A DNA stretch of 64,000 nt, from positions 23,305 through 87,304 of IMG/VR virus record IMGVR_UViG_3300006921_000009. The stretch is one strand, 5' to 3'. The DNA is from a virus. Position numbers and translations under genes: made by a program. Positions 1 to 64,000 of this stretch are shown here, one piece after another (position 1 is the stretch's first letter; every line of letters begins with the position of its first letter). Under the pieces are notes generated by a model. The model was not told where the DNA came from, searched no databases, and worked only from the letters and a program-made list of their open reading frames with translations.

Positions 1-711
1 ACTAGTATAAGTTGCCTTAGCTGCTTTTTCTTTCTTTTTTGCTGTAATACTATCAATTCTTTCTTGTAGTCCTTCAGGAGCTTTTGTATCTGATGCTAAA
101 CTAAGTTTACAATCCATTAGATATAACATTTCCTCTGTTTGCGTTAAATCTTGTTTGTCTACTTGTGTGATAGGTCCTTTTGCACCTACCCAAGTCTTAG
201 TTGTTTCTTTTTTACCTACAGTAGTCTCTGTACCGCATACTGCAACTTTAGCACACCAATCTTCAACGTTCTTATAGTTTACAATTAAACTTAAATAGTA
301 GTTGTGTTGAGGTGCATTATCATGTAATTCTGCTGTATCTGTACCAGAAAAGTAACAAGCCATATTATGATGTGTATGCAAGTGACCTATCTTACCTCCA
401 GCTTCTAGATGATCCATCCATTGCTCTGTAGCGTAATCGTCCCCAGCTTCCATATCATATTCTGTATATGCACTTGTTCCTATATCCATAAGAATACAAT
501 CATCTACTGATATAACCCATTTATTAGGGTCAGTATCAATAGATCCTTCTTTAGTAGAGTACAATAAAATTGCACTCCACTCTGTGTTTTGTTTAACCTG
601 CTTATGTAAAAAGTTAACTTTATTTACAAAGTTATCTGATAACACTACGCTAGGTGTGTATTTTGTCTTTACTTCCGTTCTTTTTGCTTTTACTTTGCTT
701 AATTTTTCCAT
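1..711 (-). CDS. JAB/JAMM-domain metallopeptidase (C-terminus cut by window edge)
   Basis: The 237 visible codons begin at an ATG nine bases after the stop of the upstream E2-like gene, and the frame runs off the left edge. A JAMM zinc site is readable: Glu44 in EWSAILL, then HTHHNMACYFSGTD with His112, His114, Ser122 and Asp125. That is exactly HxH, ten residues, D. JAMM proteins remove ubiquitin or ubiquitin-like proteins from targets or trim their precursors. No signal peptide is seen, so it should act in the cytoplasm. Residues past about 150 become lysine-rich and are not recognised. Together with the E2-like and beta-grasp-like genes just upstream it suggests a small modifier system. 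It could instead be a stand-alone RadC-like or tail-type JAB peptidase, but the gene neighbourhood argues against that. Confidence 0.75.
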   Translation of the reverse strand, partial: MEKLSKVKAKRTEVKTKYTPSVVLSDNFVNKVNFLHKQVKQNTEWSAILLYSTKEGSIDTDPNKWVISVDDCILMDIGTSAYTEYDMEAGDDYATEQWMDHLEAGGKIGHLHTHHNMACYFSGTDTAELHDNAPQHNYYLSLIVNYKNVEDWCAKVAVCGTETTVGKKETTKTWVGAKGPITQVDKQDLTQTEEMLYLMDCKLSLASDTKAPEGLQERIDSITAKKKEKAAKATYTS

Positions 712-720
712 AATCTTTGT

Positions 721-1926
721 TTATAAAGTTTGGTGTCTGTAATTTCTATTAAATTCATACACAGTATCTAAATAGAGATTAGTTACTGCTAAAATACTTG
801 TATTATCTATATCTATAGTTTCCCAATTGATATTTGGAGCTACTTCTTCACTATCTAGATTAGCTATAACATTATCTAAAGTAATTTCAAAATGGACAGG
901 TTGTCCTCCCCATGTTAAAACCCTATCAGCTTGTTCTGAACCATTAAATGCTTCTGCTTGTGTTATTTTGGCTAAATACCTAGATATAGGGTGGCTAAAT
1001 CCTTCTGAATTATTACTTAAAGGGATAAAATTATAATTAACTTTGTTACCTAGTATAGATGTTAAAAGTCTTCTTTCTACTATTGCATCATCTAATTCCC
1101 ATTGTTCTTTTAGTACTAACCTAAGTGCCGGTACTATAGAATTATTAACATTAGATATTGCTACTGGGTCTCTTCTTGTTGCTCTATTTAAATCAATTCT
1201 ACTATTTATATCTCCTACTATCTCAGGTTGTAGTTCAGGATTTTCTGATAATACCTTTAGTAAACTATTTTTAATACGTTTTTTTACTCTATATTCTTCA
1301 AGTAGCTCCGAACAGCTACCATTATCGTTGTCTTTTTCATGTACTACATTTCTTATATGGTAATAAGGTCCACCACCTATTGATTCCCATACTGCATAAG
1401 TACGTAGCAACAATAAAGTTTCTGTTAAAAGTGATTCTGTAATACCTTCTACTGCCATATGTGTTGTAGCAAAAGCTAATTCGGTACCACCACCTAAACA
1501 CATAGTACGCCATGTAAAATACTCAGTTATATCTCCTCTAGTGCCGCTTCTATTATTGTGTGGATGTGCAAAGCCTAGCATTGCTTCTAATGTAGTAGCA
1601 CTTGTTCTTAGTGCTTTTAATTCTGGAGTAACTAACTTTGAAAAATCATCACTAATAGGTAAAGCTATATGATAATTTGTTATAGTATGGCTATCTCCTC
1701 TTCTGTTTGTAATTGTTCCTTCTGGAATCCTAACAACTAAACGCCAGGTAGGACGTACGTCACTATTATACCTCCAGGCTTCTGTTAAGTTATCTTCACA
1801 TAGCGACAAGTCCCAATCTCCTGGGAATATTGCTTCCGCTACACTTGTTATTAAGTCAATTTTTAGTTGACGTGGATCCTTTTCTTCGCTTACTACTTCT
1901 ATTTCTTCGTTTACTTGTTCTGTCAT
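721..1926 (-). CDS. Putative E2-like (UBC-fold) ubiquitin-like conjugating protein
   Basis: 401 residues. I do not recognise a named family, but the middle resembles a ubiquitin-conjugating E2: strands WRLVVRIPEG and NYHIALPI, then GFAHPH (residues 119-123), then MCLGG with Cys143, then a helix and LLLLRTYAVW..GGGPYYHI. Prokaryotic E2-like proteins carry an HPH...CLG pattern, where the Cys bears the thioester. The 19 residues between HPH and the Cys are longer than in typical E2s, implying an insertion. The C-terminal ~200 residues are unassigned. It sits between the beta-grasp-like and JAMM genes in one leftward operon. No E1-like gene is visible; it would have to lie past the left edge or be supplied by the host. 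The assignment is inferred from motif and context only. Confidence 0.45.
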   Translation of the reverse strand: MTEQVNEEIEVVSEEKDPRQLKIDLITSVAEAIFPGDWDLSLCEDNLTEAWRYNSDVRPTWRLVVRIPEGTITNRRGDSHTITNYHIALPISDDFSKLVTPELKALRTSATTLEAMLGFAHPHNNRSGTRGDITEYFTWRTMCLGGGTELAFATTHMAVEGITESLLTETLLLLRTYAVWESIGGGPYYHIRNVVHEKDNDNGSCSELLEEYRVKKRIKNSLLKVLSENPELQPEIVGDINSRIDLNRATRRDPVAISNVNNSIVPALRLVLKEQWELDDAIVERRLLTSILGNKVNYNFIPLSNNSEGFSHPISRYLAKITQAEAFNGSEQADRVLTWGGQPVHFEITLDNVIANLDSEEVAPNINWETIDIDNTSILAVTNLYLDTVYEFNRNYRHQTL

Positions 1927-1990
1927 AATTAACTTATTAAAAAGAGGAGAGCATTATACCCTCCTCTTATATTATTGGTTTAAATCTTCG

Positions 1991-2113
1991 TTAAGGAGTA
2001 TCCTCAGTTTCTGAAATAATTGCAGGTATTACTACCTTTTTATGCCACTTTAAAATGACATTTTTTAATCTTTTTACCTCAGAGTCAATTTTCTTTTGAT
2101 CTTCAGCTGTCAT
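1991..2113 (-). CDS. Small 40-residue protein between Ubl-like and E2-like genes
   Basis: A 40-codon frame (MTAEDQKKID...) begins one base after the stop of the beta-grasp-like gene. It ends about 65 bases before the E2-like gene. It is highly charged and probably helical, with a short hydrophobic stretch around VVIPAII. No family is recognised. Tight coupling to the preceding stop favours translation, but the length makes it uncertain. Confidence 0.4.
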   Translation of the reverse strand: MTAEDQKKIDSEVKRLKNVILKWHKKVVIPAIISETEDTP

Positions 2114-2114
2114 C

Positions 2115-2354
2115 TTACTTACCAGATTTAATTTTACTTGGTGTTAAGAATACAGAAAACGCTCCTACAGGAAGTACACTGCTGTCAGATGTTAATCCTT
2201 CACGTACACCTCTAATCATTGCTGATGAGTCATTTGCATTAAAAGAACCTTCTGCATTAATTTCTGCTTTAAGCTCTCCCCATACTGTTGCTGCAGATGT
2301 TAATTCTACTCTTACGTCTCCTTGTGGGCTGATAATTGTGATAATTCTGTTCAT
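2115..2354 (-). CDS. Putative ubiquitin-like (beta-grasp) small protein
   Basis: 79 residues. The pattern fits a beta-grasp fold: a strand pair (NRIITIISPQ and DVRVELTS), a helix (TVWGELKAEINAEG), then strands ending in VLPVGAFSVFLTP. It resembles ThiS/MoaD/PRTRC-C-like proteins in size and strand order. The C-terminus is KIKSGK, with no terminal Gly-Gly, so activation would need trimming or use of a different end. The JAMM enzyme in the same operon could do such trimming; that is inference. It lies 14 bases downstream of the lysozyme gene. It could instead be an unrelated small beta protein; a structure prediction would decide. Confidence 0.5.
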   Translation of the reverse strand: MNRIITIISPQGDVRVELTSAATVWGELKAEINAEGSFNANDSSAMIRGVREGLTSDSSVLPVGAFSVFLTPSKIKSGK

Positions 2355-2368
2355 AGTCTTTGTTTTTT

Positions 2369-2947
2369 TTAAGATAAAAGAGCAAATTCATATTTGCGTC
2401 TCATTAATAATTTGTTTGAAGTATGCACTTTTGCAATACCGTTTTCGTCATATGTTTTATAATGACAATATAATAATATTTTTTTAGGGTTTTTTAGTAA
2501 ACCTTTGCTCATAGCTGTAGCTAATCTACCTAATCCGCAATTGTAACTAAATAATCCTAAAGCTAAGAGAGTATCTCCTTTAACGTCATACTTAGCCTGT
2601 GTAGCATCAAGATAACTTTGAAAGTCTTTCTTTAATATTACATCGGCTACACTATCAGTTATGTTCTGATACGTCTCTCCTTTGAGCAAATGATGCCCAT
2701 ATCCTATTGTTGGCGAACCGTCATTATCTAAATAGATATTGCTCCTAAAACCTTCAAAAGATTTTATGTGTTCTATTGCATCTAGAAATGCACTATCTAC
2801 AACAGTATTCTCTGTTGGCATAAGTGTATCTTCTATTAGTGATGGCGTGTGTATAGGTACACACTTAGTTTTATTCTCATAAGATACTCCTATAAGAAGA
2901 AAACTTAAAAAGGTTATTGTAATAACCCTTAGTTTAAATTTAACCAT
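2369..2947 (-). CDS. T4-type lysozyme (GH24 endolysin) with N-terminal membrane segment
   Basis: Cuts peptidoglycan glycan strands for lysis. The catalytic triad of T4-like lysozymes is present with matching spacing: Glu65 in SFEGF, Asp74 in IYLDNDG and Thr80 in SPTIGYGHH (T4 uses E11, D20, T26). Total length is 192 residues, including a ~50-residue N-terminal extension. Residues 7-22 (RVITITFLSFLLIGVS) form a hydrophobic segment, so it is probably exported by the host Sec route as a signal peptide or signal-anchor. The start overlaps the RusA-like gene by 8 bases. It lies within the leftward replication operon rather than with late genes, which is unusual for a lysis gene. Confidence 0.85.
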   Translation of the reverse strand: MVKFKLRVITITFLSFLLIGVSYENKTKCVPIHTPSLIEDTLMPTENTVVDSAFLDAIEHIKSFEGFRSNIYLDNDGSPTIGYGHHLLKGETYQNITDSVADVILKKDFQSYLDATQAKYDVKGDTLLALGLFSYNCGLGRLATAMSKGLLKNPKKILLYCHYKTYDENGIAKVHTSNKLLMRRKYEFALLS

Positions 2948-3527
2948 TTATTAGGTCTATAGTAAATACTAATTTCCGCTGTTCTGCTGTCTCAACGAAA
3001 TGGTATCTTTTCCTCCCTGACTCTATTACGAAGTCTGGGCTGTCATCTGGAATTATACCACATTCCTGGAGCGCATCCTCAAAGAACTTTTCTAATAACC
3101 ACATATTACTTGCGTCAGGCATGTTACCACGCTTAATTTCATATATATCACAACTGATACTAAAGAATTTTCCTTCAGGTAGTGTGATTGGTGTTAATTG
3201 TTCTTTAATAAACGTACTAAAATACTCATGGTAATACTTTGCAATTGTCTTGCGTAAACGCCAATTTAAAGTTGCATTGTATAAATCTTGACCATTGAGT
3301 ATCCATCTATTCTCTGTGCCTACTTTTTTTGTGTTCTTAACGAACCTGTTCCCCTCTACATCAGCACAATAAGCCTTAGCTCCTCTAGTGAGAGGCTTAG
3401 GGCTTAACTGTGTTGCATATTTTTTAGGGAGTTTTTCCCGGTCCTTCCAAAGCCAGTATTTAGCTCTAGTGTTCTCAGATTTCAAATAACTAGCTTCCCA
3501 ATTGGGAATTGTAACTGTATTTTTCAT
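2940..3527 (-). CDS. Putative RusA-like Holliday junction resolvase
   Basis: 195 residues. The C-terminal half has the RusA signature: PDASNMWLLEKFFEDAL followed by IIPDDSPDFV, matching the D-x-x-N...K...D-x-L...DD pattern whose acidic residues bind metal. RusA enzymes cut four-way junctions made during recombination and replication, which suits the neighbouring primase, polymerase and Sak4-like genes. The N-terminal ~100 residues are basic and aromatic and are not assigned. The gene overlaps the primase by 38 bases and the lysozyme by 8, so the three are probably co-transcribed. Sequence similarity to cellular RusA is low. Confidence 0.6.
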   Translation of the reverse strand: MKNTVTIPNWEASYLKSENTRAKYWLWKDREKLPKKYATQLSPKPLTRGAKAYCADVEGNRFVKNTKKVGTENRWILNGQDLYNATLNWRLRKTIAKYYHEYFSTFIKEQLTPITLPEGKFFSISCDIYEIKRGNMPDASNMWLLEKFFEDALQECGIIPDDSPDFVIESGRKRYHFVETAEQRKLVFTIDLING

Positions 3528-4503
3528 AAATCTCCGTTAAATAATCATTTAATTCTTCTAAACCATACAATTCTGCATAATCTGATGCATCTTTAGTACC
3601 TTCTGGCATAAAGAATACAGGTAAACTATGTTGTCCTGCTAACTTAGCAGCTGCAACTTTACCTGGTTCATCGTTATCATACAGTAACATCACGCTCTCA
3701 AACCGCTCTCTAAGATTGGTTACTAAGTTTGGTGATATTGTGTTTGATTCTGCTTGTGGTGCTACAGCAGGGATTTCTAATTGCGATAATACCGCAACAT
3801 CCTTTAATGACTTAGTAATAATTACTAAATCTCCATTTGCTTGTAGTTGTGACCAACCCTGTATAATATTTTCAGGGCAATTACTTCTCCATTTCAACTT
3901 TTTGTCTGCGTATGGTTGATAAATCTTCCATGCTTCTCTTTTGTCAGGTAATAATCCATTAAAATAGCCATACACATTACTACCACAGGCAGTATATACG
4001 CTATTAATGAAAAAACCAGACAGAGGATAAATATTAAATTTCTCTAAAGTTGCTGAATGTAAACCATATTTGTCATACCAGTATTCCTTATCGTTTTGGT
4101 TAAACTTACGTGTACAAACACGTATATCTACTACTTGTTCTGGAATATCTGTAATATTAAAATTTGATTTACTAACGGCTACCCTATCATTTGATAAGGT
4201 AACCGTAGACAATAAATTTAGATTAAAATCTCTGTTTACCATTTCTAAAGCCTGTATAAACGTAACTCCGTACTTTGTCTGAATATAATCAAAACAATCT
4301 CTTGTTTCTTGTTCAGAAAAATCTTTGTAAATTAGTTTATCCCCTGCTTTACATATACTGCAAGTAGGGTTTTTATCATTCCTTATTTCACTTCTAAAAG
4401 TTGCATAAAGTTTATTAAATGGACTACAGTAACTGTTAAATATGTCAAACTGATTGACTTTTTCCAATACATTAGCTTTGGTTAAGGGTTTCCTTACATC
4501 CAT
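3490..4503 (-). CDS. DnaG-type primase with Toprim domain
   Basis: 337 residues. Makes RNA primers for DNA synthesis. The N-terminal third has a degenerate zinc-binding region (FRSEIRNDKNPTCSICKAGD...YKDF) as in phage primases. A Toprim core follows at about residues 225-300: DLVIITKSLKDVAVL (motif I) and VMLLYDNDEPGKVAAAKLA (DxD motif). The usual motif I glutamate is replaced: where most Toprim proteins read VEGEKD, this reads TKSLKD. The DxD aspartates are kept. It lies in the replication operon between an unassigned gene (possible SSB) and the RusA-like gene. Confidence 0.8.
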   Translation of the reverse strand: MDVRKPLTKANVLEKVNQFDIFNSYCSPFNKLYATFRSEIRNDKNPTCSICKAGDKLIYKDFSEQETRDCFDYIQTKYGVTFIQALEMVNRDFNLNLLSTVTLSNDRVAVSKSNFNITDIPEQVVDIRVCTRKFNQNDKEYWYDKYGLHSATLEKFNIYPLSGFFINSVYTACGSNVYGYFNGLLPDKREAWKIYQPYADKKLKWRSNCPENIIQGWSQLQANGDLVIITKSLKDVAVLSQLEIPAVAPQAESNTISPNLVTNLRERFESVMLLYDNDEPGKVAAAKLAGQHSLPVFFMPEGTKDASDYAELYGLEELNDYLTEIYEKYSYNSQLGS

Positions 4504-4528
4504 TGCTGTGCTTGTTTAACTAGTTATA

Positions 4529-5122
4529 TTAAAATACTATCTCTGCAGGTGTTGAACCATCAAAAGTTGTTGGTGTTGACTCCATAGTAGTTGGTGTAGG
4601 CATAACATACACATCGTACTTAGGGTTTGTAGAAAAAGTTGAAGGTGTTGTACCATCTAATTCAATAAAGTTTGGAAACTTAGGGAAGTTAGGGTACCAT
4701 TTACCGTTTGACTTGTTCTCTTTGTAGATAATTTTCATTGTGAAAGTTTTATCTGCTGCTTTAGGCAAAATGTGAGTTGCAACTGCAGAAATAAATCCTA
4801 CAAATGTTCCATCTCCATGTGCTTCTAAAATAGAGTAATACTCATCTTCAGAAACAATTTTAGTACAAATGTGAAGCATCTCACGGTTTACTTGTACAAT
4901 AGCCCATTCTTCTGTTGAATCCCAGAAAGAGTGAGTGAATTTTGCACCATTGCGTTGTCCTATAGTTAAGGTTGCTCTGTTTCCAACTGGGTTACCATTT
5001 TGATCTTTAGCCATTTCTAAAGAAACTAATTTGTTACCTACTACTTGTTCTCCTACTAAGATAGGACTTGATCCGTTAGCACTAATTGCTACGCCTTCAT
5101 TGTTTGTTCTTGATCCGTACAT
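4529..5122 (-). CDS. Conserved-type replication-region protein, possible ssDNA-binding protein
   Basis: 197 residues, not confidently recognised. It is beta-rich, with strands alternating with aromatic and basic residues (ATLTIGQRNGAKFTHSFWDS; MKIIYKENKSNGKWYPNFPKFPNFIEL) and a Thr/Pro-rich C-terminal tail. The layout of a compact domain followed by a low-complexity tail, and the position beside primase, Sak4-like ATPase and helicases, would suit a single-strand DNA-binding or recombination mediator protein. The tail is not strongly acidic, which weakens the SSB idea. The upstream gap (5123-5219) contains a 6-bp hairpin at 5163-5178. Confidence 0.45.
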   Translation of the reverse strand: MYGSRTNNEGVAISANGSSPILVGEQVVGNKLVSLEMAKDQNGNPVGNRATLTIGQRNGAKFTHSFWDSTEEWAIVQVNREMLHICTKIVSEDEYYSILEAHGDGTFVGFISAVATHILPKAADKTFTMKIIYKENKSNGKWYPNFPKFPNFIELDGTTPSTFSTNPKYDVYVMPTPTTMESTPTTFDGSTPAEIVF

Positions 5123-5219
5123 AAAATACTTGTTTAATTAATTAATAATGTGGAATTGTTTTAGATAGTTTACTATCTACTTCTCGGATCTTCGCTTTCT
5201 TTACTTTTATTACTTTCCA

Positions 5220-5609
5220 TTAAAATATAGGACTTACAGAAGCTGTTGGAGCTGCTGTTGGAAGTTCATCTGCAAATGCGTCATCTAACGCAGTTGGATA
5301 GTCTGTAGGTTCTGTTCCTGATACATCATCTTGTGTTTCCTCTACGTTCTCTGCAGGCATATCTTCCATAATCACTATACGTGTTGGTTTAGGGATTACT
5401 ACTTTAAGTCCTTTAAGTCTTGAATCTTGGAATAAAAGCGTTGTTTCTGCTTTTGTCATTCCGTACATTTCTTGAACTGAACCTAAGTCTGCATTATAGC
5501 TAGGATCTCCTACTCTACGAGTAATACCTTTCTTTAATGCTAGTTTAATTTCTGCAATAGATACGTAAACTTTCTCACTTCTCTCTAAACCTTCATTTTC
5601 TTCGCTCAT
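5220..5609 (-). CDS. Hypothetical acidic-tailed protein
   Basis: 129 residues, no family recognised. Residues 1-75 look folded (KVYVSIAEIKLALKKGITRR, then KLGSV-like and LKVVIPKPTRIVI segments). The last 50 residues are acidic and Pro/Ala/Thr-rich (EENVEET, FADELPTAAPTA) and are probably disordered. It lies 18 bases downstream of the Sak4-like gene in the replication operon, so a role as a small partner of that machinery is possible but unproven. Confidence 0.65.
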   Translation of the reverse strand: MSEENEGLERSEKVYVSIAEIKLALKKGITRRVGDPSYNADLGSVQEMYGMTKAETTLLFQDSRLKGLKVVIPKPTRIVIMEDMPAENVEETQDDVSGTEPTDYPTALDDAFADELPTAAPTASVSPIF

Positions 5610-5627
5610 CTTATTTGTTTTTAATAG

Positions 5628-6449
5628 TTACTTTTTAATTTTGTCTGGAAATACTAAGCTCCAGTCAATATTTGCTAATTCATTTGTTTCTTCGCTGTAA
5701 TCTGCTACTTTGATTACTTGACCACGTAAATGATCACATCTAGAACCACATAGAATTTGGTCAGAGCTTTTAAAGTTAACTAAAACTTCACTGTCTTTAC
5801 CTCTATGTAAGTATCCAATAGCATCAGCATCAGCACAAAGAATCTGCTTTAATTTACCAGTAAGATCTAAATCTTTGGCATCTACTTCTTTACCTGCTTT
5901 TTCAATAACAGAATCTTTTAAGTGACCTATAAGAATTACATTGTCAGCCAATTTCTTGATTTTTTCAATTAATTCCATAAAAGCCAATCTAAGATAAAGA
6001 TAACCACTACCTTTAGGTAGTATTCTTACGTCATCTCCTGTAAAACCTTTCCCCATAGGAGTAGCTCTATACTTTTCTGCTGCTAAAGATAGACACATAT
6101 CTTCCATTCTTGTTACAGTATCTACAGTAATAAAATCATAAGGTCTACCGGCTAGCATAATTGCTTTACCTGCTTCCATTAAGTAATACTGAGGTACTTC
6201 TAATGCCATACGAGCATCAAAGGATTCTTGTGTCTCATTAGCTGGTGCATTAATACCAATAATATGCATACTTAAAGAATCTAGGAACTGAGTCCCTCCC
6301 TCTAAGTCTAATATCATATTGCCTGGTAAAGTACTTACTAATGTAGTCTTACCCATCTTAGGACTAGAATATAGGATAGTTACCCTAGGATCTCGTCTAG
6401 ATGGCTTGCTCTTAACTGGTAGTTTAATTTCTCTACTCATTTGTTGCAA
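5628..6449 (-). CDS. RecA-like P-loop ATPase, Sak4-type recombinase candidate
   Basis: 273 residues. A Walker A motif near residues 27-36 reads YSSPKMGKTTL and a Walker B-like strand reads YDFITVDTVTRME; NVILIGHLKD follows as a sensor-like strand. Length, single RecA core and neighbours match phage Sak4-family proteins, which pair single-stranded DNA during recombination and repair. The start is probably the first Met (MQQMSREIKL) or Met4. It is followed by the acidic-tailed hypothetical and preceded by the DnaB-like helicase gene. Annotation as a generic AAA ATPase would also be fair. Confidence 0.75.
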   Translation of the reverse strand: MQQMSREIKLPVKSKPSRRDPRVTILYSSPKMGKTTLVSTLPGNMILDLEGGTQFLDSLSMHIIGINAPANETQESFDARMALEVPQYYLMEAGKAIMLAGRPYDFITVDTVTRMEDMCLSLAAEKYRATPMGKGFTGDDVRILPKGSGYLYLRLAFMELIEKIKKLADNVILIGHLKDSVIEKAGKEVDAKDLDLTGKLKQILCADADAIGYLHRGKDSEVLVNFKSSDQILCGSRCDHLRGQVIKVADYSEETNELANIDWSLVFPDKIKK

Positions 6450-6475
6450 TTTTTGTGTTAATAATAAAATGTTGA

Positions 6476-7621
6476 TTATAGATCAGGATTCTGTACCCAT
6501 ATGCCATTTATGTCTTGAACATATTTTGCTCTCTTGTTGGTCATGGTTGATGCCATTGTTTCTATATCTTCATTCATGTCTTTTTGTCTAGGTAATTCTC
6601 TGAATGTACCTGCTGGACCTATAAAATTCAAACCTAAATTAATATTAGGCTCTCCATCACGATTTTCTAGTATTTCTAAGTTACGATAAGTGTTACCTAA
6701 CGTATTCATATTGTACCCTTGAAATCTCTCAATGTTGTGTCTATACGGGCTAAATAACGTCATAATAACGTTCGCATCCCTTGTTGTATATTTACTATCA
6801 CCGAAATCTTTTAGTGTTGGTGTAAGCCTATTACTTTTATGTCTTTCATCACTCTCAGAGTCAAATGCCATCTGCTGAATTACAACAGGTGACGCTCCGT
6901 AGTTATTACGTAGTTGTACAAGATACTGACTCATTTTGTCAATATTTTGTTTTGTACTAAATCCACGTTCTTCTAACATTAAAGCGATATGGTCAATAAA
7001 AATTAACCAATACCTTTTAGGATTGTGAGGTTTATAACTGTCAAATCTCATAATAGGAGCTTGATCAGTATTTTTATTAATGTTCTTCATCTTAACTTCG
7101 CCAAATGATTTAGCTTTGTTAAGTAAATACTTATTAATACCAGTAGGATTGTCAGGCATATCATGCACTGTGACTACATCCTCCATTTCATCAAAGTATG
7201 CTTTGTACTTCAATACTAGCTCATATAATTCATCACTACAATGATTCTCTCCACGTGATAGTATAGTATTAGCATCAGCTACGATACCGTAGTCATGCCA
7301 TATCTTTCTACTAATACCTTTAAGAATCTTTGTTTTTTTATCTATCTCATAAGAGAAATAATCTATATCTAACTCAAAGCCATTAAGTTCGCCTGCGTCT
7401 TTAAGATTTTTGTAATAATCATATGCGCCATAATAAAATACATCATCTGCAAATGAAGTTTTACCTACCTTAGTACCAGCACCTATTAAATAATAAGTAC
7501 TTTGTTGTATATTAGGTAAGTATTTCTTCAGTCTTTGAAATGGAATAGGAATACCTTTGTTTTCACCAGCTCTACCACCATCAATGGTATCTCTAGCTTC
7601 ATCAAATCCTGTTTTTATCAT
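6476..7621 (-). CDS. DnaB-like replicative helicase (RecA-fold ATPase domain)
   Basis: 381 residues. Unwinds DNA ahead of the polymerase. Walker A is GAGTKVGKTS (residues 47-56); Walker B is YWLIFIDHIALM; SPVVIQQMAF matches the following sensor strand with its conserved Gln. It is shorter than cellular DnaB (~450 residues) and lacks the N-terminal primase-interacting domain, as is usual in phages with a separate primase. It sits 6 bases downstream of a possible helicase-loader gene and upstream of the Sak4-like gene. Confidence 0.8.
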   Translation of the reverse strand: MIKTGFDEARDTIDGGRAGENKGIPIPFQRLKKYLPNIQQSTYYLIGAGTKVGKTSFADDVFYYGAYDYYKNLKDAGELNGFELDIDYFSYEIDKKTKILKGISRKIWHDYGIVADANTILSRGENHCSDELYELVLKYKAYFDEMEDVVTVHDMPDNPTGINKYLLNKAKSFGEVKMKNINKNTDQAPIMRFDSYKPHNPKRYWLIFIDHIALMLEERGFSTKQNIDKMSQYLVQLRNNYGASPVVIQQMAFDSESDERHKSNRLTPTLKDFGDSKYTTRDANVIMTLFSPYRHNIERFQGYNMNTLGNTYRNLEILENRDGEPNINLGLNFIGPAGTFRELPRQKDMNEDIETMASTMTNKRAKYVQDINGIWVQNPDL

Positions 7622-7627
7622 AGTATA

Positions 7628-8206
7628 TTATATTTCTTTGTGCCAAGAACTTCCACCACCACTCTCTGTGTTGGCTAATGAACTTCCCCTATCTGCAACA
7701 TCTTCTATCATAGCACCTAACATAGAGCTATTGTTTTTGTTGATAAAATAGTCAGCACATATCATGAATTTATAAGAGTTTAAGCTACACTCATAGACAT
7801 ATTGTCTAGTTGCAGCTATAATTTGCTCTTTAGTAATAGACGGGTTAAGTCTAACAAATGTACGTAACTTTTTAGCTACGCCTTGTTTATCTCCTCTAAC
7901 TGGTCTACCACCTGATTTTACACCTTTAGGAAATAATCCACGCCATTCTTCTATCCAGTCCTCTTGTACCTTTACAGGTTTTTTAGTGACTATGTTAAAG
8001 ATTGCGCTTGTTTTTCCTTTTAATGCCACCTCTCCGTCTCTAAGACGTACGTAACCAAGTTCTTCTAACTTGACATTCATATGTCCTTTTAACTTATTAG
8101 AGGCATTAGGGTAAGGTTGCTCAAAATACAATGATGCTAAATAACAATACAATGATGGCGTTAAATTTAATTTCTCTAAATCATTAAGGTTTAGTAAAAT
8201 TTCCAT
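7628..8206 (-). CDS. Possible replication initiator or helicase loader
   Basis: 192 residues. The N-terminal ~60 residues (LNLTPSLYCYLASLYF...LEELGYVRLRDGEVALKGK) look like a winged helix. The middle has LFPKGVKSGGRPVRGDK and a helical KLRTFVRLNPSITKEQIIAATRQYV segment like DnaD/phage replication-organiser proteins. The C-terminus is Gly/Ser-rich. It lies directly between the SF2 helicase and the DnaB-like helicase. No catalytic motif is present. The function is inferred from fold pattern and position. Confidence 0.5.
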   Translation of the reverse strand: MEILLNLNDLEKLNLTPSLYCYLASLYFEQPYPNASNKLKGHMNVKLEELGYVRLRDGEVALKGKTSAIFNIVTKKPVKVQEDWIEEWRGLFPKGVKSGGRPVRGDKQGVAKKLRTFVRLNPSITKEQIIAATRQYVYECSLNSYKFMICADYFINKNNSSMLGAMIEDVADRGSSLANTESGGGSSWHKEI

Positions 8207-8217
8207 ACTTGTTTGTT

Positions 8218-9348
8218 TTACGATTGCCCGTCATTCTTAATACGATTTATAGTAGCAACTAGTGCTTCAAAATCATCTACATTAATAACGTTAAATCCTT
8301 CTTGTGATGTTCTTACCCACTTTTCTTCTACAGAATCCCTCACGTATGTCCTAATGGCTATACTGTGCTTTCCATCCATATCCTTACGTAACAATCTACC
8401 TAAAGTTTGTATTTGTTGTCTTTCTTTGGCGTATCTAGCCAATAAAATACCAAATACTAATCTCGGTAACGTTACTCCCTCATCAAATATCTTAGGTACA
8501 GACATAGTCCGTACATTAGTATCTGAGTCAGAGAAAAGTGCCAGGCGTTTTGCCCGTTGTTTTGCTGAGTGACCACTATGTATTGCTACACAGTCATCTC
8601 CTAGTTTAGCTGCAACATCTTCAGAGAATTTCTTGTTTAATGAAAATATGATACCATACTCATTAGGAAATAATCCTACGATGTCTTCTGCTGCTTGTAA
8701 CTTTTGTTCAGCTGAATATATTAGCCTGGAACGTTGTCCTATCTTCTTCCAAGATTGTTTTTGAAACTGTTGCCACGAGTAATCAATTTGTTCTGTTAGT
8801 TCTTTATACTTAGCTCTTTCAGCCGGTGTAAGATAAACAGGATAATTGATGATTGTGAAATCAGCTATAAAACCCTCCTCCTGAACATCTTCCATATTAA
8901 GCTCATCTACTACAGGAATGTAATAACTAAGCATACGTATTTGTTCTGGTGTTAAGGAAGCAGACAAACCAAGGATTCCTTTGGCTGTTACTTTTGTAAA
9001 AAATGGCATTTTGTTGTCAGTAGTTACGTGATGAACCTCATCAAGTACAACTGCGCTGTAGGAATTGCCATCCTGTTTTCTAATAGATGCGTAGCAAATG
9101 AATTTGCATTGCTTTAATAGATGTTCTTTGTTAAATTTAGTAAACTCTTCTTTAAAGTTAACTATAACAGCATCTGTAGGGCATACTATTAACACTTCTT
9201 CTTCAGGATATGCTTTTACAAACTGTTCTATTACTAGAAGTCCTGCAAAAGTTTTACCTGTCCCTGTAACGTACTTAAGGATACCACGGCATTGATTGCC
9301 TACCCATTTACGTAGTCCGTTACGGATCAGTTCTTCTCTCCTATTCAT
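8218..9348 (-). CDS. SF2 DEAD/DEAH-like helicase (UvsW-type)
   Basis: 376 residues. Two RecA-like domains can be traced. Motif I is KYVTGTGKTFAG (about residues 25-36), motif II is VVLDEVHHV (DEVH), motif III is ILGLSASLTP, and the second domain carries EYGIIFSLNK, DDCVAIHSGHS, FDEGVTLPRL and QTLGRLLRKD (motif VI). This is the compact form found in many phages, used for replication restart, branch migration or transcription clearing. Its start overlaps the DNA polymerase stop by one base. Function on a defined substrate is not inferable. Confidence 0.85.
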   Translation of the reverse strand: MNRREELIRNGLRKWVGNQCRGILKYVTGTGKTFAGLLVIEQFVKAYPEEEVLIVCPTDAVIVNFKEEFTKFNKEHLLKQCKFICYASIRKQDGNSYSAVVLDEVHHVTTDNKMPFFTKVTAKGILGLSASLTPEQIRMLSYYIPVVDELNMEDVQEEGFIADFTIINYPVYLTPAERAKYKELTEQIDYSWQQFQKQSWKKIGQRSRLIYSAEQKLQAAEDIVGLFPNEYGIIFSLNKKFSEDVAAKLGDDCVAIHSGHSAKQRAKRLALFSDSDTNVRTMSVPKIFDEGVTLPRLVFGILLARYAKERQQIQTLGRLLRKDMDGKHSIAIRTYVRDSVEEKWVRTSQEGFNVINVDDFEALVATINRIKNDGQS

Positions 9349-11339
9349 TAGTGTGTCCAGTATTTCTCAATACACGCTTCTGCTTTTAATGGTACTCTTC
9401 TACACCATACATCACCTGCTGATTCCATATTCCTTTGCAACATTTCTGCTGCATAAGTTTGATGTTTCTCTGTACTTTCTAAGATAATCTCATCGTGTAC
9501 AGTAGCTACAATCTTAATTTCATCTAGCAAACCTTTAGCTGTAAGCTCGTCTTGTATTAAAACTAGAGCAAACTTAGTGATACTTCCTGCTTCTCCTTGA
9601 ATAATATAATTCATAGCAGCACGTTCCATAGCACCCTTTAGTTTATTGACAGTCTTTTTATCTCCACGATAATCAGCAGCTCTAAGAGCTTTAATATCTT
9701 TGTAATAAAACTTACGTTTAGAAATTGTATCTATCAATATATAACCTTGGTTTAATGACTTAGCTTTACTACGCTCAAAGAACTCTAAGAGTCCAGGGAA
9801 AGCACTAAAGTAATCATTAAATACAGCTTCGCCTCTCTCTGCAGAAAGACCTAAGTTTTTAGCAATAGTGTGTCCATTACCACCATAAGCTAACGCAAAA
9901 CCAGCACCCTTAGCAATCTGACGTAAATCAGGTCTCTGCTTTTTAATGTTATCTAAATCAATACCCTCTAGTTCTTCAGGGAATAGTTTAGACGCAATAT
10001 AAGAGTGCATATCATTAAAATCTCCATCATAAAATGCTAGTAAATCCTTGTCCATAGACTTGTTTACTAATATAATACTTTCTTGACCAGAATAATCTGC
10101 GTTAATCATACTACAACCATCAGGTGCATCAAATGCATACCTAAATTGGTCTTGTCTAGGGTCTCCATGCTCATAATCCATATCTAAAGTAGACGGAATA
10201 TTTTGCTGATTAGGTGAACTAGAACTCATCCTACCTGTATTAACAAGTTGATTGTAGTTAGAGTGTATCCTTTTTGTCAAAGGATTAATGTGTTTTAAGA
10301 AATTCTCGCCAAATGTTGTGACAGCTTGTCTGTATTCCATTGTATTTAAGTACAATTTGACAAAATCTCTCACTTTATCTGACAAATCAGCAGTAACCAA
10401 TAAGGCTTCTACTTCTTTTGCCTCTACTGTGTAGCTCATCTTTTTGGTAGCTTTAGATTTTGCAACTGGGCAACAACCTAAGTACTTAAAGAACTCTACA
10501 ACTTGTTTAGACGATGACCATTGTATAGCACACGTAAAACCGGGGTTAAACATATCTAATTGTCTATCTACGAATGGTGAATCAGGATAATTTTCCATAA
10601 CGTGGGCATCTAATTGCCTTGTCTGGTCTTTAAACTTTATTAGATTCTTTTGATATGTATTTAACCATTTCTCAGAGTTAAAGTTCATACCATTAAATTC
10701 CATCTCGCCTAATACAGCTGTTACTCTAAATTCTAGTCTACATACATTGGCTAAATCTTTTTTCTCAAGTTCTACCAATTGCATATCTCTAATCTTTAGA
10801 GGTAACTCTATATCTTCTGCACCATATTTAATCTCCTCTGTTGTAAAAGGTCTATCTCCTATGGTAAGAAAACTAAGTCTAATAGCTTTATCTACTTCTA
10901 TGTCTAAATAACGTAGAATTAGAGCTTTTAGCCCGTACTCTAAATGATAACCATTGTGTAATAGCTTTTCTGCTATCATTGTATCATATAGAGCATTAAT
11001 ACGAACACCATACTTAGATAGTATGTGCTTGTACTCAAATTTAATGTTATGACCAACCAGAGTAATGTCTGGGTTAGTAAGAACAGGTAATAATAAGGTA
11101 ATGTCTACGTTTCTTGTATCAATTATGTACTGTACATCAACATCACCTATTTGCAACATAACTATATCAGAAGTGTGTGGGTCTAAGCCCTCTATGTGAA
11201 ACCACTTGTTGTATTTTCTCGTTGTTTCAATATCCAATCCGAGCAGGGTTCTAGTGTTACAATAGGTCACACATTCTTCTATAGTCGCTAATTCATAAGG
11301 CGTATCTATGCTAGTTTGGTTTGTTACCAATTTAATCAT
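9348..11339 (-). CDS. Family A DNA polymerase with 3'-5' exonuclease
   Basis: 663 residues. The main phage replicative polymerase. An N-terminal DnaQ-like exonuclease is intact: LGLDIETTRK (Exo I, about residue 35), VGHNIKFEYKH (Exo II) and YGAEDIELPLK (Exo III). The polymerase domain has motif A NADYSGQESIIL (about residue 413), motif B RQIAKGAGFALAYGG, and motif C VATVHDEII (about residue 615). Motif A reads DYSGQES where DYSQIEL is usual, a common phage variant. Length matches T7-like and crAss-like polymerases. It is the first large gene of the replication block and is followed by the SF2 helicase with a 1-base overlap. Confidence 0.93.
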   Translation of the reverse strand: MIKLVTNQTSIDTPYELATIEECVTYCNTRTLLGLDIETTRKYNKWFHIEGLDPHTSDIVMLQIGDVDVQYIIDTRNVDITLLLPVLTNPDITLVGHNIKFEYKHILSKYGVRINALYDTMIAEKLLHNGYHLEYGLKALILRYLDIEVDKAIRLSFLTIGDRPFTTEEIKYGAEDIELPLKIRDMQLVELEKKDLANVCRLEFRVTAVLGEMEFNGMNFNSEKWLNTYQKNLIKFKDQTRQLDAHVMENYPDSPFVDRQLDMFNPGFTCAIQWSSSKQVVEFFKYLGCCPVAKSKATKKMSYTVEAKEVEALLVTADLSDKVRDFVKLYLNTMEYRQAVTTFGENFLKHINPLTKRIHSNYNQLVNTGRMSSSSPNQQNIPSTLDMDYEHGDPRQDQFRYAFDAPDGCSMINADYSGQESIILVNKSMDKDLLAFYDGDFNDMHSYIASKLFPEELEGIDLDNIKKQRPDLRQIAKGAGFALAYGGNGHTIAKNLGLSAERGEAVFNDYFSAFPGLLEFFERSKAKSLNQGYILIDTISKRKFYYKDIKALRAADYRGDKKTVNKLKGAMERAAMNYIIQGEAGSITKFALVLIQDELTAKGLLDEIKIVATVHDEIILESTEKHQTYAAEMLQRNMESAGDVWCRRVPLKAEACIEKYWTH

Positions 11340-11360
11340 AATTATACGCTTTACTTATTA

Positions 11361-11597
11361 TTAAATGCATTCTACATCATACAATGCCAGGATAGGGTTA
11401 GGCATGTCTTCTGTTTCTGCGTTAGTACTGAATACTTCGTTTAAGTTATAAACATAAGTACACTCAGTAATGAATTGTATCATTTCTTTTTCTGTGGTAA
11501 ATTCTATAATACCTGAATCTTTGCATTCTGACATAAAAGCTGTGTGATCATCATTGTCATCACACGCATAATGTACAGTAAATTTTTCTTCGTTCAT
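11361..11597 (-). CDS. Small acidic hypothetical protein
   Basis: 78 residues, very acidic, no family recognised. Residues 8-13 (VHYACD) recur in the 91-residue protein encoded at 13079-13354, and the matching DNA (11557-11578) is a near-repeat of 13233-13254. It lies 21 bases upstream of the polymerase start and could be co-expressed with it. It follows a hairpin-rich gap (11598-11779). Confidence 0.6.
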   Translation of the reverse strand: MNEEKFTVHYACDDNDDHTAFMSECKDSGIIEFTTEKEMIQFITECTYVYNLNEVFSTNAETEDMPNPILALYDVECI

Positions 11598-11626
11598 TTT
11601 TGTTAGTTTATGATATTAATAAAATA

Positions 11627-11770
11627 ATGCCCAGAGTCATCACTCTCCGGGCATCTTTAACCTTAAGGTTTTTTATTTAATGTAAGTTAACCTAAAACTT
11701 ACTTGTGATCCCCTACAAGGTTGCGACCCTTGATAAATCCGCTTGAATAGGGGAAATAGCCGAAGCTATT
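11627..11770 (-). ncRNA. Structured intergenic segment with three stem-loops, one UUCG-capped
   Basis: Read on the minus strand, this gap holds: (1) a 6-bp stem (11755-11760 with 11765-11770) capped by a C(UUCG)G tetraloop just after the upstream gene's stop; (2) an outer 6-bp stem 11710-11715 with 11748-11753 enclosing an inner 5-bp stem 11716-11720 with 11728-11732; (3) a long stem 11627-11637 with 11642-11654, with a 2-base bulge. The first and third could act as terminators or RNA-processing sites; the nested one looks like a small structured RNA. On the plus strand there is also a palindrome AACCTTAAGGTT at 11659-11670. Function unknown. Confidence 0.4.
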
Positions 11771-11779
11771 ATGGTATTC

Positions 11780-12217
11780 TTATGCTTCCTCTGATATAGT
11801 ATCAAGACGAGCAATACGTTCGTTAATTTGAGCTGTTTCTTCTGCAAGAGACTCCTCATATGCTGTAACAATAGTAGCACGTTTTTCTACAAGAGTTTGA
11901 ACATTAGCCTTTGCTAATTCAATTCCTCTCCAGTAAGAAGGTACTAATAAATCAATGTCAGCGTTAGACGCTACATCTGCTACATTAACGTTTAAGAACG
12001 CGGCATCAACTGCATCCTGTGCATCTGCTTCTGCTTCTGTTAAATCTTCTATAGAACGGTTATAGTTAAATTCTAATAACTCTACTCTTTTGTTAAGAGT
12101 TTCTATCTCACGTGCAAGGTTTTTACGTACTTTCGCAAAGAAAGTTTCTAATTTACCTGCATCTCCAAGCTCATTGTGAGCTACAATTTTGTTAATTAAA
12201 TTAAATTCTGAATTCAT
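11780..12217 (-). CDS. Coiled-coil hypothetical protein
   Basis: 145 residues, almost entirely helical by eye, with heptad-like stretches (KLETFFAKVRKNLAREIETLNKRVELLEF and ANVQTLVEKRATIVTAYEESLAEETAQINERIARLDTI). It is acidic and Ala/Glu-rich. No domain is recognised. It sits between the acidic 243-residue protein and a structured gap. It probably oligomerises; its partner is unknown. Confidence 0.65.
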   Translation of the reverse strand: MNSEFNLINKIVAHNELGDAGKLETFFAKVRKNLAREIETLNKRVELLEFNYNRSIEDLTEAEADAQDAVDAAFLNVNVADVASNADIDLLVPSYWRGIELAKANVQTLVEKRATIVTAYEESLAEETAQINERIARLDTISEEA

Positions 12218-12236
12218 GTTGTTTGTTTTTGTTTTA

Positions 12237-12968
12237 TTAATAAATCGTTAACTTCTCTATTTTTAAGCTATCTAAATCTGTACTGTTATATAGCATTTCT
12301 TTTGGTGATAAGTTTTTATTGACAACTACGTTATCCCCGTGTCTAGCATCTATTGTAATTACACTATTACGTCGTACAGCGCATTCTCTCTTTAATAGAT
12401 TAATTAGAGCATCAGTACTTTCTCCGTACTCATCATTTTCTAAATAATAACCTTGATAATCTTCTGTTATATGCATAACTACTGCTTCAGGTGTATTACT
12501 TTCTACAAAAGAATCTATATCTACAGGTGCTATACCTAAAAGATCATAAATATAATCCCAACACTCTAATGTTGCAGATTCAGGTATTATCATCCCATCA
12601 GTAACCTTGTAGTTAATAGAAGCCTCATCTGTTACAAAACTTACGTAGCTACCTACTTTGTAGATTCTATCGTACTCTTCTTCCTCTTCTTCTTCAGGAT
12701 ATGCTATACTCATATACTCATTAGCAGCTTCCTGCGCCTCCTCAAGTGTAGTAAACAAAGCTATACTATCGTCATCTTCTTTATAACCTATCTCAAAAAA
12801 CAGCTCATAGTCTTCATCTAAATACAAGACGTTAGTCTCAGTGTTATAGTCATATACATAATAGATCTCTCCTACTAAAAAATGTTGATTGTTTCCTCTT
12901 GTAAACACAAGATAGTTATTTAATGCTAAATCTATATCATGTTCTAAACTGGTAAATTCTACTCTCAT
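12237..12968 (-). CDS. Hypothetical acidic protein
   Basis: 243 residues, strongly acidic with a run of seven Glu around residue 94 (YPEEEEEEEYDRIY). The N-terminal half looks beta-rich (YLVFTRGNNQHFLVGEIYYVYDY). No known domain is seen. It may be a DNA mimic or a host-interaction protein, as many early acidic phage proteins are, but nothing in the sequence proves that. The gap above it (12969-13078) contains a short GGAA/TTCC hairpin and the palindrome CAGTAGTCTACTG. Confidence 0.6.
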   Translation of the reverse strand: MRVEFTSLEHDIDLALNNYLVFTRGNNQHFLVGEIYYVYDYNTETNVLYLDEDYELFFEIGYKEDDDSIALFTTLEEAQEAANEYMSIAYPEEEEEEEYDRIYKVGSYVSFVTDEASINYKVTDGMIIPESATLECWDYIYDLLGIAPVDIDSFVESNTPEAVVMHITEDYQGYYLENDEYGESTDALINLLKRECAVRRNSVITIDARHGDNVVVNKNLSPKEMLYNSTDLDSLKIEKLTIY

Positions 12969-13078
12969 TTTCTTGTTTAATTTGGTTTAATTAATGCAAA
13001 TAAAATTACAAAGCGCAGTAGTCTACTGATTCCCTAAAGGAACAAACTATTTAATTTATCGCTGGTAATTTTAATGTT

Positions 13079-13354
13079 TTAGAATTGAGATACTAAGTAC
13101 AATGTACCTAATAGAGCAAGAACAGCACCTACACTAGCCATAACGTTACGTTTTGCTGGTGTTTTACGTTCTGCACAACAATCTTTTGCTTCCTCACGAT
13201 TTAACTCTTGTCTGGCAATAAAGTCAGCCATTTCATCACAAGCGTAATGTACAGCTGTTGTGTTGTTACTCTTACGTCCCATTGCAGTTAATCTATCTTT
13301 GATAATCTCCAAAGACTCCTGTGACGGTGTGTAAATTCTTCTTTTGTTTTGCAT
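13079..13354 (-). CDS. Small C-terminally membrane-anchored protein
   Basis: 91 residues. Residues 70-90 (VMASVGAVLALLGTLYLVSQF) form one transmembrane segment at the extreme C-terminus, after a basic stretch (RKTPAKR), so the N-terminal part should face the cytoplasm. The soluble part contains VHYACDE, shared with the small protein at 11361-11597. No family recognised. It could affect host membrane functions or superinfection; that is speculation. Confidence 0.6.
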   Translation of the reverse strand: MQNKRRIYTPSQESLEIIKDRLTAMGRKSNNTTAVHYACDEMADFIARQELNREEAKDCCAERKTPAKRNVMASVGAVLALLGTLYLVSQF

Positions 13355-13372
13355 TCTATATTTATTTGTGGA

Positions 13373-13846
13373 TTACTGTTTAATTAGGTACATTAAATTA
13401 CCTGTAAGTTGTGTGAACGTATCTGCTGTAAAATTTGTTACTGTTATACAGGCAGGTCCACCGTACCAGAATATGAACTCTATTTCACAATCTGTGTCTA
13501 AACTATAAGTATTAAATTGGTACCCTACTACTTCTCCTATTTTATTAACTACAGGCTTACTGTAGCTTACTAAATAAAAAAGATGGTTTACACATTTATA
13601 GTCTTTATTAAAGTCCATTTGCATAATGTAGGATATACCTTTATCTTCTACTATAGAAAAAGTAGTTGGTCCCTCTACGAGGACATCTAATAGCAAATTC
13701 TCTGCTATTCTATGATCTAAATTTTCTGATTCTGTAATTTGATACTGTGTAAATTGTACTTGTCCATACAAATTGTTGTTTGCACAAAGCATTAGTATAA
13801 AACTTCCCGCAAGGAAAAGTAATAATTTAAATGTTGATTCTTTCAT
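13373..13846 (-). CDS. Exported hypothetical protein with signal peptide
   Basis: 157 residues. The N-terminus (FKLLLFLAGSFILMLCANNNLYGQ) is a clear Sec signal peptide with likely cleavage after LYG, giving a periplasmic product of about 130 residues that appears beta-rich. The Cys at 21 lacks a good lipobox context. No family recognised. It belongs to the leftward group that also encodes lipoproteins and a T9SS-type protein, suggesting early modification of the host envelope. Confidence 0.65.
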   Translation of the reverse strand: MKESTFKLLLFLAGSFILMLCANNNLYGQVQFTQYQITESENLDHRIAENLLLDVLVEGPTTFSIVEDKGISYIMQMDFNKDYKCVNHLFYLVSYSKPVVNKIGEVVGYQFNTYSLDTDCEIEFIFWYGGPACITVTNFTADTFTQLTGNLMYLIKQ

Positions 13847-13893
13847 AATCTTTCTTTTAATGATTAATAATTAATTGATGATATAATAGCCTT

Positions 13894-14066
13894 GAGAGTT
13901 ACTGATTAGCTAGAAATTTCAATGTTATAGCGAGTATGGGTCTGATCCTATCCTACAAACACTAAAGCTGGGCAAGCCCATCTGCAGTTCTACTTTAGCA
14001 TAAGAGTTTAGCGATACTCCGATCACTGACTTCTCCATTCTACCGTTACTAGTAATAGTAACTCTC
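13894..14066 (-). ncRNA. Large structured intergenic element closed by a 10-bp stem
   Basis: The gene-free gap 13847-14255 contains a 173-nt element whose ends pair perfectly over 10 bp: GAGAGTTACT (13894-13903) with AGTAACTCTC (14057-14066). Inside are GAGTAT (13932-13937) with ATACTC (14014-14019), CTAAAG (13962-13967) with CTTTAG (13993-13998), and TGGGC/GCCCA (13969-13973 with 13976-13980). These nest without conflict, giving a multi-stem structure typical of a regulatory RNA or riboswitch-like leader. The strand is not proven; leftward transcription from neighbouring genes favours minus. No known RNA family was recognised. Confidence 0.45.
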
Positions 14067-14195
14067 AATATTTTAATTCTAAGGTTTAATAAAAATAGAG
14101 TATATAATAGTAATCTGCCCTTTCTAGGATAGATTAAAAATTACTGTGTCCTGTTCAACTCCACTGTAGAAATTGAATCAGTTATCCTCTATACG

Positions 14196-14226
14196 AACTC
14201 TTGGGTTAGTGCACTAACTCTTGGGT
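14196..14226. repeat. 11-bp direct repeat pair flanking a 12-bp palindrome
   Basis: AACTCTTGGGT occurs at 14196-14206 and again at 14216-14226, exactly 20 bp apart. The palindrome TTAGTGCACTAA (14205-14216) bridges them. Two helical turns between copies suggests a protein-binding site such as an operator or replication iteron. It lies in the non-coding gap between leftward genes. Confidence 0.5.
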
Positions 14227-14255
14227 CCTCACATGCAGTGTTTTAGCCGGTGATA

Positions 14256-14477
14256 CTAAAGGAGATCTTTGTTATCCTTTATTCCTTTGGCTGAGGTCAT
14301 ATGTTTAACCTGGTCTTTTAATTCTTTACCAATTACATTTCTCCAGTATCCTTCTCCAAATAGAGATTGCTTACCTGATTCTGTAACGGCTTTAATTTGG
14401 TCTTCTAATACTTCTACGTGGGCATCAATTGCATCTATTAAAAATGCAAGTTCAAACCCGTTAAATTTACTCCTCAT
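14256..14477 (-). CDS. Small hypothetical protein
   Basis: 73 residues, mostly helical (MRSKFNGFELAFLIDAIDAHVEVLEDQIKAVTESGK), no recognised domain. It overlaps the preceding 99-residue gene by 11 bases, implying translational coupling. A 71-residue rightward frame across the same DNA is a shadow. Confidence 0.55.
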   Translation of the reverse strand: MRSKFNGFELAFLIDAIDAHVEVLEDQIKAVTESGKQSLFGEGYWRNVIGKELKDQVKHMTSAKGIKDNKDLL

Positions 14478-14766
14478 TTCCTAAAGTTTTAAATAATTCA
14501 TTCATAAGGTCGTCTGCGTGTATTGCATAACTTTCTCCTATAAAATCTACTTCGTGTTCTAAATACTCATATTTACTATGCTCGTTAGATTGTTTTTCTA
14601 CTAATTTAATTAGTACCTCTATTAGTACGTCTTTATTAGTATACATAACCATATCCATACTCGCATTTTCTATTACAAATACTTGTCCACCTTTTGGTTT
14701 CCAATATGGTGTATCTGTATCTGAGTAGTTTTCATAATACTGTGCTGTTATTCTAATATCTGCCAT
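14467..14766 (-). CDS. Small hypothetical protein
   Basis: 99 residues, acidic, mixed alpha/beta appearance (ADIRITAQYYENYSDTD...WKPKGGQVFVIENAS). No family recognised. It overlaps the downstream 73-residue gene and is preceded by a hairpin at 14784-14805 that separates it from the 53-residue gene upstream. Confidence 0.6.
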   Translation of the reverse strand: MADIRITAQYYENYSDTDTPYWKPKGGQVFVIENASMDMVMYTNKDVLIEVLIKLVEKQSNEHSKYEYLEHEVDFIGESYAIHADDLMNELFKTLGNEE

Positions 14767-14783
14767 ATGTTTTAAATTAAACC

Positions 14784-14805
14784 CCCAGGATAAAACATCC
14801 CAGGG
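14784..14805 (-). terminator. Terminator-like hairpin between small genes
   Basis: On the minus strand the stem pairs CCC (from 14803-14805) with GGG (14784-14786) and GGAT with ATCC (97-100 and 88-91 of the same hundred), followed by GGTTTAATTTAAAA. The T-run is weak, so it may attenuate rather than stop transcription. Confidence 0.4.
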
Positions 14806-14843
14806 CTAATATGAATAATATGACTTGGATAGTATCTAATACT

Positions 14844-15005
14844 CTACTCCACGTCATCTAGTAAACTTTGTATTGTTTCTATGTTAGCCATAGAACATCT
14901 GATACTATCAGTGTCTGGCTCCCATATCTGTTTCTCTAATAGGTTAAAGTCTTCGTGTAATTGACTCAACCTAAAAAGAATCTCGTCTTTTACTGCTTCT
15001 TCCAT
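14844..15005 (-). CDS. Small acidic hypothetical protein
   Basis: A 53-codon leftward frame from ATG at 15005 to TAG at 14844 (MEEAVKDEILFRLSQ...LLDDVE). It is helical and acidic, with an A-rich upstream region like its neighbours. No family recognised. Its frame, length and position between genes of the same strand support it as real. Confidence 0.5.
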   Translation of the reverse strand: MEEAVKDEILFRLSQLHEDFNLLEKQIWEPDTDSIRCSMANIETIQSLLDDVE

Positions 15006-15043
15006 TTTGTTGTTAAATTTTAGTTAATTATTTGTTTATTAGC

Positions 15044-15308
15044 ACCATTGAGTTGCCAATGGTCACGATATAATCCAATATCTTGCTGTAAACTCCTAAG
15101 TGTATTCCTCCAACATATTACAATACAGTTGGTACACTTGATAGATTTAATTTATTTATATTCTATCTTTATTGTGCAAATACAAGCTAACTAACAACTA
15201 AGTTGCGTTAGGATGTAAAATACAAGGACAGAGGTTTATCCTATATTACGAAGGCTTTGTTTATTAATGCACTTAAGCACTCTGGAATAATTTAAACGGG
15301 TTTCCAGA
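15044..15308. ncRNA. Gene-free gap with a series of stem-loops
   Basis: The gap 15006-15324 contains no credible ORF but at least five stems: ACCATTG/CAATGGT (15044-15050 with 15057-15063), GATAT/ATATC (15067-15082), AAGTGTA/TACACTT (15098-15104 with 15133-15139) enclosing CCAAC/GTTGG (15110-15114 with 15128-15132), TAGGAT/ATCCTA (15209-15214 with 15238-15243), and TCTGGAA/TTCCAGA (15281-15287 with 15302-15308). This is more pairing than expected for AT-rich spacer. Strand and role are unknown. Confidence 0.35.
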
Positions 15309-15324
15309 TTTAATTCCGTACCTA

Positions 15325-15486
15325 TTACGTTATTTTTATAGTTACACAGAATATTAGAAATTTCAAATGAAACATCTTATAAGTATTAGCATTTAACTTT
15401 ACACTATGCCATACTATACTAGGAGTTAAATGTATTAATTTAACTTTAGTTTTAGGTTTATATGTTACGTTAAATTTTATAGTCAT
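15325..15486 (-). CDS. Small basic hypothetical protein
   Basis: 53 residues from ATG at 15486 (MTIKFNVTYK...). This start is preferred over one 21 codons upstream because AGAAAGGAAATT, a good ribosome-binding sequence, lies just before it and the longer form would overlap the neighbouring gene. It is basic and beta-like with a hydrophobic C-terminus (FHLKFLIFCVTIKIT). No family recognised. Confidence 0.45.
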   Translation of the reverse strand: MTIKFNVTYKPKTKVKLIHLTPSIVWHSVKLNANTYKMFHLKFLIFCVTIKIT

Positions 15487-15503
15487 AATTTCCTTTCTAT
15501 AGT

Positions 15504-15860
15504 TTATAATTCTGCGGTAAATGAACAGTATCCTGTTTCTCGAAGACAATCTAAGATTTTCTTACCTAAGTTATAATCAGCGTAATCACTCATATCCTTC
15601 GCAGTTATACCTGCTTCTTCTGCGTCTTCATTTTTATAAGTAGCTTTTCCTAAAGAATTAAAAAATGAGTCTACTTTATCATAAGATTCTTTGATAGTAG
15701 CAAGTTCTGATTCTATACCTTCAGCGTGCTCTTCCTCATCAAAATAATATTCAACAAGTTCTGGTACGTGACCTTCAGCTCCAAATCTATCTGCTGCTGT
15801 GCTACTTTGTACTGCGAACATAAACTTTCCTTCTATGTCTCCATTATAATATCTTCCCAT
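15504..15860 (-). CDS. Hypothetical protein (MGRYYNGDIEGKF type)
   Basis: 118 residues beginning MGRYYNGDIEGKFMFAVQSS, with an acidic centre (YYFDEEEHAEGIESELATIKESYDKVDSFF). The N-terminus resembles a conserved hypothetical family I associate with Bacteroidota phages and mobile DNA; no function is known to me. It precedes the tandem paralog pair in the leftward operon direction. No signal peptide or membrane segment. Confidence 0.65.
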   Translation of the reverse strand: MGRYYNGDIEGKFMFAVQSSTAADRFGAEGHVPELVEYYFDEEEHAEGIESELATIKESYDKVDSFFNSLGKATYKNEDAEEAGITAKDMSDYADYNLGKKILDCLRETGYCSFTAEL

Positions 15861-15878
15861 CTTTTTCTTTGTTTTAAG

Positions 15879-16169
15879 TTAATAATTACTTTCTTGTTGT
15901 ATTAGAATGTACTCTTTAATATATTCTACTACTGCTTTATGTGTATCTCTTATAGACCTTGTAAACAAAGCTTTTTCAATACTTTCTACAGGTTCAAATT
16001 GTATGTGGTCAATATCTTCTATTACGGGCATCAACCAATCCCACGATTGGTGGAATTTTAGTTCATCAAAAGTATTGTCATTTAGACCTAACACTCCTTT
16101 ATTGTCGTACCAACCAATATCAGTTAGTTGCATATCCATAAACTCCGCTATTAATTTGTTTTCTTCCAT
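15879..16169 (-). CDS. Hypothetical protein, second of a tandem paralog pair
   Basis: 96 residues. It shares with its neighbour at 16120-16470 the start M-E-x-NKLIA-x-FM, a central SWDWLMPV-I motif, and an AVVEYIKEY C-terminal helix. This marks a local duplication. The family is common in Bacteroidota phages and islands by my recollection, function unknown. Its start lies inside the 3' end of the upstream copy (50-base overlap). Confidence 0.65.
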   Translation of the reverse strand: MEENKLIAEFMDMQLTDIGWYDNKGVLGLNDNTFDELKFHQSWDWLMPVIEDIDHIQFEPVESIEKALFTRSIRDTHKAVVEYIKEYILIQQESNY

Positions 16170-16470
16170 CTGTTCTATTGTTGTATTCTTTTATAAATTC
16201 TACTATTGCTTGGTATATTACATCTATAGGCACGACGTTTTGTATGCTATAAAAATCCTTAATCATCTCACTATCATTAGAAATGTCAAGGCATTTTTGT
16301 ACTACGGGCATCAACCAAGCCCAAGAATATTTATATTGCATATCACTAGGAGTAGTTGGAGTAGCTACTTTTGGATGTTTATACCCTTCAGTAAAATATC
16401 CATATGCTGCAATACTGCAAGGTACTTTTGGTAACTCCATAAAGTCTGCTATTAATTTGTTACTTTCCAT
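16120..16470 (-). CDS. Hypothetical protein, first of a tandem paralog pair
   Basis: 116 residues, paralogous to the next gene: MESNKLIADFMELP, then YSWAWLMPVVQK, then QAIVEFIKEYNN. The C-terminal ~18 residues read through into the start of the downstream copy, a 50-base overlap that looks like the product of duplication with loss of the original stop. No catalytic motif visible. Confidence 0.65.
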   Translation of the reverse strand: MESNKLIADFMELPKVPCSIAAYGYFTEGYKHPKVATPTTPSDMQYKYSWAWLMPVVQKCLDISNDSEMIKDFYSIQNVVPIDVIYQAIVEFIKEYNNRTDGRKQINSGVYGYATN

Positions 16471-16499
16471 CTGCGTATACAGTTTGTTTGGTTTAATTT

Positions 16500-16536
16500 A
16501 AAAAGGGTAGTGAGAGGTTTTCTGTCACTACCCTAA
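16500..16536 (-). terminator. Intrinsic terminator after the T9SS-type secreted protein
   Basis: On the minus strand a perfect 10-bp stem (16525-16534 with 16504-16513; AGGGTAGTGA with TCACTACCCT) is followed by a run of T. It ends the transcript of the 451-residue gene. Confidence 0.85.
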
Positions 16537-16542
16537 TATTAA

Positions 16543-17898
16543 TTATTTTACAACTACAAACTTCTCTGATACACCATTAGCGTATACTTTAATAAGCATA
16601 ACGTTTTTTGGTAAATTATCAGTTGGAATCAATTGTCCCATTGTATTGTAAACTTTGAATGGTCCTTGACCTATAGTAATTTCCTCTTCTTCAATACCTG
16701 CACAATCTTGTACATCTATGTAGACTGTCAAAAACTCTGTACATCCATTAGTCATAGCTAATTCCAAAACGAATTGCGTATCTTCAGTATATGTAGAGTC
16801 TCCAAAGACTACTTCAAAACAATCAGTAACAGATTCTTGAGTGTAAACATTATCATTAATTGTTAAATCTAACGTTACAATAGAATCACATCCTGCTGCA
16901 TTTGTTGTAGTATAAGTTGTAGTGTCATTGGATGCTGTATAAGTAATTCCATCAATCCAAGTATATTCTCCACAAGCCGTAACTACATCTATTGATGTTG
17001 TTGAATTGTTGATAGTTAAATCCAAAAGGATTATTGAATCACAACCCGCAGCATTTGTAGTTGTCCATTCTACTTGGTCAGTTGAAGCAGTATAAGTGTT
17101 TCCATCTACCCAAGTAAAAGAATCACAAGCTTCCTGTACATCTATAGAATAAGTATTCGTACACGGTTCAGCACAAGTTAAAGAGATAGCAAAGTCTCCT
17201 TGAGCAATACCATATCCACCAACTGAAATCTTATATTCAGCACCAGCTGTAGTAGGCATTGTAAGTTGAGAACTACTTGTCCCACAGGCAGTAAAGTTAT
17301 CATCATTAGCTGCAACTTGATTTCCCGCACAAGCATCATATACTCTTAAATAAGTATCAAAAGATGACCCGCATAAAGAAACAGTAGCTTCAGTACCAGT
17401 TCCTATGAAAGAGTACCAAACGTCTTCCCCGGAGTTAGTACTAGAACCCCCAAAACCAGAAGCAGTAGCATTGAATGTAGTTCCTGTTTCAGAATCTCCA
17501 CATTCAAGAAGAATAGCATCTGTACAGTTATCATTTGCAGGTGCAGGAGTTCCTATACATCCGTAACCGAATGTGTTTGAGTTATCTGCTCCTGAAGTTA
17601 ATTCAGTACCGTCACTTGCTAATGCAATAGACCAAGAATTCTCATAAGAATAAGACCCAGCAGTATAAATTACATCTATACATCCTGACAAATCAAAACA
17701 TAAGTCATAAGTAACACTTTCTGTGCCATTTCCTGGGACCCAAAGACCAATTCCGTCGTAATCTACACCATCTATTGTTAAAGAACCTCCGTTCCACGTA
17801 TCTCCGTATGAATCAGTTAAAGTTAGGGTTACATCAGTACATTGGCTGTAAGATGCAGAGCTCAGCATTAGAGCTATTGCTATAATTGTTGTTTTCAT
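16543..17898 (-). CDS. Secreted repeat protein with type IX secretion-like C-terminal domain
   Basis: 451 residues. A Sec signal peptide (MKTTIIAIALMLSSASYSQ) is followed by a beta-rich region, a domain at about 120-245 like those of Bacteroidota surface proteins (NDNCTDAILLECGDS...DVWYSFIGTG), and two ~46-residue repeats (about 250-343), each with AC-x2-[FY]TW and NAAGCDSI. The last 40 residues (FKVYNTMGQLIPTDNLPKN...LIKVY...KFVVVK) match the pattern of type IX secretion C-terminal sorting domains, which direct cargo through the host outer membrane to the surface. No enzyme motif. It has its own terminator and lies beside lipoprotein genes. Such a cargo in a phage is unusual; surface masking, receptor blocking or adhesion are possible roles. 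Confidence 0.8.
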   Translation of the reverse strand: MKTTIIAIALMLSSASYSQCTDVTLTLTDSYGDTWNGGSLTIDGVDYDGIGLWVPGNGTESVTYDLCFDLSGCIDVIYTAGSYSYENSWSIALASDGTELTSGADNSNTFGYGCIGTPAPANDNCTDAILLECGDSETGTTFNATASGFGGSSTNSGEDVWYSFIGTGTEATVSLCGSSFDTYLRVYDACAGNQVAANDDNFTACGTSSSQLTMPTTAGAEYKISVGGYGIAQGDFAISLTCAEPCTNTYSIDVQEACDSFTWVDGNTYTASTDQVEWTTTNAAGCDSIILLDLTINNSTTSIDVVTACGEYTWIDGITYTASNDTTTYTTTNAAGCDSIVTLDLTINDNVYTQESVTDCFEVVFGDSTYTEDTQFVLELAMTNGCTEFLTVYIDVQDCAGIEEEEITIGQGPFKVYNTMGQLIPTDNLPKNVMLIKVYANGVSEKFVVVK

Positions 17899-17929
17899 AT
17901 TTATTTGTGTTTATTGGTTACAAATTAAA

Positions 17930-18008
17930 AAGCATCCATCCGGTGTCACTTGGTTAAGATTCTCTATGCAAATCTGTGGGCGGTTTTATTCCCATCTTTA
18001 GGATGCTT
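17930..18008 (-). terminator. Extended terminator-like structure with 8-bp closing stem
   Basis: Minus strand: AAGCATCC (18008-18001) pairs with GGATGCTT (17937-17930) across 63 nt and is followed by TTTAATTT. An inner AGATT/AATCT hairpin lies inside. It can terminate the transcript of the small membrane-protein gene that ends at 18029. The enclosed length is more than a terminator needs. It is tRNA-sized but lacks a T-loop. Confidence 0.5.
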
Positions 18009-18028
18009 ATTTGTGAGTGTTAGGTATA

Positions 18029-18268
18029 TTACCTTACTTTGATTCTGTAAACTTTCAGGCACTTGCTTTTTCTAACACCGTGCTTTCTGTTGAATCTTCG
18101 TCTTCTTCTTTTGTGTTTATCTTGGTTAATCTCAGTAGCCAGTGTGCTATTCTGTAGATCAACGTCCGATACTTCCGTTGTAGATGCATTAACATTACAA
18201 CAGTAAAAGATAGTAAATAGTATTACCATCATTATGAGCCTTACAGCTCCCATATTTCTTATAATCAT
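18029..18268 (-). CDS. Small exported basic protein
   Basis: 79 residues from ATG at 18268 (MIIRNMGAVRLIMMVILFTIFYCCNVNAS); this start avoids overlap with the lipoprotein gene, while a longer frame would add 14 residues. Residues 9-25 form a signal peptide or membrane anchor, possibly cleaved after NAS. The C-terminal third is extremely basic (KHKRRRRRFNRKHGVRKSK). It could bind nucleic acid or negatively charged envelope polymers. No family recognised. Confidence 0.55.
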   Translation of the reverse strand: MIIRNMGAVRLIMMVILFTIFYCCNVNASTTEVSDVDLQNSTLATEINQDKHKRRRRRFNRKHGVRKSKCLKVYRIKVR

Positions 18269-18278
18269 AATACTTAGT

Positions 18279-18617
18279 TTATTTAGTAAATAGTAATTCG
18301 CTTTCTCCATTCATAATTAATGTATTACCATTATTAGCTAAATAAAATCCATAAGCGTCCGAATTGTTTAGTAGAGCAGTATTATTAGTAGTCCACGTTA
18401 TCTCTGAATACACACCATTGTTGGTAAGTTTGTTATCAGATATATTGTACTGCAAGCTGCTCCAACTTGGTACATTTCCGTCTACTGTATTTAACACCCA
18501 ATCTCCATCAAATGTAGTAACATTTAACTGGACAGGTGCTGTTGGTTTAATATCTTCCTTTCTACAAGATGTAGCAAGTACGATAAGCATCATTGATGCA
18601 ATTAAAGTTTTAGTCAT
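18279..18617 (-). CDS. Bacteroidota-type lipoprotein, lipocalin-like
   Basis: 112 residues. A signal peptide with lipobox LATSC is followed by RKED, giving acylation at Cys18. The mature part (FDGDWVLNTVDGNVP...NGNTLIMNGESELLFTK) resembles small lipocalin-like 'GxW' lipoproteins of Bacteroidetes. It is related in layout to the lipoprotein at 18931-19320. It probably sits on a host membrane. Function is unknown; phage lipoproteins often block superinfection or receptors. Confidence 0.7.
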   Translation of the reverse strand: MTKTLIASMMLIVLATSCRKEDIKPTAPVQLNVTTFDGDWVLNTVDGNVPSWSSLQYNISDNKLTNNGVYSEITWTTNNTALLNNSDAYGFYLANNGNTLIMNGESELLFTK

Positions 18618-18642
18618 TGTGATGAATTTAAAGGTTAAAGTA

Positions 18643-18665
18643 AGGGGAAGAACTATTCCTCCCCT
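18643..18665 (-). terminator. Intrinsic terminator-like hairpin
   Basis: Minus strand stem AGGGGA/TCCCCT (18660-18665 with 18643-18648) with a short loop, followed by TACTTTAACC. It would end the transcript of the 59-residue gene at 18730-18909. Confidence 0.5.
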
Positions 18666-18729
18666 ATAATGTTACTCTGTACACATACCTATTAGGCATA
18701 TACATAAAGCTGTAATTGTAATAATCATT

Positions 18730-18909
18730 CTATTTAGTTTCTACCTTATCTAATGATAATACAGGTAATTTGTAGACACGAACCTTACGAGTATATCCTG
18801 GGTTACGTTGTCCAAATTGGTCTATAGCTTTGTCTGATGACTCTGCTAATACTCTGTCTCTCACGAATTGACCTCTGTCATTCGTTGCTATTACTTTGTA
18901 TACTGGCAT
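18730..18909 (-). CDS. Small basic hypothetical protein
   Basis: 59 residues from ATG at 18909 to TAG at 18730 (MPVYKVIATNDRGQFVRDRV...). It reads as an alternating beta/alpha small protein with a basic patch (YTRKVRVYK). No family recognised. It lies between two lipoprotein genes on the same strand. An 18-codon hydrophobic frame follows directly (18672-18728) but is too short to call. Confidence 0.55.
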   Translation of the reverse strand: MPVYKVIATNDRGQFVRDRVLAESSDKAIDQFGQRNPGYTRKVRVYKLPVLSLDKVETK

Positions 18910-18930
18910 CTCTTCAGTTTTAAATTAATA

Positions 18931-19320
18931 CTATTGTCTTTCTAATAGTAAAACTAAGTAATCAGTTGAGCCAGGGTTTGTTGACCAAATTCTCATCTGA
19001 TTATTACTACCTTCCTCAAAAGTCCAAGTAAACCCATCAACAATTGCTTCTGTTTCTGAGTTCCATACACAAGGATAAGTAGTACCAAGCATTGTTATTG
19101 TTGTAGACCCATAAGTTAACTCAACTACACCTTGTAATGTAGTAAAGGGTAAAGTAGTACCATTTTCTACACCATCATATCCTAATAGATTCCAAGTACC
19201 ATTTACGAATGGTTCTGTAATAACTACTGGTAAAGGTGTAGGTTCATTTGGTTGAATGTTCTCTTTCTTGCACGACGTAAACGATACGATTACTGTCAGC
19301 ATAATAATTAATTGTTTCAT
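18931..19320 (-). CDS. Bacteroidota-type lipoprotein, lipocalin-like
   Basis: 129 residues. Signal peptide plus lipobox SFTSC (acylation at Cys17), then KKENIQPNEP as a linker and FVNGTWNLLGYDGVENG, a lipocalin-like 'GTW' start. It ends with YLVLLLERQ, a beta strand. It shares architecture and the C-[RK]KE-[ND]I-[KQ]P segment with the product of 18279-18617, so the two are likely diverged duplicates. Likely membrane-attached; function unknown. Confidence 0.7.
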   Translation of the reverse strand: MKQLIIMLTVIVSFTSCKKENIQPNEPTPLPVVITEPFVNGTWNLLGYDGVENGTTLPFTTLQGVVELTYGSTTITMLGTTYPCVWNSETEAIVDGFTWTFEEGSNNQMRIWSTNPGSTDYLVLLLERQ

Positions 19321-19349
19321 TTGTAAGTTTTTGTTTTAAAGTTAAAGTT

Positions 19350-19388
19350 AAAAAATAAGCACAACATTGTTTACCTGTAATTGTGCTG
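19350..19388 (-). terminator. Intrinsic terminator
   Basis: Minus strand stem AGCACAA/TTGTGCT (19381-19387 with 19358-19364) followed by TATTTTTTAAC. It ends the transcript carrying the 36- and 67-residue genes. Confidence 0.75.
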
Positions 19389-19407
19389 CGCTCGTTTATG
19401 TTTGTTG

Positions 19408-19518
19408 TTATGTCATACTTGTTAATGCTACTGCTGTTAGTCCTAATCCAAGTCCCAACACAATAGTTACTCCATAGGCTATAAGCTCTATGATAAATCT
19501 TTTGTTAATCTCTCTCAT
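19408..19518 (-). CDS. Single-pass membrane micro-protein
   Basis: 36 residues from ATG at 19518 (MREINKRFIIELIAYGVTIV...). Residues 8-32 form one transmembrane segment after a positively charged start. It overlaps the end of the 67-residue gene by 14 bases and is followed by a terminator, supporting it as the last gene of a short operon. No family recognised. Confidence 0.5.
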   Translation of the reverse strand: MREINKRFIIELIAYGVTIVLGLGLGLTAVALTSMT

Positions 19519-19708
19519 TTGTTTCTTCTTTAAGTTCTAAAATCGCTTTTAGTTCATTTACATTAAGTTTAGAATAAATCTCAGAAAGCTTAAATCTAAA
19601 TTGTTTAGGCTCTTTTTGATACTTACCACTCTCCACAAAACTATTTCTTCTATACAGTTTAGTATCTAACAGGGTAAGCTTAGTAATGAGTTTTCTCTTC
19701 TCTTCCAT
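19505..19708 (-). CDS. Small helical hypothetical protein
   Basis: 67 residues, Lys/Glu-rich and helical (MEEKRKLITKLTLLDTKLYRR...LNVNELKAILELKEE). No recognised domain. It overlaps the 36-residue membrane protein gene downstream. The upstream 290 bases are gene-free and contain a 15-bp direct repeat (19744-19758 and 19816-19830). Confidence 0.55.
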   Translation of the reverse strand: MEEKRKLITKLTLLDTKLYRRNSFVESGKYQKEPKQFRFKLSEIYSKLNVNELKAILELKEETNERD

Positions 19709-19743
19709 TAGTCTTCGTATTAAAGTTTAGTTATATTAGTGTC

Positions 19744-19830
19744 TCTGTGCCATTTCTTGTGCGGCAGAAAGAAAAAACAAAAACTCTCCATTCTAATAGG
19801 TCAAGTTTAAGTTTTTCTGTGCCATTTCTT
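19744..19830. repeat. 15-bp direct repeat, 72 bp apart, in a gene-free gap
   Basis: TCTGTGCCATTTCTT occurs at 19744-19758 and 19816-19830, with partial similarity continuing downstream of both. A 72-codon rightward frame (19747-19965) spans them, but it is low-complexity, against the local gene direction, and lacks a convincing ribosome-binding site. I therefore treat this as non-coding, possibly two protein-binding sites. The rest of 19709-19998 shows nothing else. Confidence 0.45.
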
Positions 19831-19982
19831 ATGGTGCGTCAAAAAAGAATGCAATACCACAATGGTACTACATTATTTTGTTACGAGTTTGGGTTGGAAC
19901 ACATTTCAGATGTGGTTACGCAACCGTTAATTTCTATAAACATTGTGATGATATTTAAAGGTTAATAAATAATTTAATAAGT

Positions 19983-20010
19983 AAAAAAAGAAGAGAACCT
20001 AAGCTCTCTT
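19983..20010 (-). terminator. Intrinsic terminator overlapping a gene's 3' end
   Basis: Minus strand stem AAGAGA/TCTCTT (20005-20010 with 19991-19996) followed by C and seven T. The stem begins inside the last codons of the 106-residue gene. Confidence 0.8.
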
Positions 20011-20319
20011 AAAAATATCATACCAACCTTGTAATACCCAAGGTTCTCTACATATTACAAAAGCATTTTCATACTTCCAGTATCTTTTGTTGATATGAAT
20101 ACAGTCTAAGTCTTTAACCATATCAGCTAGGACATCTTTATCAATGTCAAACTTTGATGGTAAATTGAACCCATAGATATACTCTGACTTTTCCCAGCTT
20201 GGCTGGTTTACTTCAACTGTATCTAAAAAGTTTAACTTTATTTCAGTTTGAAGATGTAATGTAATTCGGGAAACAAGTTTACTAACCTGTTCTTCCCATT
20301 GATAACCATAATAATGCAT
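19999..20319 (-). CDS. Hypothetical protein
   Basis: 106 residues, rich in Trp and Tyr (MHYYGYQWEEQVSKLVSRI...WEKSEYIYGFNLPSKFDIDKD...INKRYWKYENAFVICREPW). No known domain. It lies downstream of the SSB-like gene but is separated from it by a terminator at 20350-20374, so it may have its own promoter. It carries its own terminator. Confidence 0.6.
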   Translation of the reverse strand: MHYYGYQWEEQVSKLVSRITLHLQTEIKLNFLDTVEVNQPSWEKSEYIYGFNLPSKFDIDKDVLADMVKDLDCIHINKRYWKYENAFVICREPWVLQGWYDIFKRA

Positions 20320-20349
20320 AATAAATAAAGTTTAACAAGTTAATAAAGA

Positions 20350-20374
20350 AGGGGACAACACGAAGTCATCCCCT
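20350..20374 (-). terminator. Intrinsic terminator after the SSB-like gene
   Basis: Minus strand stem AGGGGA/TCCCCT (20369-20374 with 20350-20355), with inner GAC/GTC pairing, followed by TCTTTATT. Confidence 0.7.
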
Positions 20375-20381
20375 AATAATA

Positions 20382-20834
20382 CTAGTCTAATTGCTCTTCA
20401 GCCTCAGCAACTACCTCAGATGCCTCTTCTAAGAAAGAAGAAAAATCACATTTAGTAGATACAGAAGTAGCTTGAATAGGTGTAAGACCTACAACCATAA
20501 GTGCTTGCTCTCCTGACTTAGTAGTCACGTAATCAACATCAATGTGAACACGCTCTTTCTTAGCTGGACGGTAATCAGTATCTCTAATAGATAAAGACAT
20601 ACCTTGGTTAAGAGCACCATTAATATCTCCTGCAGTCAAAGCTTTCTTAGCTTCGTTCATTTGATAAGGTGTCATAACATTGAAGTTAGCAATAGCAACA
20701 ACTGAACCTCCGTTTGCAAGAGCTCTGTTAAAATCTCCACAGTTAGTAACTAATGCTACGTATTTTCCTGGAGCTGAAATTGGTGAGCGAGAACTTAAAA
20801 TGTTAATCGCATCTGTTTTTGTTAAGTTTGACAT
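20382..20834 (-). CDS. SSB-like protein with acidic C-terminal tail (putative)
   Basis: 150 residues from ATG at 20834 (MSNLTKTDAINIL); an 11-residue longer frame exists but has no better start context. It has a compact alpha/beta body (GKYVALVTNCGDFNRAL..., VHIDVDYVTTKSGEQALMVVGLTPI) and ends with an acidic tail (EEASEVVAEAEEQLD), like single-strand DNA-binding proteins whose tails recruit replication partners. It is the first sizeable leftward gene after the divergent switch region, with a long structured leader (20929-21049) and its own terminator, which fits an abundant early product. The OB fold is not proven. Confidence 0.45.
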   Translation of the reverse strand: MSNLTKTDAINILSSRSPISAPGKYVALVTNCGDFNRALANGGSVVAIANFNVMTPYQMNEAKKALTAGDINGALNQGMSLSIRDTDYRPAKKERVHIDVDYVTTKSGEQALMVVGLTPIQATSVSTKCDFSSFLEEASEVVAEAEEQLD

Positions 20835-20928
20835 AATGTCTAAAAGTATTGTGTGATGTCTAATCACGTATTGTATAAAATAAAACTATGACACTCTCGT
20901 AGTCACACACGTATTTTTAATGGTTTAT

Positions 20929-21049
20929 GGTAGCGACCTTACGCCTCCTCATCGGAATTAATGTAAGGGATTTACGCTACCAAATATCTTGAACTATCTA
21001 GAGCAACAACACGGTATAAGATTATCCTGTGTTACTAAAGTAATAGTTC
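20929..21049 (-). ncRNA. Pair of nested stem-loops in the leader of the SSB-like gene
   Basis: Two adjacent elements share a layout of a 7-bp outer stem enclosing an inner stem. Element 1: GGTAGCG/CGCTACC (20929-20935 with 20975-20981) around CCTTAC/GTAAGG (20937-20942 with 20963-20968). Element 2: GAACTAT/ATAGTTC (20991-20997 with 21043-21049) around AACACGG and CCTGTGTT (21008-21014 with 21026-21033). On the minus strand they lie about 95-215 nt upstream of the start at 20834, suitable for leader regulation. No known RNA family recognised. Confidence 0.45.
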
Positions 21050-21061
21050 TAATGTCTAATG

Positions 21062-21166
21062 TTAATCTATTTTTCCAAAGCATTTAAGTAGTGTTAAACA
21101 TACTAATCCTGAACCACACAGGACTAGCATATTAATTGCACCACTTGTTAAAGTTAGTAGTACCAT
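21062..21166 (-). CDS. Membrane micro-protein
   Basis: 34 residues from ATG at 21166 (MVLLTLTSGAINMLVLCGSGLVCLTLLK). It is nearly all hydrophobic with a short polar C-terminus (KCFGKID), consistent with a single membrane span. It starts 4 bases after the stop of the 58-residue membrane gene, so they are likely coupled. Confidence 0.45.
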   Translation of the reverse strand: MVLLTLTSGAINMLVLCGSGLVCLTLLKCFGKID

Positions 21167-21170
21167 AATG

Positions 21171-21347
21171 TTATGAATTAGTTGAACAAAATGGTAACAG
21201 CCCTGTCATAAGTATTGTACATACTGCAGACCCGCCAGCTGGAATAAGATTACCATCAATATGGAATAATATGAATGTTAATGATAAGAATACCATAGCA
21301 AACACAAAACAAAGAAACATTGATGATTTAAAGAATGAACTTCTCAT
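21171..21347 (-). CDS. Small membrane protein
   Basis: 58 residues from ATG at 21347 (MRSSFFKSSMFLCFVFAMVF...). Two hydrophobic stretches (about 8-29 and 37-52) are joined by HIDGNLIPAGGS, suggesting a two-span hairpin in the inner membrane. It is the most upstream leftward gene visible, next to the hairpin array, so it may be among the first expressed. Its size and topology would fit a holin or host-membrane modifier, but that is only a possibility. Confidence 0.5.
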   Translation of the reverse strand: MRSSFFKSSMFLCFVFAMVFLSLTFILFHIDGNLIPAGGSAVCTILMTGLLPFCSTNS

Positions 21348-21427
21348 AATTGAAATTAGTTATAATAATTAAATAGTGATGAATAAAACATACGGTTAAT
21401 TGTATGAGTAATAGGGTGTGGGTTATA

Positions 21428-21893
21428 GAGACACAGTCTCACTATCTCAAAGAATAGTAATTTGTCCTAAATAATTCCACAAATGTCTAGTAGGTTTGGG
21501 GTTAGGTACTACTTAAGGACTTATTGTTGTGCCTACCTATTGCAACTCGTATTAACTACTCCGTAAGTTGCCTACGGACAGATGGAAATCTGCAATATTA
21601 CCAATAGATATCACGTCTGTAACGTACCGTCAGGAGAACAGAGGTGATATTAAGGTAATAGATATGTTTGTATGTATAAGGTGTTACGGGCTAGCAATCC
21701 CGCTCTGCTGACCACACGTCAACACTACATCATCATCCCCAGCCATAGGCGTAGACAACGAAGTTAATTGTAATTGCTTACAACATAACACAATTATAGT
21801 TTGCATCCAAGGAATATTAAGGACAATGCCCCCTCAGTAACCTACAAACTATGAATTTGTAAAATTTAATTTACAAAGACGGGGTACATCCCC
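21428..21893. ncRNA. Array of consecutive stem-loops in the divergent switch region
   Basis: The gene-free stretch 21348-22252 contains a chain of stems: GAGAC/GTCTC (21428-21440); GTCCTAA/TTAAGGAC (21464-21520) around AGTAG/CTACT; TCCGTA/TACGGA (21560-21578); CAGAT/ATCTG with a GGAA tetraloop (21579-21592); a long rod ATTACC/GGTAAT, ATATCAC/GTGATAT, TCTGT/ACAGA (21597-21659); GTGTT/AACAC (21681-21725) around CGGG/CCCG; TAATTGT/ACAATTA (21765-21796); ATAGTTTG/CAAACTAT (21796-21852); TTTGTAAA/TTTACAAA (21856-21877); GGGG/CCCC (21881-21893). It may be a leader RNA of the leftward operon, a large ncRNA, or an origin of replication. Strand undetermined. Confidence 0.5.
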
Positions 21894-21942
21894 ATAATTA
21901 TGAAGGGGTGGGAGTTGATTATAATTATAACACGCTTACATT

Positions 21943-21993
21943 TTCTCAGAAAAAATTTAAAAAATCCCAAAAAAAATTCCAAAAAAAATTTTA
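21943..21993. other. Phased A-tracts, possible bent DNA / origin or UP-like element
   Basis: Runs of A5-A8 separated by CCC or TTCC (AAAAAATTTAAAAAATCCC, then two A8 tracts) recur about every 10-16 bp. Such spacing bends DNA. It lies in the switch region between divergent modules, where an origin or promoter-activating element is expected. Confidence 0.4.
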
Positions 21994-22107
21994 CCACTTT
22001 ATGATCTACTATTAACTTTAGTTATGTAAGTGTCCACCATGAATTTTAATTAACCGGTAAAACATCTTAGAAAATTACACTATAAAACCAGGAAATAATA
22101 ATCCCCA

Positions 22108-22138
22108 GGTAAAGTATGCTCGTCATTTACCCCCTTTT
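22108..22138 (+). terminator. Possible rightward terminator hairpin
   Basis: GGTAAA (22108-22113) pairs with TTTACC (22126-22131), followed by CCCCTTTTATT. No rightward gene lies upstream, so it may instead insulate the divergent operons. Confidence 0.35.
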
Positions 22139-22192
22139 ATTCATTGAGTATGTGATCAAAGTAGAAATCAAAACTAAATGATTATCTTTGTG

Positions 22193-22200
22193 GGTGGTAT
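22193..22200 (+). promoter_or_regulatory. Bacteroidota-type -7 box TATCTTTG
   Basis: TATCTTTG fits TAnnTTTG. No TTG is found at the usual distance upstream. It precedes the 66-residue gene by 52 bases. Confidence 0.5.
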
Positions 22201-22252
22201 AAACTACTAACTTACCCCACCTACTAAATACAAAACTTAAACACTAAACACT

Positions 22253-22453
22253 ATGGAACACATTTATTATGCAGACTACTGCTATGGACAACCTGTTTAT
22301 CTACGGACAGATCCTGAACAACTACCTAGAATAGTAACTAGACATGTAATCTCCAATACGGAAGTACAGTATGAGGTCACATGTGGCACACAAGTACTAC
22401 TTGTCCAGGGTATAGAACTATCGGAAGACAAGAATTTAGTATTGCATTTGTAA
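22253..22453 (+). CDS. Small hypothetical protein, first rightward gene
   Basis: 66 residues (MEHIYYADYCYGQPVYLRTD...). It looks beta-rich and may be a small barrel (PVYLRTDPEQLPRIVTRHVISNTEVQYEVTCGTQVLLVQGIEL), resembling host small proteins that recur in Bacteroidota phages and conjugative elements. A TATCTTTG box precedes it. A leftward 75-residue frame across the same DNA is a shadow. No function is assignable. Confidence 0.55.
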   Translation: MEHIYYADYCYGQPVYLRTDPEQLPRIVTRHVISNTEVQYEVTCGTQVLLVQGIELSEDKNLVLHL

Positions 22454-22470
22454 TTTTTTTTAGAAAAAGC

Positions 22471-22501
22471 TTGTGAGAACAGTTTAAATTTAGTATCTTT
22501 G
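22471..22501 (+). promoter_or_regulatory. Complete Bacteroidota promoter (TTG - 20 nt - TATCTTTG)
   Basis: TTG at 22471-22473 and TATCTTTG at 22494-22501, 20 nt apart. No ORF follows for 400 bases, so this promoter should drive a non-coding RNA. Confidence 0.75.
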
Positions 22502-22837
22502 TAATGTAGCACTAATCTACGCACTTATAACACCTAACAAAAGGCGGACGTTATTTGGATCAGGTAAATACCCTTTTAAGGGTGCAGAACAAAAGAAACT
22601 TGTTAAGAAGGTTTAGGTACAAGTCTCTCTGGTGATGACAATGTCAGCAGTTCTTTATAGGTAGATTTCCAACAAACTTAGGGAGAGAAGGTTTGTTATA
22701 CTATCTTTTAGTACACAGGCTACAAAACAATACTACTTCTTACTCTAATAGCCTGTACACAACTCTATTATAGGTGTAGAAAATTCCCCCAAACTAATAT
22801 TCTCTATTATAATCTACATTACTTAATGCATTTTTTT
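22502..22837 (+). ncRNA. Predicted structured non-coding RNA (~330 nt)
   Basis: A full promoter ends at 22501, no ORF of note follows, and a T7 run (22831-22837) lies before the next promoter. Paired segments include AATCTAC/GTAGATT (22514-22520 with 22661-22667), ACCCT/AGGGT (22570-22583), ACTTGT/ACAAGT (22598-22603 with 22619-22624), AACAAAC/GTTTGTT (22671-22677 with 22691-22697), ACAGGCT/AGCCTGT (22715-22721 with 22750-22756) and TGTAGA/TCTACA (22775-22780 with 22813-22818). TAATGTAG/CTACATTA (22502-22509 with 22814-22821) could close the whole molecule, but the promoter predicts a start near 22506-22508, so that helix may be partly untranscribed. I recognise no 6S, tmRNA, RNase P or SRP motif. 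Confidence 0.55.
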
Positions 22838-22870
22838 GTCAAATTATTTTTTATAATGGAAAAGATTACG

Positions 22871-22878
22871 TATATTTG
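22871..22878 (+). promoter_or_regulatory. -7 box TATATTTG
   Basis: Matches TAnnTTTG and lies 28 bases before the 31-residue membrane gene. No TTG at the usual distance. Confidence 0.5.
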
Positions 22879-22906
22879 TAATAATTATTAACTAAACATA
22901 CAAGAT

Positions 22907-23002
22907 ATGGGATTTTTTACAGGATTGTTTCTAGGTGCACTATTAGGTGTGATTGGAGTTAAGTTGTTTCCAGCTGTTATCAAGTTGGTATACAAGAAAT
23001 AA
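22907..23002 (+). CDS. Membrane micro-protein with own promoter and terminator
   Basis: 31 residues (MGFFTGLFLGALLGVIGVKL...VYKK). One transmembrane helix with GxxxG-like spacing and a basic C-terminus. It forms a monocistronic unit: TATATTTG box upstream and a strong terminator 10 bases after the stop. Such insulation supports it as a real gene. Role unknown; holin-like or membrane-signalling functions are possible. Confidence 0.55.
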   Translation: MGFFTGLFLGALLGVIGVKLFPAVIKLVYKK

Positions 23003-23011
23003 TAATACATT

Positions 23012-23054
23012 GACTAGGTATCAGCTAAATAATGCTAATATCTAGTCTTTTTTT
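23012..23054 (+). terminator. Strong intrinsic terminator
   Basis: GACTAGGTATCAGC pairs with GCTAATATCTAGTC (a 14-position stem with one wobble and one mismatch), followed by seven T (23048-23054). Confidence 0.9.
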
Positions 23055-23086
23055 GTTTATTTTATGGAAATAATAATAACAATTAC

Positions 23087-23117
23087 TTGTTAAAACGAAA
23101 TCAATTATGTATCTTTG
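23087..23117 (+). promoter_or_regulatory. Complete Bacteroidota promoter for the chaperonin/terminase operon
   Basis: TTG at 23087-23089, 20-nt spacer, TATCTTTG at 23110-23117, 32 bases before the regulator start. It should drive the transcript through the chaperonins to terminase. Confidence 0.8.
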
Positions 23118-23149
23118 TATTAAGTAAACAAATAATGAACTAAAACATA

Positions 23150-23515
23150 ATGAAAAAGGAATTTAAAATTAACAAAAGTGAAAGGGAAGTCTTCCGCATG
23201 TATGTGGAATTGATTAGACCGTTCCTGAAGGGCTTACGTCCAAGGGAAGCTGATGTTTTTGCTGAGGTTCTTTATCGTTATTATAAGAAACGTGATGTAG
23301 CTAATCAACGAGATAGAGTAGCATTAGTTTTAAATAGTGACAGTAGAGAGCAAATTGCTGACCAATTAGATATGAGTCAAGCAATATTAAGAAACGCAAT
23401 CAGCTCGTTAAGAAAGAAAGGTATTCTAAAAGAAGGGAACATGATTCCTGAAGTATACCAATTAGATCTTAATAAAGGTAAACTAGACTTATCTTTTATA
23501 TTTACAGTAGTTTAA
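23150..23515 (+). CDS. Winged-helix DNA-binding protein, regulator or small-terminase candidate
   Basis: 121 residues. After a basic start, residues 60-95 (RVALVLNSDSREQIADQLDMSQAILRNAISSLRKKGIL) form a clear helix-turn-helix, followed by a wing-like LKEGNMIPEVYQL. The N-terminal LRPREADVFAEVLYRYYKKR helix resembles conserved small proteins of Bacteroidota phages. It is the first gene of the rightward head operon. It could regulate late transcription or serve in packaging; position near terminase does not separate the two. Confidence 0.65.
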   Translation: MKKEFKINKSEREVFRMYVELIRPFLKGLRPREADVFAEVLYRYYKKRDVANQRDRVALVLNSDSREQIADQLDMSQAILRNAISSLRKKGILKEGNMIPEVYQLDLNKGKLDLSFIFTVV

Positions 23516-23542
23516 CTACTTAACTTTAACCGATGAGCAGAC

Positions 23543-23656
23543 ATGACAGCACAAGAAGAATATGACTTAATTGAATTGGGCTTCACTGAAGAGGAGATCA
23601 AGGAAATCAAAGAGGCAGAAAAATCAGCTAAGAAAGACATCAAGGCTGGAAAATAA
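23543..23656 (+). CDS. Small acidic/basic helical peptide
   Basis: 37 residues (MTAQEEYDLIELGFTEEEIKEIKEAEK...). Amphipathic helix with alternating Glu and Lys. It lies 27 bases after the regulator and 7 bases before the next gene. No family recognised. Confidence 0.45.
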   Translation: MTAQEEYDLIELGFTEEEIKEIKEAEKSAKKDIKAGK

Positions 23657-23663
23657 TTAAAAG

Positions 23664-23906
23664 ATGCAAAAGAGAGTAGAAAATATCATTAAGAAAGTAG
23701 CTAAGGAGTCCAACATTCCAGAGTATGTAGCTAAGGCTATAGTGGAATCCCAGTTCCAATGCGCTAGGGAAGCGATGAAGAAAGGAGAATCTGGAAATCC
23801 GGCTACTTTTCTTAATGTGAGACTACGCCACATAGGCTTACTGGTAGCTAAACCAGGTAAAATCAATAAATTACACGCAGTGAGGGCTGCTAAACAAAAA
23901 AAGTAA
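23664..23906 (+). CDS. Small basic protein, possible HU/IHF-like DNA-binding protein
   Basis: 80 residues. VESQFQCAREAMKKGES followed by LNVRLRHIGLLVAKPGKINKL resembles the helix-strand core of HU/IHF-related phage proteins (E-x2-F...GE...GxF-x-V), but the DNA-binding arms are missing. IHF-like genes are a known feature of crAss-like phages. The strongly basic C-terminus (AVRAAKQKK) fits DNA contact. It lies 2 bases upstream of the GroES-like gene. Confidence 0.45.
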   Translation: MQKRVENIIKKVAKESNIPEYVAKAIVESQFQCAREAMKKGESGNPATFLNVRLRHIGLLVAKPGKINKLHAVRAAKQKK

Positions 23907-23908
23907 AC

Positions 23909-24226
23909 ATGACTGAGATTAAAACAGGATACCCAACAGTATTCGGAGGAGACGTAGTAATTGCTAACCCAGCAACAAAAGAGAAAGGTGCTAAAATAGA
24001 TGAGGAAGCATCTAAGTTACCTAACAAAGAGAAAGAGGCATTTCTAGCTACAGTATTGGCTAAAATGTGGGGAGAGATTGAAATCATTGCAGTTGCAGCT
24101 GATTGTGCACGTTTTGTTGCAGGTGATATCGCTTTAGGTACACCTGAATCAATGAAGGGAGCAACAGTTACACCAGATGGTCAATATCTTATTGTAAACG
24201 AAAGAACATTTAAAGGTAAATGGTAG
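23909..24226 (+). CDS. GroES-like co-chaperonin (divergent)
   Basis: 105 residues. The order of features matches GroES: GGDVVIANPATKEKG at the start, WGEIEIIAVAADCARFVAGDIALG in the middle (GroES: GEVLAVG...VKVGDIVIF) and DGQYLIVNERTFKG at the end (GroES: EEVLIMSESDILA). The canonical mobile-loop GGIVL is absent; the stretch KIDEEASKLPNKEKEAF occupies that place. It overlaps the GroEL-like gene by 7 bases, a coupling typical of groES-groEL. T4 gp31 is a precedent for a phage co-chaperonin. Identity rests on pattern and neighbour. Confidence 0.65.
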   Translation: MTEIKTGYPTVFGGDVVIANPATKEKGAKIDEEASKLPNKEKEAFLATVLAKMWGEIEIIAVAADCARFVAGDIALGTPESMKGATVTPDGQYLIVNERTFKGKW

Positions 24227-25725
24227 GAGATTTTGTAACCATCTTAAAAGGAGAGGAGGTTCGTGCCAAATTATTAGAAGGTAGTACGGAGGCAGCTGAT
24301 GCTGTCTCTACTACTTTTGGACCTTATGGTAAAAACGTGGCAATCACTATGAAGTACAATGTACCTGTAGTGACAAAGGATGGTGCAACAGTAGCAGGGT
24401 ATATTAAGTTAAGAGACCAGGCTAAGAATGTAGCAGCACAATTAATTAACCAAGCAGCAAATGAGACTGCTAAGATTGCAGGTGACGGTACTACTAGTAC
24501 TACAGTATTAACTAAAGGTCTTGTTGAGAGAGCTTTTAAATTAATTTCTACTGGTGTTCAGCCTATGCAACTAAAAAGAGATCTACTAGCTGTACAACCT
24601 ATAGTGTTAAGTGAGTTAGCTAAGATGAGTTCTCCAGTAGGACCAACCAGTATTAAATCAATTGCTCTTGTAGCCTGTAATGGTGATGACGCAATGGCTG
24701 AATTAGTTACTGAAGCTTTTTCTGTAGTAGGAGAAGGAGGTCACGTTACTGTAGCAGACTCACGTAGCTATGAAACTACACTAGATGCAACAGACGGTAT
24801 TAAATTAGATCGTTCACATATCTTGCCTTCATTAGCAGGTGGTAGAACAAACATAAGACATAAAGACTGTAAGATTGCAGTACTAGATATGGATATTACA
24901 ACTGCAGAAGATGCATTGACTATCTTAGGTGTCCAGGAAGAACTTGGTAATCCTTTATTAGTTATTTGTAATGACCTAACGGGTGCAGCAGCAGAAGTTA
25001 TAGCATTTAATAAAGAGAAGCATAAAATTGCCCTTGAGGTGATACGTGCTCCTTTCATTGCGGAAGCAAGAAAAGAGGCGTGCATTGATCTGGCATGCGT
25101 TGCTGGCGCAACGCTTTTGAGTAAGCAAGCAGGTTGGGAAGTATCTGACTTTCAAGCTACACACTGTGGTAGTTCTGAAAGCGTTGAGATGACTTTAAAG
25201 GAAACGAACATTATTGGAAGACTCGGTAATGAGGAAGAGATCGCAAAGAGAGTATCGTTTTACGAAGATAAGATAGCAGAGGACAAAGAAGGACTAGGAG
25301 ATAACTATAAGAAAAGGTTAGCTTTCTTTACTTCAGGTGCAGCTGTTATTTATGTAGGAGGATCAAATGAAACAGAAGTTGGAGAAAAGAAGACTAGAAT
25401 TGATGATACAATCCGTGCAGTACGTAGTGCTATGGAAGAAGGATTCGTTACCGGTGGTGGATTGACTTATGGTCGCCTGGCAATCGGAGACCTAGCGAAG
25501 AAGTCTACGGAAGGAGCAGCAATACTATCAGAAGCTTTAGCTGACATTGTAAATGTTATTCTAAGTAACTCTGGTATTGTTACACCGGCTCAGCATAAAG
25601 AAAGTGTAGAGACGTTAAACATTATAGATCCAACGTTAGTAATTAAATCAACAATCACGAATGCAATTGGCGCAGCCACTATGATATTCACAACAGATTG
25701 TATAGTAATTAGAGAGGAAGATTAA
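24220..25725 (+). CDS. groEL: GroEL-like chaperonin (Hsp60)
   Basis: 501 residues, against 548 in E. coli. It aligns from the first residue. Key motifs are kept: FGPYGKNV, VVTKDGATVA (Asp54, equivalent to D52), AGDGTTSTTVL (Asp89, equivalent to D87), the D398 region IDDTIRAVRSAMEEGFVTGGG, and IVTPAQHKE. The C-terminal GGM tail is missing (ends IVIREED) and the apical domain is divergent (LDRSHILPSLAGG...APFIAEARKEAC). It should form an ATP-driven folding chamber with the GroES-like partner. It sits upstream of terminase, portal and capsid genes in the late operon, suggesting folding of virion proteins. Confidence 0.92.
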   Translation: MVGDFVTILKGEEVRAKLLEGSTEAADAVSTTFGPYGKNVAITMKYNVPVVTKDGATVAGYIKLRDQAKNVAAQLINQAANETAKIAGDGTTSTTVLTKGLVERAFKLISTGVQPMQLKRDLLAVQPIVLSELAKMSSPVGPTSIKSIALVACNGDDAMAELVTEAFSVVGEGGHVTVADSRSYETTLDATDGIKLDRSHILPSLAGGRTNIRHKDCKIAVLDMDITTAEDALTILGVQEELGNPLLVICNDLTGAAAEVIAFNKEKHKIALEVIRAPFIAEARKEACIDLACVAGATLLSKQAGWEVSDFQATHCGSSESVEMTLKETNIIGRLGNEEEIAKRVSFYEDKIAEDKEGLGDNYKKRLAFFTSGAAVIYVGGSNETEVGEKKTRIDDTIRAVRSAMEEGFVTGGGLTYGRLAIGDLAKKSTEGAAILSEALADIVNVILSNSGIVTPAQHKESVETLNIIDPTLVIKSTITNAIGAATMIFTTDCIVIREED

Positions 25726-25726
25726 T

Positions 25727-26014
25727 ATGGAAAAAAAGGAAGAGTTCATAACTGAGCTAGAGAATTTCTTAACTGTAGTAAAAGACAATGGTATTTCTGC
25801 CATTGCCTTTTGCTCAGATGAGGAAGAGAGGATGAGGTTGTTAGGATTTATGCAAAGCATAACGAGACAAGAGATTAAATTAAAACAATTATTCAAAGCT
25901 TATGACGATGAGATGAATCTAGAGATTATAGCAGATGGGGATGAATTAGACCTAGAAACTATTGCAAAAGGTGATTCTATGTTACAAGCTGTAAAAATAG
26001 ACGGAAATGGTTAG
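25727..26014 (+). CDS. Hypothetical acidic protein
   Basis: 95 residues, acidic. The N-terminal half is helical (EKKEEFITELENFLTVVKDNGISAIAFCSDEEERMRLLGFM); the C-terminal half has two related segments (LEIIADGDELD and LETIAKGDSML), suggesting an internal repeat. It starts 1 base after the chaperonin stop and overlaps the next gene by 8. No family recognised. Confidence 0.6.
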   Translation: MEKKEEFITELENFLTVVKDNGISAIAFCSDEEERMRLLGFMQSITRQEIKLKQLFKAYDDEMNLEIIADGDELDLETIAKGDSMLQAVKIDGNG

Positions 26015-26582
26015 TATGGTTAAAACCTGGCTTATCAATGAAAATTACTGGACTCTTCACCCTATGGTGCAAGAGTTTAGTGCGTTTAAGAAGTTACATA
26101 GTAAAGATAAATCTAAAGGCAAAAAAGAATCCTCTAAGTTAATGTGGGGAATAGCAATGCTTATAGATCCACATGAAGATAACAAGCTACGTACTCAACC
26201 ACATGAGACACGTATCAAAATTATTAATGAGGATTGGTTTGATCCTAAATTTAATTGGAATCATCCAGAGATAGTAGAGCTTATAGAGACCTATAAAGAT
26301 TTTTGTTTGACTGTGTCAGAGAAAGAGTTAGTTAGGTATGAGAAGAAGTTAGCTCAAAGAGGTGACTTTATTGATAGAACTAATTACTCGCTAGACGCTT
26401 ATGATGAAGACTCAGGTAAAGTAATTAAAGGAACAGCAGCACAACTAGATAAAATGATGGTAGACTCAGGCAAGATATTTGATGAGTTAGAGAAAATCAA
26501 AGAGAAGATCGGTAAAGAGGATATAGACGGACAACTGAAAGGTGGAGCTATAGAATCAGCTGCTGATAAAGGAGAAATATAA
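26007..26582 (+). CDS. Putative small terminase / packaging protein
   Basis: 191 residues, directly upstream of the large terminase with TAATG overlap. It is helical and charged, with YEKKLAQRGDFIDRTNYSLDAYDEDSGKVIKGTAAQLDKMM and a coiled C-terminus (IFDELEKIKEKIG), features of conserved proteins found before terL in this phage group. The start could be ATG at 26007 or 26016. Assignment as TerS is by position only. Confidence 0.5.
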   Translation: MVSMVKTWLINENYWTLHPMVQEFSAFKKLHSKDKSKGKKESSKLMWGIAMLIDPHEDNKLRTQPHETRIKIINEDWFDPKFNWNHPEIVELIETYKDFCLTVSEKELVRYEKKLAQRGDFIDRTNYSLDAYDEDSGKVIKGTAAQLDKMMVDSGKIFDELEKIKEKIGKEDIDGQLKGGAIESAADKGEI

Positions 26583-28885
26583 TGGGAGATATAGTAGATC
26601 ACTTTATAAAGATTAAGAACCGTAATAATTTCTTAATTTCAGAAGTGCCTAAGTTGCATCCGCAGTCATTAGGTTACTTAAAATATTGGAAGAGACACAA
26701 GAAACGTATCATTGAAGGTTTCTGGTCACAAGATAATGCAAACATATCAGTTAACGTAGATGAAGATCTAAGTAAAGATGTATTAAATAGTAAAGGAGCC
26801 TGGCGATTTATGCCAGGTAACCTTTATTTTTATGTTAACTTTGGTATTATATTGCATAGACCAGAAGACGCACCAAAGTCAGCACCTAAAAGTAAGATAC
26901 GTCCTTTGCTCAGAGATATAGACTGGGAGCTATTCTATAATCTCTTAGAGGCTAGAGGGTTTTCAGGGTTTGCGGATGATGAACAATACTCTTCTAACAA
27001 AGAGTTAATTAAAAAAGATTTTAAGGGTAAACATGATAAAACATGCTTTAACTCTAAAGGAGAACTAAAAGAATACATAGATCCTAGGGAGTATTTGCGT
27101 AAGCTACATACTAAACCACTAGGGATGCCATTGTATGAGAATATGGCACAAGATTTTTTCTGGTTTGCCTGTCGTGGTATTGGAAAGTCTTTTAGTATCG
27201 GTGTAGGAACTATTCTACATGAGCTAATAACAGACGGAGCTAAAGCCTATACAGAACAGTCAAGAAAGAATCCATCTAAAGTAGAGTTGTTCGTAGGAGC
27301 AGCATTATCTTCTAAGTCATCAGACTTATTAGCTAAAACAAAACAAGGAATGGAAAATCTTCCTGGAGATTGGGAAGAAGGAGAGTTCTACACACCATCA
27401 CCATTAGCTAAGACTATGGGCGGTGGACTAGGACCAAATAATATGAAGAAACCATGGGCTAACCTTTATGAAAAGAAAGTTGGTGGTACATGGAAGTCAT
27501 ACGGATCAGGTTCTAATATCAAACACGGTATTTATACTTCTGAGAATCCAGAGGCAGCAGCCGGTGGTCGTTATGCATTAGCAGTAGTAGAGGAGTGGGG
27601 TCTTTTAGGGAACTCATTAACTGTACACGGTTCTAATACAGCCACAATGATGGATTACCCTTGGAAATTTGGTACAGGTGTGTGGATAGGAACCGGTGGT
27701 AACGTTGAGAAGATACAAGAAGGTGAGATTATGTTTAGAAACCCTAAAGGTTTTGAGGCACTATCTTTTCCAGACTTATGGGAGTCATCCGGAGATATTG
27801 GTTGGTTTGTACCGGCTTACTACGGGATGAATGACTTTAAAGACAAGAACGGTAATACTGATGTTGCTGCAGCAATGGAATTTATTGAGGATAGACGTGC
27901 AGAGAAGCGTAGATCAAAAGATTCATCTGCATTATCATTAGAAATGATGAATTACCCTATTGTACCATCTGAAATGTTTTTGAATGCTAAAGGAGCTATG
28001 TTCCCACAAGCAGAATTAAAAGTTCAGTTAGCCAATGTTACATCTAGACCACAAGAGTTTGAGAATGCTCACTACCATGGTGACCTAGTATGGGACGATA
28101 AAGGAAAATTAAAATGGCAAAGGACCTCAGCACAAAAGCTAGAGAGACAATACCCAATTGATAACAATAAAGATCGCCCTGGTGTAATAGAGATTATAGA
28201 GATGCCTAAGAAAGATAACAATGGTAATGTAATTACTAATCGTTATATTCAAGGGACGGATACATATGATGATGATGAATCTAAAACAACATCATTAGGA
28301 TCTACATTTATAATGGACACCTGGACAGAAAGAATTGTAGCTGAGTATACGGGACGTAGAGGAACTAAAGATTTCTATGAGATATGTAGGAAACTTAACA
28401 TCTTCTATAAGTCTATACACAACTATGAGCAGAATAAGAAAGGTTTATACACATACTACGACCAAAAGAACAGTACACATTTATTATGTGATACTCCAGA
28501 GTCTTTAAGAGATGTCGCAGATATTACTATATCTAAGATAGGTAACAAAAGAAAAGGTACGTATGCTTCTAAACCAATTAACGCTTACGGATTAAGGCTA
28601 ATACTTGACTGGCTTACATCTCCTGCATACGGAGAAGATGAAGATAGTGAGATCTTAAATTTACACAAGTTACGTAATGAAGGTCTAATCAGAGAGTTAA
28701 TGAACTTTAACACAGAGGGCAACTTTGATAGGGTGTCAGCTATGATTATGGTAATGATAATAAAAGAAGAGAGGATTAAGTTTGTAGAAAGAAAACAGCG
28801 TCAAAAAGTAGCTACATTGCTAGATGATGAGTTTTTTACTAGGAATTTTGAGCAGAGAATCCAGAAAGGGTTTGGAAATGGTTAA
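26582..28885 (+). CDS. terL: Terminase large subunit
   Basis: 767 residues. Packages DNA into the prohead. The ATPase has Walker A FACRGIGKSFS (about residue 200), Walker B ALAVVEEWG, and a following TGTGVWIGTGG region; the C-terminal part has acidic clusters fitting the nuclease (RYIQGTDTYDDDESKTTS, then ADITISKIG). Length is typical of crAss-like terminases. It sits between the putative small subunit and portal. A promoter for the portal gene overlaps its 3' end. Confidence 0.85.
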   Translation: MGDIVDHFIKIKNRNNFLISEVPKLHPQSLGYLKYWKRHKKRIIEGFWSQDNANISVNVDEDLSKDVLNSKGAWRFMPGNLYFYVNFGIILHRPEDAPKSAPKSKIRPLLRDIDWELFYNLLEARGFSGFADDEQYSSNKELIKKDFKGKHDKTCFNSKGELKEYIDPREYLRKLHTKPLGMPLYENMAQDFFWFACRGIGKSFSIGVGTILHELITDGAKAYTEQSRKNPSKVELFVGAALSSKSSDLLAKTKQGMENLPGDWEEGEFYTPSPLAKTMGGGLGPNNMKKPWANLYEKKVGGTWKSYGSGSNIKHGIYTSENPEAAAGGRYALAVVEEWGLLGNSLTVHGSNTATMMDYPWKFGTGVWIGTGGNVEKIQEGEIMFRNPKGFEALSFPDLWESSGDIGWFVPAYYGMNDFKDKNGNTDVAAAMEFIEDRRAEKRRSKDSSALSLEMMNYPIVPSEMFLNAKGAMFPQAELKVQLANVTSRPQEFENAHYHGDLVWDDKGKLKWQRTSAQKLERQYPIDNNKDRPGVIEIIEMPKKDNNGNVITNRYIQGTDTYDDDESKTTSLGSTFIMDTWTERIVAEYTGRRGTKDFYEICRKLNIFYKSIHNYEQNKKGLYTYYDQKNSTHLLCDTPESLRDVADITISKIGNKRKGTYASKPINAYGLRLILDWLTSPAYGEDEDSEILNLHKLRNEGLIRELMNFNTEGNFDRVSAMIMVMIIKEERIKFVERKQRQKVATLLDDEFFTRNFEQRIQKGFGNG

Positions 28886-28902
28886 ATAAATAAGTATCTT
28901 TG
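28872..28902 (+). promoter_or_regulatory. Complete promoter upstream of the portal gene
   Basis: TTG at 28872-28874 (inside the terL 3' end), 20-nt spacer, TATCTTTG at 28895-28902. Confidence 0.75.
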
Positions 28903-28931
28903 TAAAACAATCTTAAACAACTAATTAAGAA

Positions 28932-31352
28932 ATGAGTATATATACAGACGCAGAGTTTCCTTCTCAGAAGAGAAGTAAAGCTCAAAAGAATAAGGCTTGG
29001 CGTAAAAGTTGTGTAAATGGAGCTGAACAATTAGCTCTATTTGCTGACGAAGGTGTCAGGTCTTCTTACAGAAACAAGAGAATTAATTATGATCTCTATT
29101 CTGACATTCTAGATCCAGCAGATGTGGAGAAAATTTGTAATCCTATGATGACGCCAGGTTTGGCTGCACCAGCAAAGATGCAAAACTATCCTATTTGTAA
29201 TCCTAAGATTGACCTATTAGTAGGTGAGTCTATTAGTAGGAAGTTTGATTGGAAAGTAAGAGTATTGAATGATGATGCTATCTCTGAGAAAGAATCAGAA
29301 TTACTTGAGAAGTTCACAGGCTTAATGACAGCTCACATATCTAACAAAGATATTACTGAGGAGCAAATGAAAGCAGAACTTAACAAGTTCCAGCAATGGG
29401 CTGATTACGAGTACCAAGATTTACGTGAACGTACAGCAACGCAAATATTAGAGTACCTTTATAAAGACCTTAGATTACACCATGTGTTTTCACAAGGATT
29501 TAAAGATGCTTTAATCTCAGCAGAAGAATGCTACCAAGCAGATATTATTGCTGGTGAGCCTGTACTAAGAAAAAGAAACCCTAAGAATGTACACACGGTA
29601 CGTTCAGGAGAATCTAACAAGATTGAGGATTCTGATATTATAGCTTTAGTAGGTTATAATTCTCCAGGACAAATTGTTGATGAGTTTCATGAATACCTAA
29701 CTGATATAGAGGTAGCTAGAATAGAAGGTGGTTTAACATCTGCAGAGTCTAGTCCAGGTAAAGGTGGAATTGACATTGGTAAGAAAGGTGATTTACCTTT
29801 AGCTTCTAATGACGGTATCCTGATGAGTTCATTGGCTAATGACGTAGGATACGGATCACAATTTGATGATAGTGGAAACATTAGAGTAACACAAGTATAC
29901 TGGAAGTCTTTACGTAAGGTAAAGAAAGTAAAGTATTATGATGAAGAAGGTGAAGAACAACACGACATCTTTGATGAGTCATATAAAATAAATAAAGAAG
30001 CAGGTGAAGAAGAAACTATTCTTTGGATATCTGAATGGTGGGAAGGAACTAAAATTGGTGGTAACATCGGTGAAGGTAGTGACTCAGCAATATACGTTAA
30101 GATGCAACCTAGACCTATACAGTTTAGATCAATGGAGAACCCAAGTAAATGTCATCCTGGTATTGTAGGAACAGTTTACAACACTAATGATAACAAAGGT
30201 GTTTCTCTTATGGACCGTATGAAGCCTTACCAATATCTATACAATGTATTAGCTTATAATACAGAAGTATCTATTGCTAAGAACTACGGTAAGATTATGC
30301 GTATTGATATGGCTAGTATCCCTGAGAATTGGAAGGTTGATAAATGGTTAAGTTTTGCACAAGGTATGAACGTAGCTTTTTATGATTCTTTTAAAGAGGG
30401 TAACAAAGGTGCATCACAAGGTAAGATAGCAGGAACAATGAATCAAAATGCTCCTGTAATTGACTTAGAGATGGGTAACACTATACAGCTCTATATGAAC
30501 ATGATGGCATTTATCAAGCAAGAGCTTGGTGAGATTGCTGGAGTATCATCTGCTAGACAAGGACAAATACACAGTAGACAATCTGTAGGTAACACACAGA
30601 CAGAGATGACACAATCATCACACATTACTGAGTACTGGTTTCTTGAGCATGAAGAGACTAAATTAAGAGCAATGAACATTTTGTTAGAGACAGCAAAACA
30701 CGCTTGGAGAGATAAGTCTAACAAAAAAGTACAACACGTACTAGATGATGGTTCTACTACAATGTTTGATGTAGATACAGAACAATTTAGAGAATCAGAA
30801 TTTGGTTTACAAATAACTAACGGTAATAACTCACACGAGATACTACAAACAATGAAAGGATTAGCTCACGCAGGTATACAAACTGGAGCAGTTAACTTTA
30901 CACAGTTGTTAGATATTTACTCTACAGCATCTACAGGTTCTATACGTAGAAAACTTGAAAGAGCAGAACGTGAGAAACTGGAGCGTGAAGATAAGAATGC
31001 AGAACGTCAACAAGAAATGCAACGTGAACAAGCTGCTGCGATGGCTAAAGAAGCCGAGAAAGCAAGAGATTTCCAACGTGAAGAGTGGGACAGAAAGTCA
31101 ATGATCAATGATGATAACAATGACACTAAGCTTGAGATAGAACGTATGCGTAAGGATAATGAAGATTCAAGATATTATGAAGAATCTAAATTAAACAAAA
31201 ACGATGACGGAGGACATATGCATGCAATGCATGAGTTAAAGGTTGAGGCAGATAAGATTAAACGTGATTATGAGCTTAAAAATAAAGAACTTGCTGAGAA
31301 GATAAGATCTAATAAAGCTAACGAAAAAATCAAAGCTAAGGCTAAGAAATAA
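28932..31352 (+). CDS. Portal protein
   Basis: 806 residues. The dodecameric ring through which DNA enters the head, by position after terL and length close to crAss-like portals. The N-terminal third has AKMQNYPICNPKIDLLVGESISRKFDWKVRV, the middle has IKQELGEIAGVSSARQGQIHSRQSVGNTQTEMTQSSHITEYWF (a portal-like helix-loop segment), and the last ~130 residues form a long charged coiled coil (ERAEREKLEREDKNAERQQEMQREQ...) ending in a Lys-rich tail. Own promoter and terminator. Confidence 0.8.
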   Translation: MSIYTDAEFPSQKRSKAQKNKAWRKSCVNGAEQLALFADEGVRSSYRNKRINYDLYSDILDPADVEKICNPMMTPGLAAPAKMQNYPICNPKIDLLVGESISRKFDWKVRVLNDDAISEKESELLEKFTGLMTAHISNKDITEEQMKAELNKFQQWADYEYQDLRERTATQILEYLYKDLRLHHVFSQGFKDALISAEECYQADIIAGEPVLRKRNPKNVHTVRSGESNKIEDSDIIALVGYNSPGQIVDEFHEYLTDIEVARIEGGLTSAESSPGKGGIDIGKKGDLPLASNDGILMSSLANDVGYGSQFDDSGNIRVTQVYWKSLRKVKKVKYYDEEGEEQHDIFDESYKINKEAGEEETILWISEWWEGTKIGGNIGEGSDSAIYVKMQPRPIQFRSMENPSKCHPGIVGTVYNTNDNKGVSLMDRMKPYQYLYNVLAYNTEVSIAKNYGKIMRIDMASIPENWKVDKWLSFAQGMNVAFYDSFKEGNKGASQGKIAGTMNQNAPVIDLEMGNTIQLYMNMMAFIKQELGEIAGVSSARQGQIHSRQSVGNTQTEMTQSSHITEYWFLEHEETKLRAMNILLETAKHAWRDKSNKKVQHVLDDGSTTMFDVDTEQFRESEFGLQITNGNNSHEILQTMKGLAHAGIQTGAVNFTQLLDIYSTASTGSIRRKLERAEREKLEREDKNAERQQEMQREQAAAMAKEAEKARDFQREEWDRKSMINDDNNDTKLEIERMRKDNEDSRYYEESKLNKNDDGGHMHAMHELKVEADKIKRDYELKNKELAEKIRSNKANEKIKAKAKK

Positions 31353-31365
31353 AAGAAGTTACAGG

Positions 31366-31395
31366 AGTGATAGTTAATTTTAGCTATCACTTTTG
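31366..31395 (+). terminator. Intrinsic terminator after the portal gene
   Basis: AGTGATAG (31366-31373) pairs with CTATCACT (31384-31391), followed by TTTTG. Confidence 0.85.
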
Positions 31396-31449
31396 TAATT
31401 TTTATTATTATGGAACGTAATTTATAGTAGATAATTAAAATAATATATC

Positions 31450-31457
31450 TATATTTG
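31450..31457 (+). promoter_or_regulatory. -7 box TATATTTG before the scaffold/capsid genes
   Basis: Fits TAnnTTTG, 25 bases upstream of the scaffold candidate. No clear TTG at -33. Confidence 0.5.
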
Positions 31458-31482
31458 TAATAAGTAAACAAAAACAGAGAGA

Positions 31483-32646
31483 ATGGAATTTGATGGCATA
31501 GACTTGGAAGACCTAGCTAATTCAGAATCAGCAGTAGTAGAAGGACTTTCTACAGAGAGCGATGAATCAGTAGGCAATGAAGAAACAACTAATAGCGACT
31601 CAGAAGAGTCTGAATCAGCACTAGAAGGCTTAGAGCCAATAGATGGTATTGATTTAGATGACTTAGCTGAGATCAGCGAAGAATTACCGGGAAGTGAAGA
31701 TACCGTAGAGAACGTAGGAGAAAAAGATATTAAGGATTCAGCTAACGACACAGCTACTTCCTCTTCTCAGAATACGTTTACTTCCCTAGCCTCAGCTTTG
31801 AAGGAGGCTGGATCCTTTATTGATTTGACTGATGAAGACTTAGCGTCTGTTACAGATGCTGATTCTTTGTTAGTAATGATGGAGAAGCAAATGAAGAACA
31901 ATGAGTTTGCTAACCTAAATGATAATCAAAAACAGTATTTAGAAGCGTTAGAACTAGGTATACCGCATGAACAATATGCAACTGCAAAGACTAACAGCGA
32001 CCAGTATGAGAAAGTTTCAGATGAAGATATATTTGAAAGACCAGAACTGGCACAAGAATTAATTAAACGTAGTTTCCTTATTAAAGGATTTGATAATGAT
32101 AAAGCATCTAAGTATGCTGCATTAGCTACAAAAGGAGATTCCTTTCAAGAGGATGCTGTGGACGCAAGAGACGCCCTAGTTGCATACGAAAACAACAGAC
32201 TTGAGAAAGAAATAAATACCAGAAAGCAATCACTCCTTGACGATGAGACTAAAGCTCAAGAAGCTTTATCTAAATTAAAGTCAACAGTGAATGAAACTTC
32301 TGAGGTTATACCAGGCATGAAAGTAAACTCAAGACAACGAGAGCAGATTTTTGCATCTATGACTACGCCAACAAAAGTCAAAGGTGATACTCCTCTTAAT
32401 GCTGTCATGGAGAAATACGAAAATGACCAAGAGTATAAGATGAGATTACACGCACTTGATGTTATGACCAAAGGCTTCACTGATTTTTCAAAGTTTAAGA
32501 AAACTGCGACAACTAGTGCTGCAAAGAAACTTGAGAAGCAATTAGCTCAACAAGGAATTATGTCTGGAAATAGCATGAAAGATGGCGGAGTAGTTAGTAC
32601 ATCGCAACTTGATATGAAAAACGCTTTAGATAACCTAAAGCTATAA
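31483..32646 (+). CDS. Putative scaffold or prohead assembly protein
   Basis: 387 residues. The N-terminal 110 residues are very acidic and Ser-rich (DLEDLANSESAVVEGLSTESDESVGNEETTNSD...), followed by helical, coiled regions (NRLEKEINTRKQSLLDDETKAQEALSKLKSTV) and a small basic C-terminus. Disordered acidic and helical architecture directly before the major capsid gene is typical of scaffolding proteins. No protease motif is visible. Confidence 0.6.
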   Translation: MEFDGIDLEDLANSESAVVEGLSTESDESVGNEETTNSDSEESESALEGLEPIDGIDLDDLAEISEELPGSEDTVENVGEKDIKDSANDTATSSSQNTFTSLASALKEAGSFIDLTDEDLASVTDADSLLVMMEKQMKNNEFANLNDNQKQYLEALELGIPHEQYATAKTNSDQYEKVSDEDIFERPELAQELIKRSFLIKGFDNDKASKYAALATKGDSFQEDAVDARDALVAYENNRLEKEINTRKQSLLDDETKAQEALSKLKSTVNETSEVIPGMKVNSRQREQIFASMTTPTKVKGDTPLNAVMEKYENDQEYKMRLHALDVMTKGFTDFSKFKKTATTSAAKKLEKQLAQQGIMSGNSMKDGGVVSTSQLDMKNALDNLKL

Positions 32647-32673
32647 ACAAACAATTTTTAAAAAAAACAAATA

Positions 32674-34152
32674 ATGGCACAAAAATTATCTCCATTACAA
32701 ATGACAGATGCGACGTCATGGAAAGGTTTGACTACTGAGAATCACTTAGGTGCAATCTGGTCTACGTCTCCACAAAAAGTATCTGACATGATTATGACAG
32801 TACAACAAAATTATTTTGGAAACAACATTGATAGTGTTCTTTCTTCTTTCCCAACTTTAGAGTTTGATTCTGATGATGACTTTACATGGGAGCTTCAATC
32901 TCAAGGACTTGACAACTGTGAATTAGTTGAATGTCGTATTGATGGTACTCCTATTACAGCTGCTGATGAGCCAGGAAAGAACGGAACTTACTTTGAATTA
33001 GTATTTCCAAAGAACTGGTTTTCTGATACAGAGCGTATCGTAGGTGAGCTTAACGAAGTTTACCCAGTATTAATTACTGAAGAGCCAGTACGTGAAGGAA
33101 TGAACTGGGTTTATACTTGTCGTATGGATTCAGGTGATCCAACTATGTCTCTTCCTTATGAAGAAGCTGTAGCTGGTAAGAAGTTCTCAGGTGAATTTAG
33201 CCCAGTAGAGCGAACAATGTCTAGAAAAGGACGTGAGATCAAATTTAAGTCTCATATTTCTATGCGTAACTCTTTCTCTCAAATCCGTATCCAAAAGAAG
33301 ACTCCAGGTAACTTAAGTAACCGTAAAATGGGATCTTACTTCAAAGGTGAAGATGGGAAAGTTGTTAAATTCTGGCAACACTATGAGTCTTTCATGTTTG
33401 ACAATGCGTTCCGTGAAGATATCAACAAATTGCACATGTTTGGTACATCTAACAAGACTGCAGAAGGAAATTACTCTATTTCTGGTAAGTCTGGTTACAA
33501 GATTACTGAAGGTGCTGGTATCCGTCAACAAATGGAAGCAGCTAACAGTTCTTTTTACAATGTATTCTCTATTGAAGCATTAGCATCTAGATTGTTAGAT
33601 CTTTCTGAAGGAAAACTTAAGACTGACCAACGTGGTTTTGTTCTTAGAACAGGTGAGCGTGGTGCTTATGAGTTCCACAAATCATTAGAGAAATTCTCTC
33701 AATTGTTTACACCTCTATTGAATACTGATAGAATGTACAAAGCTAAATCTGGTATTTCTAAAATGGAATTAGGATATGGTGGACAATTCGTTGAATTCCG
33801 TGGACCAAATAACACTCAAGTTAATTTGTCAGTGGATTCTATGTACGATGATAGAAACCGTAACAAAATGTTACATCCAAATGGTGGTGTTGTTGAATCT
33901 TACAGATATGATATCCTTGACATAGGAACATCTGAAGGAGCTCCAAACATCCAAAAAGTTGGTGTTAAAGGACAACCAATCATCCACAAATACATCGCAG
34001 GTTTGAGAAACCCTTTCTCTCCAGATGGTGCAGTTTCTGCTATAGGAACAGCTGAGGATGCGTGGGAAGAGCACAAGTACTACTGTGGAGCAGCGATTGT
34101 TCGTGATCCATCTAGAACTGCAAGCTTTATCCATAACATGCAAGCAGTATAA
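32674..34152 (+). CDS. Major capsid protein (crAss-like type)
   Basis: 492 residues, the size of crAss-like capsid proteins. It follows the scaffold candidate and ends at a strong terminator. Codon choice is more uniform and GC-balanced than neighbouring genes (for example CGT for Arg, AAC and TTC), as expected for a very highly expressed protein. Its N-terminus reads MAQKLSPLQMTDATSWKGLT; the body is mixed alpha/beta (YELVF-like strands, FEFHKSLEKFSQLFTPLL). HK97 fold is assumed from context. Confidence 0.8.
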   Translation: MAQKLSPLQMTDATSWKGLTTENHLGAIWSTSPQKVSDMIMTVQQNYFGNNIDSVLSSFPTLEFDSDDDFTWELQSQGLDNCELVECRIDGTPITAADEPGKNGTYFELVFPKNWFSDTERIVGELNEVYPVLITEEPVREGMNWVYTCRMDSGDPTMSLPYEEAVAGKKFSGEFSPVERTMSRKGREIKFKSHISMRNSFSQIRIQKKTPGNLSNRKMGSYFKGEDGKVVKFWQHYESFMFDNAFREDINKLHMFGTSNKTAEGNYSISGKSGYKITEGAGIRQQMEAANSSFYNVFSIEALASRLLDLSEGKLKTDQRGFVLRTGERGAYEFHKSLEKFSQLFTPLLNTDRMYKAKSGISKMELGYGGQFVEFRGPNNTQVNLSVDSMYDDRNRNKMLHPNGGVVESYRYDILDIGTSEGAPNIQKVGVKGQPIIHKYIAGLRNPFSPDGAVSAIGTAEDAWEEHKYYCGAAIVRDPSRTASFIHNMQAV

Positions 34153-34191
34153 TTAAGATAATTAAATTATTTTAATAAAATATGAAAAGAA

Positions 34192-34224
34192 TAGAGCCAT
34201 CATTAGGTTGGTGGCTCTATTTTT
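34192..34224 (+). terminator. Strong intrinsic terminator after the capsid gene
   Basis: TAGAGCCA (34192-34199) pairs with TGGCTCTA (34212-34219), followed by TTTTT. Confidence 0.9.
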
Positions 34225-34226
34225 CG

Positions 34227-34234
34227 TATATTTG
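34227..34234 (+). promoter_or_regulatory. -7 box TATATTTG after the capsid terminator
   Basis: Fits TAnnTTTG, 18 bases before the next start. It restarts transcription just past the terminator. A TTG lies at 34208, closer than usual. Confidence 0.5.
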
Positions 34235-34251
34235 TAGAACATAAATAAATA

Positions 34252-35112
34252 ATGAGAATGAAGGAAGGAAACAAATGGGTAACACCATCAGGGAAAGTTC
34301 GCATTAAATTAATTGCTAAAGGTGTAAATTCATTAATTACGGATCCATCACATGAGGCATATAATTTATTTGGAACATCTACTAGAGATTATTTAATCCC
34401 AGTAGACAGACAGGGTAATCTACATAACCCTTTTGAATGTAGAGAAGAAAGAGATTGGTTAGAGTCTGAATTAGACTTAGATTTGAATCACCATAAAGAT
34501 GAGAAAAACTACTGGCATACAGCAAGTGTATCTTTAGGTAAGACAGATAAGAGATTAGATTTAGCTAACCCAAAGCATTACCTAGAGTATATTATTATAC
34601 GAGCAAACAAACAGTTCGTAGCCTCTAGTCTTGCAACGGCTAAGAAAAAAGCAACATACAAGTATGTAATAGTAGGAGAAAATGCTGAGATTAAAGCAAC
34701 TGCTTCTAAAGCTAACTTACGTATTGAAGCTTATAAGTTCTTAGGTAAGATAGAAGATGACAAACAAGCAATGTTAGACTTCTTAAAAGTATACGGAAAG
34801 AAAGTATCTTCTGTATCTAAAATTGAATTTTTAGTTGGTGAAATGGAAAAGATCATTACTGATGACTTAGACGGTTTCATTACAACATCAAAAGATAAAG
34901 GTAGTTACGAAATTAAATTATTAATAGCATCTGCAGTTGAATGTGGAGCCATTACTAAAGAAAAGCGTAAATACTACTTACCAGGTGGAGATGCATTATG
35001 TGGTGAAGGAGATATTCCTACAATAGATAACGCTATTATCTACTTAAGTAACAAAGCTAACCAAGACGTTTTAACTACTCTTAAAGCTAGAGTAAAGAAC
35101 GCTAAGGATTAA
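34252..35112 (+). CDS. Conserved virion-region protein
   Basis: 286 residues. No enzyme motif. It opens with WVTPSGKVRIKLIAKGVN and has a helical C-terminal half with a Lys-rich ATAKKKATYKYVIVGENAEIKATASKANLRIEAY segment. Position between capsid and connector genes suggests a structural or head-completion protein. Not recognised further. Confidence 0.6.
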   Translation: MRMKEGNKWVTPSGKVRIKLIAKGVNSLITDPSHEAYNLFGTSTRDYLIPVDRQGNLHNPFECREERDWLESELDLDLNHHKDEKNYWHTASVSLGKTDKRLDLANPKHYLEYIIIRANKQFVASSLATAKKKATYKYVIVGENAEIKATASKANLRIEAYKFLGKIEDDKQAMLDFLKVYGKKVSSVSKIEFLVGEMEKIITDDLDGFITTSKDKGSYEIKLLIASAVECGAITKEKRKYYLPGGDALCGEGDIPTIDNAIIYLSNKANQDVLTTLKARVKNAKD

Positions 35113-35127
35113 TAAAAACAAAACAAA

Positions 35128-35838
35128 ATGACAGGAACGGAAATGGAACAAGAGTTCCTAATACTTTATGATAAAGTTACAAGCTTTGACGCTCCTGGGT
35201 ATACACCACTAGAAATAAGTGTCTTTTTAACTAAAGCACAAGAAAGAGTAGTTTTACGTAACATTCGCAGCCTAGGCAATAAGTACCAAGAGGGGTTTGA
35301 AGAATCTGAAATAAGACGAAAAGAACTAAATGAATTAGTAAGAGGGGTAACAATAGTTACTCCTTCTACTACTCAAACTGGTGTAGTACCTAACGGTGAA
35401 TTCTTTGATTTGCCAGCAGATTTTATGATAGCGATATCAGAAGAGATTACAACGGCTAGTGATAGCTCTTGTAGTAATGGAAAAAGGCTTATGGTTAAGC
35501 CAGTCACACATGATGAGATTGCACTAAACCGTAATAATCCATTTAAAAAGCCTAGCATACTTCGGTATGTGTGGAGATTAGATAACTCAGGAGATAAGCA
35601 TGAGCTTGTTACTGACGGTTCTTTCTCTGTAGCAGAGTATCATTTGAGATACTTGAAGACTTTGACACCAATTGTTATTGGAACGGATGTAGTTGATGGC
35701 GCAACAGGTCCTTTAGATTGTGAACTTAATAGTATTATGCATAAGCAGATTATTGATGAAGCAGTTAAAATAGCAACAGGGGTCACTGATCCTGAAAAGT
35801 ATCAGATTAAAACAATAGAGCAACAAGCGGGCAATTAA
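35128..35838 (+). CDS. Putative head-tail connector / ring protein
   Basis: 236 residues. The N-terminal MEQEFLILYDKVTSFDAPGYTPLEISVFLTKAQERVVLR resembles two other genes in this window (48692 and 49964), all with an N-terminal helical region followed by a beta domain. In crAss-like and P22-like phages such proteins form rings below the portal. Placed right after the capsid module. Assignment by pattern and context. Confidence 0.6.
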   Translation: MTGTEMEQEFLILYDKVTSFDAPGYTPLEISVFLTKAQERVVLRNIRSLGNKYQEGFEESEIRRKELNELVRGVTIVTPSTTQTGVVPNGEFFDLPADFMIAISEEITTASDSSCSNGKRLMVKPVTHDEIALNRNNPFKKPSILRYVWRLDNSGDKHELVTDGSFSVAEYHLRYLKTLTPIVIGTDVVDGATGPLDCELNSIMHKQIIDEAVKIATGVTDPEKYQIKTIEQQAGN

Positions 35839-35871
35839 TTATTTTATTAAAACAAAACAAAAACAAAAACA

Positions 35872-37098
35872 ATGAGTACATTTTCACAAAAAGATCTACA
35901 GTTGTTATTCGTAGGTGGAGCAGCAACTGCAACAACAGGTGCTATTGACGCAATGAATGACGGTGAGATTGGTATTTTTACTCCAGCAGGAACACGTATT
36001 ACTGAAGCTACTGCAGCAACTGCAACTAAATTCATTATCGTTAAGAAAACTGCTAACGGAGGAGTTCCTTTAGTATCTCCAGTTTTAAACAAAGCTGATT
36101 TAACTTTAGCTAAAAGAACTATATTTGCAGCAGCTACTGAACAAGTAACTACTGTTGGTTATGATGGAACTACTGGTTCTATTGAAGCTATCAATGATAA
36201 TGAGTACCACCTACGTATTTCTTTACGTCAAGGTTATACTTCTAATCATGGTGGTCTTTACCTTAAGCACGCTTTCTACAAGTCAGATGTTAACGCAACT
36301 GAATTAGAGATTGCTTCTGCTATCGTTAAAGATGCTACAGCTAACTTATCTAAAGATGCTGAAGCTATCGCTATCGTTTCTTTACTATGTAACAATGCTG
36401 GTACATCAACTACTGGTACTGTTGACGTTGTTAAAGGATCTTACAAAGCTGTTGCTTCTGTACCTGGTGACTTTGAAGTAGGTGGTGTTCTTAGATTAGG
36501 AACTGCTACTACATCTCCAGTTTACAAGATAGTTTCTATCGCTGGTGATGTTCTTACTTTAGATACTAAAGTAAACGAAGCATCTGCACAATACGCTATC
36601 GCTGCTGCTGAAGCTGTATCTGCTGCTGATTCTATCGCTGCATCTTACGGTGTTAAACTTACAGGAGTTGCTTCTAAGCACGTTGTAGGAAAACTTCACG
36701 GTGATTTAATGCCTAACGCATTTGACGTTACTTTAGAGAACTTTGGTTCAACTGCTGCTGTAGTTGCTACTGCTGCTTCTGCTGGTAACGGTACTGAGAA
36801 GCAAGTTGCTGAATTAGAGTGGTTCTGTCAAGGTAACGAAGGTGATTTCCATAGAATGGGTGAGCCTAACGTAATCGCACGTAGAACTGAAGTTTCTGGT
36901 AACTACGATCTTATTGATCTACGTTCAGTTGAACTTTACACAGATTCTATTACTGTTGGACCGGTATCTAAAGAAATTACTTTAGCTATACCTGCAACAG
37001 CTCCTAACTATGCAATTGCTGGTACTAGTGATGATATCACTGACGTATTAGAGGTTCTTGCATTTGGATCTGCAACAGGAGCATTGGCTGTATCATAA
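35872..37098 (+). CDS. Abundant virion protein, head auxiliary or tail candidate
   Basis: 408 residues, Ala/Thr/Val-rich and beta-rich. Like the capsid gene it uses a restricted set of codons (GCT, ACT, GAA), pointing to high expression. Repeated short beta segments (GTVDVVKGSYKAVASVPGDFEVGGVLRLG; ITVGPVSKEITLAIP) suggest Ig-like or jelly-roll domains. A strong terminator follows directly. Candidates are capsid decoration protein or a tail/fibre component; sequence does not decide. Confidence 0.6.
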   Translation: MSTFSQKDLQLLFVGGAATATTGAIDAMNDGEIGIFTPAGTRITEATAATATKFIIVKKTANGGVPLVSPVLNKADLTLAKRTIFAAATEQVTTVGYDGTTGSIEAINDNEYHLRISLRQGYTSNHGGLYLKHAFYKSDVNATELEIASAIVKDATANLSKDAEAIAIVSLLCNNAGTSTTGTVDVVKGSYKAVASVPGDFEVGGVLRLGTATTSPVYKIVSIAGDVLTLDTKVNEASAQYAIAAAEAVSAADSIAASYGVKLTGVASKHVVGKLHGDLMPNAFDVTLENFGSTAAVVATAASAGNGTEKQVAELEWFCQGNEGDFHRMGEPNVIARRTEVSGNYDLIDLRSVELYTDSITVGPVSKEITLAIPATAPNYAIAGTSDDITDVLEVLAFGSATGALAVS

Positions 37099-37120
37099 GT
37101 CAAGCTTTTTAAATAACCCT

Positions 37121-37157
37121 AAAGGGAGGATTGAATTTTCTTTCCTCCCTTTTTTTA
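37121..37157 (+). terminator. Strong intrinsic terminator
   Basis: AAAGGGAGGA (37121-37130) pairs with TCCTCCCTTT (37143-37152), followed by T's. A longer frame for the next gene starting at 37131 would lie inside this hairpin and is rejected. Confidence 0.92.
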
Positions 37158-37178
37158 TACCCAAGAAATCAAGAAATT

Positions 37179-37760
37179 ATGGCAATAGCAACATTAACCT
37201 CTAACATTAGGGCTTGCTTTGATACTGGCTGTACGACATTAAATATTTATGACACTACAGGCGTAGAATCAACAGCAAACTCAGGTGGATGGGGAGCAAC
37301 AAACATTAATACTGCAGATGTTACAGGCGCAATTATAACTTACACTACTCCAGGAGGGTCTCCAGTAGAGGTAGATGTAACAAGCGCAATTACTTCACAA
37401 ACAACTGTAGGATGTGAATTCCTTTTAGCTAGTATTGAATTACCGGCTTTAGATGGAGACTACGACTTTTCTTACGCAGTTACTGCGGCAAGTGGGACAA
37501 AAACTAAAACAATCAGCATACTATCATTATGTGTAGTAAGATGCTGTATAGATAAATTATGGGCAAAAGCTGCTCTAGGCTTAATGGAAGAAGACTGTAA
37601 CTGTGTAGATGATAAAACATCTTATACAAACCGTGCTCTAGTAGCAGAGGCAACTTACAGAGCTATTCTAAGTGGAACATCTTGTAACAATACAAATGCA
37701 AGAGCTGCTCTACTAGCTAAGCTACAAAGAATATGTAAATTAGAAAATTGTAATTGTTAA
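37179..37760 (+). CDS. Virion-associated hypothetical protein with Cys-rich C-terminus
   Basis: 193 residues from ATG at 37179 (MAIATLTSNIRAC). The N-terminal ~115 residues look like an Ig-like beta domain (TPGGSPVEVDVTSAITSQTTV). The C-terminal part is helical and Cys-rich, with CCIDKLWAKAALGLMEEDCNC and ending CKLENCNC; the small protein at 38460 also ends VDCNC, suggesting a shared tail type. Likely fibre or baseplate-associated. No function known. Confidence 0.6.
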   Translation: MAIATLTSNIRACFDTGCTTLNIYDTTGVESTANSGGWGATNINTADVTGAIITYTTPGGSPVEVDVTSAITSQTTVGCEFLLASIELPALDGDYDFSYAVTAASGTKTKTISILSLCVVRCCIDKLWAKAALGLMEEDCNCVDDKTSYTNRALVAEATYRAILSGTSCNNTNARAALLAKLQRICKLENCNC

Positions 37761-37763
37761 GAT

Positions 37764-38453
37764 ATGGCATGTAATGATAACGGATGTTTAGATACATCAA
37801 CGATAGTAATACCTACAGGTGCTGACGGAGCTCAGGGACCACAAGGTATTCAAGGAGCTACTGGACCTACAGGACCTACCGGTCCAACTGGACCTACAGG
37901 AGCACAAGGACCAGCAGGAACTAATGGTACTGATGGTACTAACTCTACAGTTGCAACAGTAATACAAGATGGTTTAATACAAAACTCTGTAACTGGAGCT
38001 GCTGATGTTGGATCTATGAGTAGTTTTGCAGGTTATTCTGAAACTATACCTACAATAGCTGTAGGTGACAAATTAACTATAGAAGCTTATTACTCAAGAC
38101 TAGTAGCACCTGCTTCTGGTGGATCAAATTTTTACTTTAAGTTTGGTACTGCAGGATATGTTCCTGCAAATGGTAACGTAGGGAGTGAATCTTACGGAAG
38201 TGATTTACCTTACTCTAATAAAGATATCCTACAGACTCAAATTAAAATGACTATAACAAGACTAAATAGTACTACAGTATTTTATGAGTACAATCAATTT
38301 CTATTAGAAGGATTTGGTGTAGGTCAAAATGTAGGTAGTTTCTTTGGGACAGCTGCAATAAACTTAGATAGTGTTACTGCAATTACTCCAGAGGCATTTG
38401 TATCTCCAGGAGGACAAACACAATTATCTTATTTTAGAGTAATTAAAAACTAA
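37764..38453 (+). CDS. Fibre protein with collagen-like repeat
   Basis: 229 residues. Residues 18-55 are a collagen-like Gly-X-Y run (GADGAQGPQGIQGATGPTGP and following), which forms a triple helix and trimerises fibres. The rest is a beta-rich globular region, likely a receptor-binding or decoration tip. It lies 3 bases after the previous gene in the fibre cluster. Confidence 0.75.
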   Translation: MACNDNGCLDTSTIVIPTGADGAQGPQGIQGATGPTGPTGPTGPTGAQGPAGTNGTDGTNSTVATVIQDGLIQNSVTGAADVGSMSSFAGYSETIPTIAVGDKLTIEAYYSRLVAPASGGSNFYFKFGTAGYVPANGNVGSESYGSDLPYSNKDILQTQIKMTITRLNSTTVFYEYNQFLLEGFGVGQNVGSFFGTAAINLDSVTAITPEAFVSPGGQTQLSYFRVIKN

Positions 38454-38459
38454 TCAACT

Positions 38460-38714
38460 ATGACAAACGCAGATAAACAACTAATAATCCAAGACCTTCA
38501 ATGTAAGCACGGAGATTGGTTAATTAAATATGATAAAAACTTATCATATGGAATCTGTACACAAGCATGGATGGAACGCAATTTAATGATAAGCAACTTA
38601 ATAGAAGTACTTTACAGGTATAATCCTAGGAGTACTTCTAATTGCTTAGAGCTAACAGATATTAATAACATTGTATGTTCATTAAGAGAATTGTTAGTAG
38701 ACTGTAATTGCTAG
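38460..38714 (+). CDS. Small hypothetical protein with Cys tail
   Basis: 84 residues, helical (KQLIIQDLQCKHGDWLIKY...MERNLMISNLIEVLYRY), ending LRELLVDCNC like the C-terminus of the 37179 product (ENCNC). It is part of the fibre operon. Possibly a fibre chaperone or small structural protein; not recognised. Confidence 0.55.
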   Translation: MTNADKQLIIQDLQCKHGDWLIKYDKNLSYGICTQAWMERNLMISNLIEVLYRYNPRSTSNCLELTDINNIVCSLRELLVDCNC

Positions 38715-38734
38715 TGTACACAAAATAATATAGT

Positions 38735-39316
38735 ATGGAAATAAAATTAAACAAAACATTAATAATTATTTGTATCATACTTCTTTTTATTGTATCTTTA
38801 ACGACATGCAATAACAGGCGTGGCAGCGGAGATGTTACAACTGTAGAGACAACTTATGACACTACACACGTAACTCTCACTGACACAATACCTTTCTATA
38901 ATATTATAGACTCAATACGGGTAATAAACTTACCGATTGTTTCAGAAACCTCAAACTCAGATAGCTCTGAGTTTTCTTATTTAACAGAAGTTAGTGACTC
39001 TTTACTAGATGGTAGGATTTCTACTGTAGTAAAAAGTGACGGTACTCTAGTTAATCAAAATTTTACTTATTTACCAAAGTTTCCTAAATACATTAATAGA
39101 GTAGATTCTATTTTTGTTACCAAAGAGATTAAGACAACAACCGTTAGAAATACATGGAGTATTTATGGTGGAGTAACATTAGTCCCTGTTCAAACACCGG
39201 CTATAATAGGTTCACTAGGTTTTAAAAGTAGAAAAGGTCATATGTATGAACTGGGATACAATCCCTTTAACCGTGACATCTTTGTAGGTGTTAAATTTCA
39301 ACTTTTTAAAAAATAA
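38735..39316 (+). CDS. Putative membrane-anchored or lipoprotein envelope protein
   Basis: 193 residues. Residues 8-26 are hydrophobic (LIIICIILLFIVSLTTC), and LTTC-NN could act as a lipobox, so it is either a lipoprotein or N-terminally anchored. The rest is polar with many Thr/Asp, then beta strands at the end (WSIYGGVTLVPVQTPAIIGSLGF...FVGVKFQLF) reminiscent of a small beta-barrel or outer-membrane segment. A spanin-like lysis role is conceivable but unproven. Confidence 0.5.
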   Translation: MEIKLNKTLIIICIILLFIVSLTTCNNRRGSGDVTTVETTYDTTHVTLTDTIPFYNIIDSIRVINLPIVSETSNSDSSEFSYLTEVSDSLLDGRISTVVKSDGTLVNQNFTYLPKFPKYINRVDSIFVTKEIKTTTVRNTWSIYGGVTLVPVQTPAIIGSLGFKSRKGHMYELGYNPFNRDIFVGVKFQLFKK

Positions 39317-39320
39317 TTAA

Positions 39321-40016
39321 ATGGCAAGAAAACAACCAACCAACTTTCCTATATTAACTCGTCCAGAGGATTTAGAGTTTTTAACAGGGCAGTACAAGGG
39401 GAAGGACTTCAAGGTGGAAGCAGGGAAGTTTTTAGAAGGGGCAGCAGAATACATTGAAGCTCCAACAGCAGATGCAATGGCAGCCTTTACGCAAGGTTAT
39501 TTTGCAGTAGAGACTGGTTACCATCACGGTGGCGTAGCCACAGATACAGTTATAAGTCTTTCCGCAGTAGATACTTGGGTAGACATAAATTTTACTACAG
39601 ATGCTTCAGGTTTATTTGATGAGCGACCAACAACTATGGTTACAGCTAATGCAATAGCATTTGATGATTCTACAGGATTATTTAAACTAGAAGGATTATC
39701 TACAGAAGCATTTGCTACATTTAGATCATCTTTTTCTTTTGATCCAGATGAAGATAATGGAGAGTTATCAGTAAGATTACTATTTAATCATCACTCAGGT
39801 GTTACACCTACTACATCTACTATTGAAACAATAGCCGGTAGTTTTGCGCAAGGAGCTGATGAAGATTATGTACTAGAGCCACTACTTACATTTAAAGTCG
39901 GTGCAGATATAGATACTAATAGTACAGGTGATGCTGGTACATGTAAGTTACAAATCAATTCAACAGTACCAGGTACACTTTCAATGAGAGGTCTTACTTG
40001 GTTTTTATACAAATAA
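39321..40016 (+). CDS. Putative tail fibre-associated protein
   Basis: 231 residues, beta-rich, starting MARKQPTNFPILTRPEDLEFLTGQYKGKD. The body (GVATDTVISLSAVDTWVDINFTTDASG...) resembles C-terminal jelly-roll-like fibre domains. It immediately precedes the 1,695-residue fibre gene by 3 bases. Likely a fibre or receptor-binding subunit; family not identified. Confidence 0.55.
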   Translation: MARKQPTNFPILTRPEDLEFLTGQYKGKDFKVEAGKFLEGAAEYIEAPTADAMAAFTQGYFAVETGYHHGGVATDTVISLSAVDTWVDINFTTDASGLFDERPTTMVTANAIAFDDSTGLFKLEGLSTEAFATFRSSFSFDPDEDNGELSVRLLFNHHSGVTPTTSTIETIAGSFAQGADEDYVLEPLLTFKVGADIDTNSTGDAGTCKLQINSTVPGTLSMRGLTWFLYK

Positions 40017-40019
40017 GAT

Positions 40020-43000
40020 ATGGCAAAGATAAAAATTTATTCAGACCTAGCGTCAAATACTATTTTCTTTGAAGGAGCTAAACTAACTAACAAAGCAGTT
40101 GGTGAGGTAGAAGCATTAGCCCACCCAACAGAGGAGGATAGAGTTATAGTTAAAAGTACCCGATTATTCAAGAAAGGTTCTACTACAGAATATAGAGTAT
40201 TTTTAAAGAGGTTAAATATTAGTAGAATACGAAATAAAGATGGACAAGACTTAACAGCTGCTCCTTTTAATTTAGATAGAGATGGTATTATAACTTATCT
40301 TAACGAGCAGTTTAAAAAACCAACTATTACTGAGTACTTTGAGTATGACGCTACTAAAGATAGACTTGTAGCAAAGAAGGATGTAGAAGTTGCAAAGAAT
40401 GGTTTTTTCTTAGGTGAAAAACACAAGATGGCTTCAGGTAACTCTAATATTTATTTTGAAGATTTAGGTAACAAAACAAACTCTTACCCAATCTTTGGAG
40501 AAATACTAGATCAATCAATACCGGCTAACCAAGCTGCAGGTGCAGGGTTTAATAAACCTAAGAGTAGAATCTTTACTGATTTTCAGTCTACTCCTTTAGG
40601 CGGTACTCCTGTTAATGATACTGCTATACCTTACGATGGTGATAACTTTTTCCCATTCAATATTAGTGGTGTTGGTATTACAACAAGAGCAGCGGAAGTA
40701 GTTTCGCCAACTCAACAATTAAAATATGAAATTACAGTTAATGGTATTTCTGTTTATGTTCAATATTTAGAGCATAATGGATTTGCAGTCAACGAGGATA
40801 TTACTTGGTACTTTGATCAACCTTTAGATATTGAGACAGGGACAACTCTTAGGGCTACTATCTATAAAATATCTACAGTAAATAACCAAGAGCAGAGTGA
40901 TGGTATATTACAAGTATGTGAAGGTGATGCTACACCAACAAGATACCAAACAAATGTATTGAACAGATTTTTTACAGATGAGCCTATAGCTCTTAAAAGT
41001 GATGTTGATCAATTGTTATCTGGTTCTACTTATAAAGGAGCTTATAATGGTTCTACAAGTACACCAACACTTCCAACAGGAACAGATGCATTAGGAGACT
41101 TCTATAGAGTTTCAGCTGCAGGTGGTGGATATGCTACAGGAGATATTTTAGTATACAACGGTTCTTCTTATGATCATATTGCAGAGGGTAGTATAACACA
41201 GACTGACTTAGTAACTTCTTCTATGAGGGTATATGATGTTTATGTTAAAGCAAATTACACAGGTAGTATTTCTGATGGTTCTATCTTATATCCTTATGGA
41301 GACATTGTTTCTGCCATTACAGCGGCTAATGATGGAGATACAATCTACTTAGACGGTATATTTAATATTACTACTGAAATTGTTTTACCAGCTGGTAAGT
41401 CACTAACTTTCTTGGGAGCAGATAACACTACTATACAATATACAACATATAGTACTAGTAACGGCTCTATTATGTCTTATACTGGAAGTAACACTAAAAA
41501 CCTTGTCTTTAAAAACATTATTTTTAAAAATGCAGGAGCTTACGGATTATATTTAAAGAAAAATTCTACAGTTGAAATAAGGAAATGTAAGTTTATAAAT
41601 AATGGTTGGAATGGTACAGGACTTCATACGGTGCTTTCTAAGAACGTTTCTGGGGTTTTAGGGTATGATTCTACTAATACTGAATTACAAGCGTTCTACG
41701 CAGGTGCAAATGCATCTAACGGTGGTGCTGTAAGATTAGAAGAGTGTACTAAACCTTTAGTAAGAGAATGTAGAACTGAAAATAACTTTAGAGGTATTAG
41801 ATTACAGGATTGTGGTATAAACGGTGGTGGTTTTGTTATTGAGAACCAATCATTAAATAACATTGAATCTGGTATTTATCTTGCTGCTGGTTCTTTAGGA
41901 GGTTGTCAGAATATTACAGTAACAATTAATTACTCTTCTTACAATGCTAACAATGGTTTACTTTGTATTGGAGGTATAAATAATAAGTTTAGCCAAAACG
42001 AAGTTAACGGAAACTGGAATGCTGGTTTTTGTGGATGGGGTGCTGCTAATGCTACATTAAGAGATTGTGGTCTTTATGACAACAACAGATCTCAGTACAA
42101 TGGTATTGGTAATACAGGAGATGCTAAAGCGTCTATACAAATTAATGAGGCTTATAATTATTTAGGTACTACTATAAGTGCTAATTCTAATTATAGATTT
42201 ATAGCTGAGATACTAGATACGCAAGTACACTACACAGGGCTTGGCTCTAATACAGATAAGATAGGATTCTTAGTAGATTCTTCTGTTGGTTTATTAGCTG
42301 ATAATGATAAGAACATAATCAAAGTTGATGATGTAGGATTTATTGGACAGGATTATGCTGTAGATTTAAGTGAAGTAGATACTACTAATTTACGTCTAAG
42401 TTTAGGTGATAATTCATACCAAAGTATAGGAGAAAAAGCAGTAAGAGAGCCAGTAGATGGTTACTACTACGAGCTTCCATTCTCTAATCACTCTATGGTA
42501 TTAAATAACGTTGATTTAGCTGTTACAAATACAGGTAACATTATTGTTAAAGAAGGTGCTTCTGGAGCTACTATAAACCCTTACTCAGTAAATGAGTTAC
42601 AGGCATTAGCTCACGGTACAGAGATTAAGGTAATATTAAAAGGATCAAGGAAAATCCAATTTATAGTGCCTGTTTCCGGTTGTAGTATTGATGGTACTAT
42701 GGTTAATTCTGTATTATCATCGGCTTTAGTACAGTTAAATGATTTATTTAGTAACACTACAGGTTTTGCAAGTGGTGGAAATCCAGTTACTAACTTTGTT
42801 TTAAGTAATAATAATTTAACTTTAACACTACAAGACGGTACATCATTTACTGTAGACGTTACTACGTTAGGTGTAGATGAAAATAAATTTGTATCTAGTG
42901 GTGCTTTAAATGGTTCTAATTTAGAGCTTACTATGAATGATTCTTCTGTAGTTACTATAAATGCTAGTAATATGATCAACGGTAGTTCTTTACCTGCGAT

Positions 43001-45107
43001 TTCAAATAACTGGTTTATATCTTATGGTAACAGTGCTGGCGATCAAATTACATCAGCTTCAATAGTAACTACTTACGAAAATAAACAACCATTCTATAAT
43101 GGTGATTTCTTAGAAAAGGGTGAAGAGTATACATGGACACACGATAACAACGGTACCTATATTTTAGGGGTATACAGTGGAGCAGAAGAAACAAGTGATT
43201 CATTAGAGATAACTTACAATGCTAAATGGTCTCAAAATTTCAAGTTCTCAAGATCTTTAGGCGTTGTTAGAGAAACTTCTGTAGGTGTAGATGTAGCTTC
43301 TAGGTATACTAGCGGTTATACAATTACAAATAATACTGTATTTGCTTTAACTTATGATACAGATAACTACTTAAAATTATACGACATATCTAATAATGAT
43401 AGAATTCTTATAGGGCAGTCTAATACAGCTTTAGTTGGTAGTAACGTTACTATCTCTATGGGTGGTGAAAATCAACCTAACGCTAAATTCCCTGTAATGA
43501 TTAAGAGATATTCTGAGTGGACAATAGTTCATGATTTTGATGGAACTGAAGGTCCTTTAACTGACGGTCTTAATCAAGATAGTGTTATTAAATCTAACAT
43601 AGCTATAAGTCCAGGTGAGCTGTTTATGGCTAATTTTAACTTCTTTGGGAGATCTCAAAAGTTTGGTATAGGTTATCCAGGTGCTTCTAGTGGTAACTCT
43701 AACGCTCACTATGATATTACTGCTGCTTTTAGCTACGGTTCTTCAGAGCAGATTATTATGGCAAACTCAGGTGAGTGGACGTTTAATTCTAATAATACTT
43801 ACTACCAATCATCAACTGGTGGATGGTGGTGGAGAAACAACAGCACTAACGCAGGTATGCTTTCATTAAGATACCAAGCTGACAATTCATTGGAGTTATG
43901 GTCAGAGGATGATTCAGAATTAATAGCTACTAAGAGTATTGACTTAGATGGTAGTGATATACATTTTTTCTATGGAGTTAATGAGGCTAGTACTGTACAG
44001 TTAATACCAAGTATTTCTAAGCAAACAATAGGAGCAGGCTCACAACCTATAACTTCATTTGCACCGGATATTAGCGATCAATCTTTTAGTATTACGGAAG
44101 GAGACTCTTTAAATGTACAGATAGCATTAGATAGTGGCTCAGATATAGTTAATATTTATGGAGAAGAAAATGCACCATCTTGGGCGATATTAAATCAATC
44201 TACAGGTGTATTTACGGGAACAGCTCCAGCTTATACTGGTTCATCTGATACATATGTAATTAGTTGTAAAGCAGCAAATGCTCTAGGAGGTATTACTTCT
44301 TTTAATATTACTTTAAATGTATTAGAGATAACGTACACTAATACTAAATCGTTAAAATTTGAAGATGGAGTTAATTCTTACTTAGGAGGTAACGCATCTC
44401 TAGTAACTTCTTTAGAGCGTTCTGGTAATGGTTCTGGAGCTTCTGAGGCTTGGTCTATAGGTATGTGGATTAAAAGAGGGACTTCTAATTCTGGTCAATC
44501 ATTGTTTTACTATGGTCACAATGATACTACTAATAATGGACATATAGAGATAAGATTAATTAGTAGTGGTCGTATAAGATTAAAGTACGGAAGTAGTAAC
44601 AACCAAATACAAGTACAAACTAGCACAGCGTCAGGTATAGATACTAGCTGGAATCACGTTCTAGTAACTTATGACGGTGGTACTACTGGAGCTTCTTCTG
44701 GTTCTTTGTCTAGTTATTACGGAAGATTTAAGATATTTGTGAATGGGGTTTTAGCTAGTGTTACTAACAGCCATCAAAACTATGGTTGGTCTGGTTCTAT
44801 AGTAGGTCAAAACTTCAGATTTGGTAAATATGTTTCTGGAAACTATCCTAAAGATTTATTATTAAATCAGTTAGTTATATGGGATTCAGATCAATCTAGT
44901 AATATATCAGGTATCTATAACTCAGGAAATACACAAGATATGACTGACAGCTCTACTATGTCTGGCTCAGTAAACACTAGTTACCTATCTCCTGACCATT
45001 ATTATGAAATAGAAACAAGTACAAGTACTATTTCAGATATTATAGGAACTGCTCACTTTGTGGGGTACAATTTCTCTAGTACTGATTTAGTAACTGATGC
45101 GCCTTAA
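40020..45107 (+). CDS. Large tail fibre/tailspike with beta-helix, Ig-like and LamG domains
   Basis: 1,695 residues. Residues 1-400 are an N-terminal attachment region. About 405-800 is a right-handed parallel beta-helix: SAITAANDGDTIYLDGIFNI followed by rungs such as FKNIIFKNAGAYGLYLKKNS and VEIRKCKFINNG, as in phage pectate-lyase-like tailspikes. About 1,347-1,437 is a putative Ig/cadherin-like domain (FSITEGDSLNVQIALDSG...STGVFTGTAP). About 1,440-1,660 is a LamG/concanavalin-like lectin domain (KSLKFEDGVNSYLGG...AWSIGMWIKRG...WNHVLVTYDGG). It should bind and perhaps cleave host surface polysaccharide. Enzyme residues are not identifiable by eye. Confidence 0.8.
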   Translation: MAKIKIYSDLASNTIFFEGAKLTNKAVGEVEALAHPTEEDRVIVKSTRLFKKGSTTEYRVFLKRLNISRIRNKDGQDLTAAPFNLDRDGIITYLNEQFKKPTITEYFEYDATKDRLVAKKDVEVAKNGFFLGEKHKMASGNSNIYFEDLGNKTNSYPIFGEILDQSIPANQAAGAGFNKPKSRIFTDFQSTPLGGTPVNDTAIPYDGDNFFPFNISGVGITTRAAEVVSPTQQLKYEITVNGISVYVQYLEHNGFAVNEDITWYFDQPLDIETGTTLRATIYKISTVNNQEQSDGILQVCEGDATPTRYQTNVLNRFFTDEPIALKSDVDQLLSGSTYKGAYNGSTSTPTLPTGTDALGDFYRVSAAGGGYATGDILVYNGSSYDHIAEGSITQTDLVTSSMRVYDVYVKANYTGSISDGSILYPYGDIVSAITAANDGDTIYLDGIFNITTEIVLPAGKSLTFLGADNTTIQYTTYSTSNGSIMSYTGSNTKNLVFKNIIFKNAGAYGLYLKKNSTVEIRKCKFINNGWNGTGLHTVLSKNVSGVLGYDSTNTELQAFYAGANASNGGAVRLEECTKPLVRECRTENNFRGIRLQDCGINGGGFVIENQSLNNIESGIYLAAGSLGGCQNITVTINYSSYNANNGLLCIGGINNKFSQNEVNGNWNAGFCGWGAANATLRDCGLYDNNRSQYNGIGNTGDAKASIQINEAYNYLGTTISANSNYRFIAEILDTQVHYTGLGSNTDKIGFLVDSSVGLLADNDKNIIKVDDVGFIGQDYAVDLSEVDTTNLRLSLGDNSYQSIGEKAVREPVDGYYYELPFSNHSMVLNNVDLAVTNTGNIIVKEGASGATINPYSVNELQALAHGTEIKVILKGSRKIQFIVPVSGCSIDGTMVNSVLSSALVQLNDLFSNTTGFASGGNPVTNFVLSNNNLTLTLQDGTSFTVDVTTLGVDENKFVSSGALNGSNLELTMNDSSVVTINASNMINGSSLPAISNNWFISYGNSAGDQITSASIVTTYENKQPFYNGDFLEKGEEYTWTHDNNGTYILGVYSGAEETSDSLEITYNAKWSQNFKFSRSLGVVRETSVGVDVASRYTSGYTITNNTVFALTYDTDNYLKLYDISNNDRILIGQSNTALVGSNVTISMGGENQPNAKFPVMIKRYSEWTIVHDFDGTEGPLTDGLNQDSVIKSNIAISPGELFMANFNFFGRSQKFGIGYPGASSGNSNAHYDITAAFSYGSSEQIIMANSGEWTFNSNNTYYQSSTGGWWWRNNSTNAGMLSLRYQADNSLELWSEDDSELIATKSIDLDGSDIHFFYGVNEASTVQLIPSISKQTIGAGSQPITSFAPDISDQSFSITEGDSLNVQIALDSGSDIVNIYGEENAPSWAILNQSTGVFTGTAPAYTGSSDTYVISCKAANALGGITSFNITLNVLEITYTNTKSLKFEDGVNSYLGGNASLVTSLERSGNGSGASEAWSIGMWIKRGTSNSGQSLFYYGHNDTTNNGHIEIRLISSGRIRLKYGSSNNQIQVQTSTASGIDTSWNHVLVTYDGGTTGASSGSLSSYYGRFKIFVNGVLASVTNSHQNYGWSGSIVGQNFRFGKYVSGNYPKDLLLNQLVIWDSDQSSNISGIYNSGNTQDMTDSSTMSGSVNTSYLSPDHYYEIETSTSTISDIIGTAHFVGYNFSSTDLVTDAP

Positions 45108-45116
45108 TAAACAAAG

Positions 45117-45144
45117 ATCCCCTGCTTCATTGGTGGGGGATTTT
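45117..45144 (+). terminator. Intrinsic terminator after the large fibre gene
   Basis: ATCCCC (45117-45122) pairs with GGGGAT (45136-45141), followed by TTT. Confidence 0.8.
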
Positions 45145-45161
45145 ATAAGTTACTGAAAATG

Positions 45162-45192
45162 TTGCATATGTTAATATTTTTCCGTATCTTTG
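45162..45192 (+). promoter_or_regulatory. Complete Bacteroidota promoter
   Basis: TTG at 45162-45164, 20-nt spacer, TATCTTTG at 45185-45192, ahead of the 93-residue gene. Confidence 0.8.
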
Positions 45193-45234
45193 AAGAATAT
45201 AGAATAATAACCCACACTTTAAAAATTAAACAAC

Positions 45235-45516
45235 ATGAGTGAAGAAACAACAAGACTACAAAAAATGACAGCTTCTAGAGGTGTTGTGATTTGTAACGAT
45301 ACTAACGCAGTATCAAGAAAATTTGATGGATTCCTAGTATTGGAAGACACAGTAGTTGCCAGCTTAAAGGTAAGCGGATCTACAGCTAATGTTATTGCTA
45401 ACTATGTAACAACTCCTGCAACAGCTATTAAAGCCGGTGCACTGATTACACCGCAAGCAAATGACATGTTTACAGAAATTACTTTAACAAGTGGTTCTGT
45501 ATCTATAATTCTTTAA
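45235..45516 (+). CDS. Small beta-rich virion-type protein with strong promoter
   Basis: 93 residues. After a polar start it is Ala/Thr/Val-rich (VVASLKVSGSTANVIANYVTTPATAIKAGALITPQ), fitting a small beta-sandwich. A consensus promoter directly upstream suggests high expression. Head decoration or fibre-tip protein are possible. No family recognised. Confidence 0.6.
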   Translation: MSEETTRLQKMTASRGVVICNDTNAVSRKFDGFLVLEDTVVASLKVSGSTANVIANYVTTPATAIKAGALITPQANDMFTEITLTSGSVSIIL

Positions 45517-45526
45517 AACTAAAACT

Positions 45527-46630
45527 ATGTACGGATATTTTCATACACCTTTACGTTATGCACCTGGAATGGGTAGTATCTCTTTAGGTACACTATTGAC
45601 TAATGCATTCCGCACAAGGGTTGAAGCAGATGGAGGAACAGTAGAAGCAACCTCTTATTTAAAAAGTACAATTACATCATTAGGGACTACATTAACTGAT
45701 TCTGATTTTTCAGTATTACCTCACGGTTATAAGGCGTTTAAGCTTTATGCTTTTACAGATGATGCAGCAGATGATTTAACTTTTCAGCGAGCTTCTACTA
45801 GTACAAGAGTAAATTCAGCAGGACTTATTGAGACAGTAAGTAGTAACATACCTAGAATAGATTATAAAGTAATAGATGCTCCTGTAATATTAGTAGAGCC
45901 ACAATCTACAAACTTAGTAACTCATTCTACAGATATAAGTGATTCATCTTATACTATTATAAGAGCTTCTGTAATTGACAATGGAATAACTACACCAATA
46001 GACGGTCAAACAGCACAAAAGGTTGTAGCTACCTCAGCAACTGGTAACCATTTCTTAAGAGAAATTGTATCTAACCCTACAGCGAGTACTTATACAGTAA
46101 GTGCTTTTATTAAAAAGGCAGGATGTAATGTGGCTCTTCGTGTTACTGGTGCATCATTCAGTAATCGTATAGAGTGGCAAATAGATTTGTCTGATGGTTC
46201 TGATATTAACTTTACTCAAGCCGGTACATTTTCAGGTACTACATCAGTAGAGGCTTTAGCTAATGATTGGTTCAGAGTAGAGGCGGTAATAACATTGTCA
46301 AGTTCAGACACTAAATTGGAGAGTAGTTTCTTTGTACTTAACCCAGCAAATAATAACGTTGGTGGTTGGACTGGAGATGACGCTTCTGGATTCTACTTAG
46401 CAGGTTATCAAATAGAGAATCGCTCTGGAGCTACTTCTTATATTCCTACTTCTGGAACAGCTGTAACAAGAGTTGCAGATACTGTCCAAAGATTTAACTT
46501 ACCTATTGGTTCAGATACTGTAGTCGCAACATTTGAAGATGGGACAACAGACGTTACAACAGGTGGCGGAGGATTAGCAACATACACTTTACCAGTAGGT
46601 AGAATAAAAAGTGTAATTCAAATACCATAA
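45527..46630 (+). CDS. Putative phage tail fibre protein with carbohydrate-binding-like domain
   Basis: 367 residues. Residues 85-320 carry a domain pattern seen in many phage fibres: TFQRASTSTRVNSAGLIETV, IPRIDYKV, ILVEPQSTNLVTHS, then TYTVSAFIKKAG...WFRVEAVITLSS, a CBM-like beta-sandwich, ending SGATSYIPTSGTAVTRVAD. Such domains bind host glycans. It follows the small beta-rich gene by 10 bases. Confidence 0.75.
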   Translation: MYGYFHTPLRYAPGMGSISLGTLLTNAFRTRVEADGGTVEATSYLKSTITSLGTTLTDSDFSVLPHGYKAFKLYAFTDDAADDLTFQRASTSTRVNSAGLIETVSSNIPRIDYKVIDAPVILVEPQSTNLVTHSTDISDSSYTIIRASVIDNGITTPIDGQTAQKVVATSATGNHFLREIVSNPTASTYTVSAFIKKAGCNVALRVTGASFSNRIEWQIDLSDGSDINFTQAGTFSGTTSVEALANDWFRVEAVITLSSSDTKLESSFFVLNPANNNVGGWTGDDASGFYLAGYQIENRSGATSYIPTSGTAVTRVADTVQRFNLPIGSDTVVATFEDGTTDVTTGGGGLATYTLPVGRIKSVIQIP

Positions 46631-46631
46631 G

Positions 46632-46937
46632 ATGAATATTTACAAATTAATTTATAAGACAGATGCCTCAGCTTTATCTGATTTAGTGAAGCACGGTATC
46701 TATAAAAAAGAAAATAATAAATACGTTCTATGTAACCCAAATAGTGCTGTAGTTCGTGTAGGGCTTATAGAAAAGACACCAGCAGTAATAAATTCAGACG
46801 GGGACACAACGACACCAGCAACATTTTACTCAGAGATTGCTTACGATGTTATGACAGAAAAAACTATTAAGTTTAAGAAGTCAAATATAGCTAACGTAAC
46901 TAATCCAAAACATAAATTTGCCGGGATCCAAAATTAA
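46632..46937 (+). CDS. Small hypothetical protein of the fibre/tail operon
   Basis: 101 residues, mixed alpha/beta (MNIYKLIYKTDASALSDLVKHGIYKKENNKYVL...). It starts 1 base after the previous stop. No domain recognised. Possibly a tail or chaperone protein; conserved position in this phage type is my impression only. Confidence 0.55.
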   Translation: MNIYKLIYKTDASALSDLVKHGIYKKENNKYVLCNPNSAVVRVGLIEKTPAVINSDGDTTTPATFYSEIAYDVMTEKTIKFKKSNIANVTNPKHKFAGIQN

Positions 46938-46957
46938 TATTTAACAAACACACACAC

Positions 46958-47338
46958 ATGATCAACCTTATTTACACATTGGCTAGTGGAGGTACAGACA
47001 TAAGTACGATCTTGATTACTGTTGTAGGGACAGTAGGTGCAGGAGGTACAGTTAAATTAGTTCAAATGATTCTTAACTATCGCAAAGAAATACGTAAAGA
47101 CGAAGCAGCCAAAGAAAGCCGCCCGTGGATTGAGTATAAAGAAAGCGTACAAGAACGTATAGCTACTTTAGAAAGTCTAGTAGTAAAGTTAAGAAAACAT
47201 ATTGAAACATTAATCACAACTCACTCAGAGCGAGTGATAGATTTATCCACGGAGAACGCAACTCTTATTGCTGAATTAAAAGCAGCTTTAGAAGAGATTG
47301 AAGAACTACGTGAAGAGCTAGGAAGGCTTAACCAATAA
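46958..47338 (+). CDS. Membrane-anchored coiled-coil protein (holin/spanin-like candidate)
   Basis: 126 residues. Residues 5-33 contain a hydrophobic, Gly-rich membrane segment (ISTILITVVGTVGAGGTVKLVQMI), followed by a charged linker and a long coiled coil (ERIATLESLVVKLRKHIETL... to AALEEIEELREELGRL). This topology is seen in holins and inner-membrane spanins of Bacteroidota phages. It precedes another small coiled protein and a promoter. Confidence 0.5.
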   Translation: MINLIYTLASGGTDISTILITVVGTVGAGGTVKLVQMILNYRKEIRKDEAAKESRPWIEYKESVQERIATLESLVVKLRKHIETLITTHSERVIDLSTENATLIAELKAALEEIEELREELGRLNQ

Positions 47339-47350
47339 TTACTTAAAACG

Positions 47351-47533
47351 ATGAGAGTATTTGATATTTTTAAAAAGAAGACGTCTGTTAACAAGAAAGA
47401 ATTAATTAAGTTAATGAAAGCAGCAGACGAAGCTCCTGCACAGTTGGAGAAACTTGGAAAACAAATGGAAGAATTAGAAGCCAGGTTAATCCAAGAAATT
47501 CACGAAGGTTGCGCTAAGTTATTAGAAAAATAA
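47351..47533 (+). CDS. Small coiled-coil protein
   Basis: 60 residues, MRVFDIFKKKTSVNKKELIKLMKAADEAPAQLEKLGKQM..., basic N-terminus and amphipathic helix. It lies 12 bases after the membrane coiled-coil gene and may pair with it. No family recognised. Confidence 0.55.
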   Translation: MRVFDIFKKKTSVNKKELIKLMKAADEAPAQLEKLGKQMEELEARLIQEIHEGCAKLLEK

Positions 47534-47553
47534 AAAAAAAGTGCCGTCAGGTA

Positions 47554-47583
47554 TTGTTTTAGTAAATAGTTTTTGTATCTTTG
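47554..47583 (+). promoter_or_regulatory. Complete promoter before the phosphoesterase gene
   Basis: TTG at 47554-47556, 19-nt spacer, TATCTTTG at 47576-47583. Confidence 0.75.
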
Positions 47584-47648
47584 TAAAACAAGGAATTAAA
47601 CAACGAGAAATATTTGTACTAAAGTAGTACTAGTATTATAACTTAAAC

Positions 47649-47678
47649 AGATGTGGCGATAGGGGTCACATCTTTATT
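47649..47678 (+). terminator. Hairpin in the leader of the phosphoesterase gene
   Basis: AGATGTG (47649-47655) pairs with CACATCT (47667-47673), followed by TTATTTA. As it lies between the promoter and the ATG it may attenuate transcription. Confidence 0.5.
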
Positions 47679-47688
47679 TAAAACAATT

Positions 47689-48609
47689 ATGACTAAAGAG
47701 GCACTAAAAAAGTTTTTAATATCAAAGCCAGGTTACATTAAATCTGGAGCACCTAAAATTTCAAGAATATTTAATGTATCTATGAACATCGCTACTGCAG
47801 CACGTAAGGCAGCTATGGCAGAGATTGCAGAGGATACTGAACCAGTTCCAACACAAGACGCTTTATACAAAGAGTTCTTAGAATGGAAAGCAAACGCTAA
47901 TCCGTTTAAAAAGATTCCAACAGAAAGACTACCAAAACCGTATACAGGTGGTAATCCTGATAACGTATTAGTTATTGGAGATTTACATGAGCCATTCTGT
48001 TTAAAAGAATATTTAAAGTTTTGTAGAGAAATACAAGAGCGTGATGATTGCGGAACAGTAGTCTTCATTGGCGATGTTATAGATAATCACTACAGCTCAT
48101 ACCATGAGTCAGAAATGCAAACGTTTGGACCAAATGAAGAGTTTGATGTTGCAAAGGCTAAACTACAAAGATGGTACAAAGTATTTCCAGAAGCATACGT
48201 AACAATTGGTAACCATGACCGTATGGTACACCGTAAAGCTAAGTCAGCAGGTATAGCTGATCAATGGGTTATAGATTACTCAACTGCATTAGGAACTCCA
48301 GGATGGAAGTTTGTGCATGAGGTTATGATTCAAGGAGTATGTTACAATCACGGAGAAGGTGGAACAGCAAGAAGTAGAATGAAGAATGATCTTTGTCCAC
48401 AAGTACAGGGTCACTTACACTCACAATTCTATGTTGATTATTCTGTAGGAAAAGAACATAAAATCTTTGGTATGCAAGTAGGTTGTGGAATTGACAGAAC
48501 TGCATTTGCATTTGCCTACGGTAAGAATGGACCTAAGCCAGTCATTGGTTGTGGTACAGTAACTAATAAAGGAAAACTTCCATGTTTATACCCAATGGAA
48601 TTAAAATAA
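47689..48609 (+). CDS. Calcineurin-like metallophosphoesterase
   Basis: 306 residues from ATG at 47689; a GTG start at 47653 would lie inside the leader hairpin and is less likely. All family motifs are present: VIGDLHEPF (DxH), VFIGDVIDNHYSSYHE (GDxxD), TIGNHDRM (GNHD), CYNHGEGG and VQGHLHSQF (GHxH). It uses two metals to hydrolyse phosphoesters; the substrate may be nucleic acid ends, nucleotides or protein phosphates. It forms its own transcription unit between fibre and tail genes, flanked by a leader hairpin and a terminator. Confidence 0.88.
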   Translation: MTKEALKKFLISKPGYIKSGAPKISRIFNVSMNIATAARKAAMAEIAEDTEPVPTQDALYKEFLEWKANANPFKKIPTERLPKPYTGGNPDNVLVIGDLHEPFCLKEYLKFCREIQERDDCGTVVFIGDVIDNHYSSYHESEMQTFGPNEEFDVAKAKLQRWYKVFPEAYVTIGNHDRMVHRKAKSAGIADQWVIDYSTALGTPGWKFVHEVMIQGVCYNHGEGGTARSRMKNDLCPQVQGHLHSQFYVDYSVGKEHKIFGMQVGCGIDRTAFAFAYGKNGPKPVIGCGTVTNKGKLPCLYPMELK

Positions 48610-48640
48610 TTAAAGAGAATAAACAGGATGTGGGGTTCTG

Positions 48641-48680
48641 GAGAGGAGGGCTACTATGTGGTCCTCCATTTCTCGTTTTT
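48641..48680 (+). terminator. Intrinsic terminator after the phosphoesterase gene
   Basis: GAGA-GGAGG (48641-48649) pairs with CCTCC...TCTC (48663-48674, 3-base bulge), followed by T5 (48676-48680). Confidence 0.8.
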
Positions 48681-48691
48681 AAACATACACT

Positions 48692-49384
48692 ATGACTTAC
48701 AATGAAATAGCCTTTGATATCTTAGAGATACTAAAGGGTAACCAAATTAGTGATGACAATGATATCAGTTTAGAGCAGATACTTTATCACGTAAATAATC
48801 AAAGAGCTTTGTTACTTAGAAATGAGTATAACAAGCCTGGTCGTAAAATAGACCAACATCTAGTGTCAGACTTAGGATGTTTAAAACTAATAGAAGTAGA
48901 TGCAGCAGAATGTTGCTCTGTAGATATAGGGTGTATAGCTCTAAGAACAGAAAAGAAGATCCCTGCATTACTAGAACTACATAGTGGGACAGCATTACAA
49001 AGAGTTGGACCAGTAAACAAACTAGCAGCTCCGTATTCAGTTACATCGGGTACAGTATCTCATTACAGAAAATACAACAAGTACACAGGTAACGATATTC
49101 AAGCTGTATTCTTAAATGACTACATCTACTTAATTCTACCTAAGCCACAAGATCAGGCAATAGAATATATCAACGCTAGAGTAGTGGTAGCAAATCCAAT
49201 AGACTTATTAGACTTTAAATGTGACAGTACAGGTACAGCTTGTTTCAGTTACGATGATGAGTATCCTATTAACAACTGGATGATACCTTACATGAAAGAA
49301 CAAATACTACAACAATTTGGAATGAGTTTACAAGTTCCAAAGGATAACGATAATAACGCTAAAGATAATAACAGTCAAAGCTAA
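48692..49384 (+). CDS. Putative ring/collar protein (connector type)
   Basis: 230 residues. N-terminal MTYNEIAFDILEILKGN...ISLEQILYHVNNQRALLLRNEY has the helical pattern seen in the 35128 product, followed by a Cys-containing beta domain (CSVDIGCIALRTEKKI). C-terminus is Asn/Asp-rich. In crAss-like phages several such ring proteins stack under the portal. It opens the tail block 48692-55198. Confidence 0.6.
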   Translation: MTYNEIAFDILEILKGNQISDDNDISLEQILYHVNNQRALLLRNEYNKPGRKIDQHLVSDLGCLKLIEVDAAECCSVDIGCIALRTEKKIPALLELHSGTALQRVGPVNKLAAPYSVTSGTVSHYRKYNKYTGNDIQAVFLNDYIYLILPKPQDQAIEYINARVVVANPIDLLDFKCDSTGTACFSYDDEYPINNWMIPYMKEQILQQFGMSLQVPKDNDNNAKDNNSQS

Positions 49385-49387
49385 TAC

Positions 49388-49954
49388 ATGAAACAGAGGA
49401 AAGGGAAGCAATCTGAGAAACATAAAGCGCATATAAAGAGTAGAGATTTTTATCATCACTACAGCATAATGCACTTTAAAGGACACGACAAAAAAAGGAA
49501 CAGAGTTTTAATAGATAGAGATAGCGCATTTTATGTAGACTACTCTACTTATTGTCAAGTAATAGATTCTTTTAATAAACAATTAAGAGATGAGATACTT
49601 TACAACTCATTTGACTTTAACATGCCATATAGACTTGGTCTACTAGGTATACGGAAAAAGAAACTTACACCTTGGATAAATAAGGAAGGGGAGTTAGTTA
49701 ATCCGTTACCAATAGACTGGAAAGCTACAATGGATCTATGGGAAGTAGATGAGGAAGCTAAACGCCTAAAGAAACGTGTAAGACATTATAACGAACATAC
49801 AAAAGGCTATATCGCCCAATGGTACTATTCAACTACAAAGGCTACATATCAATGGAAGAGTGCATACTCTTTTATACCCTGTAGAACTGCTAAGTTAGAT
49901 TTGAGTAAAGTACTTAAAGACGAAGACAGCAAAATTGATTACTATTTACTATAA
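49388..49954 (+). CDS. Conserved crAss-like virion-region protein
   Basis: 188 residues, basic and aromatic (KHKAHIKSRDFYHHYSIMHFKGHDKKRNRVLIDRDSAFYVDY). The motif NEHTKGYIAQWYYSTTKATYQWKSAYSFIPCR and the terminal DYYLL resemble conserved proteins of the crAss-like tail block, as I recall them; function unknown. It starts 3 bases after the ring-type gene and is followed by a second ring-type gene. Confidence 0.55.
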   Translation: MKQRKGKQSEKHKAHIKSRDFYHHYSIMHFKGHDKKRNRVLIDRDSAFYVDYSTYCQVIDSFNKQLRDEILYNSFDFNMPYRLGLLGIRKKKLTPWINKEGELVNPLPIDWKATMDLWEVDEEAKRLKKRVRHYNEHTKGYIAQWYYSTTKATYQWKSAYSFIPCRTAKLDLSKVLKDEDSKIDYYLL

Positions 49955-49963
49955 ACTAAAACA

Positions 49964-50719
49964 ATGCTTGGAAACGGAAAATACGTATCTATAGAACCTA
50001 TACTTGCAAAGGTATACCGTGATATGGGTATGACAGAAGACTTAGACATTACTGACGCAATTGAGTGGGCAGGTGAAGCTATGGAATTCATAGGTGCAAC
50101 TGTATTTCTTAATGAGAAAGTAAAGTCTATAGACGTAGAAAATTACAAAGCTAAGCTACCAGTAGAATTACACTACATTAATACGGTAGCAGGAGTAGAC
50201 ATGGTAGTAGATAAACTAAATTGTCCGGATGAGAACAGTATAGCTTACACAGCTATGCGTTATACAACGGATTCATTTCATCATTGGAGATGTGGATTTT
50301 CTGAAGATAGCTCTTGTGCATCTGATTTAACATACTCTATAAACGATGATTACTTATTTCCTAACTTCTCTGAAGGTAAGGTATTAATTTCTTACATGGC
50401 TATGCCTGTAGATGAAAGAGGTTACCCTACTATTCCAGATGACGTTAAATTTAAAGAGGCTGTAGCTTCTCATATTAAATGGAGAATAGGTTTTATTAGA
50501 TGGATGTCTGGTAAGTTACCAGGAGCTGTTTATCAGAAACTAGAGCAAGATCGCGATTGGTATATTGGAGCAGCACAAACTAGAGATAAGATGCCTTCAG
50601 TAGATATGGCAGAATCTATTAAGAATAACTGGTTAAGACTTATACCAAAGATTAATCAACATGCAGACGGACATAAGTCAGCAGGAAAAGCAGAACAACG
50701 TATAACACATAACTCATAA
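49964..50719 (+). CDS. Putative ring/collar protein, second copy
   Basis: 251 residues. It shares with 35128 and 48692 an N-terminal helical region (ISIEPILAKVYRDMG-type start, ITDAIEWAGEAMEFIGATVFLNEKV) and a beta domain (YKAKLPVELHYINTVAGVDMV). Its C-terminus is basic and probably disordered. It lies 3 bases before the 1,491-residue tail gene, as ring proteins do in crAss-like genomes. Confidence 0.6.
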   Translation: MLGNGKYVSIEPILAKVYRDMGMTEDLDITDAIEWAGEAMEFIGATVFLNEKVKSIDVENYKAKLPVELHYINTVAGVDMVVDKLNCPDENSIAYTAMRYTTDSFHHWRCGFSEDSSCASDLTYSINDDYLFPNFSEGKVLISYMAMPVDERGYPTIPDDVKFKEAVASHIKWRIGFIRWMSGKLPGAVYQKLEQDRDWYIGAAQTRDKMPSVDMAESIKNNWLRLIPKINQHADGHKSAGKAEQRITHNS

Positions 50720-50722
50720 AAG

Positions 50723-53700
50723 ATGGAAGCAAAACAAGGGTACCTTAAAGGTATGGACCAAGATTCTTCTTTCTCTAAAAGAGATCCTAACTCTTATTTT
50801 TCTGCAAAGAACTTTAAAGTGGTTACAGATGGAGGAAACTCTTCTGGATCTTTAGAAACTGAGGCAGGAACTAAAATAGCTTTTAGCATCCCAAATATAG
50901 CGGAGATGACTTTAGGGGATGTTAGTACATCGGTTATACCAGCACAAAACAATTTAAAAATAATAGGCTCATGTACATTAGTAGATGAGTTAATCTTATT
51001 TACAACTGAAAATACTAGTGCAACTACAGGAGATGCATATGGACAAATTTGGAAGTGTAAGTACGATGAAAATACAGATGAGATTATAGGATTAAATAAT
51101 GGTTTTCTTACAGTAGAAGACCATCTTATGTATAATCAAAAATTAGGTTTTTCTACAGAGTTCCGTATTAACAAGGCAGTTGCTTTGTACGAGACAGAGA
51201 ATAAACAAAGAGTATACTGGACAGATAATAACAATCAAGTTAGGGTTTTTAATTTAGCTGATCCAAATAGATTAAATACTGAGATAAATACTATTGACTT
51301 GTTTCCAGGAACAACATTAGCACAACCTGTAGTACAATCATTAGGAGTAGGAAGTCTAACAACAAGTACTCAGATTCAGTTTACATACAGGCTATTAAAG
51401 TCTAGTGGAAGTGAGACAGGTTATGCGCCTCCATCAGTTATGTATCCTTTAACACAGGCAACTACAGAAAATACTAACTATGAGACTTTTTCTGCTGGAG
51501 GTACTAGTGCTAATAAAAGTGTTACTTATACAATTAAAGGTTTAGATACTACGTACGAAGTAATACAACACATTGCTGTACTATACAATAATAATGGTAC
51601 ACTAGCAAGTATATCTGAGTTTTCTGAACAATCTATCCCGCAAACTGGGGAAGTAACAGTAACTTGTTCTTCTCTTGCAAATGCAACAACAATACCTTTA
51701 GAAGAGTATGCTATAATTAACACAGGTTTTACTAAAGCTAAAGATATAGAGGTACAAGGTAATAGATTGGTAGCAGCAAACCTTACTACTAAAGAAAGCG
51801 AGTTAAACTTTGATGCAAGAGCATATAGATTTAATAGTCCTACTACAAAGTACTCACCAATACAGTCAGAGTATCCATTAGCTGATTTGAATAATCAACC
51901 AATGGCACTTTTGATAGATAAAGATGATCCTACACAGAATATATTACTTACAAACAATTCTACCGCAGGTGGACCTTTGTATGATTCTGTACCTAAAGAA
52001 CATGATTGTATAAACATTTTAAATACAGAAACAGAAGCCAATTGGGCTACTGCAGCACAACAGTATAAATACCAAGCAGACGGTGTTACTTTAGGTGGAC
52101 AAGGTAAGAATATTTCTTATGAGTTTACTACACAAGATGTAAGTGGTGCAACGTTTTTTAATGGTAATCAATCTACTGATGCAGATAAGAAAATACAAGT
52201 ACACGGATTTCCTCCAGGTACAACGCCTATTTATTCAGGTGCTTTAGAAGCGGATGGAACATTAAAGCCGATATACATTGAGAATCAATTAAACAGTATG
52301 GCTGCTCCTTGGGCACATGCAAACTTTTCTGGTTATGCTAGAGGTGAGGTTTATAGATTTGCAATTGCATTACACGATAATAATGGTGCAGTAGGTTTTG
52401 TAGAATGGATTGGAGATATCAGATTCCCTGAAGTAAGGGATGGATTTCCTTTATCTAGTAATACAGGCACACAGGCTGCTTATGGTACATTACAATTAAA
52501 ACAATTAGGTATTAAATTTACAGTTGATGTAAGTAGTATATCTGATAAGATCTCAGGTTATTCTATTGTTAGATTACCTAGAGAAACACAAGATAAAAGT
52601 AAGTTAGGTACAGGTGTCCATATGTTTTTTGGAGCAATTACAGAAGCTCATGGTGGTTCTGTAATTCAAAGTTATTACGATACAGGTATACCTGCAACAT
52701 CTAGTGCGGTTACTAATCCGTTCTACACTAGTTGTAGAGTAACACTTGACGGAGATGATGACAACGTACTTATGCACTTAAATGATATACCTGGGTATTC
52801 TGTTATGAATGGTTCAGGAGCAGGTCTGACTGGTCTTGGGTTAAATAGTAACCCTATAGGAACAAGAAGACTAGGACACTTTATTAGTCCACTTGGGACA
52901 ATAGATACTTCTATAACGCATAAAAGTGGAGATTACATTGAAACATTAGGTTACTATGGTGGTTTTATGAATCACTGGGCTAGTAACCCAGGGAGTACTG
53001 CTGAGACTGATGCACAAGAGAATTTTTACTATAAAGGCTATGATACATTTGAAGAAGACCTAACTACTATAGAAAGATATGAAGTAGCTTATGCTATGAA
53101 ACTAAAGCCAGGACAAATCATAGATAATACTAATGATTTATTACCTAATACAGATAAGACAACAATAACTAATTTTGATGCTAGTGGTTCTAGTATAGTT
53201 GATTCTGATCCAGGATTACATAATAGTTCTTATAGTAGAGGTAAAGCAGGTTTAACTTCAAATTCTAAAGAATTACATCCTTTAGGTATTGGTAATGCTA
53301 AACTAGTATGGAGATTAAACATTGAAGGTACTTCTGGAGGATCTGTTACACCTAGTGTTCCTCACATGTCTACATCTATGAGACACTTGCATTCAAATGG
53401 TACTGTCTCTGATGGACTACAAACAGTTAATTTTAATGGAGGACGTGTAAGTAACGAAAACATTAAAGCAAAGTCAGTTAGTTACAGAAGATACTTAACT
53501 AATCAATACGGTGGAGATACCTATGAAAGTAGAAGTACTAACGAGTACCAATACATAGGACATTACCAGGTTACTAAAAATGTACCTGCAGCGGAAGTAT
53601 TATCTACAAAAGTATTTGGAGGTGATTCATACGTAAATTACTTTGACTCTGAAGCAATAGAGAGATACAATAATAATGAGCAACCAACTCACTCTAGATA

Positions 53701-55198
53701 TAAATCATTTGACATAAATTCACTATCTACAGCTATAATTGTACCGGTTGAATCTAGTGTAAACACAGAGTATAGAACAGGCAATACCTGGAGAGTAGAT
53801 AGAATAGCAACAAATGACTATTCACAAAATGATAATTCTATCTATAGTGGATGGATGGGCGAAGACCTAGTTCAGAATAAGTACTTTGCACGAGACTTTT
53901 TATCTGATTTTGTAAATTCACATCCTAATCAGTTATGGGCATCTGACGTTAAGATTAACGGTGAGTTATTTGACAGCTGGCGTTCATTCCCTATAGCCAA
54001 TAAAAGAGATGTAGATGGGATATATGGTCCTATTAATAAAATACTTTCTTTTAAGGATACATTACTATACTATCAAGATAGAGCATTTGGTATGGCGTCA
54101 TTAGATGAACGTAGTGTAATCAATGATACATCAGGACAATCTCTAGTATTAGGAGAAGGTGGTGTATTCCCAGATTATAGATACATATCAACTAACAGCG
54201 GTACAATACACCAAAACTCTGTAATAGGAACTGAAAGTGCAGTTTATCATTATGATGCAAGGTTGCAGAAACTAATGAGGTATTCTGGAGGATTAGAGCA
54301 GTTATCAGATCTTAAAGGTATGAGTAGTTTCTTTGGTAATAACATTAAAGGAAACATTACAAATACAGATAAAACATTAAGATCAACATCAACTGGTTTA
54401 GCTATAGGAGTGCACGGTGCATACGATGCTAAGTTTAACAGAGTATTGTATACGTTCTTATCAGACTACAAAGTATTTAAAGTATCTGATTTTATAGTAA
54501 CACCGACAGATGGACAAAAGTTACCACCATTGACTATTCCACAGGGAACGTTAATACAAGTAGGTAACGTTGTTTATGAGGCAGTAACTACGGTTGTAGT
54601 ACCTTATTCTCAACCACAAGCTAATCCTGATTTTACAGATGCTACGTTGTTTACTGTTAAGAAGTCACCTTCGTTTACATTAGGCTATAACGAGCTTCTA
54701 GGAGCATTTGAAAGTTTTTATGACTATGAGCCTCAAATGTATTTAGAATACGGTAGGAGACTATTATCTGTTAACCCTAATGCTAAGAATGAATTACATC
54801 AGCACAACGTAGGTGTTAACGGACAGTTTTATGGTATCAACTCTACATCAGAGCTACATACTATATTTGCACAACCAGCGGATATTAACAAAATATGGAA
54901 TAACATTGCATTTGTTAATGAAGTTTATGATGCTGCAGGATTAGATAAGTATGACGTAACGTTTGATAGTATGCAATTCTTTAATAACTATCAAGACACA
55001 GGAGTTATAGATATAACACCGGCTAACATGAAAAGACGTATGAGAACATGGCGAACTGCAATCCCTAGGGACGCAGCTAAAGCATTATCTAGAATGCGTA
55101 ACCAATGGTTAGAATGTGTATTGAAATATGAGAATGACGAAGGGTTTAGAAAAGTAGTACATGATATCATATACTCTTTTACACCTACTAAGTTATAA
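50723..55198 (+). CDS. Large tail stabilisation / muzzle-type protein
   Basis: 1,491 residues. The start MEAKQGYLKGMDQDSSFSKRDPNSYFSAKNFKV and the body rich in beta-propeller-like repeats (blocks such as IIGSCTLVDELILFTTEN, RVYWTDNNNQVRVFNLADPNRLN) fit the giant tail-tip proteins of crAss-like phages, which follow ring genes. Length is similar to those. The C-terminal part has FGMASLDERSVINDTSGQ and helical MKRRMRTWRTAIPRDA. Assigned by length, order and repeat pattern. Confidence 0.65.
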   Translation: MEAKQGYLKGMDQDSSFSKRDPNSYFSAKNFKVVTDGGNSSGSLETEAGTKIAFSIPNIAEMTLGDVSTSVIPAQNNLKIIGSCTLVDELILFTTENTSATTGDAYGQIWKCKYDENTDEIIGLNNGFLTVEDHLMYNQKLGFSTEFRINKAVALYETENKQRVYWTDNNNQVRVFNLADPNRLNTEINTIDLFPGTTLAQPVVQSLGVGSLTTSTQIQFTYRLLKSSGSETGYAPPSVMYPLTQATTENTNYETFSAGGTSANKSVTYTIKGLDTTYEVIQHIAVLYNNNGTLASISEFSEQSIPQTGEVTVTCSSLANATTIPLEEYAIINTGFTKAKDIEVQGNRLVAANLTTKESELNFDARAYRFNSPTTKYSPIQSEYPLADLNNQPMALLIDKDDPTQNILLTNNSTAGGPLYDSVPKEHDCINILNTETEANWATAAQQYKYQADGVTLGGQGKNISYEFTTQDVSGATFFNGNQSTDADKKIQVHGFPPGTTPIYSGALEADGTLKPIYIENQLNSMAAPWAHANFSGYARGEVYRFAIALHDNNGAVGFVEWIGDIRFPEVRDGFPLSSNTGTQAAYGTLQLKQLGIKFTVDVSSISDKISGYSIVRLPRETQDKSKLGTGVHMFFGAITEAHGGSVIQSYYDTGIPATSSAVTNPFYTSCRVTLDGDDDNVLMHLNDIPGYSVMNGSGAGLTGLGLNSNPIGTRRLGHFISPLGTIDTSITHKSGDYIETLGYYGGFMNHWASNPGSTAETDAQENFYYKGYDTFEEDLTTIERYEVAYAMKLKPGQIIDNTNDLLPNTDKTTITNFDASGSSIVDSDPGLHNSSYSRGKAGLTSNSKELHPLGIGNAKLVWRLNIEGTSGGSVTPSVPHMSTSMRHLHSNGTVSDGLQTVNFNGGRVSNENIKAKSVSYRRYLTNQYGGDTYESRSTNEYQYIGHYQVTKNVPAAEVLSTKVFGGDSYVNYFDSEAIERYNNNEQPTHSRYKSFDINSLSTAIIVPVESSVNTEYRTGNTWRVDRIATNDYSQNDNSIYSGWMGEDLVQNKYFARDFLSDFVNSHPNQLWASDVKINGELFDSWRSFPIANKRDVDGIYGPINKILSFKDTLLYYQDRAFGMASLDERSVINDTSGQSLVLGEGGVFPDYRYISTNSGTIHQNSVIGTESAVYHYDARLQKLMRYSGGLEQLSDLKGMSSFFGNNIKGNITNTDKTLRSTSTGLAIGVHGAYDAKFNRVLYTFLSDYKVFKVSDFIVTPTDGQKLPPLTIPQGTLIQVGNVVYEAVTTVVVPYSQPQANPDFTDATLFTVKKSPSFTLGYNELLGAFESFYDYEPQMYLEYGRRLLSVNPNAKNELHQHNVGVNGQFYGINSTSELHTIFAQPADINKIWNNIAFVNEVYDAAGLDKYDVTFDSMQFFNNYQDTGVIDITPANMKRRMRTWRTAIPRDAAKALSRMRNQWLECVLKYENDEGFRKVVHDIIYSFTPTKL

Positions 55199-55221
55199 CA
55201 TTACACGTAATAATAAAAACA

Positions 55222-55282
55222 GTTACACTAAAATAATAAGTGTAAATTAAAGGGAGATTTCTTAGGAAGTCTCCTTTTTTTT
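55222..55282 (+). terminator. Two hairpins and a strong T-run after the tail gene
   Basis: TTACACT/AGTGTAA (55223-55229 with 55239-55245), then GGAGA/TCTCC (55253-55257 with 55270-55274), followed by eight T. Confidence 0.88.
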
Positions 55283-55285
55283 GTT

Positions 55286-55293
55286 TATCTTTG
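55286..55293 (+). promoter_or_regulatory. -7 box TATCTTTG before the large virion proteins
   Basis: Directly after the terminator and 40 bases before the ATG at 55333. No clear TTG at -33. Confidence 0.55.
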
Positions 55294-55332
55294 TACTTAT
55301 ACAGTACAAAGTTAGACATAACCAAATATATT

Positions 55333-57501
55333 ATGATGAAAAATAAAAAAAATGTTTCTAAGAAAAAGTCAGTAAAGACTAGGAAACGCAAACAGTTACC
55401 TTATTTTGAAATAAATCCTGATGGAACAATTTTAGAATTTGACGGCAAAAAGAAAAACAAATACGAACTAGGCGGTGATCTTAGTAATGCCCTTGGTGGT
55501 AAATCTGGTAGTGAGGAAGAACCAGATGGTCTTAATCAAGCTATAGGTTCAACAGCTAGCTTTGTAGGTAATACAGCAGGTGAGTTGTTAGGAGCGGATG
55601 ATGACTTGTCTCAAGTAGAAGACGTAAACAAAGGGAACAAAATAGCTGGCTCTGCTTTAAAAGCGGCAGGATCAGGAGCTATGGCAGGTTCAGCTTTTGG
55701 ACCACTAGGTACTGCAGCAGGAGCTTTAATTGGAGGCACAGTTGGGTTATTCAAAGGTAAGAAAGAAGCTGATGCCCAACTTGATCAGCTAGCACTTAAA
55801 AATAAGCAAATAGGTGATAGAGTAGATAAAAGTAGTTTAAATACTTTTGTAGGTGCTTACGGTGGTGAACTTCCTGAATTTGCAATGGGTGGTTCTTTAG
55901 CCGGTACTGAAATGGAAATGGGTGGAGAAGCTACAGAATATAACGGTAATAAACATTCAGAAGGTGGTATTGCTTTAGGTAGTAACGCTGAGGTAGAAGA
56001 TGGAGAAGTAAGAGTAGGCGACTACGTATTCTCTGATCAACTAGAAACACCTAGTGGTAAGACTTTTGCTGCAGAGGCTAAAAAGATTACTCGTAGCTTT
56101 GAAGAATATGAAAATGATGGTCCATCTATGAGGACACAAGATAAAATGCTTAAAGAATTACAGCACGGTAATGACCAAGCTCGTTTACTTAAGCAAAAAG
56201 AAGATGCTCAAATTGACCAGATGATGGCGGAAGGAGCTTTAGCTTACGGAGGTATGATCTCTACAGACAAAAAAGGTAAAGCAGTTGTTGCTAAAGAAAA
56301 CCGTATGGCTATCAGAGAAGCTGCTAAAGATTCAGGAATGAGTTACAATGAGTATGTAAATGGTATTATGGCTTATGGAGGTAAGTTATCAAAAAAGAAA
56401 AACGTATACGCTGAAGGTGGACCTTTATCGGAGGCAGAAGCTAAGGCAGAAGAAGATGCATTACTTGCTCCTTTTGATTTAAGACCTGCTCCTTATAACT
56501 TTGGTGAAGATATACCAGTACTCAATACTAGAAATTCAAGCAGAGAGTTACCAAACTTAATTACTGACCCTAGTTTAGATGCTACTACAAATCCATTAAA
56601 AGGTATGAATGCAGGAAAAGCTAATTCTTACATTGATGCTTTATTAGGTAAACAAAATAACTCTGTTAATAGTTTACCAACTATGGGTAGCCAAGATGGT
56701 ACTATTAATAACTTATCAACTAAAGACTTACAGACCCTTCAAGCTGAGCAGAACTTGCGAAGAGAGCCTGTTAATGTTAATAGTTTATCAACGAAAGATG
56801 CAAGTGCGGTTGACCAAAACATAGGTACACGTGACATTATAGATGATGGTAGAGGTATGTCAATAAATGATTACTTACAAGGTATTACTCCAGAATCAGA
56901 AGAAGAAGAAAAAACGTTTGGTTCTGATGAAGCAGCTTTATTAGCAGCTCAACTTCCAAATGCAGGTAACTTCATTAGTTCATTACGTAGTAACCCAACA
57001 AAGTTTGATAGAGTAGAATTAGATAGAGTATCAATGCAAGAAGAACGTGATGCTATCTCTAAAGCAATTGATAATGCCAAAAGACAGAATAGAAGAAATG
57101 TACGTGGTACAGCTACTTCAGCTGGAGATGCATTAGCAGCTATGTCTGCAGGTAACGCAGGATTAACTGATAGAGAATCAGATGCGTTAACTCAATCTTT
57201 TGCTAGAGAAGAAAATACAAACTCTGGAATTAGTAACCAGGAAAAGATGACTAATGTTAATATTAGTAATCAAGAAATGATAGCTAACCAACAAGATCAA
57301 GCTATGCGTCAAACAGTACGTAGTGCAGCTTCTTCTGCGATGGGTGAGAATACTCAAGGGTATTTATCAGACAAGAAAAAAGAACAAAAGAACTTAGAAG
57401 CAAATAGAAGAATTATGGATTTACTTAATACAGGTGAATACAAAATGACTCAAGGAGCTGATGGAACTTTAAAGATAGAATATATTGATCCTAAAATATA
57501 A
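55333..57501 (+). CDS. Large virion (cargo-type) protein with Gly-Gly motifs
   Basis: 722 residues from ATG at 55333; an upstream TTG-initiated frame adds 14 residues but overlaps the promoter and is rejected. The N-terminus is Lys-rich. Residues 85-150 include an Ala/Gly-rich hydrophobic region (GSALKAAGSGAMAGSAFGPLGTAAGALIGGTVGLF) that could insert in membranes. Several short [YFA]-x-x-GG motifs recur (YELGGDL, GAYGGEL, FAMGGSL, ALAYGGM, MAYGGKL, YAEGGPL). HSEGGIALGSNAEVEDGEVRVGDYVFSD resembles a conserved crAss-like virion motif. Such proteins are packaged in the head and ejected with DNA in related phages. Confidence 0.65.
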   Translation: MMKNKKNVSKKKSVKTRKRKQLPYFEINPDGTILEFDGKKKNKYELGGDLSNALGGKSGSEEEPDGLNQAIGSTASFVGNTAGELLGADDDLSQVEDVNKGNKIAGSALKAAGSGAMAGSAFGPLGTAAGALIGGTVGLFKGKKEADAQLDQLALKNKQIGDRVDKSSLNTFVGAYGGELPEFAMGGSLAGTEMEMGGEATEYNGNKHSEGGIALGSNAEVEDGEVRVGDYVFSDQLETPSGKTFAAEAKKITRSFEEYENDGPSMRTQDKMLKELQHGNDQARLLKQKEDAQIDQMMAEGALAYGGMISTDKKGKAVVAKENRMAIREAAKDSGMSYNEYVNGIMAYGGKLSKKKNVYAEGGPLSEAEAKAEEDALLAPFDLRPAPYNFGEDIPVLNTRNSSRELPNLITDPSLDATTNPLKGMNAGKANSYIDALLGKQNNSVNSLPTMGSQDGTINNLSTKDLQTLQAEQNLRREPVNVNSLSTKDASAVDQNIGTRDIIDDGRGMSINDYLQGITPESEEEEKTFGSDEAALLAAQLPNAGNFISSLRSNPTKFDRVELDRVSMQEERDAISKAIDNAKRQNRRNVRGTATSAGDALAAMSAGNAGLTDRESDALTQSFAREENTNSGISNQEKMTNVNISNQEMIANQQDQAMRQTVRSAASSAMGENTQGYLSDKKKEQKNLEANRRIMDLLNTGEYKMTQGADGTLKIEYIDPKI

Positions 57502-57507
57502 GAAGTA

Positions 57508-59724
57508 ATGAATAGATTTTTTAAACCAACACAAACTAGATATAAAAGTCAGTTTGTACCTACAAATCTCCCAGCAGATTTAATGGCAAAAACTCTATAC
57601 GCTAAACAAGGCAAAGCTGACAAAATGTTGGCTGCGTCTGTTAAGCTAGGAGAATTTGAACAAGCTGCACTAAGTGGTAGAGATACAAAATACGTAGAAG
57701 ATATTAAGAAAGAAGTACAAGCTTTTGCTGGATCAGCAATGTCACAAGACAGAACCTCTCCAGAGTTTCAAAGAAAATACTTAGCTCTTACAAATAAAAT
57801 TAAAAATGATAAAAACTTAACTAAGATTCAAGCTAGTGTAGATAACTATAAAGAGTTTAATGCACGACACAAAGAACTTGTTAAGAAGGGAGATAATGCT
57901 GCAGCTCAAGAATTAGAGGCAGATTACATGTACCGTTTTAATGAATACACTAAAGAAGGTGGTGAAGGTTTTGAAGGTGCTATGGGTCTTGGTGATGCTA
58001 ACATAATTGAAGGTAGAAGTCACTTTGAAGATGCACTTAAATTCTTTACACCATTAAAAGCTAGTGGTGGAGAGAGTATTAAATTCTTAGGTGACGGTAT
58101 ATCGTATAAAAGTGGTTGGACTGGAGTTTCTGACAAAAGAGTTAGAGAGCAATTAGATAGAGTCTATAACGATTGGTCTAACAAAGATGCTTTTAAACAA
58201 GAAAGACTTAGAGAGTTACAAAAAAGAGGATTAGTACAAACTCAATATAATGCTTTAAATAAAGAAGATAAAGCAGCTATAGATAAAGAAATTGATGCTG
58301 TACAAAAAAATAACTTCCTTAATGTAGGACGTACAGTTGTACACGGTAAGTCTACTACTAATAGAGACCAAGCTTTAAATTTTGGAAGAGCAGAAAAGAA
58401 AGAAGAAGAACTTCAAGTAGTAATACCTACACAAGAAAAGGTATACACTACAGAGGCTAGTTATGCGGATAGAGATAAACAAATTACTGCGCTGAACAAT
58501 TCTAAGGATGCTTTACAGAAAAAACTAAACGCAGATGACAAAAGAGTAGCTCAAGGACTTGCTTCTAATTATACTGCAGAACAACGTCAAGGTATGGTTG
58601 AGCAAGTAGCTAGTGACAATAAGAAAGCTAAGATGTTAAGGCAGACTAAGAATTCTGATTATAGAAAAATTTATGACATACAAAGAGCTAAAGCTACTGG
58701 TAAGTTTAATGATCTAAATGCAGAAAGCCAAAAGCTAGTAGCTAATTTAGGTAACCTAGTTGATGGTACAACTTTTACTACTGAAGACTTGGATGAGATT
58801 AAAAATGCAATTACTACTAAATTAAACAATGGTAATTCAATTTTATTTGAAGATTATACAGTAAAAAATATCTTTGATGCGATACCTATTTCTAATGATT
58901 ATGGTAAGTTAAGAGCTACGCTTAGCAAACTAGTAAAAGTAGAGCATAGTAAAAATGTAGTAGGTGATACTGCACGAAATAGGACTAACGCTATATGGGC
59001 AGAAGAATATCAGAACCCAGGTAAGACAACGTCAAATATGCAAATGTCAGGATCTAATGTACGTACTGATTCAAAGTCTACAATGGCTGCTGTTAATAAA
59101 GATTTTCTTTCTAACACAGAGGCTTACAACATGTATGACCAAAATGGTAATGTAGTTGAATATACAAGTTTAGTAGATTTTAAAGGTAATAGTGTTACTT
59201 CTGGAAACTTTAGAGATAAAGGTGATTTTGCTATGAGTGGACGAGTTAAGTTACTAAGACAACAAGTAATTAATGGTGTACCGCAATTAGATAAGAGTGG
59301 TAACCCAGTAATGAAACCAGTAGTTATGGCTGTGAATATTGTACCTAATGGTGCACACGGACAGTTCTTAAAGAACAACTTCTCTAATGAGCAGTTTGAG
59401 ATTGCAAATGATAAAGAGGCATCTGGTGATTATGAACAAGCTAACGTTGCTAGAACAGTTGCATTAAACTTAAATAGTGCAAGTAGGATAGAAGACTTAA
59501 ATGATTTTAAAACATCAACAAGTAAGTACACTACAATACAAACTAGAGCATATAGTCCAGATAGAAGACAATCAGCTAATGCAGAGTTTGTAGTAAAGAA
59601 ACTAGGTGCAGGAGGGTACACAGTTCAATATGGTAATACAGAGGATGAGTTTAGTGATGTAAATGAAGTTAACGCTTACATTCAAACATTAACAAATTCT
59701 ACACCTCAGCAATTTACAAAATAA
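57508..59724 (+). CDS. Large virion (cargo-type) protein, helical
   Basis: 738 residues, Lys/Glu/Ala-rich and mainly helical with coiled stretches (RDKQITALNNSKDALQKKLNADDKRV, and LVANLGNLVDGTTFTTEDLDEIKNAITTKL). The C-terminal third has beta-like RVKLLRQQVINGVPQL and YTVQYGNTEDEF. It lies 6 bases after the previous large protein gene and 5 bases before the giant open ORF, the order expected for ejection proteins in crAss-like phages. No enzyme motif seen. Confidence 0.65.
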   Translation: MNRFFKPTQTRYKSQFVPTNLPADLMAKTLYAKQGKADKMLAASVKLGEFEQAALSGRDTKYVEDIKKEVQAFAGSAMSQDRTSPEFQRKYLALTNKIKNDKNLTKIQASVDNYKEFNARHKELVKKGDNAAAQELEADYMYRFNEYTKEGGEGFEGAMGLGDANIIEGRSHFEDALKFFTPLKASGGESIKFLGDGISYKSGWTGVSDKRVREQLDRVYNDWSNKDAFKQERLRELQKRGLVQTQYNALNKEDKAAIDKEIDAVQKNNFLNVGRTVVHGKSTTNRDQALNFGRAEKKEEELQVVIPTQEKVYTTEASYADRDKQITALNNSKDALQKKLNADDKRVAQGLASNYTAEQRQGMVEQVASDNKKAKMLRQTKNSDYRKIYDIQRAKATGKFNDLNAESQKLVANLGNLVDGTTFTTEDLDEIKNAITTKLNNGNSILFEDYTVKNIFDAIPISNDYGKLRATLSKLVKVEHSKNVVGDTARNRTNAIWAEEYQNPGKTTSNMQMSGSNVRTDSKSTMAAVNKDFLSNTEAYNMYDQNGNVVEYTSLVDFKGNSVTSGNFRDKGDFAMSGRVKLLRQQVINGVPQLDKSGNPVMKPVVMAVNIVPNGAHGQFLKNNFSNEQFEIANDKEASGDYEQANVARTVALNLNSASRIEDLNDFKTSTSKYTTIQTRAYSPDRRQSANAEFVVKKLGAGGYTVQYGNTEDEFSDVNEVNAYIQTLTNSTPQQFTK

Positions 59725-59729
59725 AAGTT

Positions 59730-62700
59730 ATGGCTAAGAAGAACGGAGGAGATTTTAATCTTAATGAGTTACTAGAAAGTAACAGAGACAGTGCAATGAA
59801 AGTTGCAAAGTCTAGTGTTACTAGCGATCTATCTCAAAATATCAATACAGATCAAAATCTAGAAGAAAAGTTTGATTACATTAAGCAATGGACAGGGGAA
59901 AATACTTCCCTGTCTACTGCTAGTTCTATTGTAAATAAAAACTTAATAAAAGCAGAATATAATAAAGCTAAAGCTGACGCAGCTGATCAAGGTTTTTTTG
60001 GTGAGCTAGGTGCGTTTGCAGCGCAGACTGTAGCCGGTGAAATAATTAATGGTTCTGTAGAGGGACTTGGTTATTTATTGGATGTACAACACTGGGGTTC
60101 TCAACTAATGGGAGGCGATGGTGATTACGGTAACTGGTTATCTGATTGGGCAGCAGACAATAAAGAAGGTATTAGAGAATGGGCTCCTATTTATCAAGAC
60201 CCTGACAACGAAGAACGTAGTACATGGGAAAACATGTTACACGGTGATGGTTGGTGGGCAGAAAATGGAGTATCTATGGCATCTTCATTATCTATATTAC
60301 TTCCAGTAGCAGGTTATGCTAGAGGAATGTCTTTAGCAGGTAAAGGTCTTAACTACGCAGCGCAAGCAGGACGTGTAGGTAAACTTGGACGTGCAGCGGC
60401 TAAAGGAACTAAGGTAATAGATAAAGTTACTGATGCAATGCATGCGACAGGTAAAGCTGCTAAATTAACCGGTGATTCAGGTAAAGCTATTTTAGGTGGT
60501 ATACACAAAGCAACTGTATCTCGTTTAATTGAGTCACAAATGGAAGCTACTGGTGTCTTTAAAGAGAAGCTAGAAGAATACATGAAAGATCCAAATATGT
60601 CTGAAGAAGAGGCTAAGAGAGCAGCAGCTAAAGCAGCATCATTTACATACAAGTGGAACTGGGGAGCAATGCTTACCGATATCCCACAATACATGTTAAT
60701 GGGATCAACAGGTAAAGGACTTAAAGCAGCATTAAGTAAAAAGAAGCCAGGTTTTATTAAAAACTCTAAGTTATTAAATAAGACTAAAGGAGTTAGAAGT
60801 ACAGGTTTCCAAATGTTGTCAGAGGGTGCTGAGGAAGGTTACCAATATATCATTGCAGAAGAGGGTAAACGTTTAGGTGATATCCAAGCTGGATACTTAG
60901 ATCCTGAAAAGAATACTTTATTTGGTAATGAAGGTAACAATAGATTTTGGAAATACATGAAGGATTCTGAAATGCAAACATCTATGCTATTTGGTGGTTT
61001 AGGTGGGGGTGTGTTTTCTGCAGTAGGACCTAAAGCTACTTCTCTTATTAATAAGGCTTTCCGTAAAGGAGAAACTATGATGACTGAAGCAGATGTTAGA
61101 GTTAATGAAGAAAAGGATAGAATGGCTAGACTTTCCCATAACTTAGATTTATTACAGGCTGCAGAAGCATCAGGTAGTGAAGAAGCTATACATCAAGCAA
61201 AAGCTAACATGGCATTTGACATGGCTCTTAAAGCAGAGACAGCTAATAACTATGAGTCAGCTAGACAATCTATGGCTCAGTTAAAACACGCTACTGCTGA
61301 AGAAAAAGAAGCATACGATATAAAAGAAAATTTTGGTGGATTTGTTGAAAACATTGATAACTGGATATCCGATATGGATACTGCAGCAGATATCATTGCA
61401 AGAAATAAAGGTAAGTATACTTACGGTCTTGCAGAGATGGTTTCTAAACGTCAGTTTGAGCAACATATGTTTGAGAAACAAAGTCCAGAATTACAAAATA
61501 AAATAGATCAAGAAAAAAGAAACGTTATACCTAACTACAATAGAGTATCTAAAGACGGTAATAACGCTATAGATAATATGTTACGTACACGAGGTATGGA
61601 ACTTAGTATTAATGTTCTTGAGAAACAACTAGAAGGTAATAACCTAACAGACCAAGAAAGAGCTATCATTGAACAACAAGTAAAAGATGGTAGAGAATTT
61701 ATAAGTAACAGTAAAGAAAACTTTAAAGAGTATATTGATCAATCAGTATTATCTAAAGAAGACAAACTTGCTGTTGAGGCTGTTGAAGGTGGAACTGCAG
61801 ATGAACTTGTTACAGCATCAGCTAAACAACACTTACTAGAGTTTCAAAATGAAAAAAATACAAAAGAATTAAACTACTTAACTTCTGGAGATGGGCGAAG
61901 AGACTTTAAAAGAAAAAGAGCAGCAGCGCATGCAAAAGCAAAAGCTGATAAAGCGGCTGCAAGAGATAAAGAAGAACAAGCGGAGTCAAGAGCAGCAGTG
62001 GTTGATCCAACTACTGGTAAGAAAACAAAAGCTAAACGAGGAATAAAAGACTTAGATGTTAAAGAAGTAGCTAGAGCTATAGAAAAAGGTGCAACTTACG
62101 AAGAGTTTACAGAAGACCCTGAAGAGTTGTTTGAATTAAAATTAGCTGTTAGTGACTATAACCAACGTCAAGCACAAGACCAAGGAATTAAGCATAATGA
62201 AGAAGAATCAGCAGATGATTTAGATTTAGCTTTATCTAAAGATTTACAAGATAGTGATTCTGGTATTACATTTAATGAAGAAACTGAACAAGAAGTTGAG
62301 GTATTAGATAGTACAGAAGAAACTGAACAAGCAGAAGACGTTACAGATGTAGTGGATCCTGTAGAAGATCTTAATAAAGAAATAGAAGCATCAGAGTTTG
62401 AGAACTTAGAAGTGCCTCTTAATAATGATGAAGCAGCAGGTGTTACTATTTCAGCTACAATGACAGATAGTACATTGGCTAATATACCTGGACAGTTAGC
62501 ATGGTTATCTGCTAATCACCCTGATAATACAGACGTTACAGATGAGCAAAAAGCTCTATCTGCATACTTAGAGTCTGAAGGTAATCCTTTAGTAGACTTA
62601 GAAGTAGAGTTTGATTTTAATAGAGAGTGGTTAGGTCAGAATAAATCTAACCCTAGGTACCAACGTATGATGAAAGCATTAAGCGAAGGTAAGATGCCGG

Positions 62701-64000
62701 CAACAGAAGACATAGGATATATGCCAATGTCTGCAACGTTAAAGAAAGATGGTAAGCCGGTAGTAAAAAATGGAGTTACATTGAAGATGAACCTTCACGA
62801 TCCTAGCTTTTACTATAACGCAAATGGTAAAGAAAAGTTTCCAGGTGTATCTGAAGCCCAGGCTAAGATGACTATCTTACATAAGAAAGCAATTATCTCA
62901 CAGATGTTAAACGGTGGTGTAGTATCAACTAGTATCAACGGTAAGTCTAGAGGTAGTATTGTTAATGAGTATAATGAAGACGGTGGATTTGCAGAAAAGT
63001 TTATTGCACAAACACTTAAAGTACCTACAAAGAAATTAGACTTTTTAGTAGGTGATAAACAAGGTAACTTTGTTAACTCTAAAAGACGTGCTAAGATTAA
63101 CTTAGGACAAGGTTCTGAAGCTGGTGCATTTTACGTAGAAGTTTCTACAGCAAATGGTGCTAAGTTTCCTTTACGTGTTCACGCAAGTAACTTAAGTAAA
63201 GAAGAAGCTACAACAATACACGCTATCTATTTAGATGTTATTACAGAACCTTCTTTAATGGGACAACCTATTAGTGAAGATATTGTAAATTATATTAAGA
63301 ATAACGAAAATCCTAGGATTAACTCAATGGCTAAATTTTTGCCTAACTTAGATACTATGACATACCAAGAGGTATTAGATCATTTAGTATACGAAGGATC
63401 AAGAACAATAGCTAAGAAAGATTTTGTACTTACAACGTTTGTAAACACAGAGTCAGCTAAAGGAGTTAAGTTACCTAACGTAGTTCAGTTTGGAAAAACG
63501 AAATTACCAGCAGATCGTTTAGCATCTGAAGAAGGTAAAGCGCAGTTTATTAATTGGTTAACAGAAAACAAACGTAGACAGATTGATGCTAAGATGTTAG
63601 GTAATGAAGATTACAAAACATTCTTAAATGATCAAAAAGTTCTAAGTACAAATGTTGCTGCAACACCAGAAGGTAATATATTTATACAACCTGTAGTTAG
63701 TTACTCTCCACAAATGAAAGTATCTAACCCTACAAGTACTGCAGCAGAGCAAGTTACTGAAACTAAAGAAGAACAAGTATTAGCTCTTAAGAATGAGTTA
63801 GCTTATGAAGCAACAAGTGAGTTTGGTAATCCTAACCGTGTAGAAGATATAGAGGCTGAAATTGCAAAGATTGAAGCTGAGATAGCTGCTAACAATGCAC
63901 CTGTAGTAGAAGCTCCAGTAGCTGATACACAAGCAAGTGATCCTGATTATAATTTTAACCCATCAAATGTATCTGAAAAAGAGAGAGAAAAAGGTAAGAA
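59730..64000 (+). CDS. Giant virion protein (C-terminus beyond window)
   Basis: At least 1,423 codons, open to the right edge, starting at ATG 59730 (MAKKNGGDFNLNELLES). Early residues 85-220 include hydrophobic, Gly/Ala-rich segments (FGELGAFAAQTVAGEIINGS; GVSMASSLSILLPVAGYARGM) that could cross a membrane during DNA ejection. Later parts are charged and helical, with a beta domain around residues 900-1,150. No RNA polymerase DxDGD motif is present in the visible part. In crAss-like phages the giant ORFs near the cargo genes carry virion proteins, and a virion RNA polymerase lies among them; it may lie further right. Confidence 0.7.
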   Translation, partial: MAKKNGGDFNLNELLESNRDSAMKVAKSSVTSDLSQNINTDQNLEEKFDYIKQWTGENTSLSTASSIVNKNLIKAEYNKAKADAADQGFFGELGAFAAQTVAGEIINGSVEGLGYLLDVQHWGSQLMGGDGDYGNWLSDWAADNKEGIREWAPIYQDPDNEERSTWENMLHGDGWWAENGVSMASSLSILLPVAGYARGMSLAGKGLNYAAQAGRVGKLGRAAAKGTKVIDKVTDAMHATGKAAKLTGDSGKAILGGIHKATVSRLIESQMEATGVFKEKLEEYMKDPNMSEEEAKRAAAKAASFTYKWNWGAMLTDIPQYMLMGSTGKGLKAALSKKKPGFIKNSKLLNKTKGVRSTGFQMLSEGAEEGYQYIIAEEGKRLGDIQAGYLDPEKNTLFGNEGNNRFWKYMKDSEMQTSMLFGGLGGGVFSAVGPKATSLINKAFRKGETMMTEADVRVNEEKDRMARLSHNLDLLQAAEASGSEEAIHQAKANMAFDMALKAETANNYESARQSMAQLKHATAEEKEAYDIKENFGGFVENIDNWISDMDTAADIIARNKGKYTYGLAEMVSKRQFEQHMFEKQSPELQNKIDQEKRNVIPNYNRVSKDGNNAIDNMLRTRGMELSINVLEKQLEGNNLTDQERAIIEQQVKDGREFISNSKENFKEYIDQSVLSKEDKLAVEAVEGGTADELVTASAKQHLLEFQNEKNTKELNYLTSGDGRRDFKRKRAAAHAKAKADKAAARDKEEQAESRAAVVDPTTGKKTKAKRGIKDLDVKEVARAIEKGATYEEFTEDPEELFELKLAVSDYNQRQAQDQGIKHNEEESADDLDLALSKDLQDSDSGITFNEETEQEVEVLDSTEETEQAEDVTDVVDPVEDLNKEIEASEFENLEVPLNNDEAAGVTISATMTDSTLANIPGQLAWLSANHPDNTDVTDEQKALSAYLESEGNPLVDLEVEFDFNREWLGQNKSNPRYQRMMKALSEGKMPATEDIGYMPMSATLKKDGKPVVKNGVTLKMNLHDPSFYYNANGKEKFPGVSEAQAKMTILHKKAIISQMLNGGVVSTSINGKSRGSIVNEYNEDGGFAEKFIAQTLKVPTKKLDFLVGDKQGNFVNSKRRAKINLGQGSEAGAFYVEVSTANGAKFPLRVHASNLSKEEATTIHAIYLDVITEPSLMGQPISEDIVNYIKNNENPRINSMAKFLPNLDTMTYQEVLDHLVYEGSRTIAKKDFVLTTFVNTESAKGVKLPNVVQFGKTKLPADRLASEEGKAQFINWLTENKRRQIDAKMLGNEDYKTFLNDQKVLSTNVAATPEGNIFIQPVVSYSPQMKVSNPTSTAAEQVTETKEEQVLALKNELAYEATSEFGNPNRVEDIEAEIAKIEAEIAANNAPVVEAPVADTQASDPDYNFNPSNVSEKEREKGK

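Follow-up and report, generated by a model that had tools for sequence, protein, structure and literature searches.

The stretch of DNA analyzed here (the window, 64,000 nucleotides) corresponds to G000:C1:23305-87304 of an 87,304-base virus record, and DNA to the left of position 1 is therefore also readable. The source phage is crAss-like, with a major capsid protein that is 41% identical over 99% to those of Steigviridae phages, for example, crAss001. Near the left edge of the window, and continuing beyond it, lies a leftward operon that encodes, in order, a ubiquitin-like protein (Ubl; 79 amino acids), a tiny ORF (40), an E2-like protein (401), a JAB/JAMM metalloprotease (434), an E1/ThiF-like protein (240), and the product of a fifth gene (Table 1). 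The three adjacent leftward ORFs from which the first-pass annotation had proposed a ubiquitin-like cassette are all in place on the minus strand. It had seen no E1, and this is a window-edge effect: reading the genome to the left of position 1 for a ThiF/E1-like gene, as had been suggested, finds one (PF00899, 1.9e-16; ThiF family), which shares 25 nt with the 3' end of the JAMM gene. In the source phage, a lysozyme gene lies directly upstream of the Ubl gene and an amidase gene downstream from the fifth gene, so that lysis-type genes bracket the cassette.

Table 1. Coordinates of the cassette, its neighbors, and other loci mentioned in the text (plain positions are those of the window; G000:C1 positions are those of the virus record; L numbers denote individual loci)
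Feature	Position	Strand	Remarks
Putative Ubl precursor, 79 aa	2115..2354	-	Tail ..SKIKSG, then K; Gly78 codon 2121-2123
Small ORF, 40 aa	1991..2113	-	ATG one nt after Ubl stop
E2-like protein, 401 aa	721..1926	-	H121-P-H123 codons 1558-1566; C143-L-G145, Cys codon 1498-1500
JAB/JAMM metalloprotease	1..711	-	N-terminal 237 of 434 aa inside window
JAMM residue codons	E44 580-582; H112 376-378; H114 370-372; S122 346-348; D125 337-339
Full JAMM/JAB gene, 434 aa	G000:C1:22711-24015	-	Window edge cuts ORF
E1/ThiF-like, 240 aa	G000:C1:22013-22735 (L002:12013-12735)	-	Left of window; catalytic-type C186
Fifth conserved gene, 362 aa	G000:C1:20875-21963 (L002:10875-11963)	-	Outside window, after E1
DNA primase	3490..4503	-	phrog_12622 1.4e-45; conserved upstream neighbor anchoring slot
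Lysozyme	2369-2947
Amidase	L002:10091-10864
451-aa protein	16543-17898	-
GroEL-type chaperonin	24220-25725		Cpn60, 4e-42
Spore photoproduct lyase-like radical SAM protein	L002:3058-3891 (G000:C1:13058-13891)		2.7e-14
Slot loci	NC_021806 20971-28370 (L135); NC_055878 78637-87610 (L138); MT774389 18138-25437 (L137)
Stand-alone 82-aa protein, cr116_1	L137:20299-20547
Split JAB, Fpv1	L005:10056-12348
E1-like and 892-aa proteins, PhiXhv-12	L090:1714-5088

The 79-residue protein, described earlier as beta-grasp-like, is predicted to have the ubiquitin fold of a beta-grasp modifier. Its AlphaFold2 model (pLDDT 83) has the element order strand-strand-helix-strand-strand (E-E-H-E-E), and the nearest solved structures found with Foldseek are ubiquitins, the top one being that of Caldiarchaeum subterraneum (TM about 0.7). 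It is true, as had been remarked, that the protein lacks Gly-Gly; however, it carries a single glycine one residue before the C terminus, and this Gly78 is invariant in 70 of 70 Ubls, in the context [KR]-[SA]-G, and is never the last residue. It is followed by one residue in six phages (K, K, F, I, I, and E), by three in one, and by 52-267 in the other 63. With an invariant Gly78 that is nowhere terminal, the Ubl resembles ubiquitin-like precursors whose glycine has yet to be exposed by a protease. Atg8/LC3 needs only one terminal glycine, as does the conjugation of bacterial cGAS (PMC10097602), and the BilA precursor is processed by its JAB (PMC11354881).

Two observations show the part behind the Ubl glycine to be a separate module: it stands alone in cr116_1, and some phages with a short Ubl have a separate small ORF in its place. 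In cr116_1, the first part of the extension forms a stand-alone 82-aa protein without a Ubl (6e-9), the start of which matches the stretch directly behind the Ubl glycine. In the source phage and in loci L008 and L071, a separate small ORF starts at the Ubl stop or one base after it; the 40-aa ORF of the source phage sits where relatives have the fused extension, and in L008 the homologous ORF and the Ubl stop overlap (TAATG). The Ubl-extension fusions have a natural parallel in ubiquitin fused to ribosomal proteins. A candidate lone Ubl in cr116_1 was rejected, the ORF being the extension module without the Ubl part.

The JAMM pattern read in the metalloprotease by the first-pass annotation is there as claimed (E44...H112-x-H114-x7-S122-x2-D125, matching the signature E-x(n)-H-[ST]-H-x7-S-x2-D), and its five residues are invariant in 56 of 56 JAB homologs, far beyond chance. 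Prok-JAB is matched weakly by 51 of these 56 (best 1.9e-4), and the score of the source-phage protein lies under the Pfam gathering cut-off. The E1 has a Rossmann adenylation domain, in which the nucleotide-binding residues are invariant, as is C186 (63 of 63 members); GxGG, D66, N72, K87, and D127 are conserved; the nearest PDB sequences are UBA5 (2.9e-11), MccB, UBA6, SAE2 (of the SUMO E1), and Cap2 (1.5e-5). In the N-x-x-R-Q motif, Gly replaces Arg in 61 of 63 members, and adenylation may be atypical or impaired through this substitution. Unusual chemistry had been expected for want of an E1 and of a terminal glycine, and both of these supposed oddities disappear.

The 401-residue protein contains the HPH (121-123) and CLG (Cys143) motifs that had been pointed out in it: C143 and G145 are each kept in 71 of 72 homologs and H123 in 70 of 72, with C143, the candidate catalytic residue, the only well-conserved cysteine column. 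In most members, H123 precedes C143 by 12-21 residues, and the C-x-G motif is followed about 37 residues further by W-E-S-x-x-G-x-P. The N-terminal domain is modeled by AlphaFold2 with high confidence in the order a-b-a-b-b-b-a-[HPH]-a-b-C-a-a, a predicted arrangement compatible with UBC. Of the two folds anticipated at first reading, the ubiquitin fold of the 79-residue protein is borne out by its model, whereas the 401-residue model gave no significant match to UBC, or to any other structure, in a Foldseek search of the PDB; among viral models, significant matches came solely from crAss-like phages and from unnamed proteins. Pfam found no E2 family in any of the 61 E2-like proteins, and hhalign gave no signal between the family and PRTRC-B, Prok-E2_A, or Prok-E2_B; the latter result carries little weight because known prokaryotic E2 families also miss each other in the same test. 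The tentative label "E2-like" reflects the invariant His/Cys pattern, the succession of predicted helices and strands, and the neighboring genes, and a carrier enzyme is the likely role.

In viral contigs, relatives of the cassette were reached only with alignments. A nucleotide search of phages, a tblastn search of phages with the source-phage E2-like protein, and single-sequence scans of viral contigs with the JAB and E2-like proteins gave no match; members of the E2-like family are only about 20% identical, so tblastn came back empty and HMMs were required. An alignment-guided scan of IMG/VR, from which the best 80 of 153 relatives were kept, showed with iterated HMMs that the order Ubl, E2-like, JAB, and E1 holds for every locus that no contig end truncates, and the fifth gene directly follows E1 in most loci. 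The trio, the absence of which from related phages would have spoken against the original proposal, is thus present together with E1 in every related locus that is long enough. These loci were fetched via the JAB gene, and co-occurrence is therefore conditional on JAB, but independent E1 and Ubl searches agree. The same cassette is carried by Flavobacterium FpV phages and by crAss-like phages of the Steigviridae, including crAss001, where gp79 and gp78 are annotated as hypothetical, gp77 as a metalloprotease domain protein, gp76 as ThiF, and gp75 as hypothetical (the cassette being gp79-gp76). By tblastn of phage records, JAB relatives occur in 74 (29 Flavobacterium, 29 Bacteroides, 12 uncultured, and a few others), Ubl matches in 29 Flavobacterium phages, and E1 relatives in 78, of which four are unrelated Xanthomonas/Erwinia jumbo phages; without these, the JAB and E1 counts agree.

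The family is essentially viral, given that only two relatives turned up among the genomes of 84,980 prokaryote species (one genome each), one of them amid phage replication genes and the other on a short contig with a primase. Carriers span two deep capsid lineages, the source phage and Steigviridae at about 40% identity and the FpV phages at about 24%. The distances of the four cassette proteins correlate (r 0.78-0.90; no permutation out of 1000 reached such values). This is consistent with joint inheritance of the four, but the correlation may only reflect whole-genome descent. Fpv1 has its JAB gene in two separate ORFs, with an endonuclease gene on the opposite strand between them, and FpV4 has it intact. 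Among the jumbo phages, Xanthomonas phage PhiXhv-12 encodes an E1-like protein and, next to it, a Cys-rich protein of 892 aa that contains HPH...LCLG, possibly a second phage pair of E1 and E2-like proteins; the E1 of Erwinia phage Ep032 is similar to that of PhiXhv-12.

In 80 of 84 loci examined, the cassette has a DNA primase gene upstream, often with a uracil-DNA glycosylase (UDG) gene adjoining, and in the Steigviridae records examined the cassette sits between the two. Three Steigviridae genera differ in what this slot holds, two having an amidoligase/COOH-NH2-ligase cassette and one rIIA/rIIB-like genes. For instance, Cellulophaga phage phi14:2 has genes there for a gamma-glutamyl cyclotransferase, an ATP-grasp ligase, a COOH-NH2 ligase, a glutamine amidotransferase, and an amidoligase, and its genome (all but about 420 terminal bases) contains no Ubl, E2-like, JAB, or E1 gene; a scan of the slot region of cr108_1 shows a similar amidoligase set. 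In cr116_1, the slot contains genes annotated as rIIA- and rIIB-like, and a fragment of a GHKL ATPase there agrees with rIIA. The rIIA/rIIB genes are classically associated with exclusion resistance. This pattern suggests that the contents of the slot are exchangeable modules for host takeover or anti-defense, and it fits such a role better than virion maturation.

Several known systems resemble the cassette. PRTRC systems, which we take to be the type 6d operons (Iyer et al. 2006), share with it a separate Ubl with a conserved C-terminal Gly, an E2-like protein with C-x-G, a JAB, a ThiF, and a fifth protein (PMC1779556), and the E1 profile aligns with PRTRC ThiF (hhalign probability 96%; TIGR03736 matched by all 48 E1 members). 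In contrast, the PRTRC E2 is without the upstream His and the PRTRC JAB has an N-terminal a+b domain; the source-phage E1 stays below the PRTRC_ThiF cut-off (38 bits vs. 144.75 for TIGR03736), and NCBIfam PRTRC models do not match its Ubl, E2-like, or JAB protein. Bil (BilABCD) likewise comprises four separate parts (Ubl, E2, E1, and JAB), with a DUB that processes the Ubl precursor (PMC11354881). However, its defining features, a tandem BilA with two Ubl domains, a BilD E1 with an inactive and an active adenylation domain, and a BilB with CEHH, in which His comes after Cys (PMC11354881), are not found here; the phages have one Ubl domain, one compact, single-domain E1 of about 230-240 aa, and HSH before Cys with C-x-G, and Bil is a bacterial anti-phage system, whereas this cassette is carried by phages.

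CBASS Cap2/Cap3 is similar in its E1 chemistry, as predicted for the phages, its JAB isopeptidase, and the sufficiency of a single C-terminal Gly (PMC10097602), but in the phages E1 and E2 are unfused, so that the Cap2 E2-E1 fusion of type II CBASS is lacking, a dedicated Ubl is present, and no CD-NTase was seen in the annotated neighborhoods examined; E1 and JAB weakly match the PADLOC E1-E2 and JAB models. The lambda-type pair of TAPI (Ubl) and TAPK (JAB) likewise combines a phage Ubl and a JAB, which may cleave the Ubl at a Gly (PMC1779556), although it has no E1 or E2 and belongs to a tail module rather than a replication module. The amidoligase/COOH-NH2-ligase cassettes of phi14:2 and cr108_1 occupy the same primase-UDG slot and are predicted to form amide or peptide links, with unrelated enzymes. 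Because the tested defining features of Bil, PRTRC, and CBASS are absent, we file the cassette under none of them; it would work like Bil or PRTRC, and we regard it as a new form of prokaryotic ubiquitin-like system, one carried by phages.

The gene content and order, the invariant active sites, the Ubl fold, the co-inheritance, and the slot exchange together support the ubiquitin-like cassette interpretation of the first-pass annotation, and the locus is probably a phage-specific ubiquitin-like conjugation operon made up of a Ubl precursor, an E2-like protein, a JAB, an E1, and a fifth protein. We infer its chemistry, the part of JAB as processing protease, and the targets as follows. The Ubl would be made as a precursor in which ..K-S-G is followed by one residue (here Lys) or by an extension, and JAB would cut after Gly78, in a manner comparable to ubiquitin-ribosomal-protein fusions or Atg8/LC3 processing, to release the free tag and, where relatives have the extension (as many do), also a C-terminal module independent of it. 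E1 would then adenylate Gly78 and take up the tag as a thioester on Cys186, from which it would pass to Cys143 of the E2-like protein and be placed on amines of host or phage proteins in early or middle infection; JAB could also remove the tag from its target.

The position of the cassette in the replication block and its exchange with rII-like or amidoligase genes favor host takeover or counter-defense, and we regard a role in host takeover or anti-defense as the most likely. A broader reading, which we consider possible rather than probable, is that crAss-like phages need covalent amide-linked tagging and that the primase slot supplies it interchangeably, as a ubiquitin-type pathway in most Steigviridae and FpV phages, as amidoligase, ATP-grasp, and COOH-NH2-ligase genes in phi14:2 and cr108_1, and as rIIA/rIIB-like genes in cr116_1, so that the phages would turn a ubiquitin of their own against the host.

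Counter-defense could also take a narrower form, in which the proteins act against Bil or CBASS Cap2/Cap3: JAB would strip host conjugates, and Ubl, E1, and the E2-like protein would poison or outcompete the host pathway without a substrate of their own. Bil-like systems do occur in Bacteroides (PMC12135933), JAB matches CBASS JAB models (2.3e-4), and the slot also hosts rIIA/rIIB-like genes, but we consider this unlikely, as distant phages strictly conserve all four active sites and the cleavable tail, which implies that the cycle works autonomously, whereas a decoy would tolerate the loss of parts.

It is also quite improbable that the genes form a sulfur-carrier system of the ThiS/MoaD-ThiF-JAB type, with a thiocarboxylated Ubl as sulfur donor for a nucleotide, a tRNA, or a small molecule and the 401-aa protein as the sulfur acceptor enzyme. 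Operons of JAB, ThiS, and ThiF for sulfur transfer exist (PMC1779556), and ThiF models are matched by all 48 E1 members (best 7.3e-21); however, the source-phage E1 reaches no ThiF-type equivalog cut-off (49.9 bits vs. 159), the annotated genes of the relatives examined include no rhodanese or sulfur donor, the single Gly with further residues is unlike ThiS/MoaD, and a partner with an invariant Cys in an HSH..CxG site better suits a carrier. Least probable is maturation of phage replication or virion factors, with the Ubl fused to the extension as a chaperone-like tag that is cut off, and E1 and the E2-like protein re-using the freed Ubl locally: many Ubls are fused to the extension found alone in cr116_1 and the cassette lies within the replication block, but the source phage and others have retained all the enzymes although they have lost the fusion, with one residue left after the glycine.

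The best-studied bacterial ubiquitin-like systems, Bil and CBASS, defend against phages, and a full set kept by phages would reverse this picture: viruses would run a ubiquitin-type pathway of their own in bacteria, as Bil and CBASS in mirror image. Sequence records do not reveal the pathway because its genes are named thiamine biosynthesis, metalloprotease, or hypothetical in GenBank (one is called "E1 enzyme family protein"), and PHROGs lists the cassette families as of unknown function. Ubiquitin goes unmentioned in the papers on crAss-like phages that were examined, and word searches of open-access literature gave no report that joins these phages with a ubiquitin-like pathway; there may be an earlier mention in subscription literature. 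The family includes crAss001, an abundant human-gut virus and cultured model gut phage to which the source phage is related, and the question is directly testable, since laboratory culture is possible for crAss001, DAC15, and the FpV phages of Flavobacterium.

Three further genes of the source phage deserve mention. One encodes a 451-aa protein that apparently has a signal peptide and whose tail is similar to a type IX secretion sorting domain, and Pfam gave no match for it; another a spore photoproduct lyase-like radical SAM protein; and the third a phage-encoded GroEL-type chaperonin, which phi14:2 also has annotated.
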